The notes below the pieces were generated by a model that made no database searches, had not been told where the DNA came from, and was given only the letters and a program-made list of their open reading frames with translations. Source: Methanooceanicella nereidis (GTDB lineage Archaea; Halobacteriota; Methanocellia; Methanocellales; Methanocellaceae). Taken from it: 64,000 bases of DNA. The stretch is taken from the NCBI RefSeq assembly GCF_021023085.1, contig NZ_PGCK01000004.1:124001-188000 (forward strand). Reading direction: 5' to 3'. This document shows positions 1 through 64,000 of the stretch, one piece after another; within the stretch, counting starts at the first letter, position 1, and each line of letters starts with the position of its first letter. The position numbers and the translations under genes were made by a program.

Positions 1-269
1 GGAATGGCTTAAGCGCCATAAACATTGAACATAGAGAAAATTTTTGTACATAGAATAATAAATCCATTTGAATAGTTTAATTGGACAATTCTACATTCCG
101 GTGAACAGGCCGGCCATTGTCATAAAAAGTTGCGATGGGACCGTATTACATTAGCGTTATATTAAATAGTAAACACCCTAATAGACTTATTATACGCTAT
201 AATGCATTTTGCCGTTTGCCAGAATCCAGGCATTGATCAAGATCATATCAATTTAACACGAGGGATCAA
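1..269. other. Intergenic leader of cdc48
   Basis: No gene is visible here. The stretch is AT-rich and ends with a weak GAGG-type ribosome binding site (bases 261-264) just before the ATG at 270. It should hold the cdc48 promoter, but no single TATA box stands out. Confidence 0.4.
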
Positions 270-2492
270 ATGAAAGAGTTGTATTTGAAGGTTGCAAAAG
301 CGTTGCCGAGCGACTTTGGTCGAGGCATTGCACGCATAGACCCGAACACCCTCCTGGAATTGAAGCTTTCCCCGGGCGATATCATAGAGATAGAAGGAAA
401 GCGCGCCACGGTCGCTAAAGTCTGGCGTGCAGAAAAGCAGGACTGGGGCCAGGAGATGATAAGGATAGATGGTTTCACGAGGCAGAACGCCGACGTGGGC
501 ATCGGGGAGCGCGTTAAGGTCACCAAGGCCGCGGTCAAAGACGCACAGTACATCGTTCTCGCGCCGCCGGAAGGAACGGCCATACAGTTTAGCGGTAACG
601 CTGTGGAGATGGTAAAACATCAGCTCTTAAAACGCCCCATCATGCCGGGGGATGTCGTACCCCTGATGAGCAGCATGACAAACCCGTTCATGGGCAGGAC
701 CCTGTCTAACCAGGCAATACCGCTGATCGCGGTAAAGGTAGACCCCGCAGGGCCTGTCATAATCAACGAGAATACTGAGATAGAGTTGCGCGACAAGCCC
801 GCAAGGGGCTATGAGCAGGTTCGCGCCACGGGTATCACTTACGAGGACATAGGCGGACTGAGGGAAGAGGTGCAGAGAGTCCGCGAGATGATAGAGCTTC
901 CGATGAAGCATCCGGAGCTTTTCCAGAGACTGGGCATCGACCCGCCAAAGGGCGTGCTTCTCCACGGGCCTCCGGGAACAGGTAAAACGCTTCTTGCAAA
1001 GGCTGTCGCCAATGAATGCGGCGCTGAGTTCTTCTCCATAGCAGGGCCGGAGATCATGTCCAAGTACTACGGAGAGTCCGAGCAGCGTTTAAGGGAGATA
1101 TTCGAGAACGCTCGTGAAAGCTCCCCGTCCATAATATTCATAGACGAGCTGGACTCCATCGCCCCAAGGCGTGAGGACGTGACCGGAGAGGTCGAAAGAA
1201 GGGTGGTCGCCCAGCTCCTGACCATGATGGACGGTCTCGAGGAGAGAGGCCAGGTCGTAGTGATAGGCGCTACAAACCGTGTCGACGCCGTCGACCCCGC
1301 ACTGAGAAGAGGCGGCAGGTTTGACAGGGAGATTGAGATCGGCGTGCCTGACTCTCATGACAGGCTCGAGATACTGCAGATCCACACCAGAGGTATGCCT
1401 CTCGAGGAAGTAGACCTGGATCGCCTTGCTGCGATCACTCACGGTTTCGTAGGAGCCGATCTTTCAGGACTGGCCAAGGAAGCCGCCATGAAAGCCCTTA
1501 GAAGATATCTTCCGGAGATAGACCTCGATAAGGAGATCCCCCAGGAATTCCTGGATAAGATGAGAGTCTACAACAGCGATTTCGTATCGGCTATGAAGGA
1601 TATACAGCCTTCCGCAATGAGGGAGATATTCCTGGAGCCCACGAACACTAAATGGACAGATGTCGGCGGCATTGACGAGGCCAGGATGGAGATCATAGAG
1701 ACCATAGAATGGCCCCTGAAGAACCCGAAGAGGTTCAAGGAAATGGGCATAAAGCCGCCAAAGGGAGTCCTCTTATACGGTCCGCCAGGTACTGGCAAGA
1801 CTCTCCTGGCAAGGGCGGTCGCCACGGAGTCCGAGGCGAACTTCGTCAATATTCGCGGTCCTGAACTGCTGTCCAAGTGGGTCGGAGAGTCGGAGAAGGC
1901 GGTGCGTGAGACATTCCGTAAGGCACGCCAGGTGGCTCCGAGCGTAATATTCTTCGACGAGCTTGACGCGCTTGCCCCGGCCAGGGGAGGCGACGAGGGC
2001 ACAAGGGTCGCCGAACGTGTCGTGAACCAGATGCTCACGGAACTGGACGGTCTCATCGAGATGGAAGGGGTAGTGGTTATAGGGGCCACTAACCGCCCGG
2101 ACATCATAGACCCCGCGCTGTTGAGGCCGGGAAGGTTCGACAGGCTGGTATACGTGAACCCGCCGAACCAGGAAGGAAGGGTCAGTATCTTCAAGATACA
2201 CACAAAGAGCATGCCGCTGGCCGAGGACGTGGATTTCAAGGAGCTGTCAGCACTGTCCGAAGGATATGTCGGCGGTGACATCGAGTCCGTATGCCGCGAG
2301 GCTGCTATGCTCGCCCTGAGGGAGAACTTCGAAACAACGCAGGTCGAGATGAGACACTTCAGGGATGCCCTGAAGAAGGTCAAGCCCACGATGAACGACA
2401 TGGTAACGAACTACTATACGAACATCAAGGAGCACTTCAAGGGCGGGACCCCGAAGGAAGTCCAGAAGAAATACACATACGAGTACGTGTAG
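270..2492 (+). CDS. cdc48: CDC48/VAT-family AAA+ ATPase
   Basis: Hexameric ATP-driven unfoldase of the p97/VAT type, which in archaea extracts and unfolds proteins, partly for the proteasome. The 740 residues show the family order. An N-terminal double-psi barrel/CDC48_2 substrate domain covers about 1-190. D1 has Walker A GPPGTGKT near 233 and Walker [10 protein letters not shown] near 287. D2 has a second GPPGTGKT near 504 and IFFDELDA near 559. The arginine-finger regions ([11 protein letters not shown] and [11 protein letters not shown]) are present in both rings. Length is normal for archaeal CDC48. The C-terminus ends in aromatic residues (YTYEYV), like the HbYX-type tails that dock to proteasomes; that role is inferred. 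It is monocistronic. Confidence 0.97.
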
Positions 2493-2709
2493 AGGCACGT
2501 ACTCAAGCCTATTTTTTTTAACATACCGGTTTTAGTTTTCATGCAGAGCATCATAAGAATCTGCGTAAGCTGATCTTTAATTTAGCCCGCGAAATGTTAA
2601 TGATGCCATTATAAAACGGTATATATCAGCCCGTAATTATTTTCTGCATTAATAAAATAAGTCAATGTATCACAAAGGGTAAATAGTATTATGAGAATAG
2701 CAAGACCGG

Positions 2710-3726
2710 ATGGACGCTACTAAACGACTTGTCGACATGGGTGTCATGCCTTTCAGGAGGAAAAGTTCCGGCGGAGCGTTAAAGCCGCATTTCTCGCTGA
2801 CGTTCAGGTGCGAAGGCAGGCTCAGGACATTTGGCGTGGACACGACAAGGATGGGGCGTTCAAAGGATGAAGGGCATCATTTTTTGATCACTCACGCGCA
2901 CAGCGACCATTACGGGAGCTCTGCGATGCTTTCAGAGAACGCGATCGCTTCGGACAAGACAGCGGTGGCGCTTGAGCTAAGGCATAATAAGTATTTTAAA
3001 GGTACGACTTTCAAGGTCGGCGACACAATAGACGTGGAAGGCGTGAAGATCAAGACTTTCAGCACGCATCACTCTATAGGCTCTACGGCGTTCCTCTTCG
3101 AGAATGACCTCGGCGTCAGGATACTGGTCACGGGGGACATTAAAGACTGTAAGGACCTGCCGGATTGCGATCTGCTGATAACTGAGGCCACCTATGGCCA
3201 CCCTGAGGACCCTTCATGCATTTTCGAGGACGACTTTGAGGCCTTCAACTTTGCAGTCAGCCAGGCAAGAGTGGGGTTCGGCGCCTACTCGTTCGGAAAG
3301 GCACAGCGTGCCGTTAGCCTCATAAGGATGGCAGGGTTCGACGGCCCGATAGAGATGGAGAAAAATTCTCTGATGCTCACAAAACACCTTCTGGGAGACG
3401 AGGCCGGGGAACTGCTGAAGCTTGGCGAACATGACGGGAGGATGTGTATCACGTCCCCGTGGAGCCTTAACAGGCTTCCCTATGACATGAAAAAGTATGT
3501 GCTGACGGGCCAGAAATACTATGAGCACCAGACCATATGCATAAGCGACCATCTTGATTTTAACGGGCTCAGGGAAATGGTCTATTCGATGGATCCCGAC
3601 TATACGCTGGTCTATCATCCGGAGCAGGGTAACTCGCAGCAATTTTCCAGGTTTTTAAACAAGAACGGAAAGCAGTCATGTACTATATCCGACATTACAG
3701 GGGCTATTAACGAAGACATCCTTTAG
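2710..3726 (+). CDS. MBL-fold metallohydrolase (exonuclease-like)
   Basis: Metallo-beta-lactamase-fold protein of 338 residues. The metal-binding motif HAHSDH lies near residue 62. Further conserved blocks are STHHSIGS, VTGDIKDC (metal-bridging Asp) and an LLITEATYG strand. The layout resembles archaeal RNA/DNA-processing MBL exonucleases (SNM1/YSH1-related), and the middle segment YSFGKAQRAVSLI matches the region joining MBL and beta-CASP parts in those enzymes. Substrate is unknown. An ATG at 2691 is out of frame and terminates after ten codons, so 2710 is the first usable start. A TATA-like GGTATATATC lies at 2619-2628. Confidence 0.8.
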   Translation: MDATKRLVDMGVMPFRRKSSGGALKPHFSLTFRCEGRLRTFGVDTTRMGRSKDEGHHFLITHAHSDHYGSSAMLSENAIASDKTAVALELRHNKYFKGTTFKVGDTIDVEGVKIKTFSTHHSIGSTAFLFENDLGVRILVTGDIKDCKDLPDCDLLITEATYGHPEDPSCIFEDDFEAFNFAVSQARVGFGAYSFGKAQRAVSLIRMAGFDGPIEMEKNSLMLTKHLLGDEAGELLKLGEHDGRMCITSPWSLNRLPYDMKKYVLTGQKYYEHQTICISDHLDFNGLREMVYSMDPDYTLVYHPEQGNSQQFSRFLNKNGKQSCTISDITGAINEDIL

Positions 3727-3876
3727 CCAAAATTAATTTCGATGATACCTAAAAATTTATTTAGATATACAATCCAAAGGGTAATGATCAGAGGCCTATA
3801 TAGTTCTATGATTGTGATAGAAACTTTATGATAGGTTTTCAGTAATTGAAATATGCGGTCAAAAGAGGTAATAAGT

Positions 3877-4686
3877 GTGAAATTGACTAAATTGATCATG
3901 GCGGCTATTGTTCTAATGGCTTTTATCGTTCCGCTTCAGGCATCCCAGGCGACGGCACAGATGCCAAAGACGGTCACCATATCCGGAGTTGTTTATAATT
4001 ACGGTACCACTGTGGGTGATGCAAACGTCTACCTGCTCGACTGGGATGGCTCGAGGCCCGGCGCGACCGTAAGCAGCGGGAAGACAGGTGACGGAGAAAA
4101 GAGCGCCAAAGGAACATTCAAGTTCACAGGCGTGCTTTACGACCCCGCAAAACCCTTTAACTTTTGCATAAAGGCTGAAAAAGACGGGAAGACAGCATAT
4201 GTGCTTGTATATATTATCGACCCGTACAGCCAGGATCCGATAGTTGCACCGGTCAAGATCGACATCAGCCAGGAGTCCTGGAAATGCGACCTCACCGGGA
4301 CCGTACAGAACAATAACCTCTATCCTGAGCAGTCCGCACAGGTCACTCTTTATGAAAGGGACATAGTGAACGATACAAAGACCAAGGTCAACTATGTCTA
4401 TAATCCCATACAGACAGGAGGGGACGGGGGATATGTCCTCACAGGAGTCCCTTACGGATACTATACAGTCGAGGCTGAAAAGAACGGCATGATAGGCACG
4501 GGGGACATCGTCATTTACAAACAGGACGCGAACATAAACATCATTCTCTCGGAAAAAGCCCCCACGCCGACCCCGACACCAACCGCCCCCGCAGGAGGCT
4601 CGGGTGTCACGGGATTGCCCGGATTTGAGCTTGTCGCAGCCTTACTGGCATTCTTAGGCGCGGCATACACTGTCAGAAAGATGTAA
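3877..4686 (+). CDS. PGF-CTERM surface protein with two Ig-like/CarboxypepD_reg-like domains
   Basis: Exported, membrane-anchored surface protein of 269 residues. A hydrophobic signal peptide ends near ATAQ. Two beta-rich modules follow: one begins TVTISGVVYNYG, and the second begins after WKCDLTGTVQ and ends in an ESPGYY-like YGYYTVEAEKNG strand. Both resemble carboxypeptidase-regulatory-like folds. A Pro-Thr linker leads to the C-terminal tripartite signal: PGFE, a hydrophobic helix (LVAALLAFLGAA), then the basic tail VRKM. This is the PGF-CTERM signal recognised by archaeosortase A. GTG 3877 is chosen over ATG 3853 because GAGGT (3865-3869) lies seven bases upstream and the signal peptide then has a normal N-region. 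Ligand unknown. Confidence 0.8.
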   Translation: MKLTKLIMAAIVLMAFIVPLQASQATAQMPKTVTISGVVYNYGTTVGDANVYLLDWDGSRPGATVSSGKTGDGEKSAKGTFKFTGVLYDPAKPFNFCIKAEKDGKTAYVLVYIIDPYSQDPIVAPVKIDISQESWKCDLTGTVQNNNLYPEQSAQVTLYERDIVNDTKTKVNYVYNPIQTGGDGGYVLTGVPYGYYTVEAEKNGMIGTGDIVIYKQDANINIILSEKAPTPTPTPTAPAGGSGVTGLPGFELVAALLAFLGAAYTVRKM

Positions 4687-4703
4687 GCTTTTTAACGCTT
4701 ACA
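4682..4703 (+). terminator. Hairpin terminator of the PGF-CTERM gene
   Basis: A seven-base stem TGTAAGC/GCTTACA (4682-4688 with 4697-4703) overlaps the stop codon at 4684-4686 and is followed by T-rich sequence, as expected for an archaeal terminator. Confidence 0.45.
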
Positions 4704-4815
4704 TCAATTTCCCATTTTTAGCCAAAAAATTTGGCAAATACCTTTAAAAAGACTGCAAATGGTTTCGTAGTCATAGAAAAAGAGATTAAGGATATGATGA
4801 TATAGGATAAATTAT

Positions 4816-5475
4816 ATGGCAGACGATGATAAACTTCTTGTTGTGCCGCTAGGCAGCGAATCCAAGAACATTACCCAGATCATATCTAACGATACTGCGA
4901 GGAGCATACTGGAACTCCTGGCTGAGAGCCCTATGTCGACCTCTGCCATAGCTAAGAAACTTGATATACCCCTGACCACGGCACAGTACAATGTCGAAAA
5001 GCTCATAGAGGCCGGCCTTGTCAAGATAGAGAGGACGAAATATAGCGAAAAAGGCAGAGAAGTTAAGCTATATTCCGCGGCCAAGAGGTACATCGTACTG
5101 GTCCCGGAAAAGACTCCGAGCCAGGCCGTAATAGACGCCATAAAAAAATACCTGGTATTGCTGCCGATAGCAGCGGTCCTGTCTATCATAGTCGAATACT
5201 TTGTCCCGCTCAAGGATCAGCTTATGGACAGCGGAGAAGAAATGCTGGCAGCAGGTGCCGATCCCAACAGGCTTAGCTATGCCCCTGATATCGGGATTAA
5301 GGCCGCTCCGGTCCCGGCTCCTGAAACTGTAACTTCGTCGATCACGGACCAGATAAGCCAGAGCCTCTCATATGCCGACCCGCTCCACCACAGCGGAGTG
5401 CTCTTCCTGACAGGATGCCTGATAATAATATCGATGGTAGTCGTCCTGGAATACTTGAAATACAGGAAAAAGTGA
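4816..5475 (+). CDS. Membrane-anchored winged-helix transcriptional regulator
   Basis: Predicted one-component regulator of 219 residues. Residues about 15-80 form an ArsR-type winged helix-turn-helix (NDTARSILELLAESPMSTSA, then TTAQYNVEKLIEAGLV). A wing-like segment precedes a first membrane helix (YLVLLPIAAVLSIIVEYFV, about 113-131). An external loop of about 65 residues is followed by a second helix (VLFLTGCLIIISMVVVLEYL) and a basic cytoplasmic end, YRKK. DNA-binding domain and tail are thus cytoplasmic, with a loop outside. It follows the PGF-CTERM gene in the same direction with a 129-base gap, so the two may be functionally linked; this is inference. Confidence 0.82.
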   Translation: MADDDKLLVVPLGSESKNITQIISNDTARSILELLAESPMSTSAIAKKLDIPLTTAQYNVEKLIEAGLVKIERTKYSEKGREVKLYSAAKRYIVLVPEKTPSQAVIDAIKKYLVLLPIAAVLSIIVEYFVPLKDQLMDSGEEMLAAGADPNRLSYAPDIGIKAAPVPAPETVTSSITDQISQSLSYADPLHHSGVLFLTGCLIIISMVVVLEYLKYRKK

Positions 5476-5571
5476 AAAAACAGACAATAATAACCATTTT
5501 TAATATTTTGATCAGTCTGTCTCTCAACTTCTTTTATTTTATACAATTTTCTCTTACCACAAAAGTGCACT

Positions 5572-5612
5572 AAGGTACACTAGCTCTCACCACGAAGCGC
5601 ACGAAGGCGAAC
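5572..5612. repeat. Inverted copy of the 43-bp repeat
   Basis: The reverse complement of this segment contains the same core as the downstream array (TTCGCCTTCGTGCGCTTCGT, then CTAGTGTACCTTA). It can pair with any unit of the array to form a long stem. Confidence 0.75.
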
Positions 5613-5662
5613 AAGGAACACAAAGGACTTTTTTAGAAGACTATCATATACTTAAAAAAATT

Positions 5663-5950
5663 AGTGTACCTTATTCGCCTTCGTGCGCTTCGTGGTTAAC
5701 AGTTTAGTGTACCTTATTCGCCTTCGTGCGCTTCGTGGTTAACAGTCTAGTGTACCTTACTCGCCTTCGTGCGCTTCGTGGTTAACAGTCTAGTGTACCT
5801 TACTCACCTTCGTGCGCTTCGTGGTTAACAGTCTAGTGTACCTTACTCGCCTTCGTGCGCTTCGTGGTTAACAGTCTAGTGTACCTTACTCGCCTTCGTG
5901 CGCTTCGTGGTTAACAGTCTAGTGTATCTTCGAGCCCTTTGTGGTTGATC
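5663..5950. repeat. 43-bp tandem repeat array
   Basis: Six full units of exactly 43 bases begin at 5663, 5706, 5749, 5792, 5835 and 5878. A degenerate partial seventh begins at 5921. Each holds AGTGTACCTTA, CGCCTTCGTGCGCTTCGTGG and TTAACAGT. Units differ by only a few bases (for example TCACC for TCGCC in the 5792 unit), which points to recent amplification. There are no unique spacers, so it is not CRISPR. It lies between two convergent genes. Confidence 0.9.
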
Positions 5951-6002
5951 TTATCAAAGAGGAACGTATATTGAAAGAACTTTCAGGCGGGATACATAGA
6001 CT

Positions 6003-7490
6003 TTACTCGTCCTCTGTCTCTATTCCCACTGTCGAGAGGAACCGTCTGGTCACTGCCTCTTCTGTCAACTTTAAAAGCATGTCACGGTCTTTTACGCCGC
6101 TGAACACTCCCAGAGGTATCTGCGCCGCCGCGGTCTTTGGATGCCCTCCGGCCGAGCCGATGTCTCCAAAGGATTTCTGTATGATGTCGCCTATGTTGAT
6201 ACGGATGTCCTTGCTCCTTGCCGAGACGTATATTTTCTCATCCGTAAGCCCGTAGACAAGCACAGTGGAAATCCCTTCAAGCTTTAATAGATGGTCTGCT
6301 GCCTGCGGAAGAGTGTCGCGGTCGTATATGAAGCCCACGTTGGAAAGAAGGTAGCTTCCCTCGATCTTTTTATTACGTATCGCCTCTCCCAGCACCTCGA
6401 GAGTCTCGGCTGACATCGACGGCGTCTCGATCTGCGAGAGCAGGTCGTGTTCCGCGAAAGAGTAGAGGAAAGCGGCAGCTGTAAGGTCAAATGTAGAAGT
6501 GTTGCGCTTAAACTCGTTAGTGTCGGTCCTGATACCGTATAGCAATGCGGTAGCGAGATGGCTGGAGAGCTCAAAATCAAGCTCCTGCACATACCTGGTC
6601 ATGATGGTGGACGTAGCCCCCACATCAGGCCTGATATCAACGAATTCGGACTTTATCTCGGTATTTTCATGCGCCATATGATGGTCGATGATTATGTTCA
6701 CATGGGTATCGGGTGGAAGCGAGTTATTCTTACCGGGAGTGTTAGAGTCCACAAGCGCTATTATGCTGTATTCTGACAGCATCTGATCTCTTACCTGTAT
6801 GAGCGGGATGTCAAGAAGATTTACGAACGCCCGGTTCTCTGCATGGCCGATCATGCCATAATAAAGTATGTCTGCCGTCTTACCCAGCGAGTCGGCGATA
6901 TTCTTCAGCGCAAGTCCGCTGGCGATGGAATCCGGGTCGGGGTTATCGTGTATGACGATGCCTATCTTTTGCGACGGGTCTATGGACTTTAAATAGTTCA
7001 TTAGCTGCCACGCAGCACCCCTTATCTCGATCTTCTGGAGCTCCGTAAGGGCCACGTCCGCCACAATGCTCGGCGGGTGAAGGACTATGTCCGCCCCTTC
7101 GGAATACAGGTCGTCTATCGTTATCAGGTCGATAGCCCTCACCATTACAAAGGATTTGGGGGAGACGTTCTTTATATATTTGAGAGCCGTCACATTTGCG
7201 TCAAAATCCGAGCTCATGATGAAGACGCCTTCTGAGCCTACGAGCGGCATCTCCTTTAATGATTTTAATGAGTTTATGTCGCCTTCTATCGCTTCATAGC
7301 TTTCATCCCTGAGTGCTTCGACACGCGTGTGTTCGCTATCTACGATAAGAAACCCTTTCTTTAGCTTTGCTACTTCTTTGGCTATTGCAAGCCCTATGCT
7401 ACCCCCGCCGAGTATCACATACGGGTACTTCTGCTTCTTCGGGTGTTTCTTGGAAGGCTTCTCTGTGGTCTTTTCTGATTGAATGTTCAA
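6003..7490 (-). CDS. TrkA_N-DHH/DHHA1 phosphoesterase
   Basis: Fusion of a Rossmann nucleotide-binding domain with a DHH phosphoesterase, 495 residues. After a basic start, residues about 23-150 form a TrkA_N/RCK-like fold (ILGGGSIGLAIAKEVAKL, with an acidic VDSE at the end of strand 2). The DHH part has HDNPDPDSIASG near 182, ALVDSN near 245, IIIDHH near 267 and the C-terminal DHHA1 motif GSAGGHPKTA near 445. DHH proteins of this type hydrolyse cyclic dinucleotides, pAp or nanoRNA. The Rossmann domain suggests control by a bound nucleotide. The architecture recurs in archaea; the substrate of this one is unknown. Confidence 0.85.
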   Translation of the reverse strand: MNIQSEKTTEKPSKKHPKKQKYPYVILGGGSIGLAIAKEVAKLKKGFLIVDSEHTRVEALRDESYEAIEGDINSLKSLKEMPLVGSEGVFIMSSDFDANVTALKYIKNVSPKSFVMVRAIDLITIDDLYSEGADIVLHPPSIVADVALTELQKIEIRGAAWQLMNYLKSIDPSQKIGIVIHDNPDPDSIASGLALKNIADSLGKTADILYYGMIGHAENRAFVNLLDIPLIQVRDQMLSEYSIIALVDSNTPGKNNSLPPDTHVNIIIDHHMAHENTEIKSEFVDIRPDVGATSTIMTRYVQELDFELSSHLATALLYGIRTDTNEFKRNTSTFDLTAAAFLYSFAEHDLLSQIETPSMSAETLEVLGEAIRNKKIEGSYLLSNVGFIYDRDTLPQAADHLLKLEGISTVLVYGLTDEKIYVSARSKDIRINIGDIIQKSFGDIGSAGGHPKTAAAQIPLGVFSGVKDRDMLLKLTEEAVTRRFLSTVGIETEDE

Positions 7491-7649
7491 AACCCCGGTA
7501 AGTTGATCCTTTATTGTAATGGTCTATTGCGGATAAACTTTCTGTTGTCAGTTATACCACAACGTATATATCTGAGATATGACTTATTAAAGGTTCGCTG
7601 CGGGTAAGTATTATACATATTTTCTGCGGCGCGAGTGTTGTAATCATTT

Positions 7650-7726
7650 GGGCCCGTGGCTCAGTCAGGCAGAGCGGCGGACTCTTAATCCGCATGCCAT
7701 GGGTTCAAATCCCATCGGGCCCGCCA
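7650..7726 (+). tRNA. tRNA-Lys(CTT), copy 1
   Basis: Full cloverleaf. The acceptor GGGCCCG pairs with CGGGCCC. The anticodon stem GCGGA/TCCGC closes the loop CTCTTAA, giving anticodon CTT. The T arm carries GGTTCAAAT. Discriminator is G at 7723, and CCA is encoded at 7724-7726. There is no intron. It differs from the copy at 10497 by one base. Confidence 0.96.
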
Positions 7727-7799
7727 ATGATCACGAACACGATCTGTTTTTATGGGATTTAAATCAGGATATTGTGTTAGTACTTATGACCTTACGCAG

Positions 7800-7991
7800 T
7801 TCGACGCTCGGCCTATATAACAACATATAACTTTTTAATCCACGCCGTTCGACACTCGTTCTATATAACAACATATAACTTTTTAATCCACGCCGTTCGA
7901 CGCTCGTTCTATATAACAACATATAACTTTTTAATCCACGCCGTTCGACACTCGTTCTATATAACAACATATAACTTTTTAATCCACGCCG
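7800..7991. repeat. 48-bp tandem repeat array
   Basis: Four units of exactly 48 bases begin at 7800, 7848, 7896 and 7944. Each carries TTCGACRCTCG, then TATATAACAACATATAAC and TTTTTAATCCACGCCG. Because 48 is divisible by three, the minus strand reads as a 16-residue repeating peptide. That reading frame is a by-product rather than a gene. The next repeat boundary (7992) runs straight into the folded element that follows. Confidence 0.9.
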
Positions 7992-8021
7992 TTCGACGCT
8001 CGGCCTTCGGCCTCGCTACTC

Positions 8022-8201
8022 GGCTTTTAGGGTGCTTCGATGTCAGGGCCGGGCTTGCACCCCGCTCGCATTTCTGCTTCGCAGAATGCTCGCTCGCAAG
8101 CCCTAAGCGACGCGGACTAACGCCGCGTCCATTACCCTGCCATCTACGCATCCCTTCACTCGCTCGCTTCGTTCGCTCGCTCCGGGCAGACCCTAAAAGC
8201 C
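8022..8201. ncRNA. Folded GC-rich element (possible RNA or repeat element)
   Basis: A perfect 12-base inverted repeat, GGCTTTTAGGGT (8022-8033) and ACCCTAAAAGCC (8190-8201), encloses nested stems. CAGGG (8044-8048) pairs with CCCTG (8135-8139). GGGCTTGC (8051-8058) pairs with GCAAGCCC (8096-8103). Inside it is a nine-pair hairpin at 8068-8089. GACGCGG (8109-8115) pairs with CCGCGTC (8123-8129). The GC content is far above its AT-rich surroundings. It could be a noncoding RNA on either strand or a MITE-like repeat unit. The 64-codon frame through it on the minus strand is low-complexity and is not called. Confidence 0.45.
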
Positions 8202-8298
8202 TACGCCGAACGCGAAATGTAAATTTTGAAATTTATAGGATAATCGGATATGCATAGCTCAGTTTACGAGAAAAATATGGGTGATATCTACTTCTGGA

Positions 8299-9660
8299 TC
8301 ATTCTTGATTTTCTTTCCCTTTTAGCTCCTTAACTCTCTCCAATATCCTCTCGAGTATCTCATGGTCTGACAGTATGCCTTCCGGAGCAACCACGACCTT
8401 CCTGCAGCGTATCGGGACGTTGTCCATACGATATGCGGTGCCTTCTTCCTCGACACCTACTATTGTGGATGGCATAACGATCTTAGATACACCGGTTGTC
8501 GGCGTGTAATGAGGGTCGATACAGATAGTCGGGATCTGCGCGTAGTACTTCATGGAAGATACCGGGAAGTGAGCACCGGGATCCGAGGCAATGACTAATG
8601 CGGCATCGCATTCATGCCTTTCAAGAATATCGTTGGCGGCAGTCTCACCAGGATTATACCTTGGATATCCTCTGGAGAAGTCCATCGCGAACGGGAACCC
8701 GGACTGCCAGCTCATAACCTGGCCGGAGCCTGACACGTTGTAGTGGCCTCTCATGGGGATCAGGTTGAACTTGGTGTACTTGTTCATATCCGCGACAAAG
8801 CTGATAGCAATGTCTATGTTCCTGTGCTTACCAGTCGTCTGAGTAACACCCATACCGAAGAAAAGCAAACCGAACTTTTTAGATTTGCAGAGGTTTCCGA
8901 GCTCTTTTATTTTTTCTTTAGGTATTCCGGCCACAACATCGGGTATGTCCTCGCCTCTTATCACTGTCCTGAGCGCATCCAGTAATTCATAGTCTTTGCC
9001 CTGCTCGACCTGTACAAAGTACTCCGCCTGTTTTGCGGTGTCGGTAGGCCTTGGATCGACTACTACCACGGTCCTGTCCTTGAAGCCTCTCTCTGTGAAA
9101 AATCCTCTCGGATAAGTAGAGTACCTGCTCATGTGCCTCGGGTGAGCGTGGACCGGGTTGCAGCCCCAGTAAATAATGAGGTCAGCCCTGTTCTTGACCT
9201 CACCGAGAGTGCAGCACGGCGCTCCCACAGTCTGGATAGCGATGACTGAGGGCCCGTGACATACCGAAGCGGTGTTATCCGTCACTCCGCCGCAAAGCTC
9301 GGCAAGCTCGTTACCCACTTCCTGGGCCTCACACGAGGTGGAAGACCAGCCATAGAACAACGGCCTCTTCGCATTCGCAAGGATCTGCGCAGCCTTCTCG
9401 ATAGCGTAATCGTAGCTCACAGGGGTGAACTCTGCAGAGTTGTCTCCTCTTTCAAGAGGTGTCATTATCCTGTGGCCGTCCTGGGCAGACTTGAATTTCT
9501 CATTCCCTATGGCACATGCGTTAAGGGTATCTATTATTCTGTTACCGTCCTTGATTATTTTAATATCGTCGCAAAGAGTGCCGCAGAAGGGGCAAACGAC
9601 ATCCGTTACTACCTGTAGTTTCTTTGATTCTGCCTTTGTTTCAGTCTCAGTCTTCATCAT
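8299..9660 (-). CDS. fwdB: Formylmethanofuran dehydrogenase subunit B
   Basis: Catalytic subunit of the Mo/W enzyme that reduces CO2 to formylmethanofuran, the first step of methanogenesis (or its reverse). It belongs to the molybdopterin oxidoreductase family. The N-terminal cluster motif CPFCGTLCDD with CNACAIG-like spacing is near residue 20. The conserved active-site segment SVCHGPS, near 133, carries cysteine rather than selenocysteine. WGCNPVHAHPRH follows. Length (453 aa) is normal. The frame extends to a TTG at 9669 overlapping the fwdD stop, but ATG 9660 is preferred because GTGAG lies nine bases upstream. It is cotranscribed with fwdD. The other Fwd subunits are not in the window. 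Confidence 0.95.
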   Translation of the reverse strand: MMKTETETKAESKKLQVVTDVVCPFCGTLCDDIKIIKDGNRIIDTLNACAIGNEKFKSAQDGHRIMTPLERGDNSAEFTPVSYDYAIEKAAQILANAKRPLFYGWSSTSCEAQEVGNELAELCGGVTDNTASVCHGPSVIAIQTVGAPCCTLGEVKNRADLIIYWGCNPVHAHPRHMSRYSTYPRGFFTERGFKDRTVVVVDPRPTDTAKQAEYFVQVEQGKDYELLDALRTVIRGEDIPDVVAGIPKEKIKELGNLCKSKKFGLLFFGMGVTQTTGKHRNIDIAISFVADMNKYTKFNLIPMRGHYNVSGSGQVMSWQSGFPFAMDFSRGYPRYNPGETAANDILERHECDAALVIASDPGAHFPVSSMKYYAQIPTICIDPHYTPTTGVSKIVMPSTIVGVEEEGTAYRMDNVPIRCRKVVVAPEGILSDHEILERILERVKELKGKENQE

Positions 9661-9665
9661 AAGTA

Positions 9666-10073
9666 TCAACTCACAGCTTTCAGCGTGGTCTTTTGCAGCA
9701 ATTCTACTCCATTCATCACCTTTTCACCGGGCGCAGGCTCAATTGAGACTTTTACCCCCTTATAGTGGGGCATACCCGTCGAATATGTCTTTGGATTTAT
9801 TACCTGATTCGCCCAGGGGCCCATGGGAATAAAGACCAGGCCGGGATGCGGTCCCTGAGTCGTTTTAACGGCTTTAACGATGACTTCTCCGTGATCCGAC
9901 CTTACTTTCACTGTCTGTCCCGGGAATACCCTTATTTTCTTCATATCGCTGACATCCATCTCAACGATCCCGCATGCCTTTGCGTACGCCTCTTCATGTT
10001 TATGACCTTCAATGGCGACTCCCTGCCAGATAGTTCTGCCCGTGATAAGATTTGCTTCTATAGAGTTGGCCAT
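9666..10073 (-). CDS. fwdD: Formylmethanofuran dehydrogenase subunit D
   Basis: Small subunit of the formylmethanofuran dehydrogenase, equivalent to the C-terminal molybdopterin-dinucleotide-binding barrel of larger Mo/W enzymes. The 135 residues show ANLITGRTIWQGVA at the start, RVFPGQTVKVRSDHGEVIVK (the pterin-binding barrel strand) and FIPMGPWANQVINP with GMPHYKG at the end. A strong GGAGGG ribosome binding site precedes ATG 10073. Its stop codon is about six bases before the fwdB start, so the pair is translationally linked. Confidence 0.95.
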   Translation of the reverse strand: MANSIEANLITGRTIWQGVAIEGHKHEEAYAKACGIVEMDVSDMKKIRVFPGQTVKVRSDHGEVIVKAVKTTQGPHPGLVFIPMGPWANQVINPKTYSTGMPHYKGVKVSIEPAPGEKVMNGVELLQKTTLKAVS

Positions 10074-10496
10074 TCATAACCCTCCGATGTTTAATATTTA
10101 TATTATACTATATTTATATTATTTAAGAAATAATCATTTCTATCCCGATGGAAGGCATAAAAATTTAAAAGTAATCCCTATCGATGCAATATATTTGGAA
10201 ATAAAGCCACTATTCGCCTTCTAAGACAATATCCATCTATCAGGATTTGAATGAAGTCATGTTTAGCGCGTTTGTTTTCGCTTCGTTACTATAGTCTGAT
10301 ACTTATGCTGGTCATAAAAGGGAATAAGCCATAGCATAAGTACCGGCACTCATAGATTTTTTATTGAAAAATATTATAAAATCGCTTAATGGATATAGCC
10401 TGACACTCAGGAATAAATATAAATATTATGAGTAGTATTTATGGAATGCTCGTCATACGGACATTAGTGAATCCGTACCGGCCGGCATTTACAGTG
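10074..10496. other. Intergenic region upstream of fwdD with an inverted repeat
   Basis: AT-rich spacer of 423 bases without a gene. The fwdDB promoter should lie in the TATATTTATATTATTT-rich part just above 10090. A ten-base inverted repeat, TACTTATGCT (10300-10309) and AGCATAAGTA (10333-10342), is extended by GG/CC. It could be an operator or an RNA hairpin. The TATAAATATT sequence near 10425-10440 is suitably placed to drive the following tRNA. Confidence 0.4.
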
Positions 10497-10570
10497 GGGC
10501 CCGTGGCTCAGTCAGGCAGAGCGGCGGACTCTTAATCCGCATGTCATGGGTTCAAATCCCATCGGGCCCG
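10497..10570 (+). tRNA. tRNA-Lys(CTT), copy 2
   Basis: Same cloverleaf as the copy at 7650, with one difference (ATGTCAT for ATGCCAT in the variable/T-stem region). Acceptor GGGCCCG/CGGGCCC, anticodon CTT, discriminator G at 10570. Unlike copy 1, the CCA end is not encoded (CTT follows). Confidence 0.96.
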
Positions 10571-10701
10571 CTTCTTATTGAATCTTGTTTTATTGAGACC
10601 TGTTGATCAGGCTATTTTTAACCAGATACTGGTAATTCCGGGTAACTTTTGCAATTCTAAAATTATATGAATCCTTAGATAATAGCTTGTATAATTATAA
10701 T

Positions 10702-10902
10702 AAGGAGCGATAGCCCTGGACATCATATCCGCAGTTAAGCGGCATCCGGCCACATCTTTCTATTTACTTGCGTTTATCATATCCTGGTCAGGCTACCTGA
10801 TGAGGTGGGATGACTGACACGGGCAGTTTCATTACGGCGCAGTCCGCGGTCTTATATCTCGTCGCGGCGGCGATATTAATATTGGGCTATAGACGGTTTT
10901 AG
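10702..10902 (+). pseudogene. Remnant of a CPBP (CAAX-type) intramembrane protease gene
   Basis: An intact AAGGAG ribosome binding site (10702-10707) is followed not by a start codon but by a frame reading LDIISAVKRHPATSFYLLAF and IISWSGYL, ending at TGA 10815. This is typical of the N-terminus of CPBP proteases (HPxxSFxxLAFxISW). From 10819, in another frame, TGSFITAQSAVLYLVAAAIL and GYRRF* matches the last membrane helix of the same family. The catalytic middle (EExxxR and other motifs) is missing, so about 200 codons have been deleted. The family assignment rests on recall of family consensus. Confidence 0.5.
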
Positions 10903-11039
10903 CGCCGCGAAGAAGGATCGAGCGATATCCGTGAACCTGTAAATCGGGCATGGTCCGGGAAAGACGAAATGAAATTATAAAGCGAGTACACTAAAAAGAA
11001 AAAAGTCCAATTTTTATTTTTCCTGAAAATCCTTTGCGT

Positions 11040-11135
11040 TTAGTGATATGCTAACGATTCCGTGTATACATACCACAGTACTACCGATATGGCTATGCCT
11101 ATCAGTAATATGGCACCAATTTGCGATTCTATCAA
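11040..11135 (-). CDS. Candidate 31-aa single-span membrane protein
   Basis: Very short frame from TTG 11135. The product has a polar start (IESQ), one membrane helix (IGAILLIGIAISVVLWYVY) and a short polar end (TESLAYH). Support is circumstantial but consistent. A good TATA box (TTTTTATATATAAAA on the minus strand, about 11158-11172) is at the right distance for a short leader, AAGGGG lies about ten bases before the TTG, and the helix is clean. No family is recognised. Confidence 0.42.
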   Translation of the reverse strand: MIESQIGAILLIGIAISVVLWYVYTESLAYH

Positions 11136-11367
11136 ACTATATCCAATCCCCTTTTGTTTTTATATATAAAAATAACAGTTTTGAGCTTATAAAGTTATCG
11201 GTTATTAAGCAATATTTTACTTTCCTAATTTAAAGTATGGAAACAATATATACTAAAAGATTGAAATTAACCATAATATCCTCAATGACTTCCCATTTAT
11301 ATTAACAAACATATATGTCCAATTACGCCGTAAATATCAGTGCAGATCATTCATACGGGTGATATTG

Positions 11368-11757
11368 TTGAACATACTACTTGCGACGGACGGCAAACCC
11401 CATTCGGAAAAGGCGATGAACTATGCCATTGAGTATGCAATGCTCCATAAAGCGATGCTATTCATTGTTTTTGTAGTCAGCCCCAAGACCGGAGAGGATA
11501 AAGAGACGATAATCACTTACGGCAAGGGTGTGCTTGAAGAGGTTAAAATGAAGGCCATGGAACATGGCGTGAGCGTGACCACTCTTCTTGAAGCCGGAAG
11601 CCCTTACGAATCCATATTGAAAGCGGCGGACCGCATCAGCGCCGAGGCTATCATCGTCGGCACGTCAGGGAAGACCGTAATAGACCGGGTACTAATAGGC
11701 AGCGTGTCCGAGTATGTGGTGCGTAACGCCTGTTGTACGGTCGTCGTCGTCAGATAA
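11368..11757 (+). CDS. Universal stress protein (UspA family)
   Basis: Single UspA domain, 129 residues, with an alpha/beta HUP fold that usually binds ATP and forms dimers. The start NILLATDGKPHSEKAMNYA carries the conserved Asp. The C-terminal ATP-binding loop appears as GTSGKTVIDRVLIGSVSEYV, close to the canonical G2xG9xG(S/T) motif. It ends NACCTVVVVR. TTG 11368 is chosen over GTG 11359 because GGTGA (11358-11362) is then correctly spaced. Stands alone; role in stress is by family only. Confidence 0.88.
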   Translation: MNILLATDGKPHSEKAMNYAIEYAMLHKAMLFIVFVVSPKTGEDKETIITYGKGVLEEVKMKAMEHGVSVTTLLEAGSPYESILKAADRISAEAIIVGTSGKTVIDRVLIGSVSEYVVRNACCTVVVVR

Positions 11758-11871
11758 GCGCTTATATAAAATATCGCTACCTTTTTATATTTGATAGTGC
11801 CCTTTATTCAGATTGCAGGTCTTATAATTTGATTTGTCCATTTTCAGGCGTTACTCGGATAGGTGATGCTG

Positions 11872-12573
11872 ATGTTCGTTCCGGATGAGCTGAGGCTGTT
11901 TTTCGGCTCGAACCCGATGCTTTACGGTAATATCGGTGCGGATGACCTGGAACAGCTTATAAGGATACAGAGGCTGTTCCCGGATAAGGTGAGGCTGCTC
12001 AGGGATATTGATGCCGTGGAGCTTATCGGTTTTAACTGTATGTGCTGCGGAGAATGCTGTTCCCGTGTGAAGTATATACCCGTATGTCTAAGCGATATTA
12101 AAAAATGGCTGGCAGGAAATAGATTTGATATTCTTGGCCAGGTCGTTATCGATAGAAGGGTCACCCCCTTAATTGCCACATGCGGAAAAGATGCGATAGA
12201 AGAGGCAAAATGGGAGGCGAGGAAGGTTCTTGACACTGCAGGTATATTCCCCGGTCAAGAAAATGTGCATTATGGCCATATCTTAGAGCTATCGTATATG
12301 ACGATGCTGCTGGAAAACGTGGCATACGTTAAAAGAAAAGACGGCCATTGCGTGTTTTTGTCAGACGATGATGATGTGATCAAGGTATGTGCCATACACG
12401 GAGTAAAGCCTCGCGTTTGTGAAAAGTTCCCTTATTACACAGGTAAGTATACAGATAAAAAGCTGATAAGGGACGATATCTTTTGCCCGTCGTTAAGGGA
12501 GGCCGGAGCAAGATCATGTTCAAAAGAAGCGATGCGATTTGAAGAGCCGGATTCCGTTTTCCTTTATATATAA
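11872..12573 (+). CDS. YkgJ-family cysteine-cluster protein
   Basis: Zinc/iron-chelating YkgJ (UPF0153) family member of 233 residues. The defining cluster CMCCGECCSRV occurs near residue 60, followed by a PVCLSDI-type segment. The downstream partner motif CAIHGVKPRVCEKFPYY is near 180 and a last cysteine is in IFCPS. These cysteines probably bind a metal or Fe-S cluster; the biochemical role is unknown. ATG 11872 is preferred over GTG 11863 because AGGTGA (11861-11866) is then five bases upstream. Confidence 0.78.
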   Translation: MFVPDELRLFFGSNPMLYGNIGADDLEQLIRIQRLFPDKVRLLRDIDAVELIGFNCMCCGECCSRVKYIPVCLSDIKKWLAGNRFDILGQVVIDRRVTPLIATCGKDAIEEAKWEARKVLDTAGIFPGQENVHYGHILELSYMTMLLENVAYVKRKDGHCVFLSDDDDVIKVCAIHGVKPRVCEKFPYYTGKYTDKKLIRDDIFCPSLREAGARSCSKEAMRFEEPDSVFLYI

Positions 12574-12613
12574 TTTTTTATGAGGTGCTGAAATGATCAC
12601 TATGATACTGGTT

Positions 12614-12637
12614 ACCCGCAAACCCGGGTGATTTTTT
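12614..12637 (+). terminator. Terminator of the YkgJ-like gene
   Basis: Stem ACCCG/CGGGT (12614-12618 with 12625-12629) followed by six T residues at 12632-12637, between two convergent genes. Confidence 0.55.
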
Positions 12638-12649
12638 ACAGGATCGCCC

Positions 12650-12961
12650 CTAATCGAGGCAAACGCCTACGCTGGCCCGCTCCTCCGGGATCTTTACTCC
12701 CCTGAGCTTTGCGCCGCAATATTCACAGTATTCTTCGTAGAACACTGTCCTGCCGCATTTCGGGCAGTCCATTTCCATGGAAGTGCCGCAGTGTGCGCAT
12801 ATCCTGCAGTCCTCGTCGACGATGTTCTTGCATATCGGGCATCTTATCGGGCCCAGCGGGTTCACCCTTTTGCATACCGGGCAAAACGCGGAATCCGCCG
12901 GTATCATTTTGTCACAATACCTGCAGGGTTCTCTGCTCAATAGCTCATCATTCCCGTTCAT
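12650..12961 (-). CDS. Multi-zinc-ribbon protein A (103 aa)
   Basis: A 103-residue protein made almost entirely of zinc-ribbon knuckles: CRYCDKMIPADSAFCPVC, CPICKNIVDEDCRICAHC, CPKCGRTVFYEEYCEYCG. That is six CxxC pairs, enough for three zinc sites. It is a clear paralogue of the 109-aa protein at 13848-14177: both have the order CxYCDK, PADS/PDAR, GPIRCP, CxxCG. Separated by 176 bases from the preceding zinc-ribbon gene. Function unknown; such proteins usually act through protein or nucleic acid contacts. Confidence 0.75.
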   Translation of the reverse strand: MNGNDELLSREPCRYCDKMIPADSAFCPVCKRVNPLGPIRCPICKNIVDEDCRICAHCGTSMEMDCPKCGRTVFYEEYCEYCGAKLRGVKIPEERASVGVCLD

Positions 12962-13137
12962 CTTTACACCTCTTCGCTCAGGAAGCGCCTTAGTGCCTCT
13001 TTGAAAGAGGGCGCTACCTGCTTCTTTTTTACTGTAAATAGTATTGTAGGACAGAGAATTATTTAATAATATTTAAGAAAAGTTCATAAAAATTCATAAC
13101 AAAAAAGAAAGATAAAAAAATTGGTTTTATATTAAGC

Positions 13138-13818
13138 TTATAGTTTGGTGCCGCATTCGCCGCAGAACCTTGATGCCGGGTTGTTCTTGGCACCGCACTT
13201 CGGGCATTTGTTCAGTCCCAGAGCTGCTCCGCAGTTGTTGCAGAACTTGCCTTCTCCTGCCGGCTTTCCACACTCGGGGCACAGCGTCTGCCTTCTTTCT
13301 ATGTCGCCCTTGAATACGTTTGACTCTCTGGCCTTCTCCTTGATCTCCTCGGTCATCCTCTCTGCCCTGGCGGCTGTGACTTCCACATTCTCGCGCGGTG
13401 CGCATTCGACACAAAGGCCATCCTGCTCATTCCAGTCAGACTCGCAAACGTATTTCTTGCACTTCGGGCAGCGGTAGAAATGGCCTTTTGCCTCGTTCTG
13501 GGCTATTTCGAAGGCCTGTTCCCATTCCCTGCGCCATTCGGGAGACATTCCCTCGTGACGCTCGTTAAGGATGTCGGTACCTCTCTCCAGTGCTCCGCCG
13601 ACGCGGTACATACCCGCGAGGTCAGCACCCACTGCTACGGCTTTTCCGAACATATTGAAAAGCCCGGATTTCTTATATGTCTTTGACTCTATGAACCTGG
13701 TCTTATAGCCGTCCTGGCAGATGTCGCAGTAGAACGTGAACTGGAATCCTGCTTCTGTGCTGTTATCCTCAAAATTTCTCGTAAACGGCTGTAACCTGGA
13801 TGATTCCTGAATTGCCAT
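13138..13818 (-). CDS. Zinc-ribbon protein B with conserved N-terminal domain (226 aa)
   Basis: 226 residues in three parts. Residues 1-110 hold a domain opening with a CDICQDGYKTRF knuckle, then KSGLFNMFGKAVAVGADLAG, a small amphipathic or weakly hydrophobic helix. A second knuckle follows, CPKCKKYVCESDW with CVECA. A helical linker rich in Arg/Glu (about 150-175) leads to a C-terminal double zinc ribbon: CPECGKPAGEGKFCNNCG and CPKCGAKNNPASRFCGECG. Sits 29 bases downstream of the 109-aa zinc-ribbon gene, so very likely in one operon. Function unknown. Confidence 0.75.
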   Translation of the reverse strand: MAIQESSRLQPFTRNFEDNSTEAGFQFTFYCDICQDGYKTRFIESKTYKKSGLFNMFGKAVAVGADLAGMYRVGGALERGTDILNERHEGMSPEWRREWEQAFEIAQNEAKGHFYRCPKCKKYVCESDWNEQDGLCVECAPRENVEVTAARAERMTEEIKEKARESNVFKGDIERRQTLCPECGKPAGEGKFCNNCGAALGLNKCPKCGAKNNPASRFCGECGTKL

Positions 13819-13847
13819 AATGTATCACCTTAGTTTTATTAATATGA

Positions 13848-14177
13848 TCATCTTAGCGGCTTTCCGCATTTGACGCATTTCGCTCCGAAAGGAGGCTGCT
13901 CTATCTTACACTTTGGATTCGGGCAGACCTCGATGAACGGGGCACCGCAACTCTCACATTTTATTTCGAGGAAGGTTTCCTTCCCGCATTTCTGGCATGT
14001 GATCCACAGCGGAAGACCGCAGTGGCTGCACAGTTTCCACCCCTTCTCAATAGGATTCCTGCATACAGGACACCTTATCGGCCCTGCCGGATCCGCCTTT
14101 CCACAAAACGGGCATATTCTGGCGTCAGGCGGTACTAGCTTATCACAATATACGCATGGATGTTTATATCCGGCCAT
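13848..14177 (-). CDS. Multi-zinc-ribbon protein C (109 aa)
   Basis: Paralogue of the 103-aa protein at 12650. Knuckles CVYCDKLVPPDARICPFCG, CPVCRNPIEKGWKLCSHCG, CQKCGKETFLEIKCESCG and CPNPKCKIEQPPFGAKCVKC give four probable zinc sites, one more than its paralogue. No other domain. Starts 52 bases after the stop of the 469-aa gene and precedes the 226-aa gene by 29 bases. Function unknown. Confidence 0.75.
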   Translation of the reverse strand: MAGYKHPCVYCDKLVPPDARICPFCGKADPAGPIRCPVCRNPIEKGWKLCSHCGLPLWITCQKCGKETFLEIKCESCGAPFIEVCPNPKCKIEQPPFGAKCVKCGKPLR

Positions 14178-14229
14178 TTCTTATCTACCTCGATCTTATC
14201 ATGAAATCATGAACGCTAACGATGCATCC

Positions 14230-15639
14230 CTATCCGTTTTTCCATACCTTCGAATCGTCCGTGGTGCTCACGTTAAAGCTTAATAGCGCGGAGATGCCTT
14301 TTTTCCATTGCTCCGGCGACGTATGCACCACTCTCCCCACATACGCTTTCCTTAAAGTGCGTAGCTGAGGAAGCCTCTGGATAGAATAAAGATATTTTAC
14401 GTATTTAGGTTCGTAAAGCTTTTCCTCGGGGAGGTAAACTGGCTCTCTCCGGAAATTGATGGCGGCCATGGAATCGTTAATGGTCCTGATCATGCTGTCC
14501 GCTGCCCGGTCCAGTTCCTCGAGGTCCTTTATTTCACTGTATATTTTCCTTTCCATGATCCTGAAAACATAGGTGGCCTTACCGTCACTCTTACCTTCAT
14601 CCCCTTCCAGGGTATTTTCGGCCTCATCGGCCCCGGAGCCTGCCTCTATTTCCCCTTCGTCTTCGCCCTCTTTATCCTCAAGCAGAGCAGAGCCCATTAT
14701 CACGGCGTTACCTGGCTTTTTTGCATCGGTGTCGTACACGGGAATGAGATACCAGATATACTCGCCGGTAACTTCGCCGAACAGTCCGCGCTTTATCCCG
14801 ATAGAGATGTGGTCCTGCCTTGCCATGGACCTGAGAGTATCATATTCATCCTTTAATCCGGCCGAAGATATCTTTTTTTCCAGCGACTTCCATATCAGAG
14901 GAGATATGCTGTCCAGGTCACATTTCCGGGCAGACCTCCCGTCCTTCAGTAACCTCGAGGCCTTCCTTATCCCGGAAGAGTCGAGGCCCGGTACAAGTTC
15001 TTTTAGCCACGCCTGTGTCCTTTGAGATAGCTCGGCCATGGCTTTGGAAAGAGACGACTTAAAAGGATCGAACTGGTGGCCCATCGCTGACAGCCGCACC
15101 TTATTCCCGTCCTCTGTGCCTATGACTATCGCGTAGCTCTCTTCCTTCGTCTCGCTGATGTGGCTATAAGGCATTCTGAATGGCTCGCCGATCTCTGGCA
15201 ATATGACGAGTGCCGTTTCGAAAAACCTCGGCTCGCATATCCCTGAGCTTATCTCATTGCCCGCCCCGTCTACAAGGACGTGCTCTGCCTCAAAACCCTT
15301 TTCCCTTACCTTTTCATGCATGAGCATGTCCTTTAGCAGGACCTCGTTCCTCAGCCTGCATAAAGCCTTAGTGAAATCCTCGTATGCGTAACCGAGATCG
15401 TAAAGGGATAATAGCTCATCGGCCCCAAGGCTCAATGACAGCCGGTAATCTTTCGCAGATAGCCGGGTGATCTCCCTTGGCGAGAAAAGTATGGGTTCCC
15501 CGAGATGAGGAAGGATCGTGACTGTATCTTCTTCCAGCGCAGCGGTAGCCTCGCCGTTTGCCATCGTATTGCCCTTCCCGTCTGATAGCTCATAGCTGAT
15601 AGGGCATTCCATTATCCTTTTCTTAGTTTCGGGCTCCAC
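14230..15639 (-). CDS. Protein with duplicated N-terminal domain, first gene of the zinc-ribbon cluster (469 aa)
   Basis: No family recognised. The N-terminal 210 residues contain an internal duplication. Copy 1 reads EDTVTILPHLGEPILFSPRE ... YRLSLSLG. Copy 2 reads ETALVILPEIGEPFRMPYSH ... YAIVIGTEDG. Each is a short beta-rich unit ending in a helix (FTKALCRLRNEVLLKDM; FKSSLSKAMAEL), a pattern like PH-like folds; that fold is inference. A middle part has SIGIKRGLFGEVTGEYIWYLIPV. An acidic low-complexity insert (about 310-345) precedes a helical C-terminus. No signal peptide or membrane helix. First gene of a four-gene minus-strand cluster with the three zinc-ribbon proteins. Confidence 0.7.
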   Translation of the reverse strand: MEPETKKRIMECPISYELSDGKGNTMANGEATAALEEDTVTILPHLGEPILFSPREITRLSAKDYRLSLSLGADELLSLYDLGYAYEDFTKALCRLRNEVLLKDMLMHEKVREKGFEAEHVLVDGAGNEISSGICEPRFFETALVILPEIGEPFRMPYSHISETKEESYAIVIGTEDGNKVRLSAMGHQFDPFKSSLSKAMAELSQRTQAWLKELVPGLDSSGIRKASRLLKDGRSARKCDLDSISPLIWKSLEKKISSAGLKDEYDTLRSMARQDHISIGIKRGLFGEVTGEYIWYLIPVYDTDAKKPGNAVIMGSALLEDKEGEDEGEIEAGSGADEAENTLEGDEGKSDGKATYVFRIMERKIYSEIKDLEELDRAADSMIRTINDSMAAINFRREPVYLPEEKLYEPKYVKYLYSIQRLPQLRTLRKAYVGRVVHTSPEQWKKGISALLSFNVSTTDDSKVWKNG

Positions 15640-16377
15640 AAACGGTTATTAAGCAACATAGTATTTAATTTTAATTATTTGAACGAATCATAAAAATAGG
15701 ATGGTCATTTCGCCTATGTTAGGCATTGTCCATAATTTTCTGAACGATTATCGGACAATAATATTGGCATTTTATCATCCTGGACCGGATTGATCTAGCG
15801 TACGTGATAGATGTAATACTCCGGCCTTAAAAGCCCGTGATCAGCGTAGGATAATGGCAAAATTAAAACCCCAATGATACTATACGATCAGTATAATTTA
15901 TCGCAGCACATATAAGATGATTACATATATTTTTAATAAATAACCAACAATATTAAAAAATTACACAATATTGTAATAAATATGGTTTTTTATCAAAATA
16001 TTGAATATAAAGTGTGTATGGAATATTGCGATTTTTTATTTTAATGATAATTTTTAGTTTTTTTAGCGAAGAGCTTGCTCGATATTGCTAAAATGAGGAT
16101 TTTTTGCCAGGTTGTAAAAACTATGTAAGTTTTGCACTGCATCTCTGAAAGTATCCATATTTTATTATGATATGATAAATTACAATACGAATAATTAAAA
16201 ATAAATTAATAAAAATAGTTTATAATAGTTTATTTCATATTATAATAATAAAAATTTATTAAATAATATACTTTATTTCATAAAAATATAATATTCTCAT
16301 TTAACAAAAATTTATGTTATGATCGTGAAATTTAATAAGATAGCTTCTGTTAGCCGTCACGAATGGAAGGCCGATTT
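15640..16377. other. Long AT-rich intergenic region
   Basis: About 740 bases, very AT-rich between 15890 and 16330, with no reading frame of gene-like composition on either strand. Part near 15640-15720 should carry the promoter of the minus-strand 469-aa gene. No clear repeat or stable hairpin seen. Confidence 0.5.
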
Positions 16378-17319
16378 TCACGGGCAATTTTCAAAAGAAT
16401 AATAGTACGCGTTCAGGAGATGCTCGGGGTTTCCCGACAGGTAAACAATGTCATCAATGGCAGCTTCGTCTATCCCGCCTCCGGAAACTTTCGCAATGTA
16501 CGACTCTATATCGTCCTCTTTTCCCCTTCTTCTGAGCATAGCTGCACAGGCAATACCAAAGTCCCGGCCTGACCCGTCGATCTTTACGGCTGCTGCATAC
16601 TCAAGCTCCGCATCATCGAATCTCCCGAGCCTTTCAAGTATGATGCCATAGCGATATCTTGCCGTCGGGCTCTCCGGCTCAGATCTGGCAAAGTCCCTGA
16701 GACGGGACTCGACGTCGTCATAAACCCCCAGGTTCTCCAGCATCATGCCATAATTATACGCGGCGGCCATGTCCATCGGATCTAATAATACCGCTTCCAG
16801 AAGCTCATTCAAGGCGTCCTCATAGCATCCGAGACGCCATAATAGCAGTCCGAGGTCGTAATGGGCCTTTTGGTTATCAGGATATGCCGCTATAGAGGCA
16901 AGATAAGCCTTTTCGGCCTCATGAGGCATTCCGGAGATCTCAAGGGTCACAGCATACTGGTATAAAAGCTCCGAACTGTTAGGCTCAAGGCATAAAGATC
17001 TGTAAAGCTCCGATGCCGCCTCAGGTAATTTACCGGCTTCCCTGAGCGCGATGGAATAATTAAGCCTGGCCTGGACGTTGCACGGGTCAATGTTCACGGC
17101 GGCGGAAAGCTCCTCCAGCGCCGCATCGATCCTGCCCATTGATAAAAGAAGAGTGCCATACCTGACCCTGACTTTTGTATTGCACGGGTCCATGCTTATG
17201 GCGTTAACGTATGATTCTTCCGCGCGCTCCGGGTGGCCGAATTCCCTCAACACCTCGGCCTTAAGAATGTGATACATAGCCTCGTTGTCTTTAATGTTTG
17301 GCCCGGTCTCCTCATCCAC
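16378..17319 (-). CDS. Tetratricopeptide-repeat protein
   Basis: 313 residues composed of about eight 34-residue TPR units, for example YHILKAEVLREFGHPERAEE, YGTLLLSMGRIDAALEELS and YGIILERLGRFDDAELEYA. Canonical TPR positions (small residue at 8 and 20, Pro near 32) are clear. No signal peptide or catalytic domain, so it is probably a cytoplasmic protein-interaction scaffold. A GGGGGT ribosome binding site precedes ATG 17319. It is separated from the zinc-ribbon cluster by a long AT-rich spacer, so a joint role is not implied. Confidence 0.85.
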   Translation of the reverse strand: MDEETGPNIKDNEAMYHILKAEVLREFGHPERAEESYVNAISMDPCNTKVRVRYGTLLLSMGRIDAALEELSAAVNIDPCNVQARLNYSIALREAGKLPEAASELYRSLCLEPNSSELLYQYAVTLEISGMPHEAEKAYLASIAAYPDNQKAHYDLGLLLWRLGCYEDALNELLEAVLLDPMDMAAAYNYGMMLENLGVYDDVESRLRDFARSEPESPTARYRYGIILERLGRFDDAELEYAAAVKIDGSGRDFGIACAAMLRRRGKEDDIESYIAKVSGGGIDEAAIDDIVYLSGNPEHLLNAYYYSFENCP

Positions 17320-17507
17320 GCCTTTTCTACCCCCTTAAAAAATTTTAGCTGTAGGTACTTAGCAGATATGCGGGTTTTATCTAGAAAAAAAGCAAAATAA
17401 CAACGTTTTATTAACATATACAGTATTATTTGGCATCAATAATGACCATACCGTGGCGGTAAGAGCGTGTGCGATTGTATTTATAAGTAAACGGTAAAGG
17501 AAGATGC

Positions 17508-17640
17508 TGTTTTTGTAAAGCCGAAAGAGGTCTCATGGCATTCATATTCTTAGTGATATATCCAGGGCTTTTTCGGCGGGATACAGAATACAGGATGATG
17601 TAGCCCTGTTTTTATTTAAGGTGATAAAGACAGGATTTTA
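17508..17640 (+). ncRNA. Possible small RNA upstream of tRNA-His
   Basis: TATTTATAAG at 17478-17487 could act as a TATA box. About 30 bases downstream lie two stems: GCCGAAA (17520-17526) with TTTCGGC (17571-17577), and an 11-pair hairpin 17605-17615 with 17624-17634 (one G-U) followed by a T-rich tail. There is no coding frame. Could equally be leader or spacer structure. Confidence 0.25.
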
Positions 17641-17695
17641 TACTGCACCGACCATAAACTATATTTAAATGAACATCTTTACAAGAGATGCTTTT

Positions 17696-17768
17696 GCCGG
17701 GATGGGGTAGTTGGCCATCCTACGGGACTGTGGATCCCATGAGCCGGGTTCGAATCCCGGTCCCGGCC
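17696..17768 (+). tRNA. tRNA-His(GTG)
   Basis: Acceptor GCCGGGA pairs with TCCCGGC; the anticodon loop CTGTGGA gives anticodon GTG; the T arm is CCGGG-TTCGAAT-CCCGG. Discriminator is C (17768), as expected for histidine. The base before position 1 (17695) is T, so the identity base G-1 is not encoded. No intron; CCA not encoded. Confidence 0.95.
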
Positions 17769-17837
17769 CTCATTATTATAGTGTTCGTCAAGTATTTATG
17801 GAAAAACCCGTTTTTATAATATCTTAACAGGTGTCAG

Positions 17838-18923
17838 ATGACAATAGAGGAAGAGATAAGGACAATCCAGGAAGAGATAGATAAAACCCAGAAAAACAAA
17901 GCTACAATGCACCACCTGGGAAGGCTTAAAGCCAAGATGGCGCGCCTTAAGGATGAGCTTATCAAAAAGGCAATGTCCAAAGGCGGCGGCGATGGAGGCT
18001 ACAGCGTCAAGAAGAGCGGAGACGCCACAGTCACGCTCGTAGGTTTCCCTTCAGTCGGAAAGTCCACGCTCATCAATAAGCTCACGGATGCAAAATCAGA
18101 GATAGGAGCCTATGAGTTCACCACCCTTGATGTCATCCCCGGCGTCATGGAGTATAAAGACGCCAAGATACAGATACTTGACCTGCCCGGACTGGTAAAA
18201 GGCGCGGCATCAGGCAAGGGCAGAGGCCGTGAGGTCATATCCGTCATAAGAAGCTGTGACCTTATCCTGATGATCATAGACGTTTTTAACTATCAGCATA
18301 TCCAGGTCCTTGAGAAAGAGCTTTATGATGCCGGCATTCGCATTAACCAGACCCCTCCGGACGTCACCATAACGAAGCAGATCAAGGGCGGCATTACTAT
18401 CACTTCGACAGTGGAGCTTAGCATAGACGAAGAGACCATAAAGACCGTCATGGGCGAGTATAAGATGCATAATGCCCTGATCAACATAAGGGAAGACGTC
18501 AACATCGACCAGATGATAGATGTCATACGCGGTAACAGGGTCTATATACCGTCTATAATGGTCATTAATAAGATCGACCTTGTGGATAAAGAGCAGATCA
18601 AGATGTTCCCGAAGGACTCCATAAAGATATCGGCCGACAGGGAATTGAATCTTGAAACCCTGAGGGATGTGGTATACGACCAGCTCGGTTTTATTAACGT
18701 ATACCTTAAGCCGCAGGGAGAGTCCGCAGATATGGAAGAGCCCCTTATCATGAGAAGAGGGTGCACTGTGGGCGACGTATGCGACCGCCTTCACAAGGAC
18801 TTCAGGAGAAAGTTCAGGTATGCCAAGGTATGGGGCGAATCCGCAAAGCATGCAGGCCAGAGGGTCGGGATAGACCATTCGCTTGAGGACCAGGACGTCC
18901 TGACGATAATAATCCAAAAATGA
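17838..18923 (+). CDS. DRG-family GTP-binding protein
   Basis: Archaeal homologue of eukaryotic DRG GTPases (Obg/HflX superfamily), thought to assist translation on the ribosome. 361 residues: N-terminal helical segment (EEEIRTIQEEIDKTQKNKAT), G1 GFPSVGKST near 70, G2 region YEFTTLD, G3 DLPGLVKGA near 117, G4 NKID near 246, G5 SAD, and a C-terminal TGS domain (GCTVGDVCDRLHKDF ... DHSLEDQDVLTII). Length and order are normal. AGGTG lies just ahead of ATG 17838. Confidence 0.95.
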   Translation: MTIEEEIRTIQEEIDKTQKNKATMHHLGRLKAKMARLKDELIKKAMSKGGGDGGYSVKKSGDATVTLVGFPSVGKSTLINKLTDAKSEIGAYEFTTLDVIPGVMEYKDAKIQILDLPGLVKGAASGKGRGREVISVIRSCDLILMIIDVFNYQHIQVLEKELYDAGIRINQTPPDVTITKQIKGGITITSTVELSIDEETIKTVMGEYKMHNALINIREDVNIDQMIDVIRGNRVYIPSIMVINKIDLVDKEQIKMFPKDSIKISADRELNLETLRDVVYDQLGFINVYLKPQGESADMEEPLIMRRGCTVGDVCDRLHKDFRRKFRYAKVWGESAKHAGQRVGIDHSLEDQDVLTIIIQK

Positions 18924-19204
18924 TACTGATAAACAGTTTTTTTACATTTTATTCGCAATATTCTGGATATCCTTCTAAGTTAGCGCATAAATTGCATGCA
19001 ATTATACATCATTAGCAGTCAGATAATGCAAATATCAAAAAAACTTTGATCCTTAAAAATCAAAGAGCGTAAAACTCATTATATCTGCGATTTAATTTGT
19101 AATGATTTTTATATATAAAATTCTATTTTTAAACACTACAATTTATCTTTTATTAAAAAGATGGCATAGAACAGCTATTTCCGAAAAACCAGGGAGGGGG
19201 ACCG

Positions 19205-19408
19205 TTGAAAAGGAACATAGGCACCGCGGACAGGATGATCAGATTGATCCTGGGACTCATTCTAGTAGCCATGGGCATCTATGTCTGGGGCTTGCCGGGA
19301 ATGCTTTTGATCCTGGCAGGCCTTTTCAGCGTATACGAATCTATCGCAGGCTGGTGCGTGCTATATGCGCTTCTCGGGAAAAACACCTGCCCGGTGGAAA
19401 AAATATAA
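19205..19408 (+). CDS. DUF2892 (YgaP-like) small membrane protein
   Basis: 67 residues beginning KRNIGTADRMIRLILGL, the hallmark of DUF2892, with two membrane helices (IRLILGLILVAMGIYVWGL; MLLILAGLFSVYESIAGW) and the conserved end CVLYALLGKNTCP. Related domains form the membrane part of rhodanese YgaP. TTG 19205 is the start, supported by the strong ribosome binding site GGAGGGGG at 19193-19200. A TATA box (TTTTATATATAAAA, about 19107-19120) lies upstream. Confidence 0.85.
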   Translation: MKRNIGTADRMIRLILGLILVAMGIYVWGLPGMLLILAGLFSVYESIAGWCVLYALLGKNTCPVEKI

Positions 19409-19420
19409 ACGGAAAAAACT

Positions 19421-19515
19421 GTCTAACGGACGGAGGCCGGGCATCTTGCCACGTGACACCTAAAAACATCCTCACGGAGGATTTATGGTGCACATGACCT
19501 CCGCCCGTTATAGAC
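19421..19515 (+). ncRNA. Three-way-junction RNA-like element
   Basis: A nearly complete fold can be drawn by eye. The outer stem joins GTCT-AACGG (19421-19429) to CCGTT/AGAC (19505-19515), continued by CGGAGG (19431-19436) with CCTCCG (19498-19503). At the junction is a hairpin GGCA-TCT-TGCC (19440-19450). A longer arm has GTG-A-CACC (19453-19460) with GGTGCAC (19487-19493), then ATCCTC (19468-19473) with GAGGAT (19477-19482) closed by ACG. It lies downstream of the DUF2892 gene and could be its terminator, a separate RNA, or a small inverted-repeat element. Confidence 0.45.
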
Positions 19516-19669
19516 GATTTACCTACAAATAAATAAATTTAATTAAAAAATAATATTAAATTATAGCTTTTTTGTAAAAATAACTTAAAATTAATGATAT
19601 TATCACTTTTAGAGAGATAAAAGTGATACATCAGGCTTATACTCGATAAGCCCGATGGCAATGAAAAGG

Positions 19670-20599
19670 TTATGCCTTTTCCTTTAGTATCGATACTATC
19701 TTTTCCGCGATCGCGCGCACTGAAGTCACAATAAGGGACCTTCCGTCTGCCGGCAGTTCGTCAACTCCGCTGTTCTGCGGGTCGACAGGCACCTGGCCTA
19801 TTAAGTCCACTCCATAGTGTTTTGAAAGCTGGCCGACCTTATTTTCGCCGAACAGCCTTATCTGCTTATCGCAGTCAGGGCACTGCAGGTACGACATGTT
19901 CTCCACGAGGCCAAGTATGGGCACTTCGAGGTTCCTGGCCATGTTTATTATCTTGCTGACATCCAGCACCGACAGGTTTGAAGAAGTGCTGACTATGACT
20001 ATGCCGTCGAGCGGTATCATCTGCATGACGCTTAATGGCTCGTCACCGGTGCCGGGAGGCAGGTCGACGAGCAAGAAATCAAGGCTTCCCCAGTTAACGT
20101 CCGCGATGAACTGGTATACCATGGTCGTCCTCATGGGGCCTCTCCACAGCATCGGAGTGTCACTGGTAGAAAGCACCATCTCGGAAGAGACAGCCTTTAC
20201 GCCGTTTCGCGACATCGCCGGTTCGATCCCGAGTTCCGAGCCTGTGAGCTTATGGCCCTCGACACCCAGCAGGTGAGGGATGTTAGGCCCGCTTACATCG
20301 GCGTCAAGCACGCCGACCCTGTATCCCATCATGGAGAAATTAAGCGCAAGGCTGGCCGTGATGGTGCTTTTTCCGACGCCGCCCTTTCCGCTAACGATGG
20401 CGATCTTATATTTAATACTTTCAAGCCTTTTCATGATGCGCTCGTCCCTTTCAGCCTTTTTTGCCGCTTTATCGGCGGACGATTGTGCTGACGGGCAGTT
20501 GTCGCATTTGCTTGATCCCTTCTTCTCGGAACAGGATTTACATGGGTCTTCCTGCTCTTTTAAATCTGATTTTTTATCCTCAACGTTAGCTGATGACAT
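19670..20599 (-). CDS. Mrp/NBP35-family Fe-S carrier ATPase
   Basis: P-loop ATPase of the Mrp/ApbC/NBP35 family, which assembles and transfers iron-sulfur clusters. 309 residues: a Cys-rich N-terminus (CKSCSEKKGSSKCDNC, ferredoxin-like spacing), the deviant Walker A GKGGVGKST near 70, DADVSGPNIPHLLG, LLVDLPPGTGDEPL near 180, and the C-terminal cluster motif CPDCDKQIRLFG near 250, whose CxxC bridges a 4Fe-4S cluster in the dimer. Typical methanogen form. Preceded by a separate 169-base spacer. Confidence 0.93.
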   Translation of the reverse strand: MSSANVEDKKSDLKEQEDPCKSCSEKKGSSKCDNCPSAQSSADKAAKKAERDERIMKRLESIKYKIAIVSGKGGVGKSTITASLALNFSMMGYRVGVLDADVSGPNIPHLLGVEGHKLTGSELGIEPAMSRNGVKAVSSEMVLSTSDTPMLWRGPMRTTMVYQFIADVNWGSLDFLLVDLPPGTGDEPLSVMQMIPLDGIVIVSTSSNLSVLDVSKIINMARNLEVPILGLVENMSYLQCPDCDKQIRLFGENKVGQLSKHYGVDLIGQVPVDPQNSGVDELPADGRSLIVTSVRAIAEKIVSILKEKA

Positions 20600-20768
20600 G
20601 ATAATTCGACCTGATCTGAATTTGAATTTAATATTTCCTTGCTAGTGCTACTGACACGTGATCCGGGTGTCAATGACCTTTAAAACTTTTCCATTCATAG
20701 CCGATGGACGTCCCGGCTCGCCATAAGTGACAATTAATAGAAGGCTTTAATCTAAATAGTTTATTCTT

Positions 20769-21392
20769 TTAATGGCCAGCGATATTTTTGTACCTTTTTA
20801 CGACACAATCCTCACAGCGTTTTTTGTTGCAATACCTCTTCCCGTGCTCGACTATCAGGCCATGGTACTGCCCATATACGTAAGGATCTTTTTCCATGCT
20901 GCCCTCAAAGGCATCCTGAAGAGCGTCGTAATCTCCTTCCATGCCGAGACACCCGAACATCCTTTTCGTATAAGCGTCTATCACGAACACTGGCTTCCGT
21001 GCAGCATACAGGAGTATACAATCCGCAGTCTCTTTTCCCACACCCCTCAGCTTTAGCATCTCCGCCCTTAACGGCCCTTCGGGAAGAGAGAATACATCTT
21101 TCATAGGATGATCGGAAAAATAGCCGGCAATCCCTTTAATATATCTCGCCTTCTGCCTGTAAAAACCTACAGGCCTTATGGCATCTTCGATACTGCCTGA
21201 AGAAGCCCGGGACATTGCTTCAGGGGACATAAGTCCCGCTCTCTTTAACCCTGCGATGGCCGCCTCCACGTTTTCCCACCGGGTGCGCTGGGTGAGAATG
21301 GCCCCTGTGATCATCTCAAAGTCACTGTCTGAAGGCCACCATCGTACCTCTCCGAACTCTTCGACGAGCAGCTCGTAGATCGTTTTTATCAT
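20769..21392 (-). CDS. HhH-GPD DNA glycosylase (endonuclease III-related)
   Basis: Base-excision repair glycosylase of the HhH-GPD superfamily, closest in pattern to the MagIII/endonuclease III-like group. 207 residues: TGAILTQRTRWENVEAAI, the helix-hairpin-helix LRGVGKETADCILLYA with the Lys seen in bifunctional enzymes, then FVIDAYTKRMFG holding the catalytic Asp. The C-terminus has only three cysteines (C-x4-C-x2-C), whereas endonuclease III uses four, so the Fe-S cluster may be absent. ATG 21392 overlaps the upstream TGA stop (ATGA), so it is translationally coupled to the F420 oxidoreductase gene. Confidence 0.85.
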   Translation of the reverse strand: MIKTIYELLVEEFGEVRWWPSDSDFEMITGAILTQRTRWENVEAAIAGLKRAGLMSPEAMSRASSGSIEDAIRPVGFYRQKARYIKGIAGYFSDHPMKDVFSLPEGPLRAEMLKLRGVGKETADCILLYAARKPVFVIDAYTKRMFGCLGMEGDYDALQDAFEGSMEKDPYVYGQYHGLIVEHGKRYCNKKRCEDCVVKRYKNIAGH

Positions 21393-22042
21393 ACGAACTT
21401 TATGGAGAGGTTTTTCAACTTATTTCTTATCGCGAGATTGACAAGTAACGGAGTCAGTGCCTCTATCAGCCTTGATTCCTCGATGCCTCCGCCGTCCAGC
21501 GCCCTTACATCCCCGAGGTCTTCGACAAGTCCCATTACGACCTTTTTGGCGTCCTCATCGTCGGCGCACACGATAACGTCAAAGCCCAGCGGATCGTCAA
21601 GGTCCGAGAGCCTCGCGGCCGGCAGTGTATGGAAAGTCGAGACGAGCTTAATATCAGGGCTCAGCACCGAGCATATCTGCTTCGACGCGCTTCCGGTCTC
21701 CGGAGGAGTGTATGCGCACAGCTTCGTCTTTGACATGGGGACGATGGGAGAGATAAGGACCTGATTATCCAGCACATCGATGACGCTCTGTAGAGTCTGT
21801 ATGGCATACTGGTATTTTACCGCGAGTATGACGGCTTCTGCGTCCTTAGCCGCATCCTGGTTCGACATGCCCAGTATCTCGTCTTTCAATCCCCTGGATA
21901 CGAGACGCTCGTTATAGTTTTTCGCCGCCTCCCGGGATTTTTCCTCGTCCCTGGAGCCGATTATGACCTGATGCTTTTGTGCCAGGCGCAGCGCCAGCCC
22001 TTCGCCGATATCGCCCGTACCGCCTAAAATAGCTATTTTAAT
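21389..22042 (-). CDS. npdG: F420H2:NADP oxidoreductase, apparent ATT start
   Basis: Transfers hydride between coenzyme F420 and NADP. From 22042 the frame reads IKIAILGGTGDIGEGLALRL, exactly the family's usual N-terminus except that the initiator codon is ATT. GSRDEEKSREAA (NADP-phosphate binding), SPIVPMSKTK, STFHTLPAARLSDLDDP and RLIEALTPLLVNL follow. Without this extension the first standard start is TTG 21889, which would delete the whole nucleotide-binding Rossmann motif. No ATG, GTG or TTG occurs upstream in frame near it. GGGGTGAT (22053-22046) provides a ribosome binding site close to the ATT. Full length 217 residues, normal for the family. Confidence 0.85.
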   Translation of the reverse strand: MKIAILGGTGDIGEGLALRLAQKHQVIIGSRDEEKSREAAKNYNERLVSRGLKDEILGMSNQDAAKDAEAVILAVKYQYAIQTLQSVIDVLDNQVLISPIVPMSKTKLCAYTPPETGSASKQICSVLSPDIKLVSTFHTLPAARLSDLDDPLGFDVIVCADDEDAKKVVMGLVEDLGDVRALDGGGIEESRLIEALTPLLVNLAIRNKLKNLSIKFV

Positions 22043-22400
22043 GATATCACCCCGAACACGGGCGAAAAATGGCCCGTAAACGTATAGTAGATTATCTGCT
22101 TTTTATAAAAGAATATCGAAATTTGATTGTGGTAAACAGGGGACGACCTGACCATTGTTTTTGGTTCTTCTGCAGTTATTGGGAATTATTCATTATACCT
22201 TTCGGATGGCAGGTAAACACAAAGAAAACATCATCCCGACAAAGCCGGTGAACCTCTTTTTTAAGAAAAGGTTTTAAATCATGTGCATAATGTTAAGTTC
22301 CGAAAAAATATATTCACAGATGTCATAAGAACTCGGGAAAAGTATCAGTACCGATAGAATTAATAATAAGATAAGTCGTTTATCCATCGGAGGATTAATA
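22043..22400. other. Intergenic region between divergent genes
   Basis: 358 bases separating the minus-strand F420 oxidoreductase from the plus-strand EMC6-like gene. No convincing gene. A 60-codon plus-strand frame from 22069 overlaps the oxidoreductase leader and has no ribosome binding site. Confidence 0.4.
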
Positions 22401-22730
22401 GTGGAGATCAATACCCCGACGAGGGAAGAGAGGATCGCGCATCATAAGAGAGGCATAAAGATGGTACTTTTGCCGGCTTTGATGGGATCGCTGGCAGGGA
22501 TAATTTCCAGCCCGTATTTTCTAAGCCCCGGCAACGCGAATTTTTCATTCCTTATACTTGCATTAGCGATATACGTTCAAAAATTCATATTCCCCCAGAT
22601 AGGCATAAAGTCCTCGGAATTCGGTTTTAAGGACTGGTTCTTCGTAGGATTCATGTCCCTGTCATACTGGTTCGTGATCTGGACCATCATACTGAATGGT
22701 CCCGCACCGGCGTTCGGACCGTTCTTCTGA
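22401..22730 (+). CDS. EMC6-like membrane protein
   Basis: 109 residues with a basic cytoplasmic start and three membrane helices: MVLLPALMGSLAGIISSP, FSFLILALAIYVQKFIFP and WFFVGFMSLSYWFVIWTIIL. It ends with a short GPAPAFGPFF tail. Size and helix layout resemble archaeal proteins related to subunit 6 of the ER membrane-protein complex, an insertase component; assigned from recollection of such proteins. GTG 22401 is the start, with GGAGG at 22389-22393. Confidence 0.6.
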   Translation: MEINTPTREERIAHHKRGIKMVLLPALMGSLAGIISSPYFLSPGNANFSFLILALAIYVQKFIFPQIGIKSSEFGFKDWFFVGFMSLSYWFVIWTIILNGPAPAFGPFF

Positions 22731-22822
22731 ACGCTATTTTTACATCTTTTGAACGTTTTTAACATGTAGTATTCACACTCTTTCAAGACATATGATAAAA
22801 GATACCGGGAGCATTCCCGGGG

Positions 22823-24598
22823 ATGAAAATGAGAATAGCCATACTTGATAAAGAACGCTGCAAGCCAAGGAACTGCGGCACAGAATGCATAAAATATTGT
22901 CCCAAGGTAAGAAGCGGGGACGAGACCGTGGTGATGGGAGAGGATGGAAAGCCCGTCATATCGGAAGAGCTTTGCGTAGGATGCGGCATCTGCATTAAGA
23001 AATGCCCTGCCAAGGCCATTATGATCATTGGATTACCTGACAAGCTGGAAGGCCAGCTTACACATCGGTACGGGGATAACGGATTTGCGCTATACGGCCT
23101 CCCGATACCTTCTACGGGAAGGGTAAGCGGCATACTTGGTCCGAACGGTGTAGGTAAGAGTACCGCCGTTAAGATCTTATCGGGCCAGATGATGCCCAAC
23201 CTGGGCAGCAAGACTACCACGTGGGACGACGTCTATAAGTTTTTCTCCGGGTCGGAGCTTCAGGACTACCTCAAGAGAGTGTCCGGCAAATCCATAAAGA
23301 CATCTCAAAAACCCCAGTACGTAGACCTCATACCAAAAGCTTTCAAGGGGAAGGTCTCCCAGCTCCTGAAAAGGGCTGACGAGAGGGGCATGCTGGACAG
23401 CATGGCCGCAGATCTCGACCTTACGAACATACTGGACCGCGAGATATCGGACCTTTCCGGAGGAGAGCTGCAGCGTGTCGCTATAGCGGCATGCATCATG
23501 AGAGACGCCGGTTTCTATTTCTTTGACGAAGTGACGCCGTACCTTGACATCTTCCAGCGCATTAAGGTCGCCAAGATCATCAAGAAGATGGGCGAGGAAA
23601 AGAACGTCATGGTCGTCGAGCACGACCTTGCCATACTTGACCTGCTCGCAGACATGGTACATGTCGCCTACGGTGAGCCCGGAGGATACGGTGTGATCAC
23701 GCACCCCAAGGGAGTGCGTGTCGGCATCAACGAGTACCTTAAGGGATACCTTCCGGAAGAGAATATCAGGATAAGGCCGCAGCCGATAGAGTTCGACGTC
23801 AAGGCCCCGAAGGAGCAAAAGGACGTCGAAAAGCTAATAGACTTCGGCTCGTTCTCTAAGACCTTTGAGAAATTCAGGCTTGACGTTAAAGGCGGCCAGC
23901 TAAGGAAGAGAGAAGTGGTGGGCATAGTGGGCCCCAACGGTATAGGAAAGAGCACGTTCGCTAAGCTCCTGGCCGGAGTGATGGATCCGGATGCCGGAAA
24001 ACTCGACTTTAAAGTAAAAATATCCTATAAGCCACAGTATATCAAGACCGACATAGACATGAGCGTAAGGATGTTCCTGAGAAGCATCTCTCCAAAGTTC
24101 GATACCAGCTATGTAAGGACAGAGATATTGCTGCCGCTACAGATAGAGCGCCTTATGGACTGTAACGTTAACGACCTCTCAGGCGGAGAACTGCAGCGTG
24201 TCGCCATAGCGGCCTGTATCGGAAGGGAAGCCGATATTTACATCCTTGACGAGCCCTCCGCGCACCTGGACGTTGAGCAGAGGACGCTGGCCACGAAGGT
24301 CATAAAACGGTTCGCGGAGAACAACGATGTCACAGTAATGGTCATAGACCACGACATATACATGATAGACCTGCTCGCTGACAGGCTGCTCGTTTTCGAC
24401 GGCGAGCCTGGTGTAAGCGGAGAAGTCCACGGCCCGTTCGAGATGAGAGAAGGAATGAACCGCTTCCTGTCAAGCCTTGATATCACGTTCAGGCGAGACG
24501 AAGAGACAAGGAGGCCGAGGGTCAATAAGCCTGAATCTAACCTCGACAGGGAACAAAAGAAGATCGGTGAATACTACTATCTGCCTCAGACAGAGTAA
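22823..24598 (+). CDS. ABCE1/Rli1 ribosome-recycling ATPase
   Basis: Splits ribosomes after termination together with Pelota/aRF1. 591 residues, a normal length. The N-terminal Fe-S domain has eight cysteines (CKPRNCGTECIKYCP and CVGCGICIKKCP). Two ABC domains follow, with Walker A GPNGVGKS near 107 and GPNGIGKS near 372. Signature motifs LSGGELQRVAIAACI occur twice, with Walker B YFFDEVTPYLD and YILDEPSAHLD, and switch histidines in VVEHD and VIDHD. The Glu-Val at the first Walker B is usual for this family. ATG 22829 is an alternative start two codons later. Confidence 0.97.
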   Translation: MKMRIAILDKERCKPRNCGTECIKYCPKVRSGDETVVMGEDGKPVISEELCVGCGICIKKCPAKAIMIIGLPDKLEGQLTHRYGDNGFALYGLPIPSTGRVSGILGPNGVGKSTAVKILSGQMMPNLGSKTTTWDDVYKFFSGSELQDYLKRVSGKSIKTSQKPQYVDLIPKAFKGKVSQLLKRADERGMLDSMAADLDLTNILDREISDLSGGELQRVAIAACIMRDAGFYFFDEVTPYLDIFQRIKVAKIIKKMGEEKNVMVVEHDLAILDLLADMVHVAYGEPGGYGVITHPKGVRVGINEYLKGYLPEENIRIRPQPIEFDVKAPKEQKDVEKLIDFGSFSKTFEKFRLDVKGGQLRKREVVGIVGPNGIGKSTFAKLLAGVMDPDAGKLDFKVKISYKPQYIKTDIDMSVRMFLRSISPKFDTSYVRTEILLPLQIERLMDCNVNDLSGGELQRVAIAACIGREADIYILDEPSAHLDVEQRTLATKVIKRFAENNDVTVMVIDHDIYMIDLLADRLLVFDGEPGVSGEVHGPFEMREGMNRFLSSLDITFRRDEETRRPRVNKPESNLDREQKKIGEYYYLPQTE

Positions 24599-24629
24599 GT
24601 ATTCCCAAATTTTTTATTTCTTTTAATCT

Positions 24630-24971
24630 TTACTTGCGAGCCTTTCTCCTTATGCTGATCATGCCCCTCTTAGCAAGCTCCCTTATGATATATGCCTGGA
24701 TAAAAGTAAAGATGAACACCATTACAAGGCCCACTATAAGCGCCTGTACAAGCCCGTACTCCAGCGATATTTCAGGGAGGATGGCAAAACCTACGGCGAG
24801 CACCAGCGCAAGGACTAGTGAATATATCGCACAGTAGATATACCTCGAGTTCTTGTCCCCGTACTCGAGATATGACGGCGTCGTGAAATAGTACAGCGCA
24901 AAGAGCAATATCCATGCCAGAACGAACATGAGTATGGCCTGCATGATAATAGCGGATGTGATCTCTATCAT
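24630..24971 (-). CDS. Small integral membrane protein, unknown
   Basis: 113 residues, three predicted membrane helices (about 9-28, 46-66 and 76-96), then a basic tail, IRRKARK, predicted to lie in the cytoplasm. No family is recognised. Converges with ABCE1, whose stop is 31 bases away. The helix pattern and charge distribution argue that it is real. Confidence 0.6.
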   Translation of the reverse strand: MIEITSAIIMQAILMFVLAWILLFALYYFTTPSYLEYGDKNSRYIYCAIYSLVLALVLAVGFAILPEISLEYGLVQALIVGLVMVFIFTFIQAYIIRELAKRGMISIRRKARK

Positions 24972-25222
24972 ATTGATAAAAAGAACGTGTTACGATTATA
25001 AATAAGATTTCAGGCTTTAAGCAAAACGGGACTTTTTATCCGGTGATCCTTAATGATATATGTAGAAATGATTTATTTATATTCTACTGATCAACTTTAC
25101 AATTAAAAAGATCATTGAGTGCTTGGAGAAGCCCTTTGAGCCATAGAGATAAAAAATGAGATACCAGTATTATTTTCATATCATGAAACAACTGGTCGGC
25201 AGGACACGTCAGTTAGATATAT

Positions 25223-26074
25223 TCAGGCCACGACATACACTCTTCTTTTTTCTTCTTCGCTGTCCGCAGCGATCTCCATGAACTTTTTGTATTCCTCGAT
25301 CGGCCCCGGGTAATCCACTGACAGCGCTTTGCCCGGACATACCCTTACGCACTGGTAGCATCTCATCCCGCCTATGCATCTCCAGCTGAACTCCGGGAAT
25401 TTATCTCCGGTCGTTATGCTTTTTGTAGGGCATGACTTTTTGCAGCTTTCGCAGAACAGGCATAGTTCCGGGTTAAACTTTATCTTGCCCTCGACATGCT
25501 TTCTCATCTCTGCCACGGTGGATTTTCGGTCAGCTTCCCTGCGGTCTTCAAAGTATTTCGTGGAGCTTGCGAGCTTTTCAGGGTCAATGCTCCTGCCTGA
25601 ATTAAAGGCATCCAGGATCTTATCGGTGAACTCCTCGGCGATAGCCAGATCTTCGAAGTTCGGTCTTCCCGCGTTCTTTTTAATGCTCAGGCTCTGCGGG
25701 TAGCTGTCAGCCCCTTCTAACTTTAACCCTCCGAGTATGCCAAAGCCTTTTCTTCTAAGTGCACAGGCAGCATCATAAAGGCTGTCGCCCGCGGTAGTAC
25801 CGCCATAGGTGGTGAATACGAAAGTGCTCTCACCTTTGATATCCTTAAGGTCGTCTATAAGGTCCATTACCATGGGTGGGGGATATCCGAAAAATGTCGG
25901 GAACCCGATCCCCAGTATATCTATACCTTCGAAAGCTTCGGGGAAGTCCACGACGTCGCTAAGCGGCAGGCATATGGTATTTATTCCGGCCGAAGTCAGC
26001 CTGCCCATGATAGTGAAGGCCACGTTCTCCGTGTTACCTGTCTGTGAAAAATAAACGATACAAGCTTTGACCAT
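25223..26074 (-). CDS. EFR1-type flavodoxin-ferredoxin fusion
   Basis: 283 residues. Residues 1-165 form a flavodoxin-like domain with the FMN phosphate loop YFSQTGNTENVA and TTYGGTTAGDSL. The C-terminal part has two 4Fe-4S motifs, CLFCESCKKSCP near 210 and CIGGMRCYQCVRVCP near 240. The second has an odd CxxxxC spacing in place of CxxC at its start, seen also in other EFR1 proteins. Likely an electron-transfer protein joining a flavin and two clusters; partners unknown. It is a single gene with its own spacers. Confidence 0.85.
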   Translation of the reverse strand: MVKACIVYFSQTGNTENVAFTIMGRLTSAGINTICLPLSDVVDFPEAFEGIDILGIGFPTFFGYPPPMVMDLIDDLKDIKGESTFVFTTYGGTTAGDSLYDAACALRRKGFGILGGLKLEGADSYPQSLSIKKNAGRPNFEDLAIAEEFTDKILDAFNSGRSIDPEKLASSTKYFEDRREADRKSTVAEMRKHVEGKIKFNPELCLFCESCKKSCPTKSITTGDKFPEFSWRCIGGMRCYQCVRVCPGKALSVDYPGPIEEYKKFMEIAADSEEEKRRVYVVA

Positions 26075-26454
26075 GTTGTTACCTCTAAGCTAATATGCAT
26101 AAAGCTATGTAAATTTTCTCTGCACGCAGAAAATTGGCCGGATAATACGTCAAGAATTCATATCAGTGCTATGTACATATATGTACAATATACTATAAAA
26201 TTCGAAGATGCTTTTCATATGGAATAAATTAAATTTAGGGCGTTTTATACCGATAGTAAGAATATTTAAGGGGTTGCGAACATACAATAAGTATTTATTG
26301 GTTAATTTTTGAAAATATGGCATTAAATTGGCATTATTCGGCTAGATTGTAAAGGGCTACGAAACTCTTATATCTTATAACCTATAACGTTGAGACGAAA
26401 TTAAGTTAGCTTGCGGGATTTGGACGGTCCCGCCTTATAAAGAGGAACGATAGT
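26075..26454. promoter_or_regulatory. Promoter and leader of pycBA, with hairpin
   Basis: AT-rich spacer of 380 bases. A TATA-like CTTATATCTTATAA lies near 26367-26380. Between it and ATG 26455 the leader forms a stem GCGGGA/TCCCGC (26413-26418 with 26428-26433). AGAGGA immediately before the start (26441-26446) is the ribosome binding site. The hairpin could influence access to it; that is inference. Confidence 0.4.
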
Positions 26455-28209
26455 ATGGTAAGAATAACGGACACGATCCTAAGAGACGCTCATCAGTCGC
26501 TGGCGGCGACGAGGATGAGGACGGAGGACATGCTCCCTATAGTTGAAAAGCTCGACCAGGTGGGATTCTACTCGCTGGAGGCGTGGGGAGGAGCGACATT
26601 TGACTCCTGTATCAGGTACCTGAACGAGGACCCGTGGGAAAGGCTCAGGATGATAAAGGGAGCTGCTAAGAACACTCCGATACAGATGCTCCTGAGAGGC
26701 CAGAACCTCGTGGGCTACAGGCACTATTCCGACGACGTCGTCGAGAAGTTCGTCACTCTCGCGGCAAAGAACGGCATAGACATTTTCAGGGTATTCGACG
26801 CGGTGAACGATATCAGGAACATGGAGAAGTCCATAAAGGTGGCAAAAAGAGAAGGCAAACACGTCCAGGGTACTATATGCTATACTATCAGTCCGGTCCA
26901 CACTAACGATACATTCGTAGAGATGGCAAAAGAGCTTGCTGCGCTGGAATGCGACTCCATATGCGTCAAGGATATGGCAGGGCTTATTATGCCGCAGGAA
27001 TCCTACGAGCTCGTATCCAGGCTGAAGAAAGAGGTCGCCATACCTGTCGACCTTCACTGCCACTGCACCAACGGGATAGCGCCGATGAGCTATTATGCGG
27101 CGGCGCAGGCAGGAGTGGACATACTCGACACGGCCATATCGCCGTTCAGCTTCGGAACTTCACAGCCTGCCACTGAGTCCGTGGTCGGCGCTTTCATGAA
27201 TACCCCGTACGACACGGGTCTCGATCTAAAACTACTGGCGGAGATAGCCGAGTACTTCTATAAGATAAAGGAGAAGTATGCAGGCGTCATCGACCCGATA
27301 GCCGAAAGGATCGACGTTAACGTTCTTGTATACCAGATACCGGGAGGCATGCTGTCAAACCTCGTCTCCCAGCTAAAGCAGCAGAACAAGATGGATAAGT
27401 ATGGTGACGTGTTAAAAGAGGTGCCTGAAGTAAGGCGCGAGCTGGGCTATCCGCCCCTTGTGACGCCTACGAGCCAGATCGTGGGCACCCAGGCAGTCCT
27501 CAATGTAGTCCTGGGAGAGCGCTACAAGGTAGTCCCGAAAGAAGTAAAGGACTATGTAAAAGGGTTCTATGGAAGGAGCCCGGCACCTATAGACCCCGCG
27601 GTCCAGAAGAAGATCATCGGGGAAGAGCAGCCCATAACCGAAAGGCCAGCAGACCTGTTACCGCCTGAGATGGAAGAGGTAATAAAGAAGGTCAACGAGC
27701 TCGGCCTTAAGGAAGTAAAGGAAGAGGACTACGTGACCTATGCGCTTTACCCGCAGGTCGCCGAAAAGTTCCTGAAGGGAGAAATAAAGCCTGAAGAAAT
27801 ACCGCAGAAATCCGCCGCAGCCCCTGTAAAGTCAAAGCTCGGGGCGAACGCCCGCAAGTTCCTGGTGGAGCTTGACGGGAAGGTAATGGAGATGCGTATC
27901 GAGGCCATAGGAGGCCCGGCAGGAGCAGGGCTGCCGTTAGACATTCCCGCCTCCGCGCCCGCTGCACAGATAGAGGAAGAGCCGGCCGGGGACGTGGACG
28001 GAGCTGTTACGAGCCCGATGCAGGGCACTATCCTGAAGGTCAACGTCAAGGTGGGCGACTCGGTAAAGAAGGGCGACGTTGTAGCTGTTCTCGAGGCAAT
28101 GAAGATGGAGAACGACATAGTGGCTCACAGCTCAGGCGTAGTAAAATCGGTATACATGCAGAAGGGTAAGAACGTAGACGCCAATGCGGTCCTCGCAGTC
28201 ATAGAGTGA
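26455..28209 (+). CDS. pycB: Pyruvate carboxylase subunit B (carboxyltransferase + biotin carrier)
   Basis: Transfers CO2 from biotin to pyruvate, giving oxaloacetate for biosynthesis. 584 residues: the HMGL-like TIM barrel begins ITDTILRDAHQSLAATRMRT and includes the metal-binding DLHCHCTNG segment and the catalytic lysine in SICVKDMAG. The conserved carboxylase domain lies at about 290-440. A Pro/Ala linker leads to the C-terminal biotinyl domain with the acceptor lysine in EAMKMEND near 548. Length is normal for archaeal PycB. Followed 16 bases later by the pycA-birA fusion, so the operon supplies both halves and the ligase that biotinylates this subunit. Confidence 0.96.
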   Translation: MVRITDTILRDAHQSLAATRMRTEDMLPIVEKLDQVGFYSLEAWGGATFDSCIRYLNEDPWERLRMIKGAAKNTPIQMLLRGQNLVGYRHYSDDVVEKFVTLAAKNGIDIFRVFDAVNDIRNMEKSIKVAKREGKHVQGTICYTISPVHTNDTFVEMAKELAALECDSICVKDMAGLIMPQESYELVSRLKKEVAIPVDLHCHCTNGIAPMSYYAAAQAGVDILDTAISPFSFGTSQPATESVVGAFMNTPYDTGLDLKLLAEIAEYFYKIKEKYAGVIDPIAERIDVNVLVYQIPGGMLSNLVSQLKQQNKMDKYGDVLKEVPEVRRELGYPPLVTPTSQIVGTQAVLNVVLGERYKVVPKEVKDYVKGFYGRSPAPIDPAVQKKIIGEEQPITERPADLLPPEMEEVIKKVNELGLKEVKEEDYVTYALYPQVAEKFLKGEIKPEEIPQKSAAAPVKSKLGANARKFLVELDGKVMEMRIEAIGGPAGAGLPLDIPASAPAAQIEEEPAGDVDGAVTSPMQGTILKVNVKVGDSVKKGDVVAVLEAMKMENDIVAHSSGVVKSVYMQKGKNVDANAVLAVIE

Positions 28210-28225
28210 ACCCTGGAGAGGGAAG

Positions 28226-30379
28226 ATGTTCAACAAGATAATGATAGCCAACCGGGGCGAGATCGCGCTCCGGGTGATCAGAGCATGTAAAGAGCTGGGC
28301 ATATCCACTGTCTCAGTATATTCTGAGGCTGACGATAAGTCGCTCCATGTAAAGTATGCTGACGAGGCATACTGCATAGGCCCGCCTCCGGCAAAGAGCA
28401 GCTATCTTAACGTGGAGGAGCTGCTGGAAGTGGCGCAGGATTCGGGCTGCGACGCAGTACACCCCGGCTATGGGTTTTTATCGGAGAACGCGCAGTTCGT
28501 GGATTCTGTGCGAAAGGCTGGTATAGAGTTCATAGGCCCCTCGGCCAGCGTCATAAAAAAGCTGGGAGATAAGACCGTCGCAAGAAGCACTATGAAGAAG
28601 GCGGGACTTCCGCTCATACCGGGTTCCCCGTCCACCTTAAAGAGCGAGAGCGAGGCAATAGACCTGGCCAACCAGTTCGGTTACCCTTGCATAATCAAGG
28701 CATCCGGCGGAGGAGGAGGCAGGGGCATGAGGCTGGTCTTCTCCGACGACGACGTGCCTGACGCGTTCAACAGCGCAAAGAGAGAGGCCGAGGCGTTCTT
28801 TAGCAATCCTGACGTTTATTTGGAAAAATATCTTGAGGAGCCAAGGCACATAGAGTTCCAGATCCTCGCGGATAAGAACGGCAACGTAGTCCATCTCGGC
28901 GAGAGGGACTGCTCCATACAGCGCCGCCACCAGAAACTCCTGGAAGAGGCCCCGTCACCGAGAATGACCCAGGTGTTGAGAGAGACCATGGGTAACGCTG
29001 CGATCCAGGGAGCTAAGGCCGTTAAGTACGAGAATGCGGGAACGTTTGAATTCCTTCTCGACAAATACGGCAACTTCTATTTCATGGAGGTCAACACCCG
29101 TATCCAGGTGGAACACCCCGTAACAGAGATGGTCACGGGCGTGGACCTCGTAAAGGAGCAGATAAGGATAGCATCGGGAGAGGAGCTTCCGTTCAGGCAG
29201 AGCGACATCAAGATCAGCGGACACTCCATAGAATGCCGTATAAACGCCGAGGACCCGCAGGAGAACTTCTTCCCGTCGCCGGGAAAGATAACGACCTATA
29301 ACCTGCCGGGAGGCCCGGGAGTCCGCGTGGACGGCATATCATACCAGGGATACGAGATACCGCCATATTATGACTCGATGGTCGCGAAGCTCATCGTGTG
29401 GGACCCGACCAGGTCTGGCGCCATCAACCGTATGCGCAGGGCTCTTGACGAGTACACGATAGATGGCGTAAAGACGACCATACCGTTCCATAAGATGATC
29501 CTGTTCAACGCCTACTTCAGGAAAGGCGAATATAGCACTAATTTCATTCCGAAGCGTATCCTTAACGAGGATAAGCTGATCCCGAAGGAGATAAAGAAAG
29601 GCCTGAAGACAAAGCTGTTAGGGCAGAAAATGCACTACTTCGAAGAGGTTGCATCCACTAATAAGATCGCGAAAGAGATGGCAGCCTCGGGCGCAGAGGA
29701 AGGCACTATCGTGCTCGCCGAGACCCAGAGCGGAGGCATCAAAGGCCGTATAGGCAGGGAATGGATATCGCCGTTCGGAGGCGTGTGCTTCTCCGTCATA
29801 CTGAGGCCGAAAGTCTCGCCAAGGCATGCCTCGAAGATAAGCCTGGCCGCGGCCACAGCAGTATGCAAGACTATCAGAGACCTTTACGGCCTGGACGCCA
29901 AGATCAACTGGCCTAACGATGTCCTCCTGCATGGCAAGAAAGTGAGCGGCATACTCACCGATATGGCGATGGACGTTAACTCGATAAAGTACATCGTGCT
30001 CGGGTTCGGCGTCAACGTGAACGTGGAGATGCTATCGTTCCCGACCAAGATACAGAAGACTGCCACGTCGATAAAAGAGGAACTGGGTAAGACCGTCTTA
30101 AGGCGTGAGTTCATAGACGCGCTTCTCCTGGAGTTCGAGAGGCAGTACACGAATTTCGTCAACGAGCAGTACGACGTTATACTCGGCGAGTACAAATCCC
30201 TGACGTACCCGTTCGGAGGCAGAGTCATCGTCAAGGACCAGGATAACCTCTACGAGGGTACTGCCATCGACATCAATGATGACGGCGCTTTCATAATGAA
30301 GGCTAAGGACGGCTCTTTAATGACGTTCTTCACGGGCGACGTTTACGACCGTCCGGAAGAGGCCATAAAGAAGGCTTAA
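28226..30379 (+). CDS. pycA: Pyruvate carboxylase subunit A fused to biotin-protein ligase
   Basis: 717 residues, about 220 longer than a normal PycA. Residues 1-460 are biotin carboxylase: MIANRGEIALRVIRACKELG, ATP-grasp loop GGGGGRGMRLV near 162, HIEFQILAD, GERDCSIQRRHQKLLEEAPS, and the catalytic MEVNTRIQVEHPVTE. Residues from about 465 match BirA-type ligases: FEEVASTNKIAKEMA, GRIGREW near 506 (biotinyl-AMP loop), NWPNDVLLHGKKVSGILTD near 560, and a small C-terminal beta domain. No DNA-binding domain, so it is a ligase without repressor function. The frame is continuous across the junction. The ligase would modify the PycB subunit encoded directly upstream. Confidence 0.95.
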   Translation: MFNKIMIANRGEIALRVIRACKELGISTVSVYSEADDKSLHVKYADEAYCIGPPPAKSSYLNVEELLEVAQDSGCDAVHPGYGFLSENAQFVDSVRKAGIEFIGPSASVIKKLGDKTVARSTMKKAGLPLIPGSPSTLKSESEAIDLANQFGYPCIIKASGGGGGRGMRLVFSDDDVPDAFNSAKREAEAFFSNPDVYLEKYLEEPRHIEFQILADKNGNVVHLGERDCSIQRRHQKLLEEAPSPRMTQVLRETMGNAAIQGAKAVKYENAGTFEFLLDKYGNFYFMEVNTRIQVEHPVTEMVTGVDLVKEQIRIASGEELPFRQSDIKISGHSIECRINAEDPQENFFPSPGKITTYNLPGGPGVRVDGISYQGYEIPPYYDSMVAKLIVWDPTRSGAINRMRRALDEYTIDGVKTTIPFHKMILFNAYFRKGEYSTNFIPKRILNEDKLIPKEIKKGLKTKLLGQKMHYFEEVASTNKIAKEMAASGAEEGTIVLAETQSGGIKGRIGREWISPFGGVCFSVILRPKVSPRHASKISLAAATAVCKTIRDLYGLDAKINWPNDVLLHGKKVSGILTDMAMDVNSIKYIVLGFGVNVNVEMLSFPTKIQKTATSIKEELGKTVLRREFIDALLLEFERQYTNFVNEQYDVILGEYKSLTYPFGGRVIVKDQDNLYEGTAIDINDDGAFIMKAKDGSLMTFFTGDVYDRPEEAIKKA

Positions 30380-30386
30380 GTTTTTT

Positions 30387-30418
30387 ACGGGGTATTATCC
30401 CCGTTACATATTATTTTT
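30387..30418 (+). terminator. Terminator of pycBA
   Basis: Stem ACGGGG/CCCCGT (30387-30392 with 30399-30404), loop TATTAT, followed by a T-rich stretch, eight bases after the pycA stop. Confidence 0.6.
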
Positions 30419-30499
30419 TACAAATGTTTCAACACACAGATTTAAAGCCTTAAAAGAAGAAACCGTTTAAAAGCTTGCTTAATATTTTAAAAAGAACGG

Positions 30500-30523
30500 T
30501 AACAAGCATTTAACTGCTTGTTA
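30500..30523. terminator. Nine-pair hairpin between convergent genes
   Basis: TAACAAGCA (30500-30508) pairs perfectly with TGCTTGTTA (30515-30523). It lies 29 bases beyond the stop of the minus-strand gene ending at 30552 and may terminate it. Confidence 0.45.
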
Positions 30524-30551
30524 TGCCAGCCATTTGGACATAAAACAGCTA

Positions 30552-31172
30552 TTAAAGTATCTGCTTCAGGAAGCCCAGCCAGCTCTGCGCATCCTCTATC
30601 CTGCGCCTGTTGGCTGTGTGCTTTATTGTACAGTAGTCCTTTTCGCCTAAAACCGACTTGAGGTCAAGAATGGCGCGCATAAGTCCTGCCGCCTCCCTGA
30701 ATATCTCCCTGGCTTCTTCGACCGTCAGCTTGTTATTATGCAGTATCTCTTCGTCGGCTTTAACGTGAGCTTTCAGCTTCCATATCAATTTTCTGACCTG
30801 CTCTTTTTCCTCCTCGGTCAGGCATTCTTTTTCAAGGAGGTCCCATACTATGTCATGCAAGGGGATTTTCTTATGGTCGATCTCAAACTCTTCAGGCGTC
30901 ATTACGCCTACCCATACAAGAAGGCGATGCAGCTTAAGCTCAAGCTGCCTTCTCTCGTCCGGGGTGATAAATCGCTTTCCCGGAGGCGGCTGGCTGAACT
31001 CTCCCTCCGGCGTGATCTCGCCGCGATACATCTCCTGAGGGCTCGGGATGTATCTTTTTCTGCCATACTCCTTTTTCATCTTCTTGACGTCTTTCAGGAC
31101 ATCGCGCGGATTAGTGCCCTTTATCGCCCTCTGAGATTCCTCGTTTAAAGCTGCCAGTAGCATCGTCACCAT
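30552..31172 (-). CDS. Conserved archaeal protein, DUF5788-like
   Basis: 206 residues, soluble, strongly charged and mostly helical. Distinct blocks: an N-terminal helix, a Pro-rich PPPGKRFITPDERRQLELKL region, LVWVGVMTPEEFEIDHKKIP, an acidic helix LTEEEKEQVRKLIWKLKAHV, and a C-terminal KHTANRRRIEDAQSWLGFLK. The pattern resembles DUF5788 proteins of haloarchaea and methanogens; that name is from memory. No catalytic motif seen. Function unknown. Confidence 0.6.
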   Translation of the reverse strand: MVTMLLAALNEESQRAIKGTNPRDVLKDVKKMKKEYGRKRYIPSPQEMYRGEITPEGEFSQPPPGKRFITPDERRQLELKLHRLLVWVGVMTPEEFEIDHKKIPLHDIVWDLLEKECLTEEEKEQVRKLIWKLKAHVKADEEILHNNKLTVEEAREIFREAAGLMRAILDLKSVLGEKDYCTIKHTANRRRIEDAQSWLGFLKQIL

Positions 31173-31296
31173 CCTGTATGAACGATTCTTAAGTATGTAT
31201 GGTTAACACTATATGTAATCTTTTTTGTAGACTACAAAGATAAAAAAATAAGGAGGAGAACAGGGTTCTCATTAGATATATCTTGAAATTATCGAG

Positions 31297-31434
31297 CTAT
31301 TTTAATTTCTTTTCCAGTTTTTTTAGCTTCTTTTTAGCAGAGTCGCTTCCCGACGCCGCGAGCTTTGACAGTTCTTCGGCTTTGGCCTTAGCCTCTTTCT
31401 GCTTTCTCTCCATTTGCTTCTTGCTCATCGTCAA
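31297..31434 (-). CDS. Lys/Ala-rich 45-aa protein
   Basis: Short highly charged protein. The frame from ATG 31428 has 43 codons, but the TTG at 31434 is better placed relative to GGTGAT (31444-31439), making 45. Sequence elements: KKQMERKQKEAKAKAEELSK, a short ASGSDS turn, and KKKLKKLEKKLK. This predicts two amphipathic basic helices. It may bind nucleic acid or ribosomes by charge alone; that is a guess. No family recognised. Confidence 0.5.
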   Translation of the reverse strand: MTMSKKQMERKQKEAKAKAEELSKLAASGSDSAKKKLKKLEKKLK

Positions 31435-31601
31435 ATGATATCACCTGAACAGGCCTATTCAATGACCTTATCTATATATTTTCAGTATAGATGAATGTTT
31501 ATTTAGGTTGTGGTCGCGGGCGGGCTCAAATATTATGGCATTTTTTAGTACCGATGAATAAAATGCCGGCGCGTCACTTGAATAAGATGTTGATAATACC
31601 G

Positions 31602-33152
31602 CTAACCCTCAGGGCCGGGAGGGTTTTCATTATTCCGTCTCGACTTTATTCTCTTTTGAAGCTTTATGCCTACCAGGACATAGACCAGGGTAGCGCCGAT
31701 CGTCAGTATCGGATCGAACACCGGTACCGGCAATCCGAATGCTGTCTGCATTATGGCGTCCAGGTATGCTGTAAAGTTAAACGTGGCATGGAGGATGATA
31801 GCGATCGGAAGACCTAAAAAGAACCCGATATAAGCGTAGCCCCTTGTTTTGGTCCGCGCCTTCAGGTACCCTATGGTACCGCCTATGGCCGCCGTGAAAC
31901 AACCATGGGCGAGCGCGCAGAGGAAAGAGCGATACAGGATATTGTATGTCCACTCCGTCAGGCCCCCGACCGCCACAGGGCTGGCGTTCGAGGCAAAATA
32001 TAGCCAGTTCTCTACAGCGGCGAATCCCATGCCGACGGCGAACCCGTATAATATCCCGTCGAAGGTGTCGTCGAACTCGTGATGGCCGGCTATGATCAGC
32101 AGGCCCGTGCCTTTCGCGATCTCCTCGACGACCGGCGCCACGAAGACCGCCAGCAGGAAGGCTGACAGCCCTGCGCTCACCATCATCCCCGTGAAGAGCG
32201 AGAACGCGGTGTTAATGAAGAATGCGATAACAGTTGCAAGGATGCCCCACATGAACATCGATATGATGAACCTGAAAGGCTCGCGCTCATAGTAATCGGC
32301 AAGCCATCCGATAACAAGGAATATGATAGGCATGAACAGTGCTGCCATCCCGCCCACGATGAACACAAGTATCCCTATGTCAGCCCTTATATCAGTCAGG
32401 GCATACGCCAGTATCAGGAATACAAGGATGCCGCCGCCGACAAGCTCTACCGCCCAGAAGAACGGGTTGACTATGATATTCGCGATCTTCTCCGACAGCG
32501 GTCTCATCCCCGCGATCGGGATGAAAAGCGTCTTGAGCGTATATTCTCCGGGGCCCGCCACCTCTTCATGTTTTGTCTGGCTTGCCACAACATATACGCC
32601 GGCCATGACTATGATCAATATCCCGAAAAGAGTCCCCGCGGATATGACACCGAACACCGACAGAGTCTGTTTTAAGCTTTTTTCATATTGTACCCAGTTC
32701 TCCTCGACGGACACGACATTGCTCAGGTACTTTCCGTTCACCTTACCGATGACGCCGAACCTGTCCGTCTCCGTGGTCCTGCCCGCATATGAGAATTCCA
32801 CTGGATAGTTAAAAATCTTCATTTCACCGGGGCCCATGCTGCCCAGTTTTCCCAGCACTACCCATTTATCGTTTCGATAATACGCCAGATATACATCCAT
32901 ATAGGAGTTTTCCGGGTTTGTGACCGTCAGGGAAATATTCCTGTTCGCCTTCGCACCGTTAAAATCATAGATGTCGCTGGAGATCAATTCTACGACCAGC
33001 GTCCTTTTTGAAAAAGAATCGTTAGTGAATACCTGATCGAGGAAGCTGTCATCGGAGCCGTCAGCCTGGGACAGGCTGCTGGCGGGCAGTGCTCCCGTAA
33101 AGAGCAGCAACATGATAGCTATGGAAATGATCCGGGAATGATACCTCTGCAT
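31602..33152 (-). CDS. PrsW-family intramembrane protease with N-terminal ectodomain
   Basis: 516 residues. A signal peptide ([20 protein letters not shown]) is followed by an exported beta-rich domain of about 130 residues ([20 protein letters not shown]) and a membrane span near 165-185. The C-terminal two thirds form a multi-span PrsW (CPBP-related) domain with motifs [34 protein letters not shown] and LHATFNF, which supply the catalytic Glu and His residues. PrsW proteins do site-1 cleavage of regulatory membrane proteins in bacteria; the archaeal targets are unknown. The ectodomain is extra relative to the minimal family. Confidence 0.85.
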
Positions 33153-33209
33153 ATTATACTAATTTTCATTTATCTTTAGTGCATAAAATTGTTCCGCACG
33201 TAACTGCAC

Positions 33210-33225
33210 ATCGTATATATACGAT
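33210..33225. promoter_or_regulatory. Palindromic TATA element between divergent genes
   Basis: ATCGTATATATACGAT is a perfect 16-base palindrome in the 101-base gap between the divergent prsW-like (start 33152) and cyclophilin (start 33254) genes. As a TATA box it would sit about 30-45 bases upstream of each start, suitable for both directions. Confidence 0.5.
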
Positions 33226-33253
33226 GAGACTTCTTTTCATTCCTGGTGATAAC

Positions 33254-33685
33254 ATGAAGAAGGCGATAATAGAGACTGAAAAAGGCAACATAGAACTCGT
33301 TCTCTTTGATAAGGCCGCTCCTAACACCGTGGCCAACTTTGAAAAGCTGGCGAACTCGGGGTTCTACAACGGGCTTAAGTTCCACAGGGTGATCCCCAAC
33401 TTCGTCATACAGGGCGGATGCCCCAAAGGCAACGGTACCGGAGGCCCGGGATACACGATCAAGTGCGAGATTAACATGCATAAGCACGGCACAGGAGCCC
33501 TTTCCATGGCCCATGCCGGAAAGGACACGGGCGGAAGCCAGTTCTTCATCACACATTCCCCTCAGCCTCACCTTGACGGAGCGCACACCGTTTTCGGCAA
33601 GGTCGAGAAAGGCATGGATGTCGTCAACAAGATAAAGCAGGGCGACGTCATGAAAAATGTAAAGGTCTTCGAAGTTACTGAATAA
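33254..33685 (+). CDS. Cyclophilin-type peptidyl-prolyl isomerase
   Basis: Catalyses cis-trans isomerisation of proline bonds during folding. 143 residues: [40 protein letters not shown] (catalytic Arg in [13 protein letters not shown]), [20 protein letters not shown] and [17 protein letters not shown]. Compact bacterial-like form with no signal peptide, so cytoplasmic. The frame runs back to 33179, but that would place the TATA palindrome inside the gene. ATG 33254 with GGTGAT upstream (33245-33250) is the better start. Confidence 0.95.
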
Positions 33686-33828
33686 TCACTTCAAAAACTA
33701 TTTTTTTCTTTTTTGTATAATTATTTAATCCTTAAGTGATAAATTACAATATATTTTTACACATTAGTATAAATTACTAACGATAATATAATAGCGCTTA
33801 AAAGAGATATCACCATAGGAAGATCATT

Positions 33829-34179
33829 ATGAAAATTACCAGAGAAGCCTATGAAATGGCTAAAGTCTCAGCGAAAGAGTCGGAGGTCCCGTTGATACTG
33901 ACCGGGGAGCGAGGCGTTATAATGGACATCATGATAAGCCCTTCGGAGGAGGAGTTCGATACTTCTGCCGGGATGCTGCCGAGTATGCTGCCGGCGGGAA
34001 TACGCAGGTATGGTAAGGTCTTAACAAAAAACGACCAGGATCTGGAGCCCGGATACAACCTGATCGAAAAGGACGGAGAATGGAAATTTGTCGACGAGAA
34101 CGGGGACGATATGGAGATCGAAATCGTCGAGGACGTCCCTAAAAGTCCCATGGACATGGACTTCATGAGCATTGAATGA
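33829..34179 (+). CDS. Conserved hypothetical acidic protein (116 aa)
   Basis: Soluble 116-residue protein starting MKITREAYEMAKVSAKESEV, with an ILTGERGVIMDIMI strand pair and a very acidic C-terminus (GDDMEIEIVEDVP). The beginning resembles the first helix-strand unit of JAB/MPN domains, but the metal-binding HxH...SxxD part is missing, so a catalytic JAB enzyme is unlikely. Twenty bases upstream of the alpha/beta hydrolase and probably cotranscribed. Function unknown. Confidence 0.6.
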   Translation: MKITREAYEMAKVSAKESEVPLILTGERGVIMDIMISPSEEEFDTSAGMLPSMLPAGIRRYGKVLTKNDQDLEPGYNLIEKDGEWKFVDENGDDMEIEIVEDVPKSPMDMDFMSIE

Positions 34180-34199
34180 CCTTATGACCGGATGATAAA

Positions 34200-35021
34200 A
34201 TGTTTTGTGAGATAGAAGGGATACCCGTCCATTACGAGATATATGGGGATGGAAAGCCCGTTCTGATGATACATGGATATGGTGTGGACCGCCATCTCAT
34301 GAAAGGGTGCATGGAACCCATATTTAAGAACAGGCCGGGATGGAAGCGCATCTATTTTGACCTTCCGGGCATGGGCGAGACAAAGAGTGACCCTCGCGTG
34401 AAGAATTCAGATATAATGCTGGACATTGTCTTGAAGTTCATCGACAGGATCATTCCAGGGCAAAACTTTCTGGTAGCCGGAGAGTCATACGGCGGCTACC
34501 TGTCAAGAGGCCTTGTATATAAGTCAATGGACAGGATAGGCGGCCTGTTATTGATATGTCCCCTGATAGAGCCTCTTCGTATTCACCGGGACCTTCCGCA
34601 GCGGACCGTGCTGGTGAGAGATACGGAACTTATAGCGGATATGGACCCCCTGGAAGCCAAAGAGTTCTGCGCTATGGCCGTAGTACAGTCGCCCGGGATA
34701 TTTGAAAAGTTCAAGCGGGACGTCATGCCCGGGATCATATCCGCCGACGAAGACTTCCTGGCCTTTTTCCAGAAGCAAGGATACGGATTTTCATTCGATG
34801 TCGACAGGATATCCCGGCCGTTCGAGAAGCCGGCCCTCATACTCATGGGAAGGCAGGACTCGGCCGTCGGATATCGCAACGGGTGGAAGATCATCGAGAA
34901 CTATCCCCGGGGCACTTTCGCAGTGCTGGACAGGGCGGGACATAATCTTCAGATAGAGCAGCAGAGACTATTCGAGGAACTGGTGAACGAATGGCTGGAC
35001 AGGGTAGACGAGCAAGGGTGA
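34200..35021 (+). CDS. Alpha/beta hydrolase
   Basis: 273-residue hydrolase with the standard fold. Oxyanion HGYGVDRH near 26, nucleophile elbow GESYGG near 98 (serine), a cap region at about 125-200, the acid in MGRQDSAVGYRNGW, and histidine in LDRAGHNLQIE near 249. No signal peptide. Substrate cannot be told from sequence. Lies in a run with the 116-aa gene and the broken alkylation-repeat gene six bases after its stop. Confidence 0.88.
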   Translation: MFCEIEGIPVHYEIYGDGKPVLMIHGYGVDRHLMKGCMEPIFKNRPGWKRIYFDLPGMGETKSDPRVKNSDIMLDIVLKFIDRIIPGQNFLVAGESYGGYLSRGLVYKSMDRIGGLLLICPLIEPLRIHRDLPQRTVLVRDTELIADMDPLEAKEFCAMAVVQSPGIFEKFKRDVMPGIISADEDFLAFFQKQGYGFSFDVDRISRPFEKPALILMGRQDSAVGYRNGWKIIENYPRGTFAVLDRAGHNLQIEQQRLFEELVNEWLDRVDEQG

Positions 35022-35026
35022 TCCAT

Positions 35027-35790
35027 ATGACGGGGAGCGGGAAAGGAAAGAATAACGATAATAATGAACTGCAGGCCATTTTAGAGGAAATAAGGGCGTT
35101 TTGCAGAGAGAACGCCGATGGAGAGCAGGCAGCAAAGTACGCCAGATATTTCAAAGAAGGCTATGACGCTTACGGGATTAGTCAGAGTGTCCGGGATGAA
35201 TATAAGACAAATTTTTTAGACTAATATAGTGACAAACTCGACATGGACGGGTTCCTGAGCCTGGGGGAATTGCTGCTGGAAAGCGGTAAATACGAGGAGG
35301 CTTCTTTCTCGATACATTTCGCGAAGCAGTTCGGGGAGCAGTATACCGGGGAGACTTTTCAGCGCCCGGGAGGATGGCTTTCATCAGGGATAAGGAACTG
35401 GGGACATACGGACGTTCTCTGCAGCGAAGTATTATCGAGGTTTTCCCCGACGGTATAATGCCCTACACCGACATGTCGTCATGGAGATATGACGCTTCAA
35501 AATGGAAGAGAAGGGCGGTCCCGGTGGCCATGATAAAATTGTTGAAGACAGTAGAAGACCCGGTGCAGCTCCTCGATTTCATCAGGCCTATGATGATGGA
35601 TAAAGAGAGAGTTGTGCATCAAGGCCTTGGATGGTTCCTGAGAGAGACATGGAAAAAATATCCTGTACAGGTAGAATCGTTCCTGCTCGTGTGGAAAGAT
35701 TCCTCGCCGAGACTTATTTTCCAGTATGCCACAGAAAAAATGACGCCTGAAAATAAGGCTAGGCTTAAGAAAGCCGGTAAAAAGAATTAG
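35027..35790 (+). pseudogene. Broken DNA-alkylation-repeat (AlkD-like) gene
   Basis: Three consecutive pieces read as one protein of about 250 residues. Piece 1 (from ATG 35027) includes IRAFCRENADGEQAAKYARY and is stopped by TAA at 35222-35224. The same frame continues with FLSLGELLLESGKYEEASF and GETFQRPGGWLSSGIRNWGH up to the run TTTTCCCC (35441-35448). A one-base loss there shifts the frame, and the rest continues in another frame as FPDGIMPYTDMSSWRYDASKWKRRAVPVAM to the stop at 35790. The HEAT-like repeats and WRYDASKWKRRA resemble AlkD-type glycosylase relatives. Either a true pseudogene or two base errors in the assembly. Confidence 0.75.
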
Positions 35791-36860
35791 CTGATAACCT
35801 TTGTGGCCAGCGCGACGTTGACCGCTGCCTCGTAGGTTATGCCCGTGTCGCCAAGAATCGTGTACCTCTCCGGCCTCACATTGTGTGCCTCCGTAAGAGC
35901 CCGGATGATATACTCGTCATCGATCCCGAGATCTTTTGCGGTTGTGGGTGCGCCTATCTTTTTGAGCGCGTCGCGTATGCTCTGCCAGTCGCCGTCATGC
36001 AGGTACATCATCATGATGGTTCCAACGCCGCACTGCTCTCCGTGGAGCGCTGGCTTTGGGGCGATCCTGTCGAGCACGTGCGAGAACTTATGCTCGCTTC
36101 CGCTCGCCGGCGCCGAGGAGCCTGCTATGCTCATTGCGACGCTTGACGAGACCAGGGCTTTTACCACAAGCCTTACCGACTCCTCAAGCCCCGGCTTTAT
36201 CAGGCTCGCGGATTCCAGCACCATCTGTGCTGTCATCTCGGACAGGGCGATAGCATATTCGGATATGTATACGTTCCTGAGCTTTGATGCGAGCCTCCAG
36301 TCCTTTACCGCTGTATAGTTTGAGATAATGTCCCCGCACCCTGCGGCCAGCAGCCTGTAAGGGGATTTCATTATAATGCTGGTGTCCGCGATGACACATA
36401 AAGGAGCCTCGGCCTGTATCGAAACGGTCTCCCCGTTCTTGATGATGGACGCGCGGGATGAGGCTATTCCATCGTGGGACGCCGCGGTCGGAAGGCTCAG
36501 GAAATGAGTGTCCAGCTGAGTCGAGGCGAGCTTGGCGATGTCTATCGATTTTCCGCCGCCCACTCCCACAAGGAAGTCAGCGTTGACTTCCTTCGCGACG
36601 GCTTTAGCATTATCGACGTTATCGATAGTAGCGTTCTCTACGATGACGAAATCCACATCATAGCCGCTGGCCCTGAGGCTCTCCGCGGCAATATCCCCGG
36701 CTATCTTTTTTGTGTTCTTACCGGTAACTATCAACGATCTCCCCTTGAGGCGCATACTCTGGCAGATACCGCCCACGCTGTCAATGGCGCCCGGGCCTGC
36801 GATGACATTCCTGGGCAATTGCATCCATTTTTCGCTGTGTTTAGATACATTTATGTTCAT
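35787..36860 (-). CDS. egsA: Glycerol-1-phosphate dehydrogenase
   Basis: Makes sn-glycerol-1-phosphate from dihydroxyacetone phosphate, setting the archaeal stereochemistry of membrane lipids. 357 residues: [20 protein letters not shown] at the start, NAD(P)-binding [18 protein letters not shown] near 100, [19 protein letters not shown], and zinc ligands in [25 protein letters not shown] and [12 protein letters not shown]. Length is normal. It ends overlapping by four bases with the broken plus-strand gene, and starts 32 bases from the divergent DUF63 gene. Confidence 0.96.
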
Positions 36861-36892
36861 ATTGCTCGTAATAACACCCCAAGGTGAAAAAC

Positions 36893-37726
36893 TTGGAATT
36901 TGACATTGGCTCTTTCATCAACCGGTACTATATCGACCCTATTCTATATGGTGACGGTTATAATATAGTTAATACTCTTACCTATGCTTTAATCCTAGGT
37001 ATTAGCCTTTTTGCGATATTAAAGTTAATGGCGATACTTAAGGTCAACATAGATGAACGATTAGTTTTCGCTACATCCCCCTATATACTTTTAGGAGCCT
37101 CACTCCGTGTCGTTGAAGATGTTAAGATTTTGACTCCGCCACTGAGCTATATGTTCATCACGCCACTCGTATACTTCCTGGCGTTCTTTATCACCGCGGG
37201 ATTGCTTATCACTTTCATAGTGATGGAAAGGAAAGGCATAATAAAGGACTACGCAAAGCCTTTCTTCGCCGCGGGTGTCGCAGGCATCGTGCTGATACTA
37301 GGCATACTATCCACAAAAGAAGCGAACGCCTGGTGGTGGGTCCCGATAGTCATATTCTCGCTCGCGTTCACGTTTACAGGTATCGTATACCTCATAGCCA
37401 GGCACTTTAAGCTTGAGTTCCTGACCATGCCGCTGAACGTAGCCATCCTGTTCGCCCACATGTTCGACGCCTCGTCCACGTTCACCGCGATAGATATCAT
37501 TACCGGGTTTGCGGAGAAGCACGTCGTGCCGCTATTCTTCATAGGGTTTACGAATACCGCGTTTGTGATGTACGCTCTAAAGCTGGCGGTATTCATACCA
37601 GTGATATATATAATTGAAAAATATTTTTATGATGATAAACAAATGTACTATATGCTTAAGTTCGCGCTGCTCGTGCTGGGCTTCGGCCCGGGCATCAGGA
37701 ACACGCTCGAGCTTACGTTCATATAG
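36893..37726 (+). CDS. DUF63 integral membrane protein
   Basis: 277 residues with about seven membrane helices, beginning [20 protein letters not shown] and including the family-typical [13 protein letters not shown] and [18 protein letters not shown]. Function of DUF63 is unknown; it is found in euryarchaea. TTG 36893 is preferred over GTG 36884 because AAGGTGA (36881-36887) then sits five bases upstream. Followed 15 bases later by the SpoIIM-like gene, forming an operon divergent from egsA. Confidence 0.85.
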
Positions 37727-37741
37727 CGGAGAAGCTTAAGG

Positions 37742-38359
37742 ATGGCATTAAATATCAAGATACCGGGGTTCAGGGACTTCCTGAACTATGTCTATGACAT
37801 AAGGATGTTCATATTCGCGTCGATCATTATCTTCATGTTCTTCGCGGTGATAGGTTACGCTGTTTCGGTAACATCGCCGGGATTCACGGAAGAGTTAGTT
37901 TCCGGTTTCGAAGAGCAGGTCTCCCCCATGAAAGAGCTTACGCCTCTGGGATTGATGTGGGGGATATTCGTGAACAACGCCGTTAAATGTTTCCTGGTGC
38001 TGGTGTTCGGCATCTTTTTCGGCATAGCGCCCATACTGTTCATGATCGCTAACGGGTTCGGTATCGGCATCGTGGTGGGAGCCACCGCGCTGGAAAAAGG
38101 GCTGTTATTCGTCACCGTAGGCATATTACCGCACGGCATCATCGAACTGACGATGGTATTTATCGCGACAGCGATGGGCCTTAAGCTGGGATATGCCCTC
38201 GTGGGCTTGATCATGAAGCGCGACGTGGACATCCTGGAGGAGGTAAAGAAGGCTTTCCTCATATTCATTTTCTGGGTAGCGCCGTTACTTTTCGTGGCGG
38301 CCTTCGTCGAGACGTTCATAACCGGGACTCTTTTATACCTGATATTTGGCGGCGTATAA
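37742..38359 (+). CDS. SpoIIM-family membrane protein
   Basis: 205 residues with about five helices of the stage II sporulation protein M/DUF95 family: YDIRMFIFASIIIFMFFAVIGY, the conserved IFVNNAVKCFLVLVFGIFFGIAP, then GILPHGIIELTMVFIATAMG with the invariant Pro-His-Gly-Ile-Ile-Glu. In bacteria SpoIIM acts in membrane remodelling during sporulation; archaeal relatives lack that process and their role is unknown. Cotranscribed with DUF63. Confidence 0.88.
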   Translation: MALNIKIPGFRDFLNYVYDIRMFIFASIIIFMFFAVIGYAVSVTSPGFTEELVSGFEEQVSPMKELTPLGLMWGIFVNNAVKCFLVLVFGIFFGIAPILFMIANGFGIGIVVGATALEKGLLFVTVGILPHGIIELTMVFIATAMGLKLGYALVGLIMKRDVDILEEVKKAFLIFIFWVAPLLFVAAFVETFITGTLLYLIFGGV

Positions 38360-38468
38360 CCTGCGCTGTCCAAAAATATTTAATTTATTATGACCGTTTG
38401 AGATAGTTTTAATAAATAAAACGTAAAAGGATATTCCACAATTTTAAGGATTAAAGTAATGATGCTGT

Positions 38469-39377
38469 ATGAGCCTTATAGATGAGATATTAACATTAAA
38501 AAAAGAGAGAAATGCCGTGATACTCGCCCATAACTACCAGAGGGGCGAAGTTCAGGACATCGCCGACTATACGGGAGATTCCCTTGGCCTGAGCAAGAAG
38601 GCCGTCGAAGTCGATGCCGATGTTATCGTTTTTTGCGGCGTGGACTTTATGGGAGAGTCCGCCGCTATACTTAATCCCGATAAGACCGTGCTGCTGCCAA
38701 GGCCTGAGGCAGGCTGCCCGATGGCGGATATGATAACCCCGCTTGAGCTGCAATTGTTCAAGAAAGAGCATCCTGACGCCGCAGTTGTCTGCTATGTGAA
38801 CTCGTCCGCCGCGATAAAAGCGGAAAGCGATGTTTGCTGCACCTCCTCTAATTCGATACAGGTGGTGAACTCGCTGGAAGAGGACGAGGTCATTTTTGTC
38901 CCGGACCAGAACCTGGCAAACTATACCCAGAGGTTCACATCAAAGAAGATCTACCCCTGGCATGGTTTTTGCCCCACGCATCACCAGATAACCGCGGGCG
39001 ATGTGCTCGAGGCAAAGGCAAAGCACCCCGGCGCCGATGTGATCGTGCATCCGGAATGCAGAAAAGAGGTCATCGAACTGGCCGACGGAGCGTTCTCGAC
39101 GGACGGCATGCTAAAATATGCACGCGCCACGAGCAAGGATATAATAGTCGGTACTGAGATCGGCATGATCCATCGCCTTAAAAAGGAAAACCCCGGACGG
39201 AACTTTTACCCGATATCGGATTTCGTCGTCTGCCCCAACATGAAGGTCAACACCCTGGAAACGGTAAGGGACAGCCTGCGGGATATGAAAACGGTGATCA
39301 AAGTTCCGGAAGATATTCGCATTAAAGCGAAAAGAGCCCTAGATAGAATGTTAGAAGTTGGACGAGGAGACAGGTAA
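38469..39377 (+). CDS. nadA: Quinolinate synthase
   Basis: Condenses iminoaspartate with dihydroxyacetone phosphate to quinolinate in NAD synthesis. 302 residues: [84 protein letters not shown] and [13 protein letters not shown]. Cysteines in the FCGV, HPEC and VCPN segments match the three 4Fe-4S ligands. Length normal. The stop is one base before the hypD start, a tight operon. Confidence 0.96.
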
Positions 39378-39378
39378 T

Positions 39379-40440
39379 ATGCCCGTAGACCAGGAGCAAA
39401 TAGCCAAAAGCCTTGCCGCGAAGATAGATAAGCTGGCGGCAGGGAAAGACATCAAGATCATGCACGTTTGCGGCACTCACGAGTATGCCATAACGAAGAG
39501 CGGCATAAGGTCGCTGCTGCCGCCTAACGTGAAAGTCGTCATGGGGCCGGGATGCCCTGTGTGCGTCACGCCGCAGGCAGAGATCGACGCCATAGTGGAG
39601 CTCGCAGAACAGGGAAAGGTGATCTGTACATATGGAGACCTTTTAAGAGTCCCGGGGACTAAATCGTCCTTATATGACACTGTAGGCGATATCCACATCG
39701 TGCAGAGCATATCTCAGTCGGTAGACATCGCCAGGCAGAACCCATCGAAAGAAGTAGTGTTCATGGCAGTAGGGTTCGAGACGACCGCCCCTACCACTGC
39801 GGCCATAGTCCTGGACGGCCCGCCCGAGAACTTTTCCATGATAGTATCGCACAGGCTTGTCCCTCCGGCGATGAAGTGGCTCATGCAGCAGGGAGAGGCA
39901 AAGCTTCACGGTTTCCTGCTTCCGGGACATGTCTGCACTATCGCGGGAAGCCATGATTATGAGCAGTTCCCGGTGCCTCAGGTCATCGCGGGATTCGAGC
40001 CGCTGGAAATACTTTACGGCCTGTACATGCTCGTAAAGCAAGTAGTCGAAGGGAGAGCCGAGGTCGAGAACGCATATACTCGTGCCGTCAGGTGCCAGGG
40101 TAACCAGAAGGCACTTAAGATGATGGAAGAGGTATTCGACGTCTGCGACATAATGTGGAGAGGATTCCCGGTCATACCGGACTCCGGCTACAAGCTAAAG
40201 CCCCAGTATGAGAAGTTTGACGCCCTTAAAAAGTACAACATCGAGCTTAAAGAGGTAAAGAAAGAGACCGGATGCCTCTGTAACGAGATCCTGCGCGGAA
40301 TAAGGGACCCGACAGACTGCAAGCTTTTCGGTAAGGCATGTAAGCCCCTTAAGCCAGTGGGTGCATGCATGGTGTCCTCTGAAGGCGCATGCAGGATATG
40401 GTTCACCTACGGTAAGGCGCATAAAGTAGTGAAGGAGTAA
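39379..40440 (+). CDS. hypD: Hydrogenase maturation protein HypD
   Basis: Scaffold that, with HypC, assembles the Fe(CN)2CO unit of [NiFe] hydrogenases. 353 residues: the conserved HVCGTHEYAITKSGIRSLLP with the Fe-binding cysteine, GPGCPVCVTP, AVGFETTAPTTAA, LLPGHVCTIAG, and the C-terminal 4Fe-4S region CLCNEILRGI ... CKLFGKAC ... GACMVSSEGACR. The frame extends back to TTG 39358 inside nadA, but ATG 39379 follows an AGGTAA-type site and gives the normal N-terminus. The other hyp genes are not in the window. Confidence 0.95.
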   Translation: MPVDQEQIAKSLAAKIDKLAAGKDIKIMHVCGTHEYAITKSGIRSLLPPNVKVVMGPGCPVCVTPQAEIDAIVELAEQGKVICTYGDLLRVPGTKSSLYDTVGDIHIVQSISQSVDIARQNPSKEVVFMAVGFETTAPTTAAIVLDGPPENFSMIVSHRLVPPAMKWLMQQGEAKLHGFLLPGHVCTIAGSHDYEQFPVPQVIAGFEPLEILYGLYMLVKQVVEGRAEVENAYTRAVRCQGNQKALKMMEEVFDVCDIMWRGFPVIPDSGYKLKPQYEKFDALKKYNIELKEVKKETGCLCNEILRGIRDPTDCKLFGKACKPLKPVGACMVSSEGACRIWFTYGKAHKVVKE

Positions 40441-40617
40441 ATCTCCTTTACCCTTTTACTTTTAATTTAAAAAAGTTCTTTTTTCTGAGCATAGTGAATT
40501 GCTTATCAGGCATATTTGATAGCCGGCGACAGAAAGGCATACTGAGAACACTAAAAGTGTAAAACAGCCAGCATAAACCACAGACCAGGATATGAAAAAT
40601 AAAGAAGGAAAGGGATC

Positions 40618-41568
40618 TTACGAGTATAAGAATCCCCATACGCCAGTCATGTCCCTGATGCAGGTATCCAGCGAGCCGCTTGCGTCTATGACGAGGTAGT
40701 CATCCTTGAAGTTCACGTTGAAATAGTCGAAGCCGTAGTAGAATAACGCCGACTTTTCCCATGCGTCCTTCATCTGAGATCTTTCGGTCTCGTTGAATGA
40801 CTGTGACAGGTGTAAGACCACGTTGTAACGGTACGTATCACCCTCAGGGGTTATGCCTGCAAAGTACTTATCCGTGATATTGATCTTACTGCCAGTGCCT
40901 ACGGCTGCCAGTTTTGCCTTCTTCACGTCTACCGGGTATCCTTTTAGCTGCTCGAACAGGTCCGAGTATTTGTCGTAGGAAGACCCTTGACTAACGCCGT
41001 TCATCGTGTCCAGCACGTCATCCACGACCTCTATCCTGCCGCTCACTACAGGGTTCGTTCCCGGGGTGAAGTAATACTTCTCATTGACCTTGCATATCTG
41101 CATACCGGCATATTCGGTCATGTTATAGGTCATTTTCAGGTCGCCGCGGCCGAAGTCGGTGATGGAAACGAACTGTTCTGTGAAGTTACCGAACGTGTTC
41201 TTGGGGAAGTCCGCGACAAGGTCCTTTTTAGGATAAGCGTTAAAATCGCCGGGATAAGGCATGCTCTGGGACAGGTTTTGGTAAGCCCACGCTGCTATCG
41301 GTTCATTGGCACCGAGGTCTACATAGCGCACATATTTGGCGTTCGAGGGCAGCAGTTTCAGGCCGTCGGTCAAACTGTTAAAATCTTTCTCAAGCACAAT
41401 ATTCCGGCTTTCATTGCCACGGAGTAAAGATGAACCGGCATAAGCAAATATAGATATGAGCATAATGGCTGCCAGGAACAACGGCAGGACCTTCTTTTTC
41501 CAGTTACCGTTGGATTTGGAGCCTTTCTTCGGAGAGCCTTTTGACGAGTTTTTAACATTCTTTGCCAT
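40618..41568 (-). CDS. Membrane-anchored extracellular protein, unknown
   Basis: 316 residues: a Lys/Ser-rich cytoplasmic start (KNSSKGSPKKGSKSNGNWKK), one membrane span (VLPLFLAAIMLISIFAYAGS), then an external domain of about 265 residues. It has features of a lipoprotein-like or chaperone-like alpha/beta domain (KLLPSNAKYVRYVDLGANEP; GDTYRYNVVLHLSQSF). There are several N-glycosylation sequons (NLS, NFT, NMT, NIT, NET). No family recognised. Confidence 0.65.
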   Translation of the reverse strand: MAKNVKNSSKGSPKKGSKSNGNWKKKVLPLFLAAIMLISIFAYAGSSLLRGNESRNIVLEKDFNSLTDGLKLLPSNAKYVRYVDLGANEPIAAWAYQNLSQSMPYPGDFNAYPKKDLVADFPKNTFGNFTEQFVSITDFGRGDLKMTYNMTEYAGMQICKVNEKYYFTPGTNPVVSGRIEVVDDVLDTMNGVSQGSSYDKYSDLFEQLKGYPVDVKKAKLAAVGTGSKINITDKYFAGITPEGDTYRYNVVLHLSQSFNETERSQMKDAWEKSALFYYGFDYFNVNFKDDYLVIDASGSLDTCIRDMTGVWGFLYS

Positions 41569-41685
41569 ATTAACGCACTCTTCTTTTTTAGCGAGTCTTA
41601 TAATAAGTCCGATTATACTTATAAATATACCCTATAGACTGTGTATATTAAGTATCCCGGGAATATACCTGCATGCCTGAAGGAG

Positions 41686-42168
41686 TCAATCCATTGAGAT
41701 CGTCGCTTCTAATACACACACATTACCCGCATTCTTATAGGACCCGATACATGCTATATGAATGATACCTCTTATATCCTCACCTTTGATCACCGCTGAT
41801 GAATCCTTCGCTGCGAAGAGCCCTTCTTCGGGAGTTATTGTGACATTATAACCCTTACTTTTAATGTCGCTCATGTTTGAGAACTCTATAAAGTCATTAG
41901 ATCCATCCTTAGACATTTTCATGATAAAAGGCTCATCGCTGAGCTGGCATATCTTATGGCTGCTATCCGCTACCCATACTTTTAATGATTCATTATCAAG
42001 ACGCTGGGCGATAAGGAATATAGGTACACATTTACAATTACCGCTCTTACACGGGTCCTGGTCCAACCATACCGGGCAGGCATAAATCGCCAGGAGCGAC
42101 AATAATACAAGGGCCGCCATAATGACCAATATCTTACGATAGTGACCTTCCGGAATAATTTTCACCAA
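41686..42168 (-). CDS. Membrane-anchored small extracellular protein, unknown
   Basis: 160 residues. Short basic start, one hydrophobic helix (ILVIMAALVLLSLLAIYACP), then a Cys-containing segment (DPCKSGNCKCVP) and a beta-rich external part ending AGNVCVLEATISMD. The helix is probably an uncleaved anchor. Six or more external cysteines could form disulfides. Looks like the archaeal pilin-like/DUF-type secreted proteins but no family is assigned. Confidence 0.55.
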   Translation of the reverse strand: MVKIIPEGHYRKILVIMAALVLLSLLAIYACPVWLDQDPCKSGNCKCVPIFLIAQRLDNESLKVWVADSSHKICQLSDEPFIMKMSKDGSNDFIEFSNMSDIKSKGYNVTITPEEGLFAAKDSSAVIKGEDIRGIIHIACIGSYKNAGNVCVLEATISMD

Positions 42169-42336
42169 TCTGATTACAATAAGGGTATTATGATATAATA
42201 CTTAGGATATAATGTTTTAAATTAAGACAGGACTTTTTAAAAAATACTCGATAGTATCTAAACTTTTTATGAGAGTGTTGTATAATTAGGTGAAAAGTAT
42301 TTTGAATAAAATTAAAAAAAGGACTGAAATGATCTT

Positions 42337-42927
42337 TTATTTATTCTTTCGGAATGACCAGAAAGCCAGAATTCCTCCTAACATCAATATCAGGACTCCC
42401 GATACCATATACAGCCCCGTATTTTCCGTCTTTGTCCATGCTGGAGATGAACCAGGTGAAGGAGTTATTGATCCGGTCCCCTGAGAAGCCGGCCCTGGGG
42501 ATGATGTCGTAGTCCCCATAACAGTCGGGATCGCTGTGATAGTACCGGGAGAATTGTCTATGGAAGCAGAAATATGAGTAGAAGACCATCCCGAGGTCAC
42601 AATGCCCAGATCCTTTTGAGTCCTATCACCGGAAGTTGTGAACGTGTCTGATCCGGCAGTATAGCCTTCGTAGGCCGCCACGACTTTCATCGTGATACCC
42701 TCGAAGACATTGATCTGATAATAGCCGTTATCTAAAGTTGTTACAGTAATCCCGTCTCCGGATACCGTTACGCCGCTCGCCGGGATACCGTCAACAGTCA
42801 CATATCCATATACGGCATGTGGCCTTGTTACCTGTGCTGCGGATAACGGCGCAGCGATCGATGCTACGGTCAAAAATGTTAATAGTATCGCAATAAGCCT
42901 TGAAAATAGTCTTGTTAAATCACTCAT
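42337..42927 (-). CDS. Surface protein with shared GYVTV module and C-terminal anchor
   Basis: 196 residues. A signal peptide (LIAILLTFLTVASIAAPLSA) precedes one beta-sandwich module ([20 protein letters not shown] ... NGYYQINV ... [17 protein letters not shown]). A Ser/Thr/Pro-rich stretch follows. The C-terminus has one membrane helix (LYMVSGVLILMLGGILAFW) and the basic tail RKNK, but no PGF motif. The module recurs in the next three genes upstream on this strand, so it is one member of a local paralogous family. Confidence 0.75.
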   Translation of the reverse strand: MSDLTRLFSRLIAILLTFLTVASIAAPLSAAQVTRPHAVYGYVTVDGIPASGVTVSGDGITVTTLDNGYYQINVFEGITMKVVAAYEGYTAGSDTFTTSGDRTQKDLGIVTSGWSSTHISASIDNSPGTITAIPTVMGTTTSSPGPASQGTGSITPSPGSSPAWTKTENTGLYMVSGVLILMLGGILAFWSFRKNK

Positions 42928-43139
42928 TATATACCCCCAAACCTGAATACTCGAACTCTATCAAAATCTGAGTATACGAAGGATAATTAGCCGGGCTATT
43001 ATCATATAATAATTTTATATATAACTATTTATATTTTTATAAAATGAATTTTTAAAAGAGATAATGTCATCTTAAAAGATAGGGATGATAGGGGAACCCC
43101 CTATCATTGACTTCAAAAGCTTTACTTTAAAATTTATTT

Positions 43140-44594
43140 CTATTCTACAGAGTCCATGGGACCTTCCTGCATGTCCAGGTCACAAACATACTCCGAATCT
43201 GTCGCTAGAGGCGTATTCATACAATCTGCCTCATCTACCGTAGTACATTCTGGTATACTATCGGAAGGACATTGACCATACGTTGTGCAAGTTGGAACCG
43301 GAGTGCATGTAGGCTTATATGTACATGTTGGAACCGGAGTCGGAGTACATGTTGGCTTATATGTACAGGTGGGCTTTGGTGTTGGAGTTGGCGTAGTTAT
43401 CGGGTTTATAGTAGGCGTCGGAGTTGGCGTCGGAGTCGGAGTTGGTGTCGGTGTTGGCGTCGGTGTTGGTGTTGGCGTCGGTGTTGGTGTTGGCGTCGGT
43501 GTTGGTGTTGGCGTCGGTGTTGGTGTTGGCGTCGGTGTTGGAGTTGGTGTCGGTGTTGGCGTCGGTGTCGGTGTTGGAGTCGGTGTTGGTGTTGGCGTCG
43601 GCGTCGGTGTTGGCGTCGGTGTCGGTGTTGGAGTCGGTGTCGGTGTTGGCGTCGGTGTTGGTGTTGGCGTCGGTGTTGGTGTTGGAGTCGGTGTTGGAGT
43701 CGGTGTCGGTGTTGGCGTCGGTGTCGGTGTTGGAGTCGGTGTCGGTGTTGGAGTCGGAGTTGGAGTCGGTGTCGGTGTTGGAGTCGGTGTCGGTGTTGGA
43801 GTCGGAGTTGGTGTTGGAGTCGGAGTTGGTGTTGGCGTCGGTGTTGGAGTCGGTGTTGGAGTCGGCGTCGGAGTCGGAGTCGGTATAAACTCGTCGTTGT
43901 CAATAATAGTCAGGACGGCGTTACTAAGACCTAAAATTGCGCCCCCGGTCGGATTACTCAAAGCGAGGTTAACAGTTTCATCGACCTCATCGTCAGAGTC
44001 GTCATGAATATTCACGCTGAAGGTCTTACTTATCTCGCCATCAGCGAAAGTCAGAGTACCGCTCCAGTAAGTATAATCGGAGCCCATAAAAGCAGTACCG
44101 TCGCTAGTTAAACAGCCTACGGTAACGGTACCGTCACTCCCGCTTACACGCTTCACAGTGATAATGGCACTACCGTCGCCCTCATTCACAGAATAGGACG
44201 CCGAACTGAATTCCAGTTGCCCCGGATGTGTTTCGATTATTATATTAAGGTCGACCGTGGTCATTACGCCATTTGCCTTGAAAGTGTCAGATGCTACAGA
44301 ATGACCATTATAAGAGGCTTCGACATATACATCTTTATTTTTTCCTACTGATAGTTGATAAAATCCGTCCGTGCTCATCGTCGGATTATATTGAGTCACT
44401 GAGGATACGGGGCTTTCGCCGGAAATATATGCTGTCACCGTTATACCATTTGTAGGCACGCCATTTACAGATATTACCCCTACGATGGCATGAGGTATAT
44501 CTATGGATATCGCATTTGGTGCTGTTACGCTGACTATAATGATAAATGCGATCAATAGAGCAAACGTGGCTTTTCCACTTTGTAAGCTAAACAT
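43140..44594 (-). CDS. Surface protein: shared module, Calx-beta domain, about 80 Pro-Thr dipeptides, Cys-rich tail
   Basis: 484 residues. Signal peptide, then the shared module ([19 protein letters not shown]; in this copy PHAIVG), then a Calx-beta domain ([20 protein letters not shown] ... DNDE, about 125-235), which binds calcium in other proteins. A run of some 80 PT dipeptides occupies about 43409-43885. The C-terminus has repeated [11 protein letters not shown] units with many cysteines and an acidic end. No C-terminal membrane helix is seen, so it may be released or bound by the Cys-rich part. The PT stretch would be an extended, heavily glycosylated stalk; that is inference. Confidence 0.75.
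43409..43885. repeat. Low-complexity six-base repeat encoding Pro-Thr
   Basis: About 80 copies of a hexamer (GGNGTN on the plus strand) with varied third positions. It encodes PTPTPT on the minus strand. The long frames read on the plus strand through it (Val-Gly, Ser-Val, Trp-Arg-Arg-Cys runs) are shadows of the repeat. Confidence 0.9.
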
Positions 44595-44841
44595 TATTTT
44601 CCTCCATATGTACCAATCAATTAATAATTTGTAAATTATATATAAATAAATTATATATTAAACATTTATAATATTTTGTATTGTTAACCAACCGATTATC
44701 AATTTAAATTAAATCAAAACGCCCATATTTACGGATTTATTTTTGAAGTAGTGACAATGATGGCTTTTTTATAAAAAAAACATAAAAATATTGAATTCGA
44801 TCAGTCAGATCCTATTAAATTAAAAGAAGTATACGTGTAAG

Positions 44842-45756
44842 TTATCTTTGACTATCATTGGCAGCATTTCCGAAACATACGCCATGAACCGAGCCGGGAT
44901 CAAGGTAGATCGTCCTTATGGCCGGAGTCGTATTATAATAGTTCCCGGGAATGTCTTCGGCGAGCATATATGTTCCCGGGTAAAGGCCCGTGAATTTATA
45001 AAACCCGTTATGGTCTGTAAAGTTCAATCCCAGAAGATGTTCCCTATCATCATACAGCCTTATGGATACGTTCGCCATGCGCGTTTCATTTACATCGAAC
45101 CCGTGATCTTTGTTGCCATCAACATATACCAGTACCTTCAGTTCACAATCGGGCGATTGCATAGGATTATTAGATGGGATGGAGGTCGGAGTGGGAGTAG
45201 GAGTAGGAGTAGGAGTAGGAGTCAGAGTCGGAGTAGGAGTAGGAGTAGGAGTAGGAGTCGGAGCGGGTGTAGGTGTTGGAGTGGGCGTTGGAGTAGAAGT
45301 CGGGGTCAGAGTCGGAGCGGGAGTCGGAGTAGAAGTTGGCGTTGGCGTTATCGCAGGATATTGAGCGGGGTCCGGAGTTGATGTCGGCGAGGGAACAGGC
45401 GTAGGAGCAGGATCCGTGCCTGTCGTTAGAATATTTAAGTCCCTGCGCGTCCTATCCCCGGACGTTGTGAATGTATCCGAGGATGCGACATGACCGTCAT
45501 ACCCGGCGACTACCTGTATAGTAGCTCCTTCGGCGAGGTTTAGCTGGTAATATCCGTTAGAGAATGTTGTCGCAGTCATGCCTCCACCTGATACCGATAT
45601 GCCGTCAGTGGGTTCCCCATTCACCGTCACGTAACCATAGACGGCATGAGGCCGGGATAATTGCGATGATGCAAGGGGCATTATAATGCCGGCTATCGCT
45701 ATAACGATAAAGAATAATACCGGCATCGATTTTAATATTCTGCTAATATCGGGCAT
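44842..45756 (-). CDS. Surface protein: shared module, Pro-Thr stalk, SdrD_B-like domain
   Basis: 304 residues. Signal peptide ([21 protein letters not shown]), shared module ([20 protein letters not shown] ... NGYYQLNL ... [17 protein letters not shown]), a PT-rich stalk of about 70 residues, and a C-terminal Cna-B/SdrD_B-like domain ([20 protein letters not shown] ... [15 protein letters not shown]-type strand ... [13 protein letters not shown]). No C-terminal anchor. It sits seven bases downstream of the papain-like protease gene and is probably cotranscribed with it. Confidence 0.75.
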
Positions 45757-45763
45757 GTATCAC

Positions 45764-48568
45764 CTAAAATATTAATTTTTTAACCGCAGACGCTTCCGAG
45801 TATACGAAGTAACCTTCTCCTGGCACAACATTAAAATTAAACTCCGGCGGGCTTATCCCTTCAAGATAAATATCAAACGAGGCCTTACTGGTATTGTATC
45901 TTGCGATGGTCTGATGATCGGTGAGACCCTGACAGACAGCCTGCGCGTTCGAACCGGTCATATTGCTCCAGCCGATCATGTTCCAGTCCGGATAGATGTC
46001 TATACTCCTGCCTGCCGGTAATTTGCCTGTGACATTCAGCCATGTATCCCTGTCGCAATACAGGAAATACCCGTGATCGGTCTTCAAATTAATATCGTAC
46101 TGAGGAGGGCTGATACCTACCAGAAACATGTCGTACGAACCGGTCGTACGGTTATACGACGCTACGCTGCTTACACCGGTCCCGGATAAATTACTTGCCC
46201 ATATGGTATTGTTCTCGAGAGGAATGGAGATCATGTTCCAGCCGGACTTCATCGAAATGTTAAACCTGCTATCCTTTATGATATTTAGATCGACGCGGGT
46301 CTTATCGCCTGTCGTCGTGAAATTATTTGACATTGCAGTTTTTCCGTCGTAGGTCGCGACTACCTGCATGGTCATGTCCTTTAACACATTAAGCTGGTAA
46401 AACCCGTCAAGACCTGTATCGGGGTTATGCGAGGTGACCGTACTGGCGCCTCCCCCGTTCACTATGGCCCCGTTCACCGGTGTACCCCCATAAGATATAT
46501 AGCCATATACGATATGAGGCTGCAAACCGTCATTGTCATTGATAGTAATGGTAGCTTCTTTTAACCCTAAAACCGCTCCTCCGGAGGGATCGCTTAAAGT
46601 CAGTCCTATTGTTTCGCTGTCTTCTTTTTTATTGTCATCGACGATAGTTACGTTAAAACTTTTTGACGTTTCGCCGTTCCCGAAGTACAATGTTCCGCTT
46701 GCAGGAATATAATCAGAGTTCGAGGTCGCCGTTCCGGTCGTAGTAGCATACTGTACCGAAACCTTGCCGCTGCTGCCATCGGTCCGCACTACAGTGATCG
46801 TCGCATTGTGATCGGATTCGTTTACAGCGTAAGCCGATGAGCTGTACTGTAGTTTTCCGACCTGGACGGCGGAATATTCTGTAAAGGCTTTAAGGCATAC
46901 ATTAGCCTCTTCATAACCGCTGTGATCTGTAAGGTCTGTCCAGTCGCTTCCATCCGGGCTTATGTAGCTTTGCCCCGGGTCGGCAGTCGCTTTACTGCTG
47001 TACCCGTCAGGGATCTCGGCGGTTGTGATCCTGCGCTCTACCGCTATCGGATAGTAATAGTCAGGAGTCCAAAGTTTTACCACGATCGAAAATTCCTCGC
47101 CGGATGCCAGCGGTATCGGTGAATCGAGTTTTATCGTATGGTATCCCGGTGCAGTAATGGTACCCGATTTTTCTGCGGAATGACCGGTAACTTCCGGTAT
47201 GCCATTAGAGGCCTCTAATTCCGGTCCGCGGAATACATATATTTCATATTCGCTATTCACCTGAGGAGTGTAAAAGCTAACGGCAGCTATCTGCTCTCTT
47301 AAAGGCGGGTTCGGGTCTGCTGTGAAAACATTTGCGAACCAGGCAGTATCGGAGCTATATCCCATGCCGCCGCCGGATACTTCATAGCCTACAGGGCATG
47401 TCCAGCCTAAAGGATCGTACTGGTAGATATTATCGTAATTATCTGCCGGCTCGCCGAGGAATAGTGCATTTTCAGTCCCGATATATGTATCATAATATGA
47501 AATGTATACAAAGCCGCCCTCCCCCCAGCCGGCTCCGAAGCTGTTCTTAACTATGAAAGCGCCGTCTCCCGGGGGAATGATCCTAAAATTATTCTTGCTA
47601 TACGAATCATCCCATCCTACTATGATGACTGCATGGTTCCCGTAGTTCCGGTTTTCTCTGCCGTCGTAATAGTATGAGTGTGCCGATATATTGTAATATG
47701 GGAGTAACAGGTTAACGTCAATGTACATTGTGGTATAGATCCCCCCATAATTATACACGGCCCATTTGATATTGTCCAGGTCCAGGGCATCCGCCATATC
47801 CGGTATGAAAAGAACGTCCTGGACGTGTTTACTTTCAGGTATGTCCTGCGGGGATAACCATCCATTTGGGTCATAAGGATCCTCGACTTCTTTTACAGGG
47901 CCTGTCCATCTGGCTAAATATGCCGTTGATAAAAAATGAGTTCCTCCTCTGTTAGCATCGCGATCAAATCCCCATGTGTAGTTCCTTGAGAGCAGGTTTT
48001 TTACGTTATTCTCGGAGAAATTCCAGTTCTCTTCCGGCAGTAGCGTGGACTCAAGCGATGCAAGGCTCGCATATGCCCAGCAGCTCCCTGCAGTCTTCTG
48101 ATCGCCAACGCTGGTGACTCTCCCGAGATCACGTAGATCAAAATAAGACGGATATGTTGCCGGAGACGAGATCTGCATGCCTGTCAAATGGCTCAAGTCT
48201 ACAAGAGGCGGTGTCAGCCCGATAAGTCCCGGTTGTTTCGTATCAGCGGTCAGTCCCTGTGATTCGATATTGTTTTGATAGTTTACCAGATCAGGGTTGA
48301 TAGGTGCCATTTTTAAATTATAAGTAATATGCTTCCCTGAATTTACTTCATTATTTATCGATTTTGCGGATACCGGAGCGATAGACGCAAACATTATCGC
48401 AACGATCACAAAAAGTATGATGCATGGCCGCACGATTCGAATATTGTGCAAGTTCCCGCGCTTCAAAAAAATATCTCTGTTCTTTTGTGATCCATTATTG
48501 ATCTCAATTTTTTTGTCTTGAGAATTCAAATCACCAATAAACCGCAGCATAAGATTTGTTTTAAACAT
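45764..48568 (-). CDS. Secreted papain-family (C1A) protease with Calx-beta and surface modules
   Basis: 934 residues. After a long N-region and a hydrophobic signal (IILFVIVAIMFASIAPVSA), a C1A peptidase domain shows the catalytic Cys in KTAGSCWAYASLASLESTL near 159, His in GNHAVIIVGWDD near 306 and Asn in VKNSFGAGWGEGGFVYISYY near 340. A lectin-like domain follows (about 350-560), then a Calx-beta domain (about 570-680, ending NDNDG), one copy of the module shared with the neighbouring genes, and a C-terminal pair of SGWNMISIPL-type repeats (about 70 residues each). ATG 48568 is preferred to the TTG/GTG at 48607 since AGGTG precedes it. No C-terminal anchor. Substrate unknown. Confidence 0.85.
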   Translation of the reverse strand: MFKTNLMLRFIGDLNSQDKKIEINNGSQKNRDIFLKRGNLHNIRIVRPCIILFVIVAIMFASIAPVSAKSINNEVNSGKHITYNLKMAPINPDLVNYQNNIESQGLTADTKQPGLIGLTPPLVDLSHLTGMQISSPATYPSYFDLRDLGRVTSVGDQKTAGSCWAYASLASLESTLLPEENWNFSENNVKNLLSRNYTWGFDRDANRGGTHFLSTAYLARWTGPVKEVEDPYDPNGWLSPQDIPESKHVQDVLFIPDMADALDLDNIKWAVYNYGGIYTTMYIDVNLLLPYYNISAHSYYYDGRENRNYGNHAVIIVGWDDSYSKNNFRIIPPGDGAFIVKNSFGAGWGEGGFVYISYYDTYIGTENALFLGEPADNYDNIYQYDPLGWTCPVGYEVSGGGMGYSSDTAWFANVFTADPNPPLREQIAAVSFYTPQVNSEYEIYVFRGPELEASNGIPEVTGHSAEKSGTITAPGYHTIKLDSPIPLASGEEFSIVVKLWTPDYYYPIAVERRITTAEIPDGYSSKATADPGQSYISPDGSDWTDLTDHSGYEEANVCLKAFTEYSAVQVGKLQYSSSAYAVNESDHNATITVVRTDGSSGKVSVQYATTTGTATSNSDYIPASGTLYFGNGETSKSFNVTIVDDNKKEDSETIGLTLSDPSGGAVLGLKEATITINDNDGLQPHIVYGYISYGGTPVNGAIVNGGGASTVTSHNPDTGLDGFYQLNVLKDMTMQVVATYDGKTAMSNNFTTTGDKTRVDLNIIKDSRFNISMKSGWNMISIPLENNTIWASNLSGTGVSSVASYNRTTGSYDMFLVGISPPQYDINLKTDHGYFLYCDRDTWLNVTGKLPAGRSIDIYPDWNMIGWSNMTGSNAQAVCQGLTDHQTIARYNTSKASFDIYLEGISPPEFNFNVVPGEGYFVYSEASAVKKLIF

Positions 48569-48787
48569 ATCGACACCTTGATCTTGTTTGACGGTTAAAC
48601 AGGACAACCGGCAGTATTAGAATAATTAATAGTATAACCTATAATATAACAATAAATATATAAAAATATTATTATAATATAATCGTATGCTTATTTAAAA
48701 TAGGGAATATATTGAATATCGCCATTCGCTCAGACAAAGACCATAAGCTCTTCCGTAAAAAGTGATTTAAACATGAAAAATAAGCAG

Positions 48788-48859
48788 TGGACCCTGCGGG
48801 AATTGAACCCGCGGCATCTACGTTGCGAACGTAGCACTCTACCCCTGAGTTAAGAGCCC
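48788..48859 (-). tRNA. tRNA-Ala(CGC)
   Basis: 72-base cloverleaf. The anticodon stem CTACG/CGTAG closes loop TTCGCAA, giving anticodon CGC. Acceptor GGGCTCT pairs with AGGGTCC and includes G3-U70, the alanine identity pair. Discriminator A at 48788. No intron; CCA is not encoded. Confidence 0.95.
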
Positions 48860-48981
48860 AAATTATCTGTTTTCAGACTTAAAATAACGCTTGTAGTATA
48901 TAAAACATTCGCGCAGATGGATGCTTGCCCTTCAGGTGTTTTAAGTCCTGAGGGCCTTCATCCCCTGAATGAATACTATAT

Positions 48982-49251
48982 TTAGATGATCCTGCCGACT
49001 TCTTCGACGGTTATGCTCTCGACGCCCTCGACTTTGGACCAGGTCTCTTCGACTGCCTCGGTCCCGCCGACGTCATCGCCTACGAGCACGGTCGCCATTA
49101 TCGCCTTTAAGCCGAATGCTATGGGCTTAAGCTCAAAGCCCTGGAGTTCGGCGCCTGCGGGAAGAGCTGCCTTGAGCTTCTCCTGCATGCCGGCAAGGTC
49201 GCGGTCTGCGCTGTCGGGCATTATCCTCATTTTGGCTGCGACGCTTCCCAT
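48982..49251 (-). CDS. Elongation factor 1-beta (aEF1B)
   Basis: Nucleotide exchange factor for aEF1A. 89 residues: GSVAAKMRIMPDSADRDLAG, LKAALPAGAELQGFELKPIA, FGLKAIMATVLVGDDVGGTE and VEGVESITVEEVGRII, the normal archaeal length and end. The frame continues back to 49275, but ATG 49251 gives the canonical start. The gene begins four bases after the stop of the zinc-ribbon gene. Confidence 0.95.
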   Translation of the reverse strand: MGSVAAKMRIMPDSADRDLAGMQEKLKAALPAGAELQGFELKPIAFGLKAIMATVLVGDDVGGTEAVEETWSKVEGVESITVEEVGRII

Positions 49252-49255
49252 GAGA

Positions 49256-49426
49256 TCACGGCCCCTGGAAACCACACTTCTTGCAAACGTAAGCGTTAGA
49301 CTGTTGCCTGCACTTGCCGCACCTGCCCATATCTGCTCCGCAGCTGGGGCACTTGAACGAGACTGCGCCTTCGCCGCTCAGGCGTACATTGCATGAGACG
49401 CAATATTCTACTTCATTTGATGTCAT
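49256..49426 (-). CDS. Small zinc-ribbon RNA-binding-type protein (56 aa)
   Basis: 56-residue protein of the conserved archaeal zinc-finger family (COG2888-like) that routinely sits with aEF1B. Four knuckles: CVSCNV, CPSCGA, CGKCR and CKKCGFQGP at the end. AAGGAG lies ahead of ATG 49426. It may contact ribosomes or RNA, as many such ribbons do; function not established. Confidence 0.85.
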   Translation of the reverse strand: MTSNEVEYCVSCNVRLSGEGAVSFKCPSCGADMGRCGKCRQQSNAYVCKKCGFQGP

Positions 49427-49536
49427 CTTTGTCTCTCCTTTTGTAACGATATTATTTTGACTTTAATGTGACTTGCGTATAATACCTCAAACTCTATTAT
49501 AAGCATTGTCCTTAAATATCCGAACTCGTGATTGAA

Positions 49537-50721
49537 CTACTTGTTTATTAATTTTTTGTAAAGCCTTGCCTGGAAGCCGTGGAACTTACAGTATCCTTCG
49601 GCGTCCTTCTGGTCGAGCGTCTTTCCATCGAAGGACACGAGCTCTTCGCTGTACATAGCTGTCGGTGATTCACGGCCGACTACAATGCAGCTACCCTTAT
49701 AGAGCTTTACCTTGACTTTACCGTTGACGCGCTCCTGCGTCCTGTCTATGAAAGCGTTAAGGTCGTCGAACAGAGGCTCGTCCACGAGTCCCATATATCC
49801 GAGCTCGGCCCAGGCGGAGTCCACCGTTTCCTTGAACTTCAGCTCGGCGCGTGTGAGGCAGAACTTCTCAAGGTCCCTGTGCGCTGTTAGTAATACGGTT
49901 GCTGCGGGGTGCTCATAGTTCTCCCTTGCCTTGAGCCCGAGCACGCGGTCCTCCATCATGTCAGTGCGGCCGACGCCGTGCTTGCCCGCGATCTTTTGAA
50001 GCTCGGTGATGAGCTTCACGCCCTTCATCTTTTTACCGTTCAGCGATACTGGCACGCCTTTCTCAAAGCCGATCTCCACGATCTCGGGCTTGTCCGGGGC
50101 CTTTGTAGGGTCTGTTGTCCACTCGTAGATGTCCTCGGGCGGGATATAGGACGGGTCCTCAAGCTTTCCGCCTTCTATGCTCCTTGACCAGATGTTCTCG
50201 TCCACGCTCCATGGCTTGGACTTTGTGGCCGCCACGGGGATATTGTGCTGTTTGGCGTATTCGATCTCCCACTCGCGTGTCAGGTTCATCTCTCTCATCG
50301 GGGCCACTACCGGCAGGTCGGTCGTCCTGAAGATAGCCTCGAAACGGAGCTGGTCGTTGCCTTTTCCAGTACATCCGTGGGCGAAAGCGCTGGCTTTTTC
50401 CTTTATCGCGACCTCTACGCACTTCTTGGCGATAAGAGGCCTTGCCATGGAGGTACCGATAACGTAGCCCTCGTACATGGCGTTCGCTTTTATCATCGGG
50501 AATATGTAATCGTTGACGAACTCATCCTTCGCGTCGATGGTGTAATGCTTGTCCGAGATGAGCTTCGCCTTTTTTGTGGCTGTCTGTATGTCTTCCTTCG
50601 GCTGTCCTACATCGACGGTCACGGTGATGACCTCGTCGAACCCATAATTCTCCTTGAGTATCGGGATGCAAACGGAGGTGTCAAGCCCTCCGGAATATGC
50701 TAATACGGCTTTTTTCACCAT
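49537..50721 (-). CDS. argG: Argininosuccinate synthase
   Basis: Condenses citrulline with aspartate using ATP in arginine biosynthesis. 394 residues: [20 protein letters not shown] (PP-loop), [36 protein letters not shown], and [20 protein letters not shown] with YEHPAA. The open frame extends to 50790, but only ATG 50721 gives the family start. carAB, also arginine/pyrimidine genes, lie about 2.5 kb away on the same strand but in a separate unit. Confidence 0.96.
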
Positions 50722-51165
50722 AGGCGTCACTACAGCGTAAATATTGTAAAAGAAGATAAAGGTTTGGATAGATGAATATAACGAGAGCATTCATGACACG
50801 CTTGTTAATGTTAAAAGATCGCAGGTCATAAAAAAGATAATAAAGATCTTTCTCAGGTAAAGACTGGCCATACATCCATTTCCAGCTTTGGTCTTAATGT
50901 ACATGACCATACGATCATAATTAGATAAGAAAGGGTCAAAAATAATATCCGATTATAAACGTGCGCATAAAAAAATAGCACAAATAAATACGTATTTTTA
51001 AATAATGCCCCATAATGAGACATTATTACGTACGGATAATTTTTAGTAGTAGTATATGTTGATTTCGATAAGTATACTGAATTTTCACGGATAATATTAA
51101 TATAAAATTAGAATCCTGAAAAATTTTAAAAAATATTACGTTAAAAGTCGTGTTTTAAGGAAAAT

Positions 51166-51174
51166 TATATATAC
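51166..51174 (+). promoter_or_regulatory. TATA box with BRE facing the A/C-rich island
   Basis: TTATATATA preceded by the purine-rich AAGGAAAA (51158-51165). Transcription would start near 51195, directly before two small hairpins (CCATG-TTCG-CATGG at 51198-51211, and CTGAA-TCAT-TTCAG at 51223-51236). Confidence 0.5.
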
Positions 51175-51500
51175 TAATTACTCTATTACTGGTCCATCCA
51201 TGTTCGCATGGGTACATAAAAACTGAATCATTTCAGAACTCCATAAACCAAGACTCAAACCAAAAAACCTCCTAAAAACGGGAACAAGTAATGTCCGTAC
51301 CAAATATACCGCAATAAAGGGACAAAGTAAATATGCCATAAGGTAAAAGACGTATCAGGGCCGATGCAAAACGCGTAACAGTCTAATACGCTAAGCACGC
51401 CCCCAAATACGTAAACTTCATGGTATTGGCTCCAAGATTGTAGGTGGAAGATCCCTACTTTTACGGAACTCATGATGCTGGCTCGTCAGGAAGTCGCTTT

Positions 51501-51590
51501 TTATCGTCCGCGACATCCGGCGTAAATCCCTCCTCCCGGGTAATGCAAGCGTCTACACGCAATACACTCACGATCAAGTCCGATTACCAT
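51501..51590 (-). CDS. Possible 29-aa peptide
   Basis: Short frame from ATG 51590 preceded at good distance by the strong ribosome binding site GGGAGGT. It contains CIAC and a third cysteine (YAGCRGR). No further support; could be chance within an RNA. Confidence 0.22.
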   Translation of the reverse strand: MVIGLDRECIACRRLHYPGGGIYAGCRGR

Positions 51591-51873
51591 ATTATACCTC
51601 CCAAATCCCAAAAACGGACTTAGCGAAAAACGACCATACACACATACGAACCACCTGCAATGGAAAAGCCAATATCAGCAGTATTTTTATAGACCGTTTT
51701 TAACATTTTACATGAACGCCGGCTTTTCTAACGATTATCCTTTCGGGATTTTTATCGATGGTTTTTAATAAAAAGTTTTATACGGCGGTAAGCATCTAAG
51801 TTACATATGCTTGCTTTGCTGGCAGGCGGAGCGGTTTATAGACTGTTCCTGGAGACTTTACGGAGAGATCATT

Positions 51874-52752
51874 ATGATAGATAAAGTGATACTCGCGGCC
51901 CTGGGCATCATTGCCCTGTTATTTGTATTGGTCGTGCTGTCAGGCGCATGTGCTTTCTGCGGCCTGATAAGTACTATACCAGGGCCCCAGTATGGCTGGG
52001 AGGGCCCCACGGACTATAGAGAGGATGCGGGCAGCCATGCAGTAGCGGATAATGTGACGATCGACGTGTACACGTTTAACGGTAATGTGGAGCTGATGGA
52101 GACCAACGGAAGCAACATCGACGTAAAGGTCAAGATCAGGGCCCCTGAAGGCCGTCTCGACGAGATCGATTCGGACATACGATTCACCGGTACGAACGAC
52201 ACCCTGAACCTTAATGTCGAAGTGAACAAAGATTTCACAGGCCTCACAGGAAGGTACGGTGCAGATGTTTACGTTTATATGCCGGAAAACGCCATGTACG
52301 AACTAAACCTGATGACCTCTAACGGCCGAATTACTGTCGGGGAGTTTAACGGAAGCAGTCTTGTAGCGGGAACGAGCAATGGAGCAGTCGACATCCTGGG
52401 CGGCAGCTATGGCATACTGGATGTCAGCACCAGTAACGGGGCCATCAACGCAAAATATGATTCGGGTGATGCGGACTTTAAGACCTCGAACGGCGCTATT
52501 GACATAGACACAAAGCAGTCCTTGGGCCGCCTTGAAGCGACCACTTCTAACGGCCGCATAAGCATAAGGATGCCGGAGAACGCCAGTTTCTCTATCGATG
52601 CGGATACTTCGAACGGCTATATAGATCATGAGATGCCATTGACGGTCACGTTCAACAGGGACAGCCATATCATAGGATACACTGAAGGGTTCACTACCGG
52701 TCTCGAAATATATCTCAGGACTTCGAATGGCAATATCAGGATAATGTACTGA
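51874..52752 (+). CDS. DUF4097-family beta-repeat surface protein
   Basis: 292 residues. One N-terminal membrane helix (VILAALGIIALLFVLVVLSG) followed by an external domain in which TSNG recurs about seven times at intervals of 17-30 residues (MTSNGRI, GTSNGAV, STSNGAI, KTSNGAI, TTSNGRI, DTSNGYI, RTSNGNI). This is the DUF4097 parallel beta-helix-like repeat. Membrane-anchored adhesin or sensor are both possible. ATG 51874 is preferred over the frame's start at 51811 because it gives a normal signal anchor with a GGAGAG site upstream. Confidence 0.85.
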   Translation: MIDKVILAALGIIALLFVLVVLSGACAFCGLISTIPGPQYGWEGPTDYREDAGSHAVADNVTIDVYTFNGNVELMETNGSNIDVKVKIRAPEGRLDEIDSDIRFTGTNDTLNLNVEVNKDFTGLTGRYGADVYVYMPENAMYELNLMTSNGRITVGEFNGSSLVAGTSNGAVDILGGSYGILDVSTSNGAINAKYDSGDADFKTSNGAIDIDTKQSLGRLEATTSNGRISIRMPENASFSIDADTSNGYIDHEMPLTVTFNRDSHIIGYTEGFTTGLEIYLRTSNGNIRIMY

Positions 52753-52797
52753 TCATATCCGGACCGATTTTTTTAAATTTTTTAAAATAGTATATGT

Positions 52798-52971
52798 CTA
52801 TTTTACTATATTCAGGTTAGAATATAGCATGAACGAGAAAACAAGGCCTATTATACAAAAGAATGCCCCTATTGTCCCGAATACACTGTCGGCTTCATTG
52901 AAATAAGTAGTCAGTAGAAATATCGAGCCTATGAATATGACTGTCGCGAGCGGTATTCTCATTAAGTTCAT
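52798..52971 (-). CDS. 57-aa two-helix membrane protein
   Basis: Frame from ATG 52971 (ATG 52962 possible). Two membrane helices (IPLATVIFIGSIFLLTTYF; VFGTIGAFFCIIGLVFSFML) are joined by a short acidic turn (NEADS) and end in a polar tail. AAGGAT lies eight to ten bases upstream of the ATG. It sits between two convergently and divergently placed genes without another candidate. No family is recognised. Confidence 0.5.
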   Translation of the reverse strand: MNLMRIPLATVIFIGSIFLLTTYFNEADSVFGTIGAFFCIIGLVFSFMLYSNLNIVK

Positions 52972-53230
52972 TATGTAAGCATCCTTAGCGTTTATTCTTT
53001 TGTTAACAGACTAAATTGTCGCTTTGAGTACATATCTTTTCCTGTTTAATTGAAAAATTAACGGTAAGGATAGGATTTTTTAGTTTTTTCCGCGGTTTAT
53101 GGCACTTTAATTTTGAAAATGTGCATAGAGCCTGCATAGATATTGGATCCATCGAGAGAGTGGATATTAGAAAAAGAAGACGATAATAAAAATTTGATGG
53201 CCGGTATCATCCCGGCCGCATCAGGTAAGA

Positions 53231-56200
53231 TCAGTTTTTCGAAGAGTCCGTTACCGGGGCTACTTTCACCTTATTTTCGATGCCGAGATATTCGTTCAGG
53301 GATTTTATGGATATCTTGCTCTTGCCCATAGCGTTGATCGCCAGCGCTGAGGCCCTCGCGGCCTGTATGGTCGTAGCATACGGTATCTCATAATCCACTG
53401 CCGAGCGCCTTATGCGGGACCCGTCCTTCCTGGCAAGCTTTGATGTCGGCGTGTTGATGATAAGGTTTACTTTGCCCTGCCTGATAAGATCCAGGACGTT
53501 CAGGCCGCCCTCGTGTACCTTATTAAGCTTCGTCACGGGTATTCCGTGTAGCTCCAGATACTCTTTGGTGCCGTGGGTACCCAGAAGCTCGAGCCCGTTA
53601 TCTCTCAGTATGCGGGCTATCTTCACCATTTCCGGCTTGTCCGCATCCCTGACCGAGATGAAAACTTTACCTTCCTGCGGCAGCGTGTTGAACGCTGAGA
53701 CCTGTGCCTTGAAGAACGCCCTTCCGAAGTCTTTATCGATGCCCATGACCTCGCCTGTGGACTTCATCTCGGGGCCGAGTATCGGGTCGGCGCCGGGCAG
53801 CTTATCGAAGGGCAGCACGACTTCTTTAACGGATACATGTTTCGGCTTGGGCTCTTCAGTGTAGCCCATGTCAGTTAGCGAGCATCCTATGATCGCCTTT
53901 GCTGCTATCTTTGCGAGAGGCAGTCCTGTAGCCTTGCTGACGAACGGTATCGTGCGAGATGACCTCGGGTTCGCCTCAAGAACGAACACCTTGCCGTCCT
54001 TATATGCCATCTGTATGTTCATACATCCTATGACACGCAGCGATATGGCTATCTTTTTCACTATCTCCCTGACGCTATCCTGTATCTCTTTCGATAACGA
54101 TTGCGGCGGTATTACGCATGCGGAGTCGCCCGAGTGAATGCCGGCCTCCTCTATGTGTTCCATTACGGCGCCTATGAGCACGTTCTTCCCGTCGCTCACC
54201 GCGTCGACATCTATCTCTACCGCACTTTCCAGGAAGTCATCTATCAGCACGGGGTGCTTTCTGCTTACCTTTACCGCCTCGGTCATATACCTTTCAAGGT
54301 CGGCGTCATCGTAGACGATCTCCATCGCCCTGCCTCCGAGCACGTATGAAGGTCTTACCAGGATCGGATATCCGATACGGTTTGCGCAAACCTTTGCCTC
54401 ATCGAGCGAATATGCGATGCCGCTTTCAGGCTGAAGGATACCCATGTCTTTCATCATCTTGCTCCAGAGATCCCTGTCCTCGGCGATGTTCATGTCGTCC
54501 GGGCTCGTGCCTATGATGACGGTATCGATGTCCTTGCGGCGGTTAAGCTCCATCTGGAGGGGTATCGCGAGGTTTACGGATGTCTGGCCTCCGAACTGGA
54601 CCATCACGCCGTATGGGCGCTCCTTCTCTATGATGTTCATCACGTGTTCTAGAGTTATAGGCTCGAAGAAGAGCTTGTCCGACGTATCAAAGTCGGTTGA
54701 TACGGTCTCCGGGTTATTGTTAATGATGTGGGCCTCTATTCCAGACTCCCTTAGCGCCTGGACGGCATGCACAGTACAGTAGTCGAACTCTATGCCCTGG
54801 CCTATCCTTATCGGGCCTGCGCCTATGATCAGGACCTTTTTCTTATCCGAAGGGACCAGCTCGCATTCCTGCTCATAAGTAGAATAATAATAAGGCGTCT
54901 TTGCTTCGAACTCCGCAGCGCACGTATCCACCATCTTATATGTGGGGATGATGCCCATCTTACGGCGGGTATCGCCTATCTCTTCCGGGGTCGTCCCGCG
55001 AAGCTCTGCTATCCACTCGTCCGTGAAGCCCATGCGCTTTGCCTTCAGGAGAGTATCCTTATTCAATTCGCCGGACTTGAGCTGTTTTGCCATGTCCACG
55101 ATGTTCTGGATCTTATTGATGAACCACGGATCAACGTTAGTAAGATCTGCTATCTCCCCAACGGAGAAAGCCCCGGTGAAGAGAGCCTTATAGATGACGA
55201 AAAGCCTTTCGTTGGTGGGGCGTTTCAGCAGGTCGGTCATCTCGTCCTTTGACCAGTCCCCGTATCCCCAGAACTCGCTGATGTCCAGTGAATTAAGGGC
55301 TTTCTGGATAGCCTCCTCGAACGTCCTGCCTATCGCCATGACCTCCCCGGTCGATTTCATCGACGTTCCAAGGTGCCTGTCAGCGGTCTTGAATTTATCG
55401 AAGGGCCATCTCGGGATCTTGGCCACGATATAGTCTATGGTCGGCTCGAACGAGGCCGGCGTCTCCATCGTGACCTTATTCTGGATCTCATCAAGGGACA
55501 TGCCTATGGCTATCTTCGCGGCGATCCTGGCTATCGGATAGCCGGTAGCCTTGCTCGCAAGCGCAGATGACCTCGATACTCTCGGGTTGACCTCAACTAT
55601 ACGGTATTCGCTGTTGCGCCATGCGAACTGTATGTTGCATCCGCCCTCTATTCCGAGCGAACGTATGATCTTGATGGCTGCGGACCTCAATGTCTGGTGG
55701 TCTACGTCCGACAGCGTCTGTGACGGGGTCACCACTATCGACTCGCCCGTATGGATGCCCATCGGGTCGAAGTTCTCCATGTTACAGATAGTGATACAGG
55801 TATCGTAAGAGTCCCTCATGACCTCATACTCGAACTCCTTCCATCCGAGGATGCTTTCCTCCACGAGTATCTGCTTTATCCTTGAGCGCTTGATGCCGAG
55901 CTCGGCGATCTCCTTGAGCTCTTCTATCGTATGGGCAACGCCGCTCCCCGTACCGCCCAGCGTGAACGCTGACCTTATTATGAGCGGTAGCCCGAGCACG
56001 TCGACCACCTTAAGGGCTTCTTCCACGGTATGGCAAGCGTAGGATCTGGGCACCTTTTCGCCGATGGATTCCATTGCATGCTTGAACCTGTCCCTGTCCT
56101 CCGTATCGTATATCGCCTTAAGCGGAGTGCCCAGTAATTTAACGCCATACTTTTCCAGGACGCCCATTTCCGCAAGTTCGCTGGTGATGTTAAGGCCCGT

Positions 56201-56479
56201 CTGGCCTCCGAGGCCTGCTATGATGCCGTCCGGCCTCTCTTTCTCTATGATCTGGGCGACTACCTGGGGTGTGATAGGCTCTATGTATACCGAGTCCGCC
56301 ATTTCGGGGTCGGTCATGATGGTCGCCGGGTTAGAGTTCACGAGGACTACCTCGATTCCTTCTTCCCTGAGCGAGCGGCAAGCCTGGCTTCCTGAGAAAT
56401 CGAACTCGGCCGCCTGGCCGATGAGGATCGGGCCTGATCCGATCAGCAGTACTTTCTTTATGTCGGGTCTCTTAGGCAT
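53231..56479 (-). CDS. carB: Carbamoyl-phosphate synthase large subunit
   Basis: Makes carbamoyl phosphate from ammonia, bicarbonate and two ATP, for arginine and pyrimidines. 1082 residues: two homologous synthetase halves, the first starting KVLLIGSGPILIGQAAEFDF and the second KVLIIGAGPIRIGQGIEFDY near 555. They contain ATP-grasp loops and VEVNPRVSRSSALASKATGY and LEANPRSSRTIPFVSKATG, and an MGS-like regulatory domain covers the last 140 residues. GTG 56488 is in frame, but ATG 56479 with AGGTGATT is better. The start overlaps the carA stop (56472-56474), so carA-carB are translationally coupled. Confidence 0.97.
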   Translation of the reverse strand: MPKRPDIKKVLLIGSGPILIGQAAEFDFSGSQACRSLREEGIEVVLVNSNPATIMTDPEMADSVYIEPITPQVVAQIIEKERPDGIIAGLGGQTGLNITSELAEMGVLEKYGVKLLGTPLKAIYDTEDRDRFKHAMESIGEKVPRSYACHTVEEALKVVDVLGLPLIIRSAFTLGGTGSGVAHTIEELKEIAELGIKRSRIKQILVEESILGWKEFEYEVMRDSYDTCITICNMENFDPMGIHTGESIVVTPSQTLSDVDHQTLRSAAIKIIRSLGIEGGCNIQFAWRNSEYRIVEVNPRVSRSSALASKATGYPIARIAAKIAIGMSLDEIQNKVTMETPASFEPTIDYIVAKIPRWPFDKFKTADRHLGTSMKSTGEVMAIGRTFEEAIQKALNSLDISEFWGYGDWSKDEMTDLLKRPTNERLFVIYKALFTGAFSVGEIADLTNVDPWFINKIQNIVDMAKQLKSGELNKDTLLKAKRMGFTDEWIAELRGTTPEEIGDTRRKMGIIPTYKMVDTCAAEFEAKTPYYYSTYEQECELVPSDKKKVLIIGAGPIRIGQGIEFDYCTVHAVQALRESGIEAHIINNNPETVSTDFDTSDKLFFEPITLEHVMNIIEKERPYGVMVQFGGQTSVNLAIPLQMELNRRKDIDTVIIGTSPDDMNIAEDRDLWSKMMKDMGILQPESGIAYSLDEAKVCANRIGYPILVRPSYVLGGRAMEIVYDDADLERYMTEAVKVSRKHPVLIDDFLESAVEIDVDAVSDGKNVLIGAVMEHIEEAGIHSGDSACVIPPQSLSKEIQDSVREIVKKIAISLRVIGCMNIQMAYKDGKVFVLEANPRSSRTIPFVSKATGLPLAKIAAKAIIGCSLTDMGYTEEPKPKHVSVKEVVLPFDKLPGADPILGPEMKSTGEVMGIDKDFGRAFFKAQVSAFNTLPQEGKVFISVRDADKPEMVKIARILRDNGLELLGTHGTKEYLELHGIPVTKLNKVHEGGLNVLDLIRQGKVNLIINTPTSKLARKDGSRIRRSAVDYEIPYATTIQAARASALAINAMGKSKISIKSLNEYLGIENKVKVAPVTDSSKN

Positions 56480-57545
56480 TCCAATCACCTATCTTTTTAA
56501 CGAGCGTATCGAAGAACCAGTTAGAGTCGCGCGGCCCGGGGCTTGCCTCCGGGTGGTATTGCACGCTCCATAACTTAAGCTCGTCGTGTTTCATAGCCTC
56601 GACGGTGCCGTCGTTAGCGTTTACCTGTATGATCTCCATCCCGGTGCCGTCAATGGTCTCCGGGTCTACCGCATAGCCGTGGTTCTGGCTTGTGATATAC
56701 ACCTTTTTCGTCTCGAGGTCTATCACGGGCTGGTTAGCGCCTCTGTGCCCGAATTTCAGCTTATATGTGTTCGCCCCGAGCGCGAGGGACGCTATCTGGT
56801 GTCCCAGGCATATCCCGAATATTGGCAGCTGCCCGGAAAGTTTTTTGGTCACCTCTATGCCGTTCTTCGCGTCCTGCGGGTCTCCCGGCCCGTTTGAAAG
56901 CAGTATTGCGTCCGGGTCGTATTCCATTATTTTTTCGCATGATGTGTTCGCCGGCACTACCGCGACGTCCAGGTCCCTCTTTACGAGGTTCTGGATTATC
57001 TGGCGCTTTACACCGAAGTCCATTACGACGACCCTGGGGCCGCGGCCTTTTATCATATACGGCTCCTTACAGGTCACCTGCTCTACGAGCCCGGGGTTCG
57101 GTTTCTGGTTCCGCGCCAGCTCGCATGCCTTGTCGCCGTCGTCGCTTCCGACTATCAGGGCCGCGCGCATGGTCCCGTGCCTTCTCGTCTTTATTGTCAG
57201 CATACGGGTGTCCACATCCGAGATGCCGGAAGTGTTCTGGTCTACCAGGAATTCTTCAAGCGTTTTTTGAGATAGATAATGTGATGGCTTATCGCATCTT
57301 TCACGAATGACCAGGCCTTCCGCCTTGATGCCATTCGATTGAAAATTAGCCTCGTTGACTCCATAGTTGCCTATGAGCGGATACGTAAATAACAAGATCT
57401 GACCCTTGTAGGACGGATCGGTTAAGGCCTCTTCATAGCCCGTATACGGTGTCGCGAAAACAAGTTCACCGTACGTCACGCCCTCCTTTCCGAAGCCCTC
57501 TCCTACTACATAGGTCCCGTCTTCCAATCCTAATACTGCCTTCAT
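56472..57545 (-). CDS. carA: Carbamoyl-phosphate synthase small subunit
   Basis: Glutaminase subunit that supplies ammonia to CarB. 357 residues: N-terminal domain (KAVLGLEDGTYVVGEGFGKE, PLIGNYGVNEANFQSNGIKA) and a class I amidotransferase domain with the nucleophile in GICLGHQIASLALG, the turn HRGANQPV, NHGYAVD, and His-Glu in YHPEASPGPRD. Length normal. First gene of carAB; a 500-base spacer lies upstream. Confidence 0.97.
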   Translation of the reverse strand: MKAVLGLEDGTYVVGEGFGKEGVTYGELVFATPYTGYEEALTDPSYKGQILLFTYPLIGNYGVNEANFQSNGIKAEGLVIRERCDKPSHYLSQKTLEEFLVDQNTSGISDVDTRMLTIKTRRHGTMRAALIVGSDDGDKACELARNQKPNPGLVEQVTCKEPYMIKGRGPRVVVMDFGVKRQIIQNLVKRDLDVAVVPANTSCEKIMEYDPDAILLSNGPGDPQDAKNGIEVTKKLSGQLPIFGICLGHQIASLALGANTYKLKFGHRGANQPVIDLETKKVYITSQNHGYAVDPETIDGTGMEIIQVNANDGTVEAMKHDELKLWSVQYHPEASPGPRDSNWFFDTLVKKIGDWNA

Positions 57546-58050
57546 TTATACCTTTGCTACATAACAGCATTTTAGTTATATATTTTACGATAACCGTTAA
57601 AAAATAAAAAATGAAATTGTTTATAAGGAGTTTAGGAGAATTCTATAAAAATTTTCTGATTATTTTACAATAGGATTGATATTACCCGAAAATTTTACAA
57701 AATGGAGTCTAATATGGCCCTTATTTTGAAAATGCCTATATGTTCCTGTTATTATGGGATTTAACCCCATAATTGGAGATAAACAGGTTTTATACCGCTA
57801 AATAAGTGCTACTGGTCTTTTATGGGAACACGAATATCATGTGGTCCTTGCATATTATTCGCTTATAAATGGTAATTAAGCGATTTTTTCTTAAGCCTAT
57901 ATTGAATAACCATAAATATCATGGCCCGATTATATTGAATATAGACGAGGACGCCGCGAATTTTCTGTCAATTTCCCGGACGTCCCAAAAGAAAGAGTAT
58001 GAAATTAGATAAACATCAAATAGAACGCATTATCAAATGGAGTCGAGATT
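57546..58050. promoter_or_regulatory. Intergenic region between divergent carA and fba, with an inverted repeat
   Basis: 505 bases, AT-rich, without a gene. A perfect eight-base inverted repeat ATTATGGG (57751-57758) and CCCATAAT (57766-57773) with a seven-base loop lies between the two divergent operons. It may be an operator for either. GGAG (58039-58042) is the fba ribosome binding site. Confidence 0.4.
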
Positions 58051-58974
58051 ATGACTTTTGCTACTTTAAAAGAAGTCCTGGACAAAGCCAAGGCTGAGAA
58101 ATACGCCGTAGGAGCGTTCAACATCAATAACCTGGAGATCACCAAGGCCATTGCAGGTGCGGCCAAGGCGGAGAGGTCTCCTGTGATACTGGCAGTATCC
58201 CCGAGCGCGATAAAATATGCGGGGATAGACTATATTTATGAGATAGCGTGCTGTGCGGCAAAGAACGCGAAAGTTCCCGTCGTGCTTCACCTTGACCACG
58301 GCACAAGCTTCGATGACTGCGTGAAGTGCATACGCAACGGCTGGTCGTCGGTAATGTATGACGGCTCCAAGCTGCCCCTGGAAGAGAACATAGCGATGAC
58401 GAAGAAGATCGTTGAGTTCGCGCACGCAGCAGGTGTATCGGTCGAGGCGGAACTGGGAAGGCTGGCAGGCGTCGAAGGTCACGTGTCAGTATCGGAGAGA
58501 GATGCGATATTCACCAACCCGGACGAGGCGAAAATGTTCGTGGAGCAGACGGGAGTGGACGCTCTCGCAGTGGCCATAGGCACATCCCATGGAGCGTTTA
58601 AGTTCAAAGGCGAGGCCAACCTTGATTTCGAGAGGCTCGATAAGATACAAAAGCTCGTGAACATACCGATAGTGCTTCACGGAGCTTCGGGAGTCCCGAA
58701 GGAAGTCCTTGACAGGGCGGCAAAGTACGGGGCTAAGCTGCCCGGTGCAGCCGGAGTTCCGAACGACTCTATCCAGAAAGCCATAGGCCTGGGCGTCGCG
58801 AAGATCAATATTGACACTGACATAAGGCTGGCGATGACAGCCGCGATAAGAGAGGTCCTTGCTGAAAAGCCGGACGAGTTTGACCCGAGAAAGATCCTCG
58901 GCCCCGCAGAGGACGCCATGAGAGAGGTCGCCATAGGCAAGATGAGGCTCTTCGAAAGCTCGGGGAAGGCATAA
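58051..58974 (+). CDS. fba: Class II fructose-bisphosphate aldolase
   Basis: Zinc aldolase that splits or forms fructose 1,6-bisphosphate (related members act on tagatose- or sedoheptulose-bisphosphate). 307 residues: VGAFNINNLEITKAIAGAA, VLHLDHGTSFDDC (first zinc His and catalytic Asp), SVMYDGSKLPLEEN, VSVEAELGRLAGVEG, TSHGAFKF, VLHGASGVP and INIDTDIRLAMTA. Complete. Most methanogens rely on the bifunctional FBP aldolase/phosphatase, so a bacterial-type class II enzyme is notable. The phosphofructokinase gene starts 22 bases downstream. Confidence 0.94.
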   Translation: MTFATLKEVLDKAKAEKYAVGAFNINNLEITKAIAGAAKAERSPVILAVSPSAIKYAGIDYIYEIACCAAKNAKVPVVLHLDHGTSFDDCVKCIRNGWSSVMYDGSKLPLEENIAMTKKIVEFAHAAGVSVEAELGRLAGVEGHVSVSERDAIFTNPDEAKMFVEQTGVDALAVAIGTSHGAFKFKGEANLDFERLDKIQKLVNIPIVLHGASGVPKEVLDRAAKYGAKLPGAAGVPNDSIQKAIGLGVAKINIDTDIRLAMTAAIREVLAEKPDEFDPRKILGPAEDAMREVAIGKMRLFESSGKA

Positions 58975-58996
58975 GATAAGCTGAGAAGTGATGATC

Positions 58997-60034
58997 ATGG
59001 CCGAGATAAAAAAGATAGGCATTTTAACGGGCGGAGGCGACTGCCCCGGACTGAACGCCGTCATCCGCGCCGTCGTATATAAGGCGAAGGAGTACGGATG
59101 GGACGTGCTCGGAGTGAAGTACGGATGGAAAGGCATGCTAAATGCTGACGCGTCACCGCTCGAGATAAAGGACGTGGAGAACATCCTGCCCATGGGCGGC
59201 ACGATTTTGAAGACGTCAAGGACGAACCCGTTCAAGGTAGAGGGCGGCCCGGAAAAAGTGCTCGAGAACGCAAAGAAGATGGGTATCGATTGCCTTGTCG
59301 CCGTGGGCGGAGAGGATACTCTCGGCGTCGCTAACAAGCTCACGAAGATGGGATTGAACTGCGTGGGCGTGCCAAAGACTATCGACAATGACCTGGGCGC
59401 CACGGACTATACTTTCGGATACCAGACCGCGGTCCAGATAGCTTCGGACGCTATCGACAGGCTTCATACGACTGCCTGCAGCCATGACCGTGTCATAGTC
59501 TGCGAGATCATGGGAAGGCATGCCGGGTGGATGACCGTCGACGCGGGAATGGCGGGAAGCGCGCACTGGATATTCACGCCAGAGGTCAAAGGCAGCGTCG
59601 AGGACTGCTGTAACATGCTGCGCGAAAGAAGGGGACGCGGCGAGAACTATGCCATCATAGCCGTGGCCGAGGGCGCGTTATTCTCGGACTTCGACGTCGA
59701 GGCCGCATCCAGGGAGACTGACGCTTTCGGGCATGTAAAGCTCGGCGGAGTTGCCGAGGCGCTGGCGAAGGAGATCGAGAAGCGCACCAGATATGAGACA
59801 AGGCACGTCGTGCTGGGCCATACCCAGAGAGGCGGCACACCCATGGCATATGACCGTGTCCTTGGAACGAGGCTCGGGTACAAGGCCGCAGAAATGGTGA
59901 AGTCAGGCCAGTTCGCGATGATGGCAAGCCTCAGGGGAGAGAACATCGAGGCCGTGCCCATCGAAGAGGCGGTAAAGGAACTCAAGACCGTCCCCGAAAA
60001 GTATTACAATGTCACAAAGACGTTCTTCGGGTAA
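58997..60034 (+). CDS. 6-Phosphofructokinase, PPi-dependent signature
   Basis: Phosphorylates fructose 6-phosphate (and possibly sedoheptulose 7-phosphate). 345 residues: KIGILTGGGDCPGLNAVIRA, GGTILKTSRTNP, CLVAVGGEDTLGVANKL near 103 and VPKTIDNDLGATDYTFGYQT near 125, then MGRHAGWMTVDAG. ATP enzymes have Gly at position 104 and PGTIDND; this one has Asp in GGED and Lys in PKTIDND, the pair associated with pyrophosphate as phosphoryl donor. ATG 58997 with GTGAT upstream is preferred over GTG 58988. In an operon with the aldolase. Confidence 0.9.
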   Translation: MAEIKKIGILTGGGDCPGLNAVIRAVVYKAKEYGWDVLGVKYGWKGMLNADASPLEIKDVENILPMGGTILKTSRTNPFKVEGGPEKVLENAKKMGIDCLVAVGGEDTLGVANKLTKMGLNCVGVPKTIDNDLGATDYTFGYQTAVQIASDAIDRLHTTACSHDRVIVCEIMGRHAGWMTVDAGMAGSAHWIFTPEVKGSVEDCCNMLRERRGRGENYAIIAVAEGALFSDFDVEAASRETDAFGHVKLGGVAEALAKEIEKRTRYETRHVVLGHTQRGGTPMAYDRVLGTRLGYKAAEMVKSGQFAMMASLRGENIEAVPIEEAVKELKTVPEKYYNVTKTFFG

Positions 60035-60177
60035 TGCGGTATTTCCGCTAACCCGAATTATGATTTTTTAAAAAGTGACTGCCCTTTTCGCCGGTAAAAA
60101 ACTCAATGAAGTCATGCGATTTTAGTTCGTGGCAATATAAGTGAATATTTATATGATTTAAGGTCAATCAAAATATT

Positions 60178-61347
60178 ATGCCCTGTAACTACAGGAGACT
60201 CGATATCTTAATCATTATAATAATACTGACGTCATTCCTGCTCATGCCGGTAGCTTCGGCTGAGGAGAACAACATTCCTGCGGCGGGGTCACCTGACCTT
60301 TACTCGATAGAGAGGTATCAGTTACCCGAAAACGTCACTGCCGTAGACGCCATGACAGTCGACGCGCAGGGAAACGTGTGGTTCGCGGATAGCTCTATGC
60401 CGTGCCTGTTCAGGTTCGACCCCGTGCAAAGATCTTTTAACGGATATATGATGCCGCCAGCGGATAATACGAGGATAACAGGGCTTTATGCCGACGATGC
60501 GGGCTCGGTATGGTACGCTGACCGGGACGGAAATCGAGTGGGCCGGTTCTCTATCCCCGACGAGCGTTTTTACACATACAATTTCCCGGTGGACATCAAG
60601 CCTACTGACGTCGTTTATTTGAACGGCTTTCTCTGGATCGCATGTAAGGACGAGCTGGGAAGGCTGGACATATCCTCTAAGTTCCTAGTCGATCACTGGG
60701 TGAGCAAAAGAAGCTCTGACCTGTTCGAACTGCAGGCGGATAACGAGAGCAACATATGGTTCATAGAGTATAGCGCGGGAAAGGTAGGCGCATATCTCAA
60801 GGCGTACAATGGAGTGGCCGAATATGACATACCGGCAGAGGACCCATACCCGACAAGCATGGCACTCGATTCCAAAAGAAGACTGTGGTTCTCGGAAAGC
60901 GGGCCCGACAGGCTCGGTATGTTCGATACGTCGACCGAACAATTCGCGGAATACGATATGCCGGCGATCGGCAAAAAACCTGTGATAAATCGATTGACTG
61001 TGGACGGTAACGACCATGTGTGGTTAACTGACGTCGAGAATTCCAGGCTCATAAAATTCTTCCCGGACATACAGCGCTTCGCCGTGCTTGAGCTCAGCAC
61101 GGAAAATAGCTACCCGACGCTGATAGAGTATGACGGGAAAGGCATCATATGGTTCATAGAAAGCGGCAGCAAAGTCCTGGCAAAGCTTCATGCGAGCCCT
61201 GAATACGGCCTTTCTGATCTGGTGCCATTACCGACCGTAACGCCTGAGCCCAGCCCTTCGCCCACGGTTAGCCCGACCGTAACTCCCGGGTTCGAATTTG
61301 TCGCTGCTTTGTTGGCTTTACTGGTCGCATTGAGAAAAAGGTCATAA
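60178..61347 (+). CDS. PGF-CTERM beta-propeller surface protein (streptogramin-lyase-like)
   Basis: 389 residues. Signal peptide (LIIIIILTSFLLMPVASA), then six or more NHL/Vgb-type propeller blades with the repeated motif WFADSS, WYADRDGNRVGRF, WFIEYSAGKVG, WFSESGPDRLGMF, WLTDVENSRLIKF and WFIESGSKVLAKL. A Pro-Thr-Ser linker is followed by the PGF-CTERM signal: TPGFEFVAALLALLVALRKRS. The fold is that of virginiamycin B lyase, but an antibiotic-cleaving role is not implied. Anchored outside the cell by archaeosortase. Its stop overlaps the converging taw2 gene by six bases. Confidence 0.88.
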   Translation: MPCNYRRLDILIIIIILTSFLLMPVASAEENNIPAAGSPDLYSIERYQLPENVTAVDAMTVDAQGNVWFADSSMPCLFRFDPVQRSFNGYMMPPADNTRITGLYADDAGSVWYADRDGNRVGRFSIPDERFYTYNFPVDIKPTDVVYLNGFLWIACKDELGRLDISSKFLVDHWVSKRSSDLFELQADNESNIWFIEYSAGKVGAYLKAYNGVAEYDIPAEDPYPTSMALDSKRRLWFSESGPDRLGMFDTSTEQFAEYDMPAIGKKPVINRLTVDGNDHVWLTDVENSRLIKFFPDIQRFAVLELSTENSYPTLIEYDGKGIIWFIESGSKVLAKLHASPEYGLSDLVPLPTVTPEPSPSPTVSPTVTPGFEFVAALLALLVALRKRS

Positions 61348-62211
61348 GATCTTTGCGTCCACGACCACGTGCCAGACGCCTGGAGAGTATTTTTTTACTT
61401 TAATAGTTTCCAGGACCTCGATGCTGCGGCCCTGGCGCTCCGACTCGTCCCTGATATAGCCGATGGGACGGTCGAACATCAGCTTTTCAGGCGTCGTCTC
61501 ATGATAATGCAGGATACCGCCGGGTTTCAGTGCCTTGATACCCCACGGAAGGAACTCTTGCGTCGTTCCGACGTAGCCCATTATCACCCTGTCGGCCTCT
61601 CCCTCCGGAGTGTTCTCCCTGCAATCCCCGTGCACCGGCTCCACGATGCCATCCACCCGGTTCAGCCTCGCGTTCTCGCAAAGGTAATGGTAGGATGCCG
61701 GATTGATCTCGATAGCCCTTATCTTACGGGGCTTTGCGTGGACCGCCATGGGCATCGTGAAATACCCGATGCCTGCGAACATATCGACGACATATTCGTC
61801 TTTGCCGACGGTGCTCATTCTCCTCCGCTCGTAAAAGTTGCCCTGCGAGTACATTATCCTGGCAACGTCAAGCTTAAAGACGACGTAGTTCTCTTTATGG
61901 TAGGTCTCCGTGCCGTCCCCTGCCATTATCTCGATGACAGGCTCGCGATACTCTCCGGCGATACGCTTCGTCTCGACGACCGTCTTGCACCTGGGATATA
62001 GCTCCAGCAGGGCCTCCGCTATAAGTTTCTTTTTTTTCTGGAGTTCGGGGGGGATATGGACAAGTATGACCTCGCCTATGATCTGCCACCCGCGGGGGAC
62101 GGTATTTAGCTCTTCGGGAGTAAGCGAGCCGGATAAAAGAGTTACGAGAGGGCTGGAGGGTATCGGCCTCCCCCTGTTTTCGTTATACATCTTGGCATTA
62201 TTCTTTCCCAC
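61342..62211 (-). CDS. taw2: tRNA-Phe wyosine aminocarboxypropyltransferase (Taw2)
   Basis: Trm5-related class I SAM enzyme that adds the aminocarboxypropyl group in wyosine synthesis at position 37 of tRNA-Phe. 289 residues: KRIAGEYREPVIEIMAGDGT, DEYVVDMFAGIGYFTMPMAV (SAM loop), IRAIEINPASYHYLCENARL, and RVIMGYVGTTQEFLPWGIKA. The MGY segment stands where Trm5 methylases have NLP/NPP, which favours Taw2 over Trm5. It ends HYHETTPEKL ... VVVDAKIL. The start overlaps NMD3 by 14 bases, so the two are coupled. Confidence 0.85.
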   Translation of the reverse strand: MGKNNAKMYNENRGRPIPSSPLVTLLSGSLTPEELNTVPRGWQIIGEVILVHIPPELQKKKKLIAEALLELYPRCKTVVETKRIAGEYREPVIEIMAGDGTETYHKENYVVFKLDVARIMYSQGNFYERRRMSTVGKDEYVVDMFAGIGYFTMPMAVHAKPRKIRAIEINPASYHYLCENARLNRVDGIVEPVHGDCRENTPEGEADRVIMGYVGTTQEFLPWGIKALKPGGILHYHETTPEKLMFDRPIGYIRDESERQGRSIEVLETIKVKKYSPGVWHVVVDAKIL

Positions 62212-63268
62212 GGTTTCCTCCGGGAAGCAGGAACACGTCGTTGTTTATTTTTACTACCCATATCTCGTCGCCGGGAGACCGTGTGAGGAATATAGGCTTT
62301 TTGATCGTCATGGGCTCATACGTCACAGGGTCAAGTATCTGTACGGAGTTGCCCTCTTCCGATACCAGCACCGTGCTCATCGCCTCTGACCTGTTCGACA
62401 GTTTTTCCAGCTTTACATCCTCGGGCGCCGATGTGGAATGCCCGCTGGACAGTTCGGTCCCCGATATGCGCTTTCCGACTTTTTCGACCAGGACGACCTT
62501 TCCATGCATATTCACGATGTCGCCGGCCACGATCTCCGGGATCCTCACCGCGAACGTTACCCTGTAAAGGTCTTTACCGTCCTTGGCTCCCACAAGCTTC
62601 GGGGATTCCAGGACCGTGCCTCCGAAATCGTCGACTATCGCCCTTGAGGCCTGCCTCGAGCAGTTTACCGAGCCCATATATACGTCCACGCCTTCGGGAA
62701 GGTCGAACTCGTCGGTGACGAAAGCCAGCCTGTCGCCTGCCTTCTCCGCTTTCTTTACGACGTCGTATATTATTTTTAAGGCCTTACCCATCTCTTTCTT
62801 TGTCGGGAACCTGTTTTGCGCCCTTACCTGAATGATCCCCTCGTAGTAGCCTCCGGCGATCCTCGAGCAAATGTCGCAGGTCTCTTTCCTCACCCGGACC
62901 TCTACCTCTTTTTCATCGCTCATATGCCTGCCAAGGACATAGGCTTCTGCCTGTACCCGTACTCTCAGAACATTGGGATTAATGAACTCCGGGAATATCT
63001 TTATCCGGGGGCTCTCCGCCTCCTTATTCATCTTGACGGCGAGATCGACTATCTTGATAGTAGCCTTTTTTACGAGGTCTTCATATGTTTCGAGCTTAGT
63101 GTCTATCCACTGCTCGCCCACTTTGTACGAAGGGCACTTGGCGCAGATCTTGACCTCGAGTACCTGCGGTACCTCAAATAACACGTGCTCTTCACGGAAA
63201 CAGGCAGTACACAGCCCTTCAGCTTCCGTTTCCTTGCCGCATTTCGGGCAGAATAATCCTGATGTCAT
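62198..63268 (-). CDS. NMD3-family protein
   Basis: Archaeal homologue of eukaryotic NMD3, the 60S ribosomal export adaptor; in archaea it probably acts in large-subunit biogenesis. 356 residues: zinc knuckles CPKCGKETEAEGLCTACF and CAKCPSYKVGEQW at the start, CDICSR near 130, the central IIQVRAQNRFPTKKEMGKAL, and a C-terminal OB/SH3-like region (GDIVNMHGKVVLVEKVGKRI; PIFLTRSPGDEIWVVKI). Forms a tight operon with taw2. Confidence 0.9.
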   Translation of the reverse strand: MTSGLFCPKCGKETEAEGLCTACFREEHVLFEVPQVLEVKICAKCPSYKVGEQWIDTKLETYEDLVKKATIKIVDLAVKMNKEAESPRIKIFPEFINPNVLRVRVQAEAYVLGRHMSDEKEVEVRVRKETCDICSRIAGGYYEGIIQVRAQNRFPTKKEMGKALKIIYDVVKKAEKAGDRLAFVTDEFDLPEGVDVYMGSVNCSRQASRAIVDDFGGTVLESPKLVGAKDGKDLYRVTFAVRIPEIVAGDIVNMHGKVVLVEKVGKRISGTELSSGHSTSAPEDVKLEKLSNRSEAMSTVLVSEEGNSVQILDPVTYEPMTIKKPIFLTRSPGDEIWVVKINNDVFLLPGGNRGKE

Positions 63269-63314
63269 CGCTATTCAAACCCTAAAAAGTATCCATCATA
63301 CAAATACGTTAGTG

Positions 63315-63348
63315 ATGCGCCAAAAAATAGCGAAGTATTTTGGCGCAT
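63315..63348. promoter_or_regulatory. 11-pair inverted repeat upstream of NMD3
   Basis: ATGCGCCAAAA (63315-63325) and TTTTGGCGCAT (63338-63348) pair perfectly around a 12-base loop. It lies 47 bases before NMD3 and seven bases after the stop of the upstream gene, so it could be that gene's terminator or an operator for the NMD3-taw2 unit. Confidence 0.45.
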
Positions 63349-63354
63349 ATAAAA

Positions 63355-63846
63355 TTAAAAAAGGCTCAAAAACTTTTTACACGTCGCAGACCCTACCTGC
63401 TTTAGCCGGTACTCGCTCTCGTCGTCCGTAAACGCGCTCATAAGTGGCTCCATATCCTGCGCCCTGTCACCCGAGCAGAGAACGTTGTTCACGTACGCGC
63501 AGACCGAATTATATTTCGAAGCGATATTAACGAAGGTCCTGGCATTATCCCTTATAGCCATAAGCTTTGTGTTCAGCTTCTTATCGGTGATCGTTTTACC
63601 GTCGAAATCTTTGCCCTTTATCTCTTTTTCAAGCTTTCCGACATCCTCATCTGAAAGGAACGATACCATATATATGTCAAAATCAAACAACATTTTCTTG
63701 ATCTCAGGCAGTGCTGCCTGGTATGCGGCACCCGGTCTCGCCCCCAGAAGTATCTGCGTTGACAGGAACTCAAGGAGCTCATCGTTGTATATAAACCTAT
63801 AGTTCATCGTGCTCTTCGGTGCATCGACACTACAATTGGAATCCAT
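63355..63846 (-). CDS. Tag-like 3-methyladenine DNA glycosylase homologue
   Basis: 163 residues. The middle and end match the pattern of Tag (3-methyladenine glycosylase I): an acidic helix, KTITDKKLNTKLMAIRDNAR with the conserved NAR, FVNIASKYNSVCAYVNNVL, and EYRLKQVGSATCKKFLSLF, comparable to the (F)xxVGPTTCY end of Tag. The N-terminal zinc/CxWC part of real Tag is missing, so activity is uncertain. ATG 63846 is preferred to TTG 63861. The gene is alone on this side of the inverted repeat. Confidence 0.5.
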   Translation of the reverse strand: MDSNCSVDAPKSTMNYRFIYNDELLEFLSTQILLGARPGAAYQAALPEIKKMLFDFDIYMVSFLSDEDVGKLEKEIKGKDFDGKTITDKKLNTKLMAIRDNARTFVNIASKYNSVCAYVNNVLCSGDRAQDMEPLMSAFTDDESEYRLKQVGSATCKKFLSLF

Positions 63847-63861
63847 ATTCCCCAGCCTCAA

Positions 63862-64000
63862 TATTTTTTATAATTACGGGATATAGTTTAACTCCCGGAA
63901 TTGTAAGTAAAAGGTAAGAACTTGCAAATATTTAACCTAAGTGGTTTTAAAGAAAACATTTGATTTTTAAAGGTTTAATGTATATTACTTCATATACATA
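63862..64000. other. Window-end spacer
   Basis: AT-rich, no gene recognised; likely holds the promoter of the Tag-like gene. Confidence 0.4.

Follow-up and report, generated by a model that had tools for sequence, protein, structure and literature searches.

In the literature, REPs are described as palindromes of 20-40 bp with GTAG or CGTC tags, and REP clusters show tandem reiteration together with flanking DNA as well as inverted pairs (PMC3733652). The element analyzed in this study lies in a stretch of 64,000 nucleotides from Methanooceanicella nereidis (the window, which means the whole of the DNA analyzed). Like REP/BIME sequences with RAYT (Y1) transposases, it is dispersed, forms hairpins and has no visible coding capacity, and it shares with them the inverted pairs and the tandem reiteration with flanking DNA reported for REPs (PMC3733652). 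However, it is longer than 200 bp, compared with 20-40 bp for REPs, it is multi-branched with conserved junctions, and Y1_Tnp is unmatched in two of the three copy-rich genomes. MITEs are similar in being small, non-coding and present in many copies, and in having a short imperfect terminal inverted repeat (here the two ends pair as a bulged stem, P0), but neither a partner sharing its left end nor a target-site duplication was found for the present element (40 copies examined for the latter), and compensatory change affects several of its internal stems. ORF-less HEARO / IscB omega-RNA elements are structured, dispersed, and a few hundred nt long; the element is likewise structured, dispersed, and ORF-less, whereas it has no Rfam match. 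Group IIC introns insert behind terminators in a fixed orientation, and they resemble the element in insertion position and orientation, but no RVT_1 was found in the four genomes that carry it, nor does Rfam match it.

The element next to a tRNA-Lys gene

A tRNA-Lys (CTT) gene was called on the plus strand at 7650-7726, in agreement with the initial annotation of this region, and the element lies downstream of it on the same strand. A left-edge tandem array (7794-7985, plus strand) precedes the element and contains four 48-bp units (units 1 to 4, starting at 7794, 7842, 7890 and 7938), each of which consists of approximately 20 nt of left edge and a 28-nt A/T-rich spacer. Analysis of the window by TRF (7794-8002, 48-bp period, 4.4 copies, 95% match) bears out the annotated junction without a gap between the array and the GC-rich element. 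The units had been described as four exact copies; the number is right, but they are near-identical, with units 2 and 4 the same, unit 3 one base off, and unit 1 four bases off. It had also been noticed that the unit starts as the element does, and approximately 17 nt are indeed the same in both.

The ends of the structured element, which are common to its copies and were set from 15 copies in its own genome and 13 copies in two further genomes (G001 and G002), place it at 7986-8215, with the array on its left and no strand assigned. The element had first been outlined as 180 bases closed by a 12-base repeat; the perfect repeat stands, whereas the outer limit does not, as there is a further terminal stem. 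This stem, P0, has its 5' side at 7988-7995, inside the sequence repeated in the array, and its partner at 8207-8213. The fold is laid out as P0, a small hairpin (Pa), and P1 enclosing P2 and P5; P2 in turn encloses P3, which carries a variable hairpin (P3a), and P4. On the plus strand, the 5' arm of P1 (8022-8033) forms the perfect 12-nt inverted repeat with the 3' arm (8190-8201), and this stem covaries among copies. The 5' arms of P2 (8039-8048), P3 (8051-8058), and P4 (8109-8115) pair with 8135-8144, 8096-8103, and 8123-8129, respectively, and P3a occupies approximately 8068-8089 within P3. The right end, CGCCGAACGCGA, is at 8204-8215 (plus strand), and its 11-mer CGCCGAACGCG (8204-8214) has 14 exact occurrences in the genome, of which 11 coincide with copies of the element and none is in tandem. 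This region is more stably folded than its dinucleotide shuffles, with z values of -3.9 (plus strand) and -4.4 (minus strand) as RNA, and -2.6 and -3.8, respectively, as DNA.

Several other features of this neighborhood were recorded. A second tRNA-Lys (CTT) gene, near-identical to the first, is located at 10497-10571, and the two genes flank the element together with ORFs that, judged by eye, resemble formylmethanofuran dehydrogenase subunits. Another tandem array in the window (5662-5930; 43-bp units, 6.3 copies, 97% match) occupies the gap ahead of a convergent ORF, and the GC-rich portion of its unit (CGCCTTCGTGCGCTTCGTGG) is present inverted at 5590-5609.

A family of dispersed copies

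A BLASTN search of the own genome (G000; 3,193,629 bases in 41 contigs), which the initial annotation had proposed as a check, found dispersed copies at 16 places, 15 with the core and one (C1:222350-222419) with the right third only. A chance GC-rich palindrome, which the same annotation had offered for the case of a single copy without conservation, is ruled out by the copy number and the covariation: the element is multicopy and its stems covary. The copies form a genuine family of repeats that are dispersed, folded, and conserved. A covariance model built on the core matched 15 places in G000, 18 in G001, 8 in G002 (both of the same family as G000), and 1 in G003; element length was 213-243 nt in 14 copies. 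In a search of 294 genomes of the phylum, which were an even draw from a larger group and were scored with stricter filters, four genomes matched the core model and none of the other 290 did; a class-level search covered the same four genomes (G000-G003). The family consists of apparently non-coding dispersed elements of approximately 210-260 bp and, among the genomes searched, is confined to four Methanocella-family genomes.

A search of Rfam 15 (E up to 5, on 7600-8320) gave no match that was taken as covering the element, and a known RNA family was dropped as an explanation for that reason; around the copies, the matches were tRNA, SRP RNA, a ribosomal-protein leader, and sub-threshold ones. 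An origin from a virus or plasmid was also set aside: searches of plasmids and phages gave no match to the element, 23 viral contigs with a 17-base pattern of the element gave no covariance-model match, and an 18-base pattern was present in no viral contig. The family was not found described in the open-licence literature.

Covariation of the stems

For a core structure written by hand, 96.8% of the cells were paired in 21 sequences vs 86.9% after shuffling, and 10 of the 22 core pairs had changed on both sides, a number that none of 500 shuffles reached. Similar values were obtained for 42 matches (95.5% vs 84.7% paired; two-sided changes in 12 of 22 pairs, a number reached by 0 of 500 shuffles), although this alignment was fitted to the model and hence leans towards it. 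When the partner columns were slid by 1-3, pairing fell to 29-51%. The count of further pair types showed no excess over shuffles (167 and 222 of 500 were as high). The junction blocks CTAC, CTAAGC, and CATT are invariant in 28 copies. Since the stems covary and some junction sequences are invariant, it seems from the pattern of substitutions that a folded single strand, either RNA or ssDNA, is what has been conserved.

Such compensatory base changes, which preserve the secondary structure, are what is looked for in a structured RNA. The main rival to the reading that we prefer below is a multicopy functional noncoding RNA (trans-acting or acting from a 3' region) whose transcript is selected and whose copies are homogenised by gene conversion; we regard it as possible but rather unlikely. 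It would account for both the covariation and the invariant junctions, and the copies behind tRNA genes could then arise as read-through transcripts. Occupation of the tRNA-Met, tRNA-Asp, and tRNA-Gly-GCC sites in more than one genome also speaks for it. At the variable pairs of a 39-pair structure in 28 copies, 613 of 644 cells are Watson-Crick, 13 are G.T, and 3 are A.C; the excess of G.T over A.C weakly favors the plus strand as an RNA, but a single column pair supplies 8 of the 13 G.T cells, and 13 wobble cells in 644 are few for a structured RNA in general experience. The lack of an Rfam match, a copy number ranging from 1 to 18 inside one family, and the lack of shared neighbor proteins at most copies also count against this rival. 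The apex of P3a reads GCTTCGC in 15 of 15 own-genome copies, while its stem has several forms, and on the minus strand this apex reads GCGAAGC, an unusually stable DNA hairpin. This apex and the near-pure Watson-Crick pairing fit a folded ssDNA no worse than an RNA, without being decisive. The covariation is strong but common to RNA and folded ssDNA, and a noncoding RNA stays a possible candidate.

Tandem arrays of the left edge

At least two left-edge boxes were counted at 11 of the 15 G000 copies, at 6 of the 18 G001 copies, and at none of the 8 G002 copies, and 24 of the 41 copies have a single box; the count allowed up to 4 mismatches over 700 bp searched and excludes weaker or truncated boxes that were noticed by eye at L043, L049, and L100. 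Constant boxes alternating with spacers recall CRISPR arrays. In contrast to CRISPR spacers, however, those of the element are not unique but recur within most loci, each locus generally having its own spacer (L009 mixes spacers), and the arrays, of 2 to about 15 boxes, terminate in the folded element.

The suggestion in the initial annotation that the tandem copies had grown from the edge of the element holds as a pattern: each unit combines the left edge with a mostly locus-specific spacer, and larger left-anchored pieces exist in G003 (L057, approximately 1292-1376) and in G000:C19 (L105). Pieces anchored on the right are less common (C1 in G000 and, in L044 of G002, a second right end). 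Array breakpoints are located at, in, or just behind the left hairpins, which suggests slippage of DNA synthesis. As an account by purely local growth, the suggestion fails for four 48-bp loci (L009, L010, L020, and L022), whose spacers resemble one another. In addition, the upstream boxes are followed by TTCT at 6 of the 11 array loci in G000 (in part at one of these) and at 4 of the 6 in G001, and 16 of the 17 array loci have a unit length divisible by three (48, 45, 42, 39, 51, 60, or 66), the exception being 28 at L012. A binomial calculation for multiples of three gave 8e-5 (12 of 14 lengths, in a grouping chosen after seeing the data, and with two lengths read by eye, 39 at G000:C19 and 128 in G003). 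The likeness of spacers, their mixing at L009, TTCT, and the multiples of three are none of them explained by simple local slippage. The multiples of three prompted us to consider a coding repeat, which was rejected: no one of the six frames is open in all 16 units tested (the 28-bp array of L012 was left out), and the length of the left hairpin differs by single bases between copies.

Sites occupied by the copies

In two of the three copy-rich genomes, the copies lie mostly behind tRNA genes with the left end facing the gene. In G000, 11 of 15 copies follow a same-strand tRNA (10) or SRP RNA (1) gene at a distance of approximately 67 to 190 bp; another, L015, follows a tRNA-Leu-like sequence that neither program called as a tRNA. 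In G002, 5 of 8 copies are behind a same-strand tRNA and one more has a tRNA on the other strand. It had been proposed that the repeat family was seeded near tRNA genes, which is true of the own genome; the link is not general, since only 2 of 18 copies in G001 are behind a tRNA (L053 has a tRNA-Met to its right). The 12 nt to the left of the first box contain 49% T and 7% G, compared with 32% and 19% at -40 to -29 (41 copies), and this T-richness is lower in G001 (38% T).

Of 41 copies, 26 have an upstream gene oriented towards the element and 27 have a downstream gene oriented towards it, a crude count that took the longest neighboring ORF and left tRNA genes uncounted. These directions and the T-rich array spacers would suit a transcription-boundary element, in which hairpins and T-rich units would serve as terminator or insulator behind genes and the arrays would multiply the terminators. 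We consider this highly unlikely: 24 of the 41 copies have only one box, conserved multi-branched junctions are needless in a terminator, and the position may simply mirror the places where insertion is tolerated.

Other sequences recur around the copies. Between the tRNA and the array at several loci (L009 1197-1299, L018, L019, L020, L022, and L105) there is another hairpin repeat (TTGCAACTCCGAAGGAGTTGC..., AAAAGTTTTTGAAAGGC...), which has relatives in other genera (L052/L100 in G001 and L044 in G002). At L019 of G000, where the element lies behind tRNA-Met, a 3' tRNA-Met fragment comes after it (1733-1796), an arrangement such as integration or duplication would leave. A duplicated tRNA or long flanking repeats are not the rule, however, and among 33 copies tested were seen only in the window (the second tRNA-Lys) and at L019. 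L040, L043, and L044 of G002 have approximately 150-220 bp in common on the right side of the element; this flank continues in L040 and L043 as 24-bp tandem units with a similar box and a locus-specific spacer, and L044 has two 24-bp units. The right-hand fragment at C1:222350-222419 (L108, approximately 945-2861) abuts ORFs resembling those of a defence island, one of them TIR-like by eye.

Evidence bearing on movement

In a tree of the copies, whose bootstrap had not settled, those of G000 form one clade (100/100), those of G001 group with G003 (98/99), and two G002 copies branch away from the other six. The cores of L011 and L012 are identical, and those of the window, L009, and L010 are near-identical; the masked flanks within each of these sets are without similarity, except for short upstream stretches in L009 and L010. 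Neighbor proteins (1-1.5 kb, masked) are common between genomes at only four sites, namely tRNA-Met (three genomes), tRNA-Asp (G000/G002), L100/L044 (both beside tRNA-Gly-GCC), and a rearranged link between L018 and L041. Inheritance together with gene conversion could account for the tRNA-Met site being occupied in three genomes; the tRNA sites common to several genomes may be old, which counts against movement. G003 lacks the convergent G001 pair L045:3746-4232 at the colinear position, where 163 bp are present vs 740 bp; this absence was established at the level of genes, not of exact bases, for the one locus pair tested, and the third copy in the L045 query coincided with the point where one G003 contig ends and another begins.

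Convergent pairs recur in G001, with the elements approximately 26-53 bp apart as counted by eye (L045 3746-4232, L102 1039-1550, L103 1015-1550, and L097), and the linker looks alike in L097, L102, and L103.

No target-site duplication was detected, in that no length of 4-10 bp matched in two or more of 40 copies (L098 was left out); the best 3-nt setting matched 4 of 40 copies (0.005, uncorrected, among many settings). The lack of target-site duplication, the folded strand, the T-rich left side, and the convergent G001 pairs with a partly shared linker would all suit a REP/BIME-like element whose folded ssDNA is moved by a Y1 transposase of the IS200/IS605 type, as would the tandem clusters with flanking DNA, which resemble the REP clusters described in PMC3733652. 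Y1_Tnp matches were found once in G000 (C4:13522) and once in G003, but not in G001 and G002, which hold 18 and 8 copies, and the element is more than 200 bp long and multi-branched, against palindromes of 20-40 bp in REPs. Y1 mobilisation was set aside because Y1_Tnp is not consistent across the copy-bearing genomes, and we judge this explanation very unlikely.

A retroposon spreading by target-primed reverse transcription would explain the left-anchored pieces in G003 (L057) and G000:C19 (L105) as aborted products, and reading the minus strand would turn the array into an A-rich 3' tail. Nevertheless, RVT_1 (reverse transcriptase) has matches in none of the four genomes (G000-G003), compared with 3 of 14 control genomes, and target-site duplications are lacking, so that retroposition is disfavored and in our view barely credible. 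As for an autonomous relative, all left-end sites in G001 with 0-1 mismatch are at known copies, which argues that no relative with that end exists there; in the draft genome G000, left-end sites with the same mismatch limit fall at copies, at one fragment (C19), and at one position inside an apparent gene (C14).

Interpretation

The explanation that we rank as the likeliest, and hold to be somewhat probable, is a structured, mobile-like repeat that is non-autonomous and undergoes local duplication at its left edge. We infer that the family would spread as a non-autonomous element recognised in trans via its folded single strand. The arrays would be secondary, arising when DNA synthesis meets the left-edge hairpins and slips back, which would duplicate the edge plus its flank; they would then vary in length through slippage or recombination. 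A bolder version, unlikely in our estimate, is that the family represents a new kind of archaeal mobile element, in which a folded multi-branched single strand of approximately 200 nt would be the substrate, insertion would take place behind T-rich gene ends without target-site duplication, reverse transcriptase, or Y1 transposase, and the tandem arrays would be left-anchored partial copies.

At 17 loci in two genomes, the edge-plus-spacer arrays preserve a natural record of how a folded sequence perhaps seeds tandem repeats next to itself. Moreover, the whole multi-branched fold is kept across genera, which points to either a mobilising enzyme or a multicopy RNA that is not yet known.
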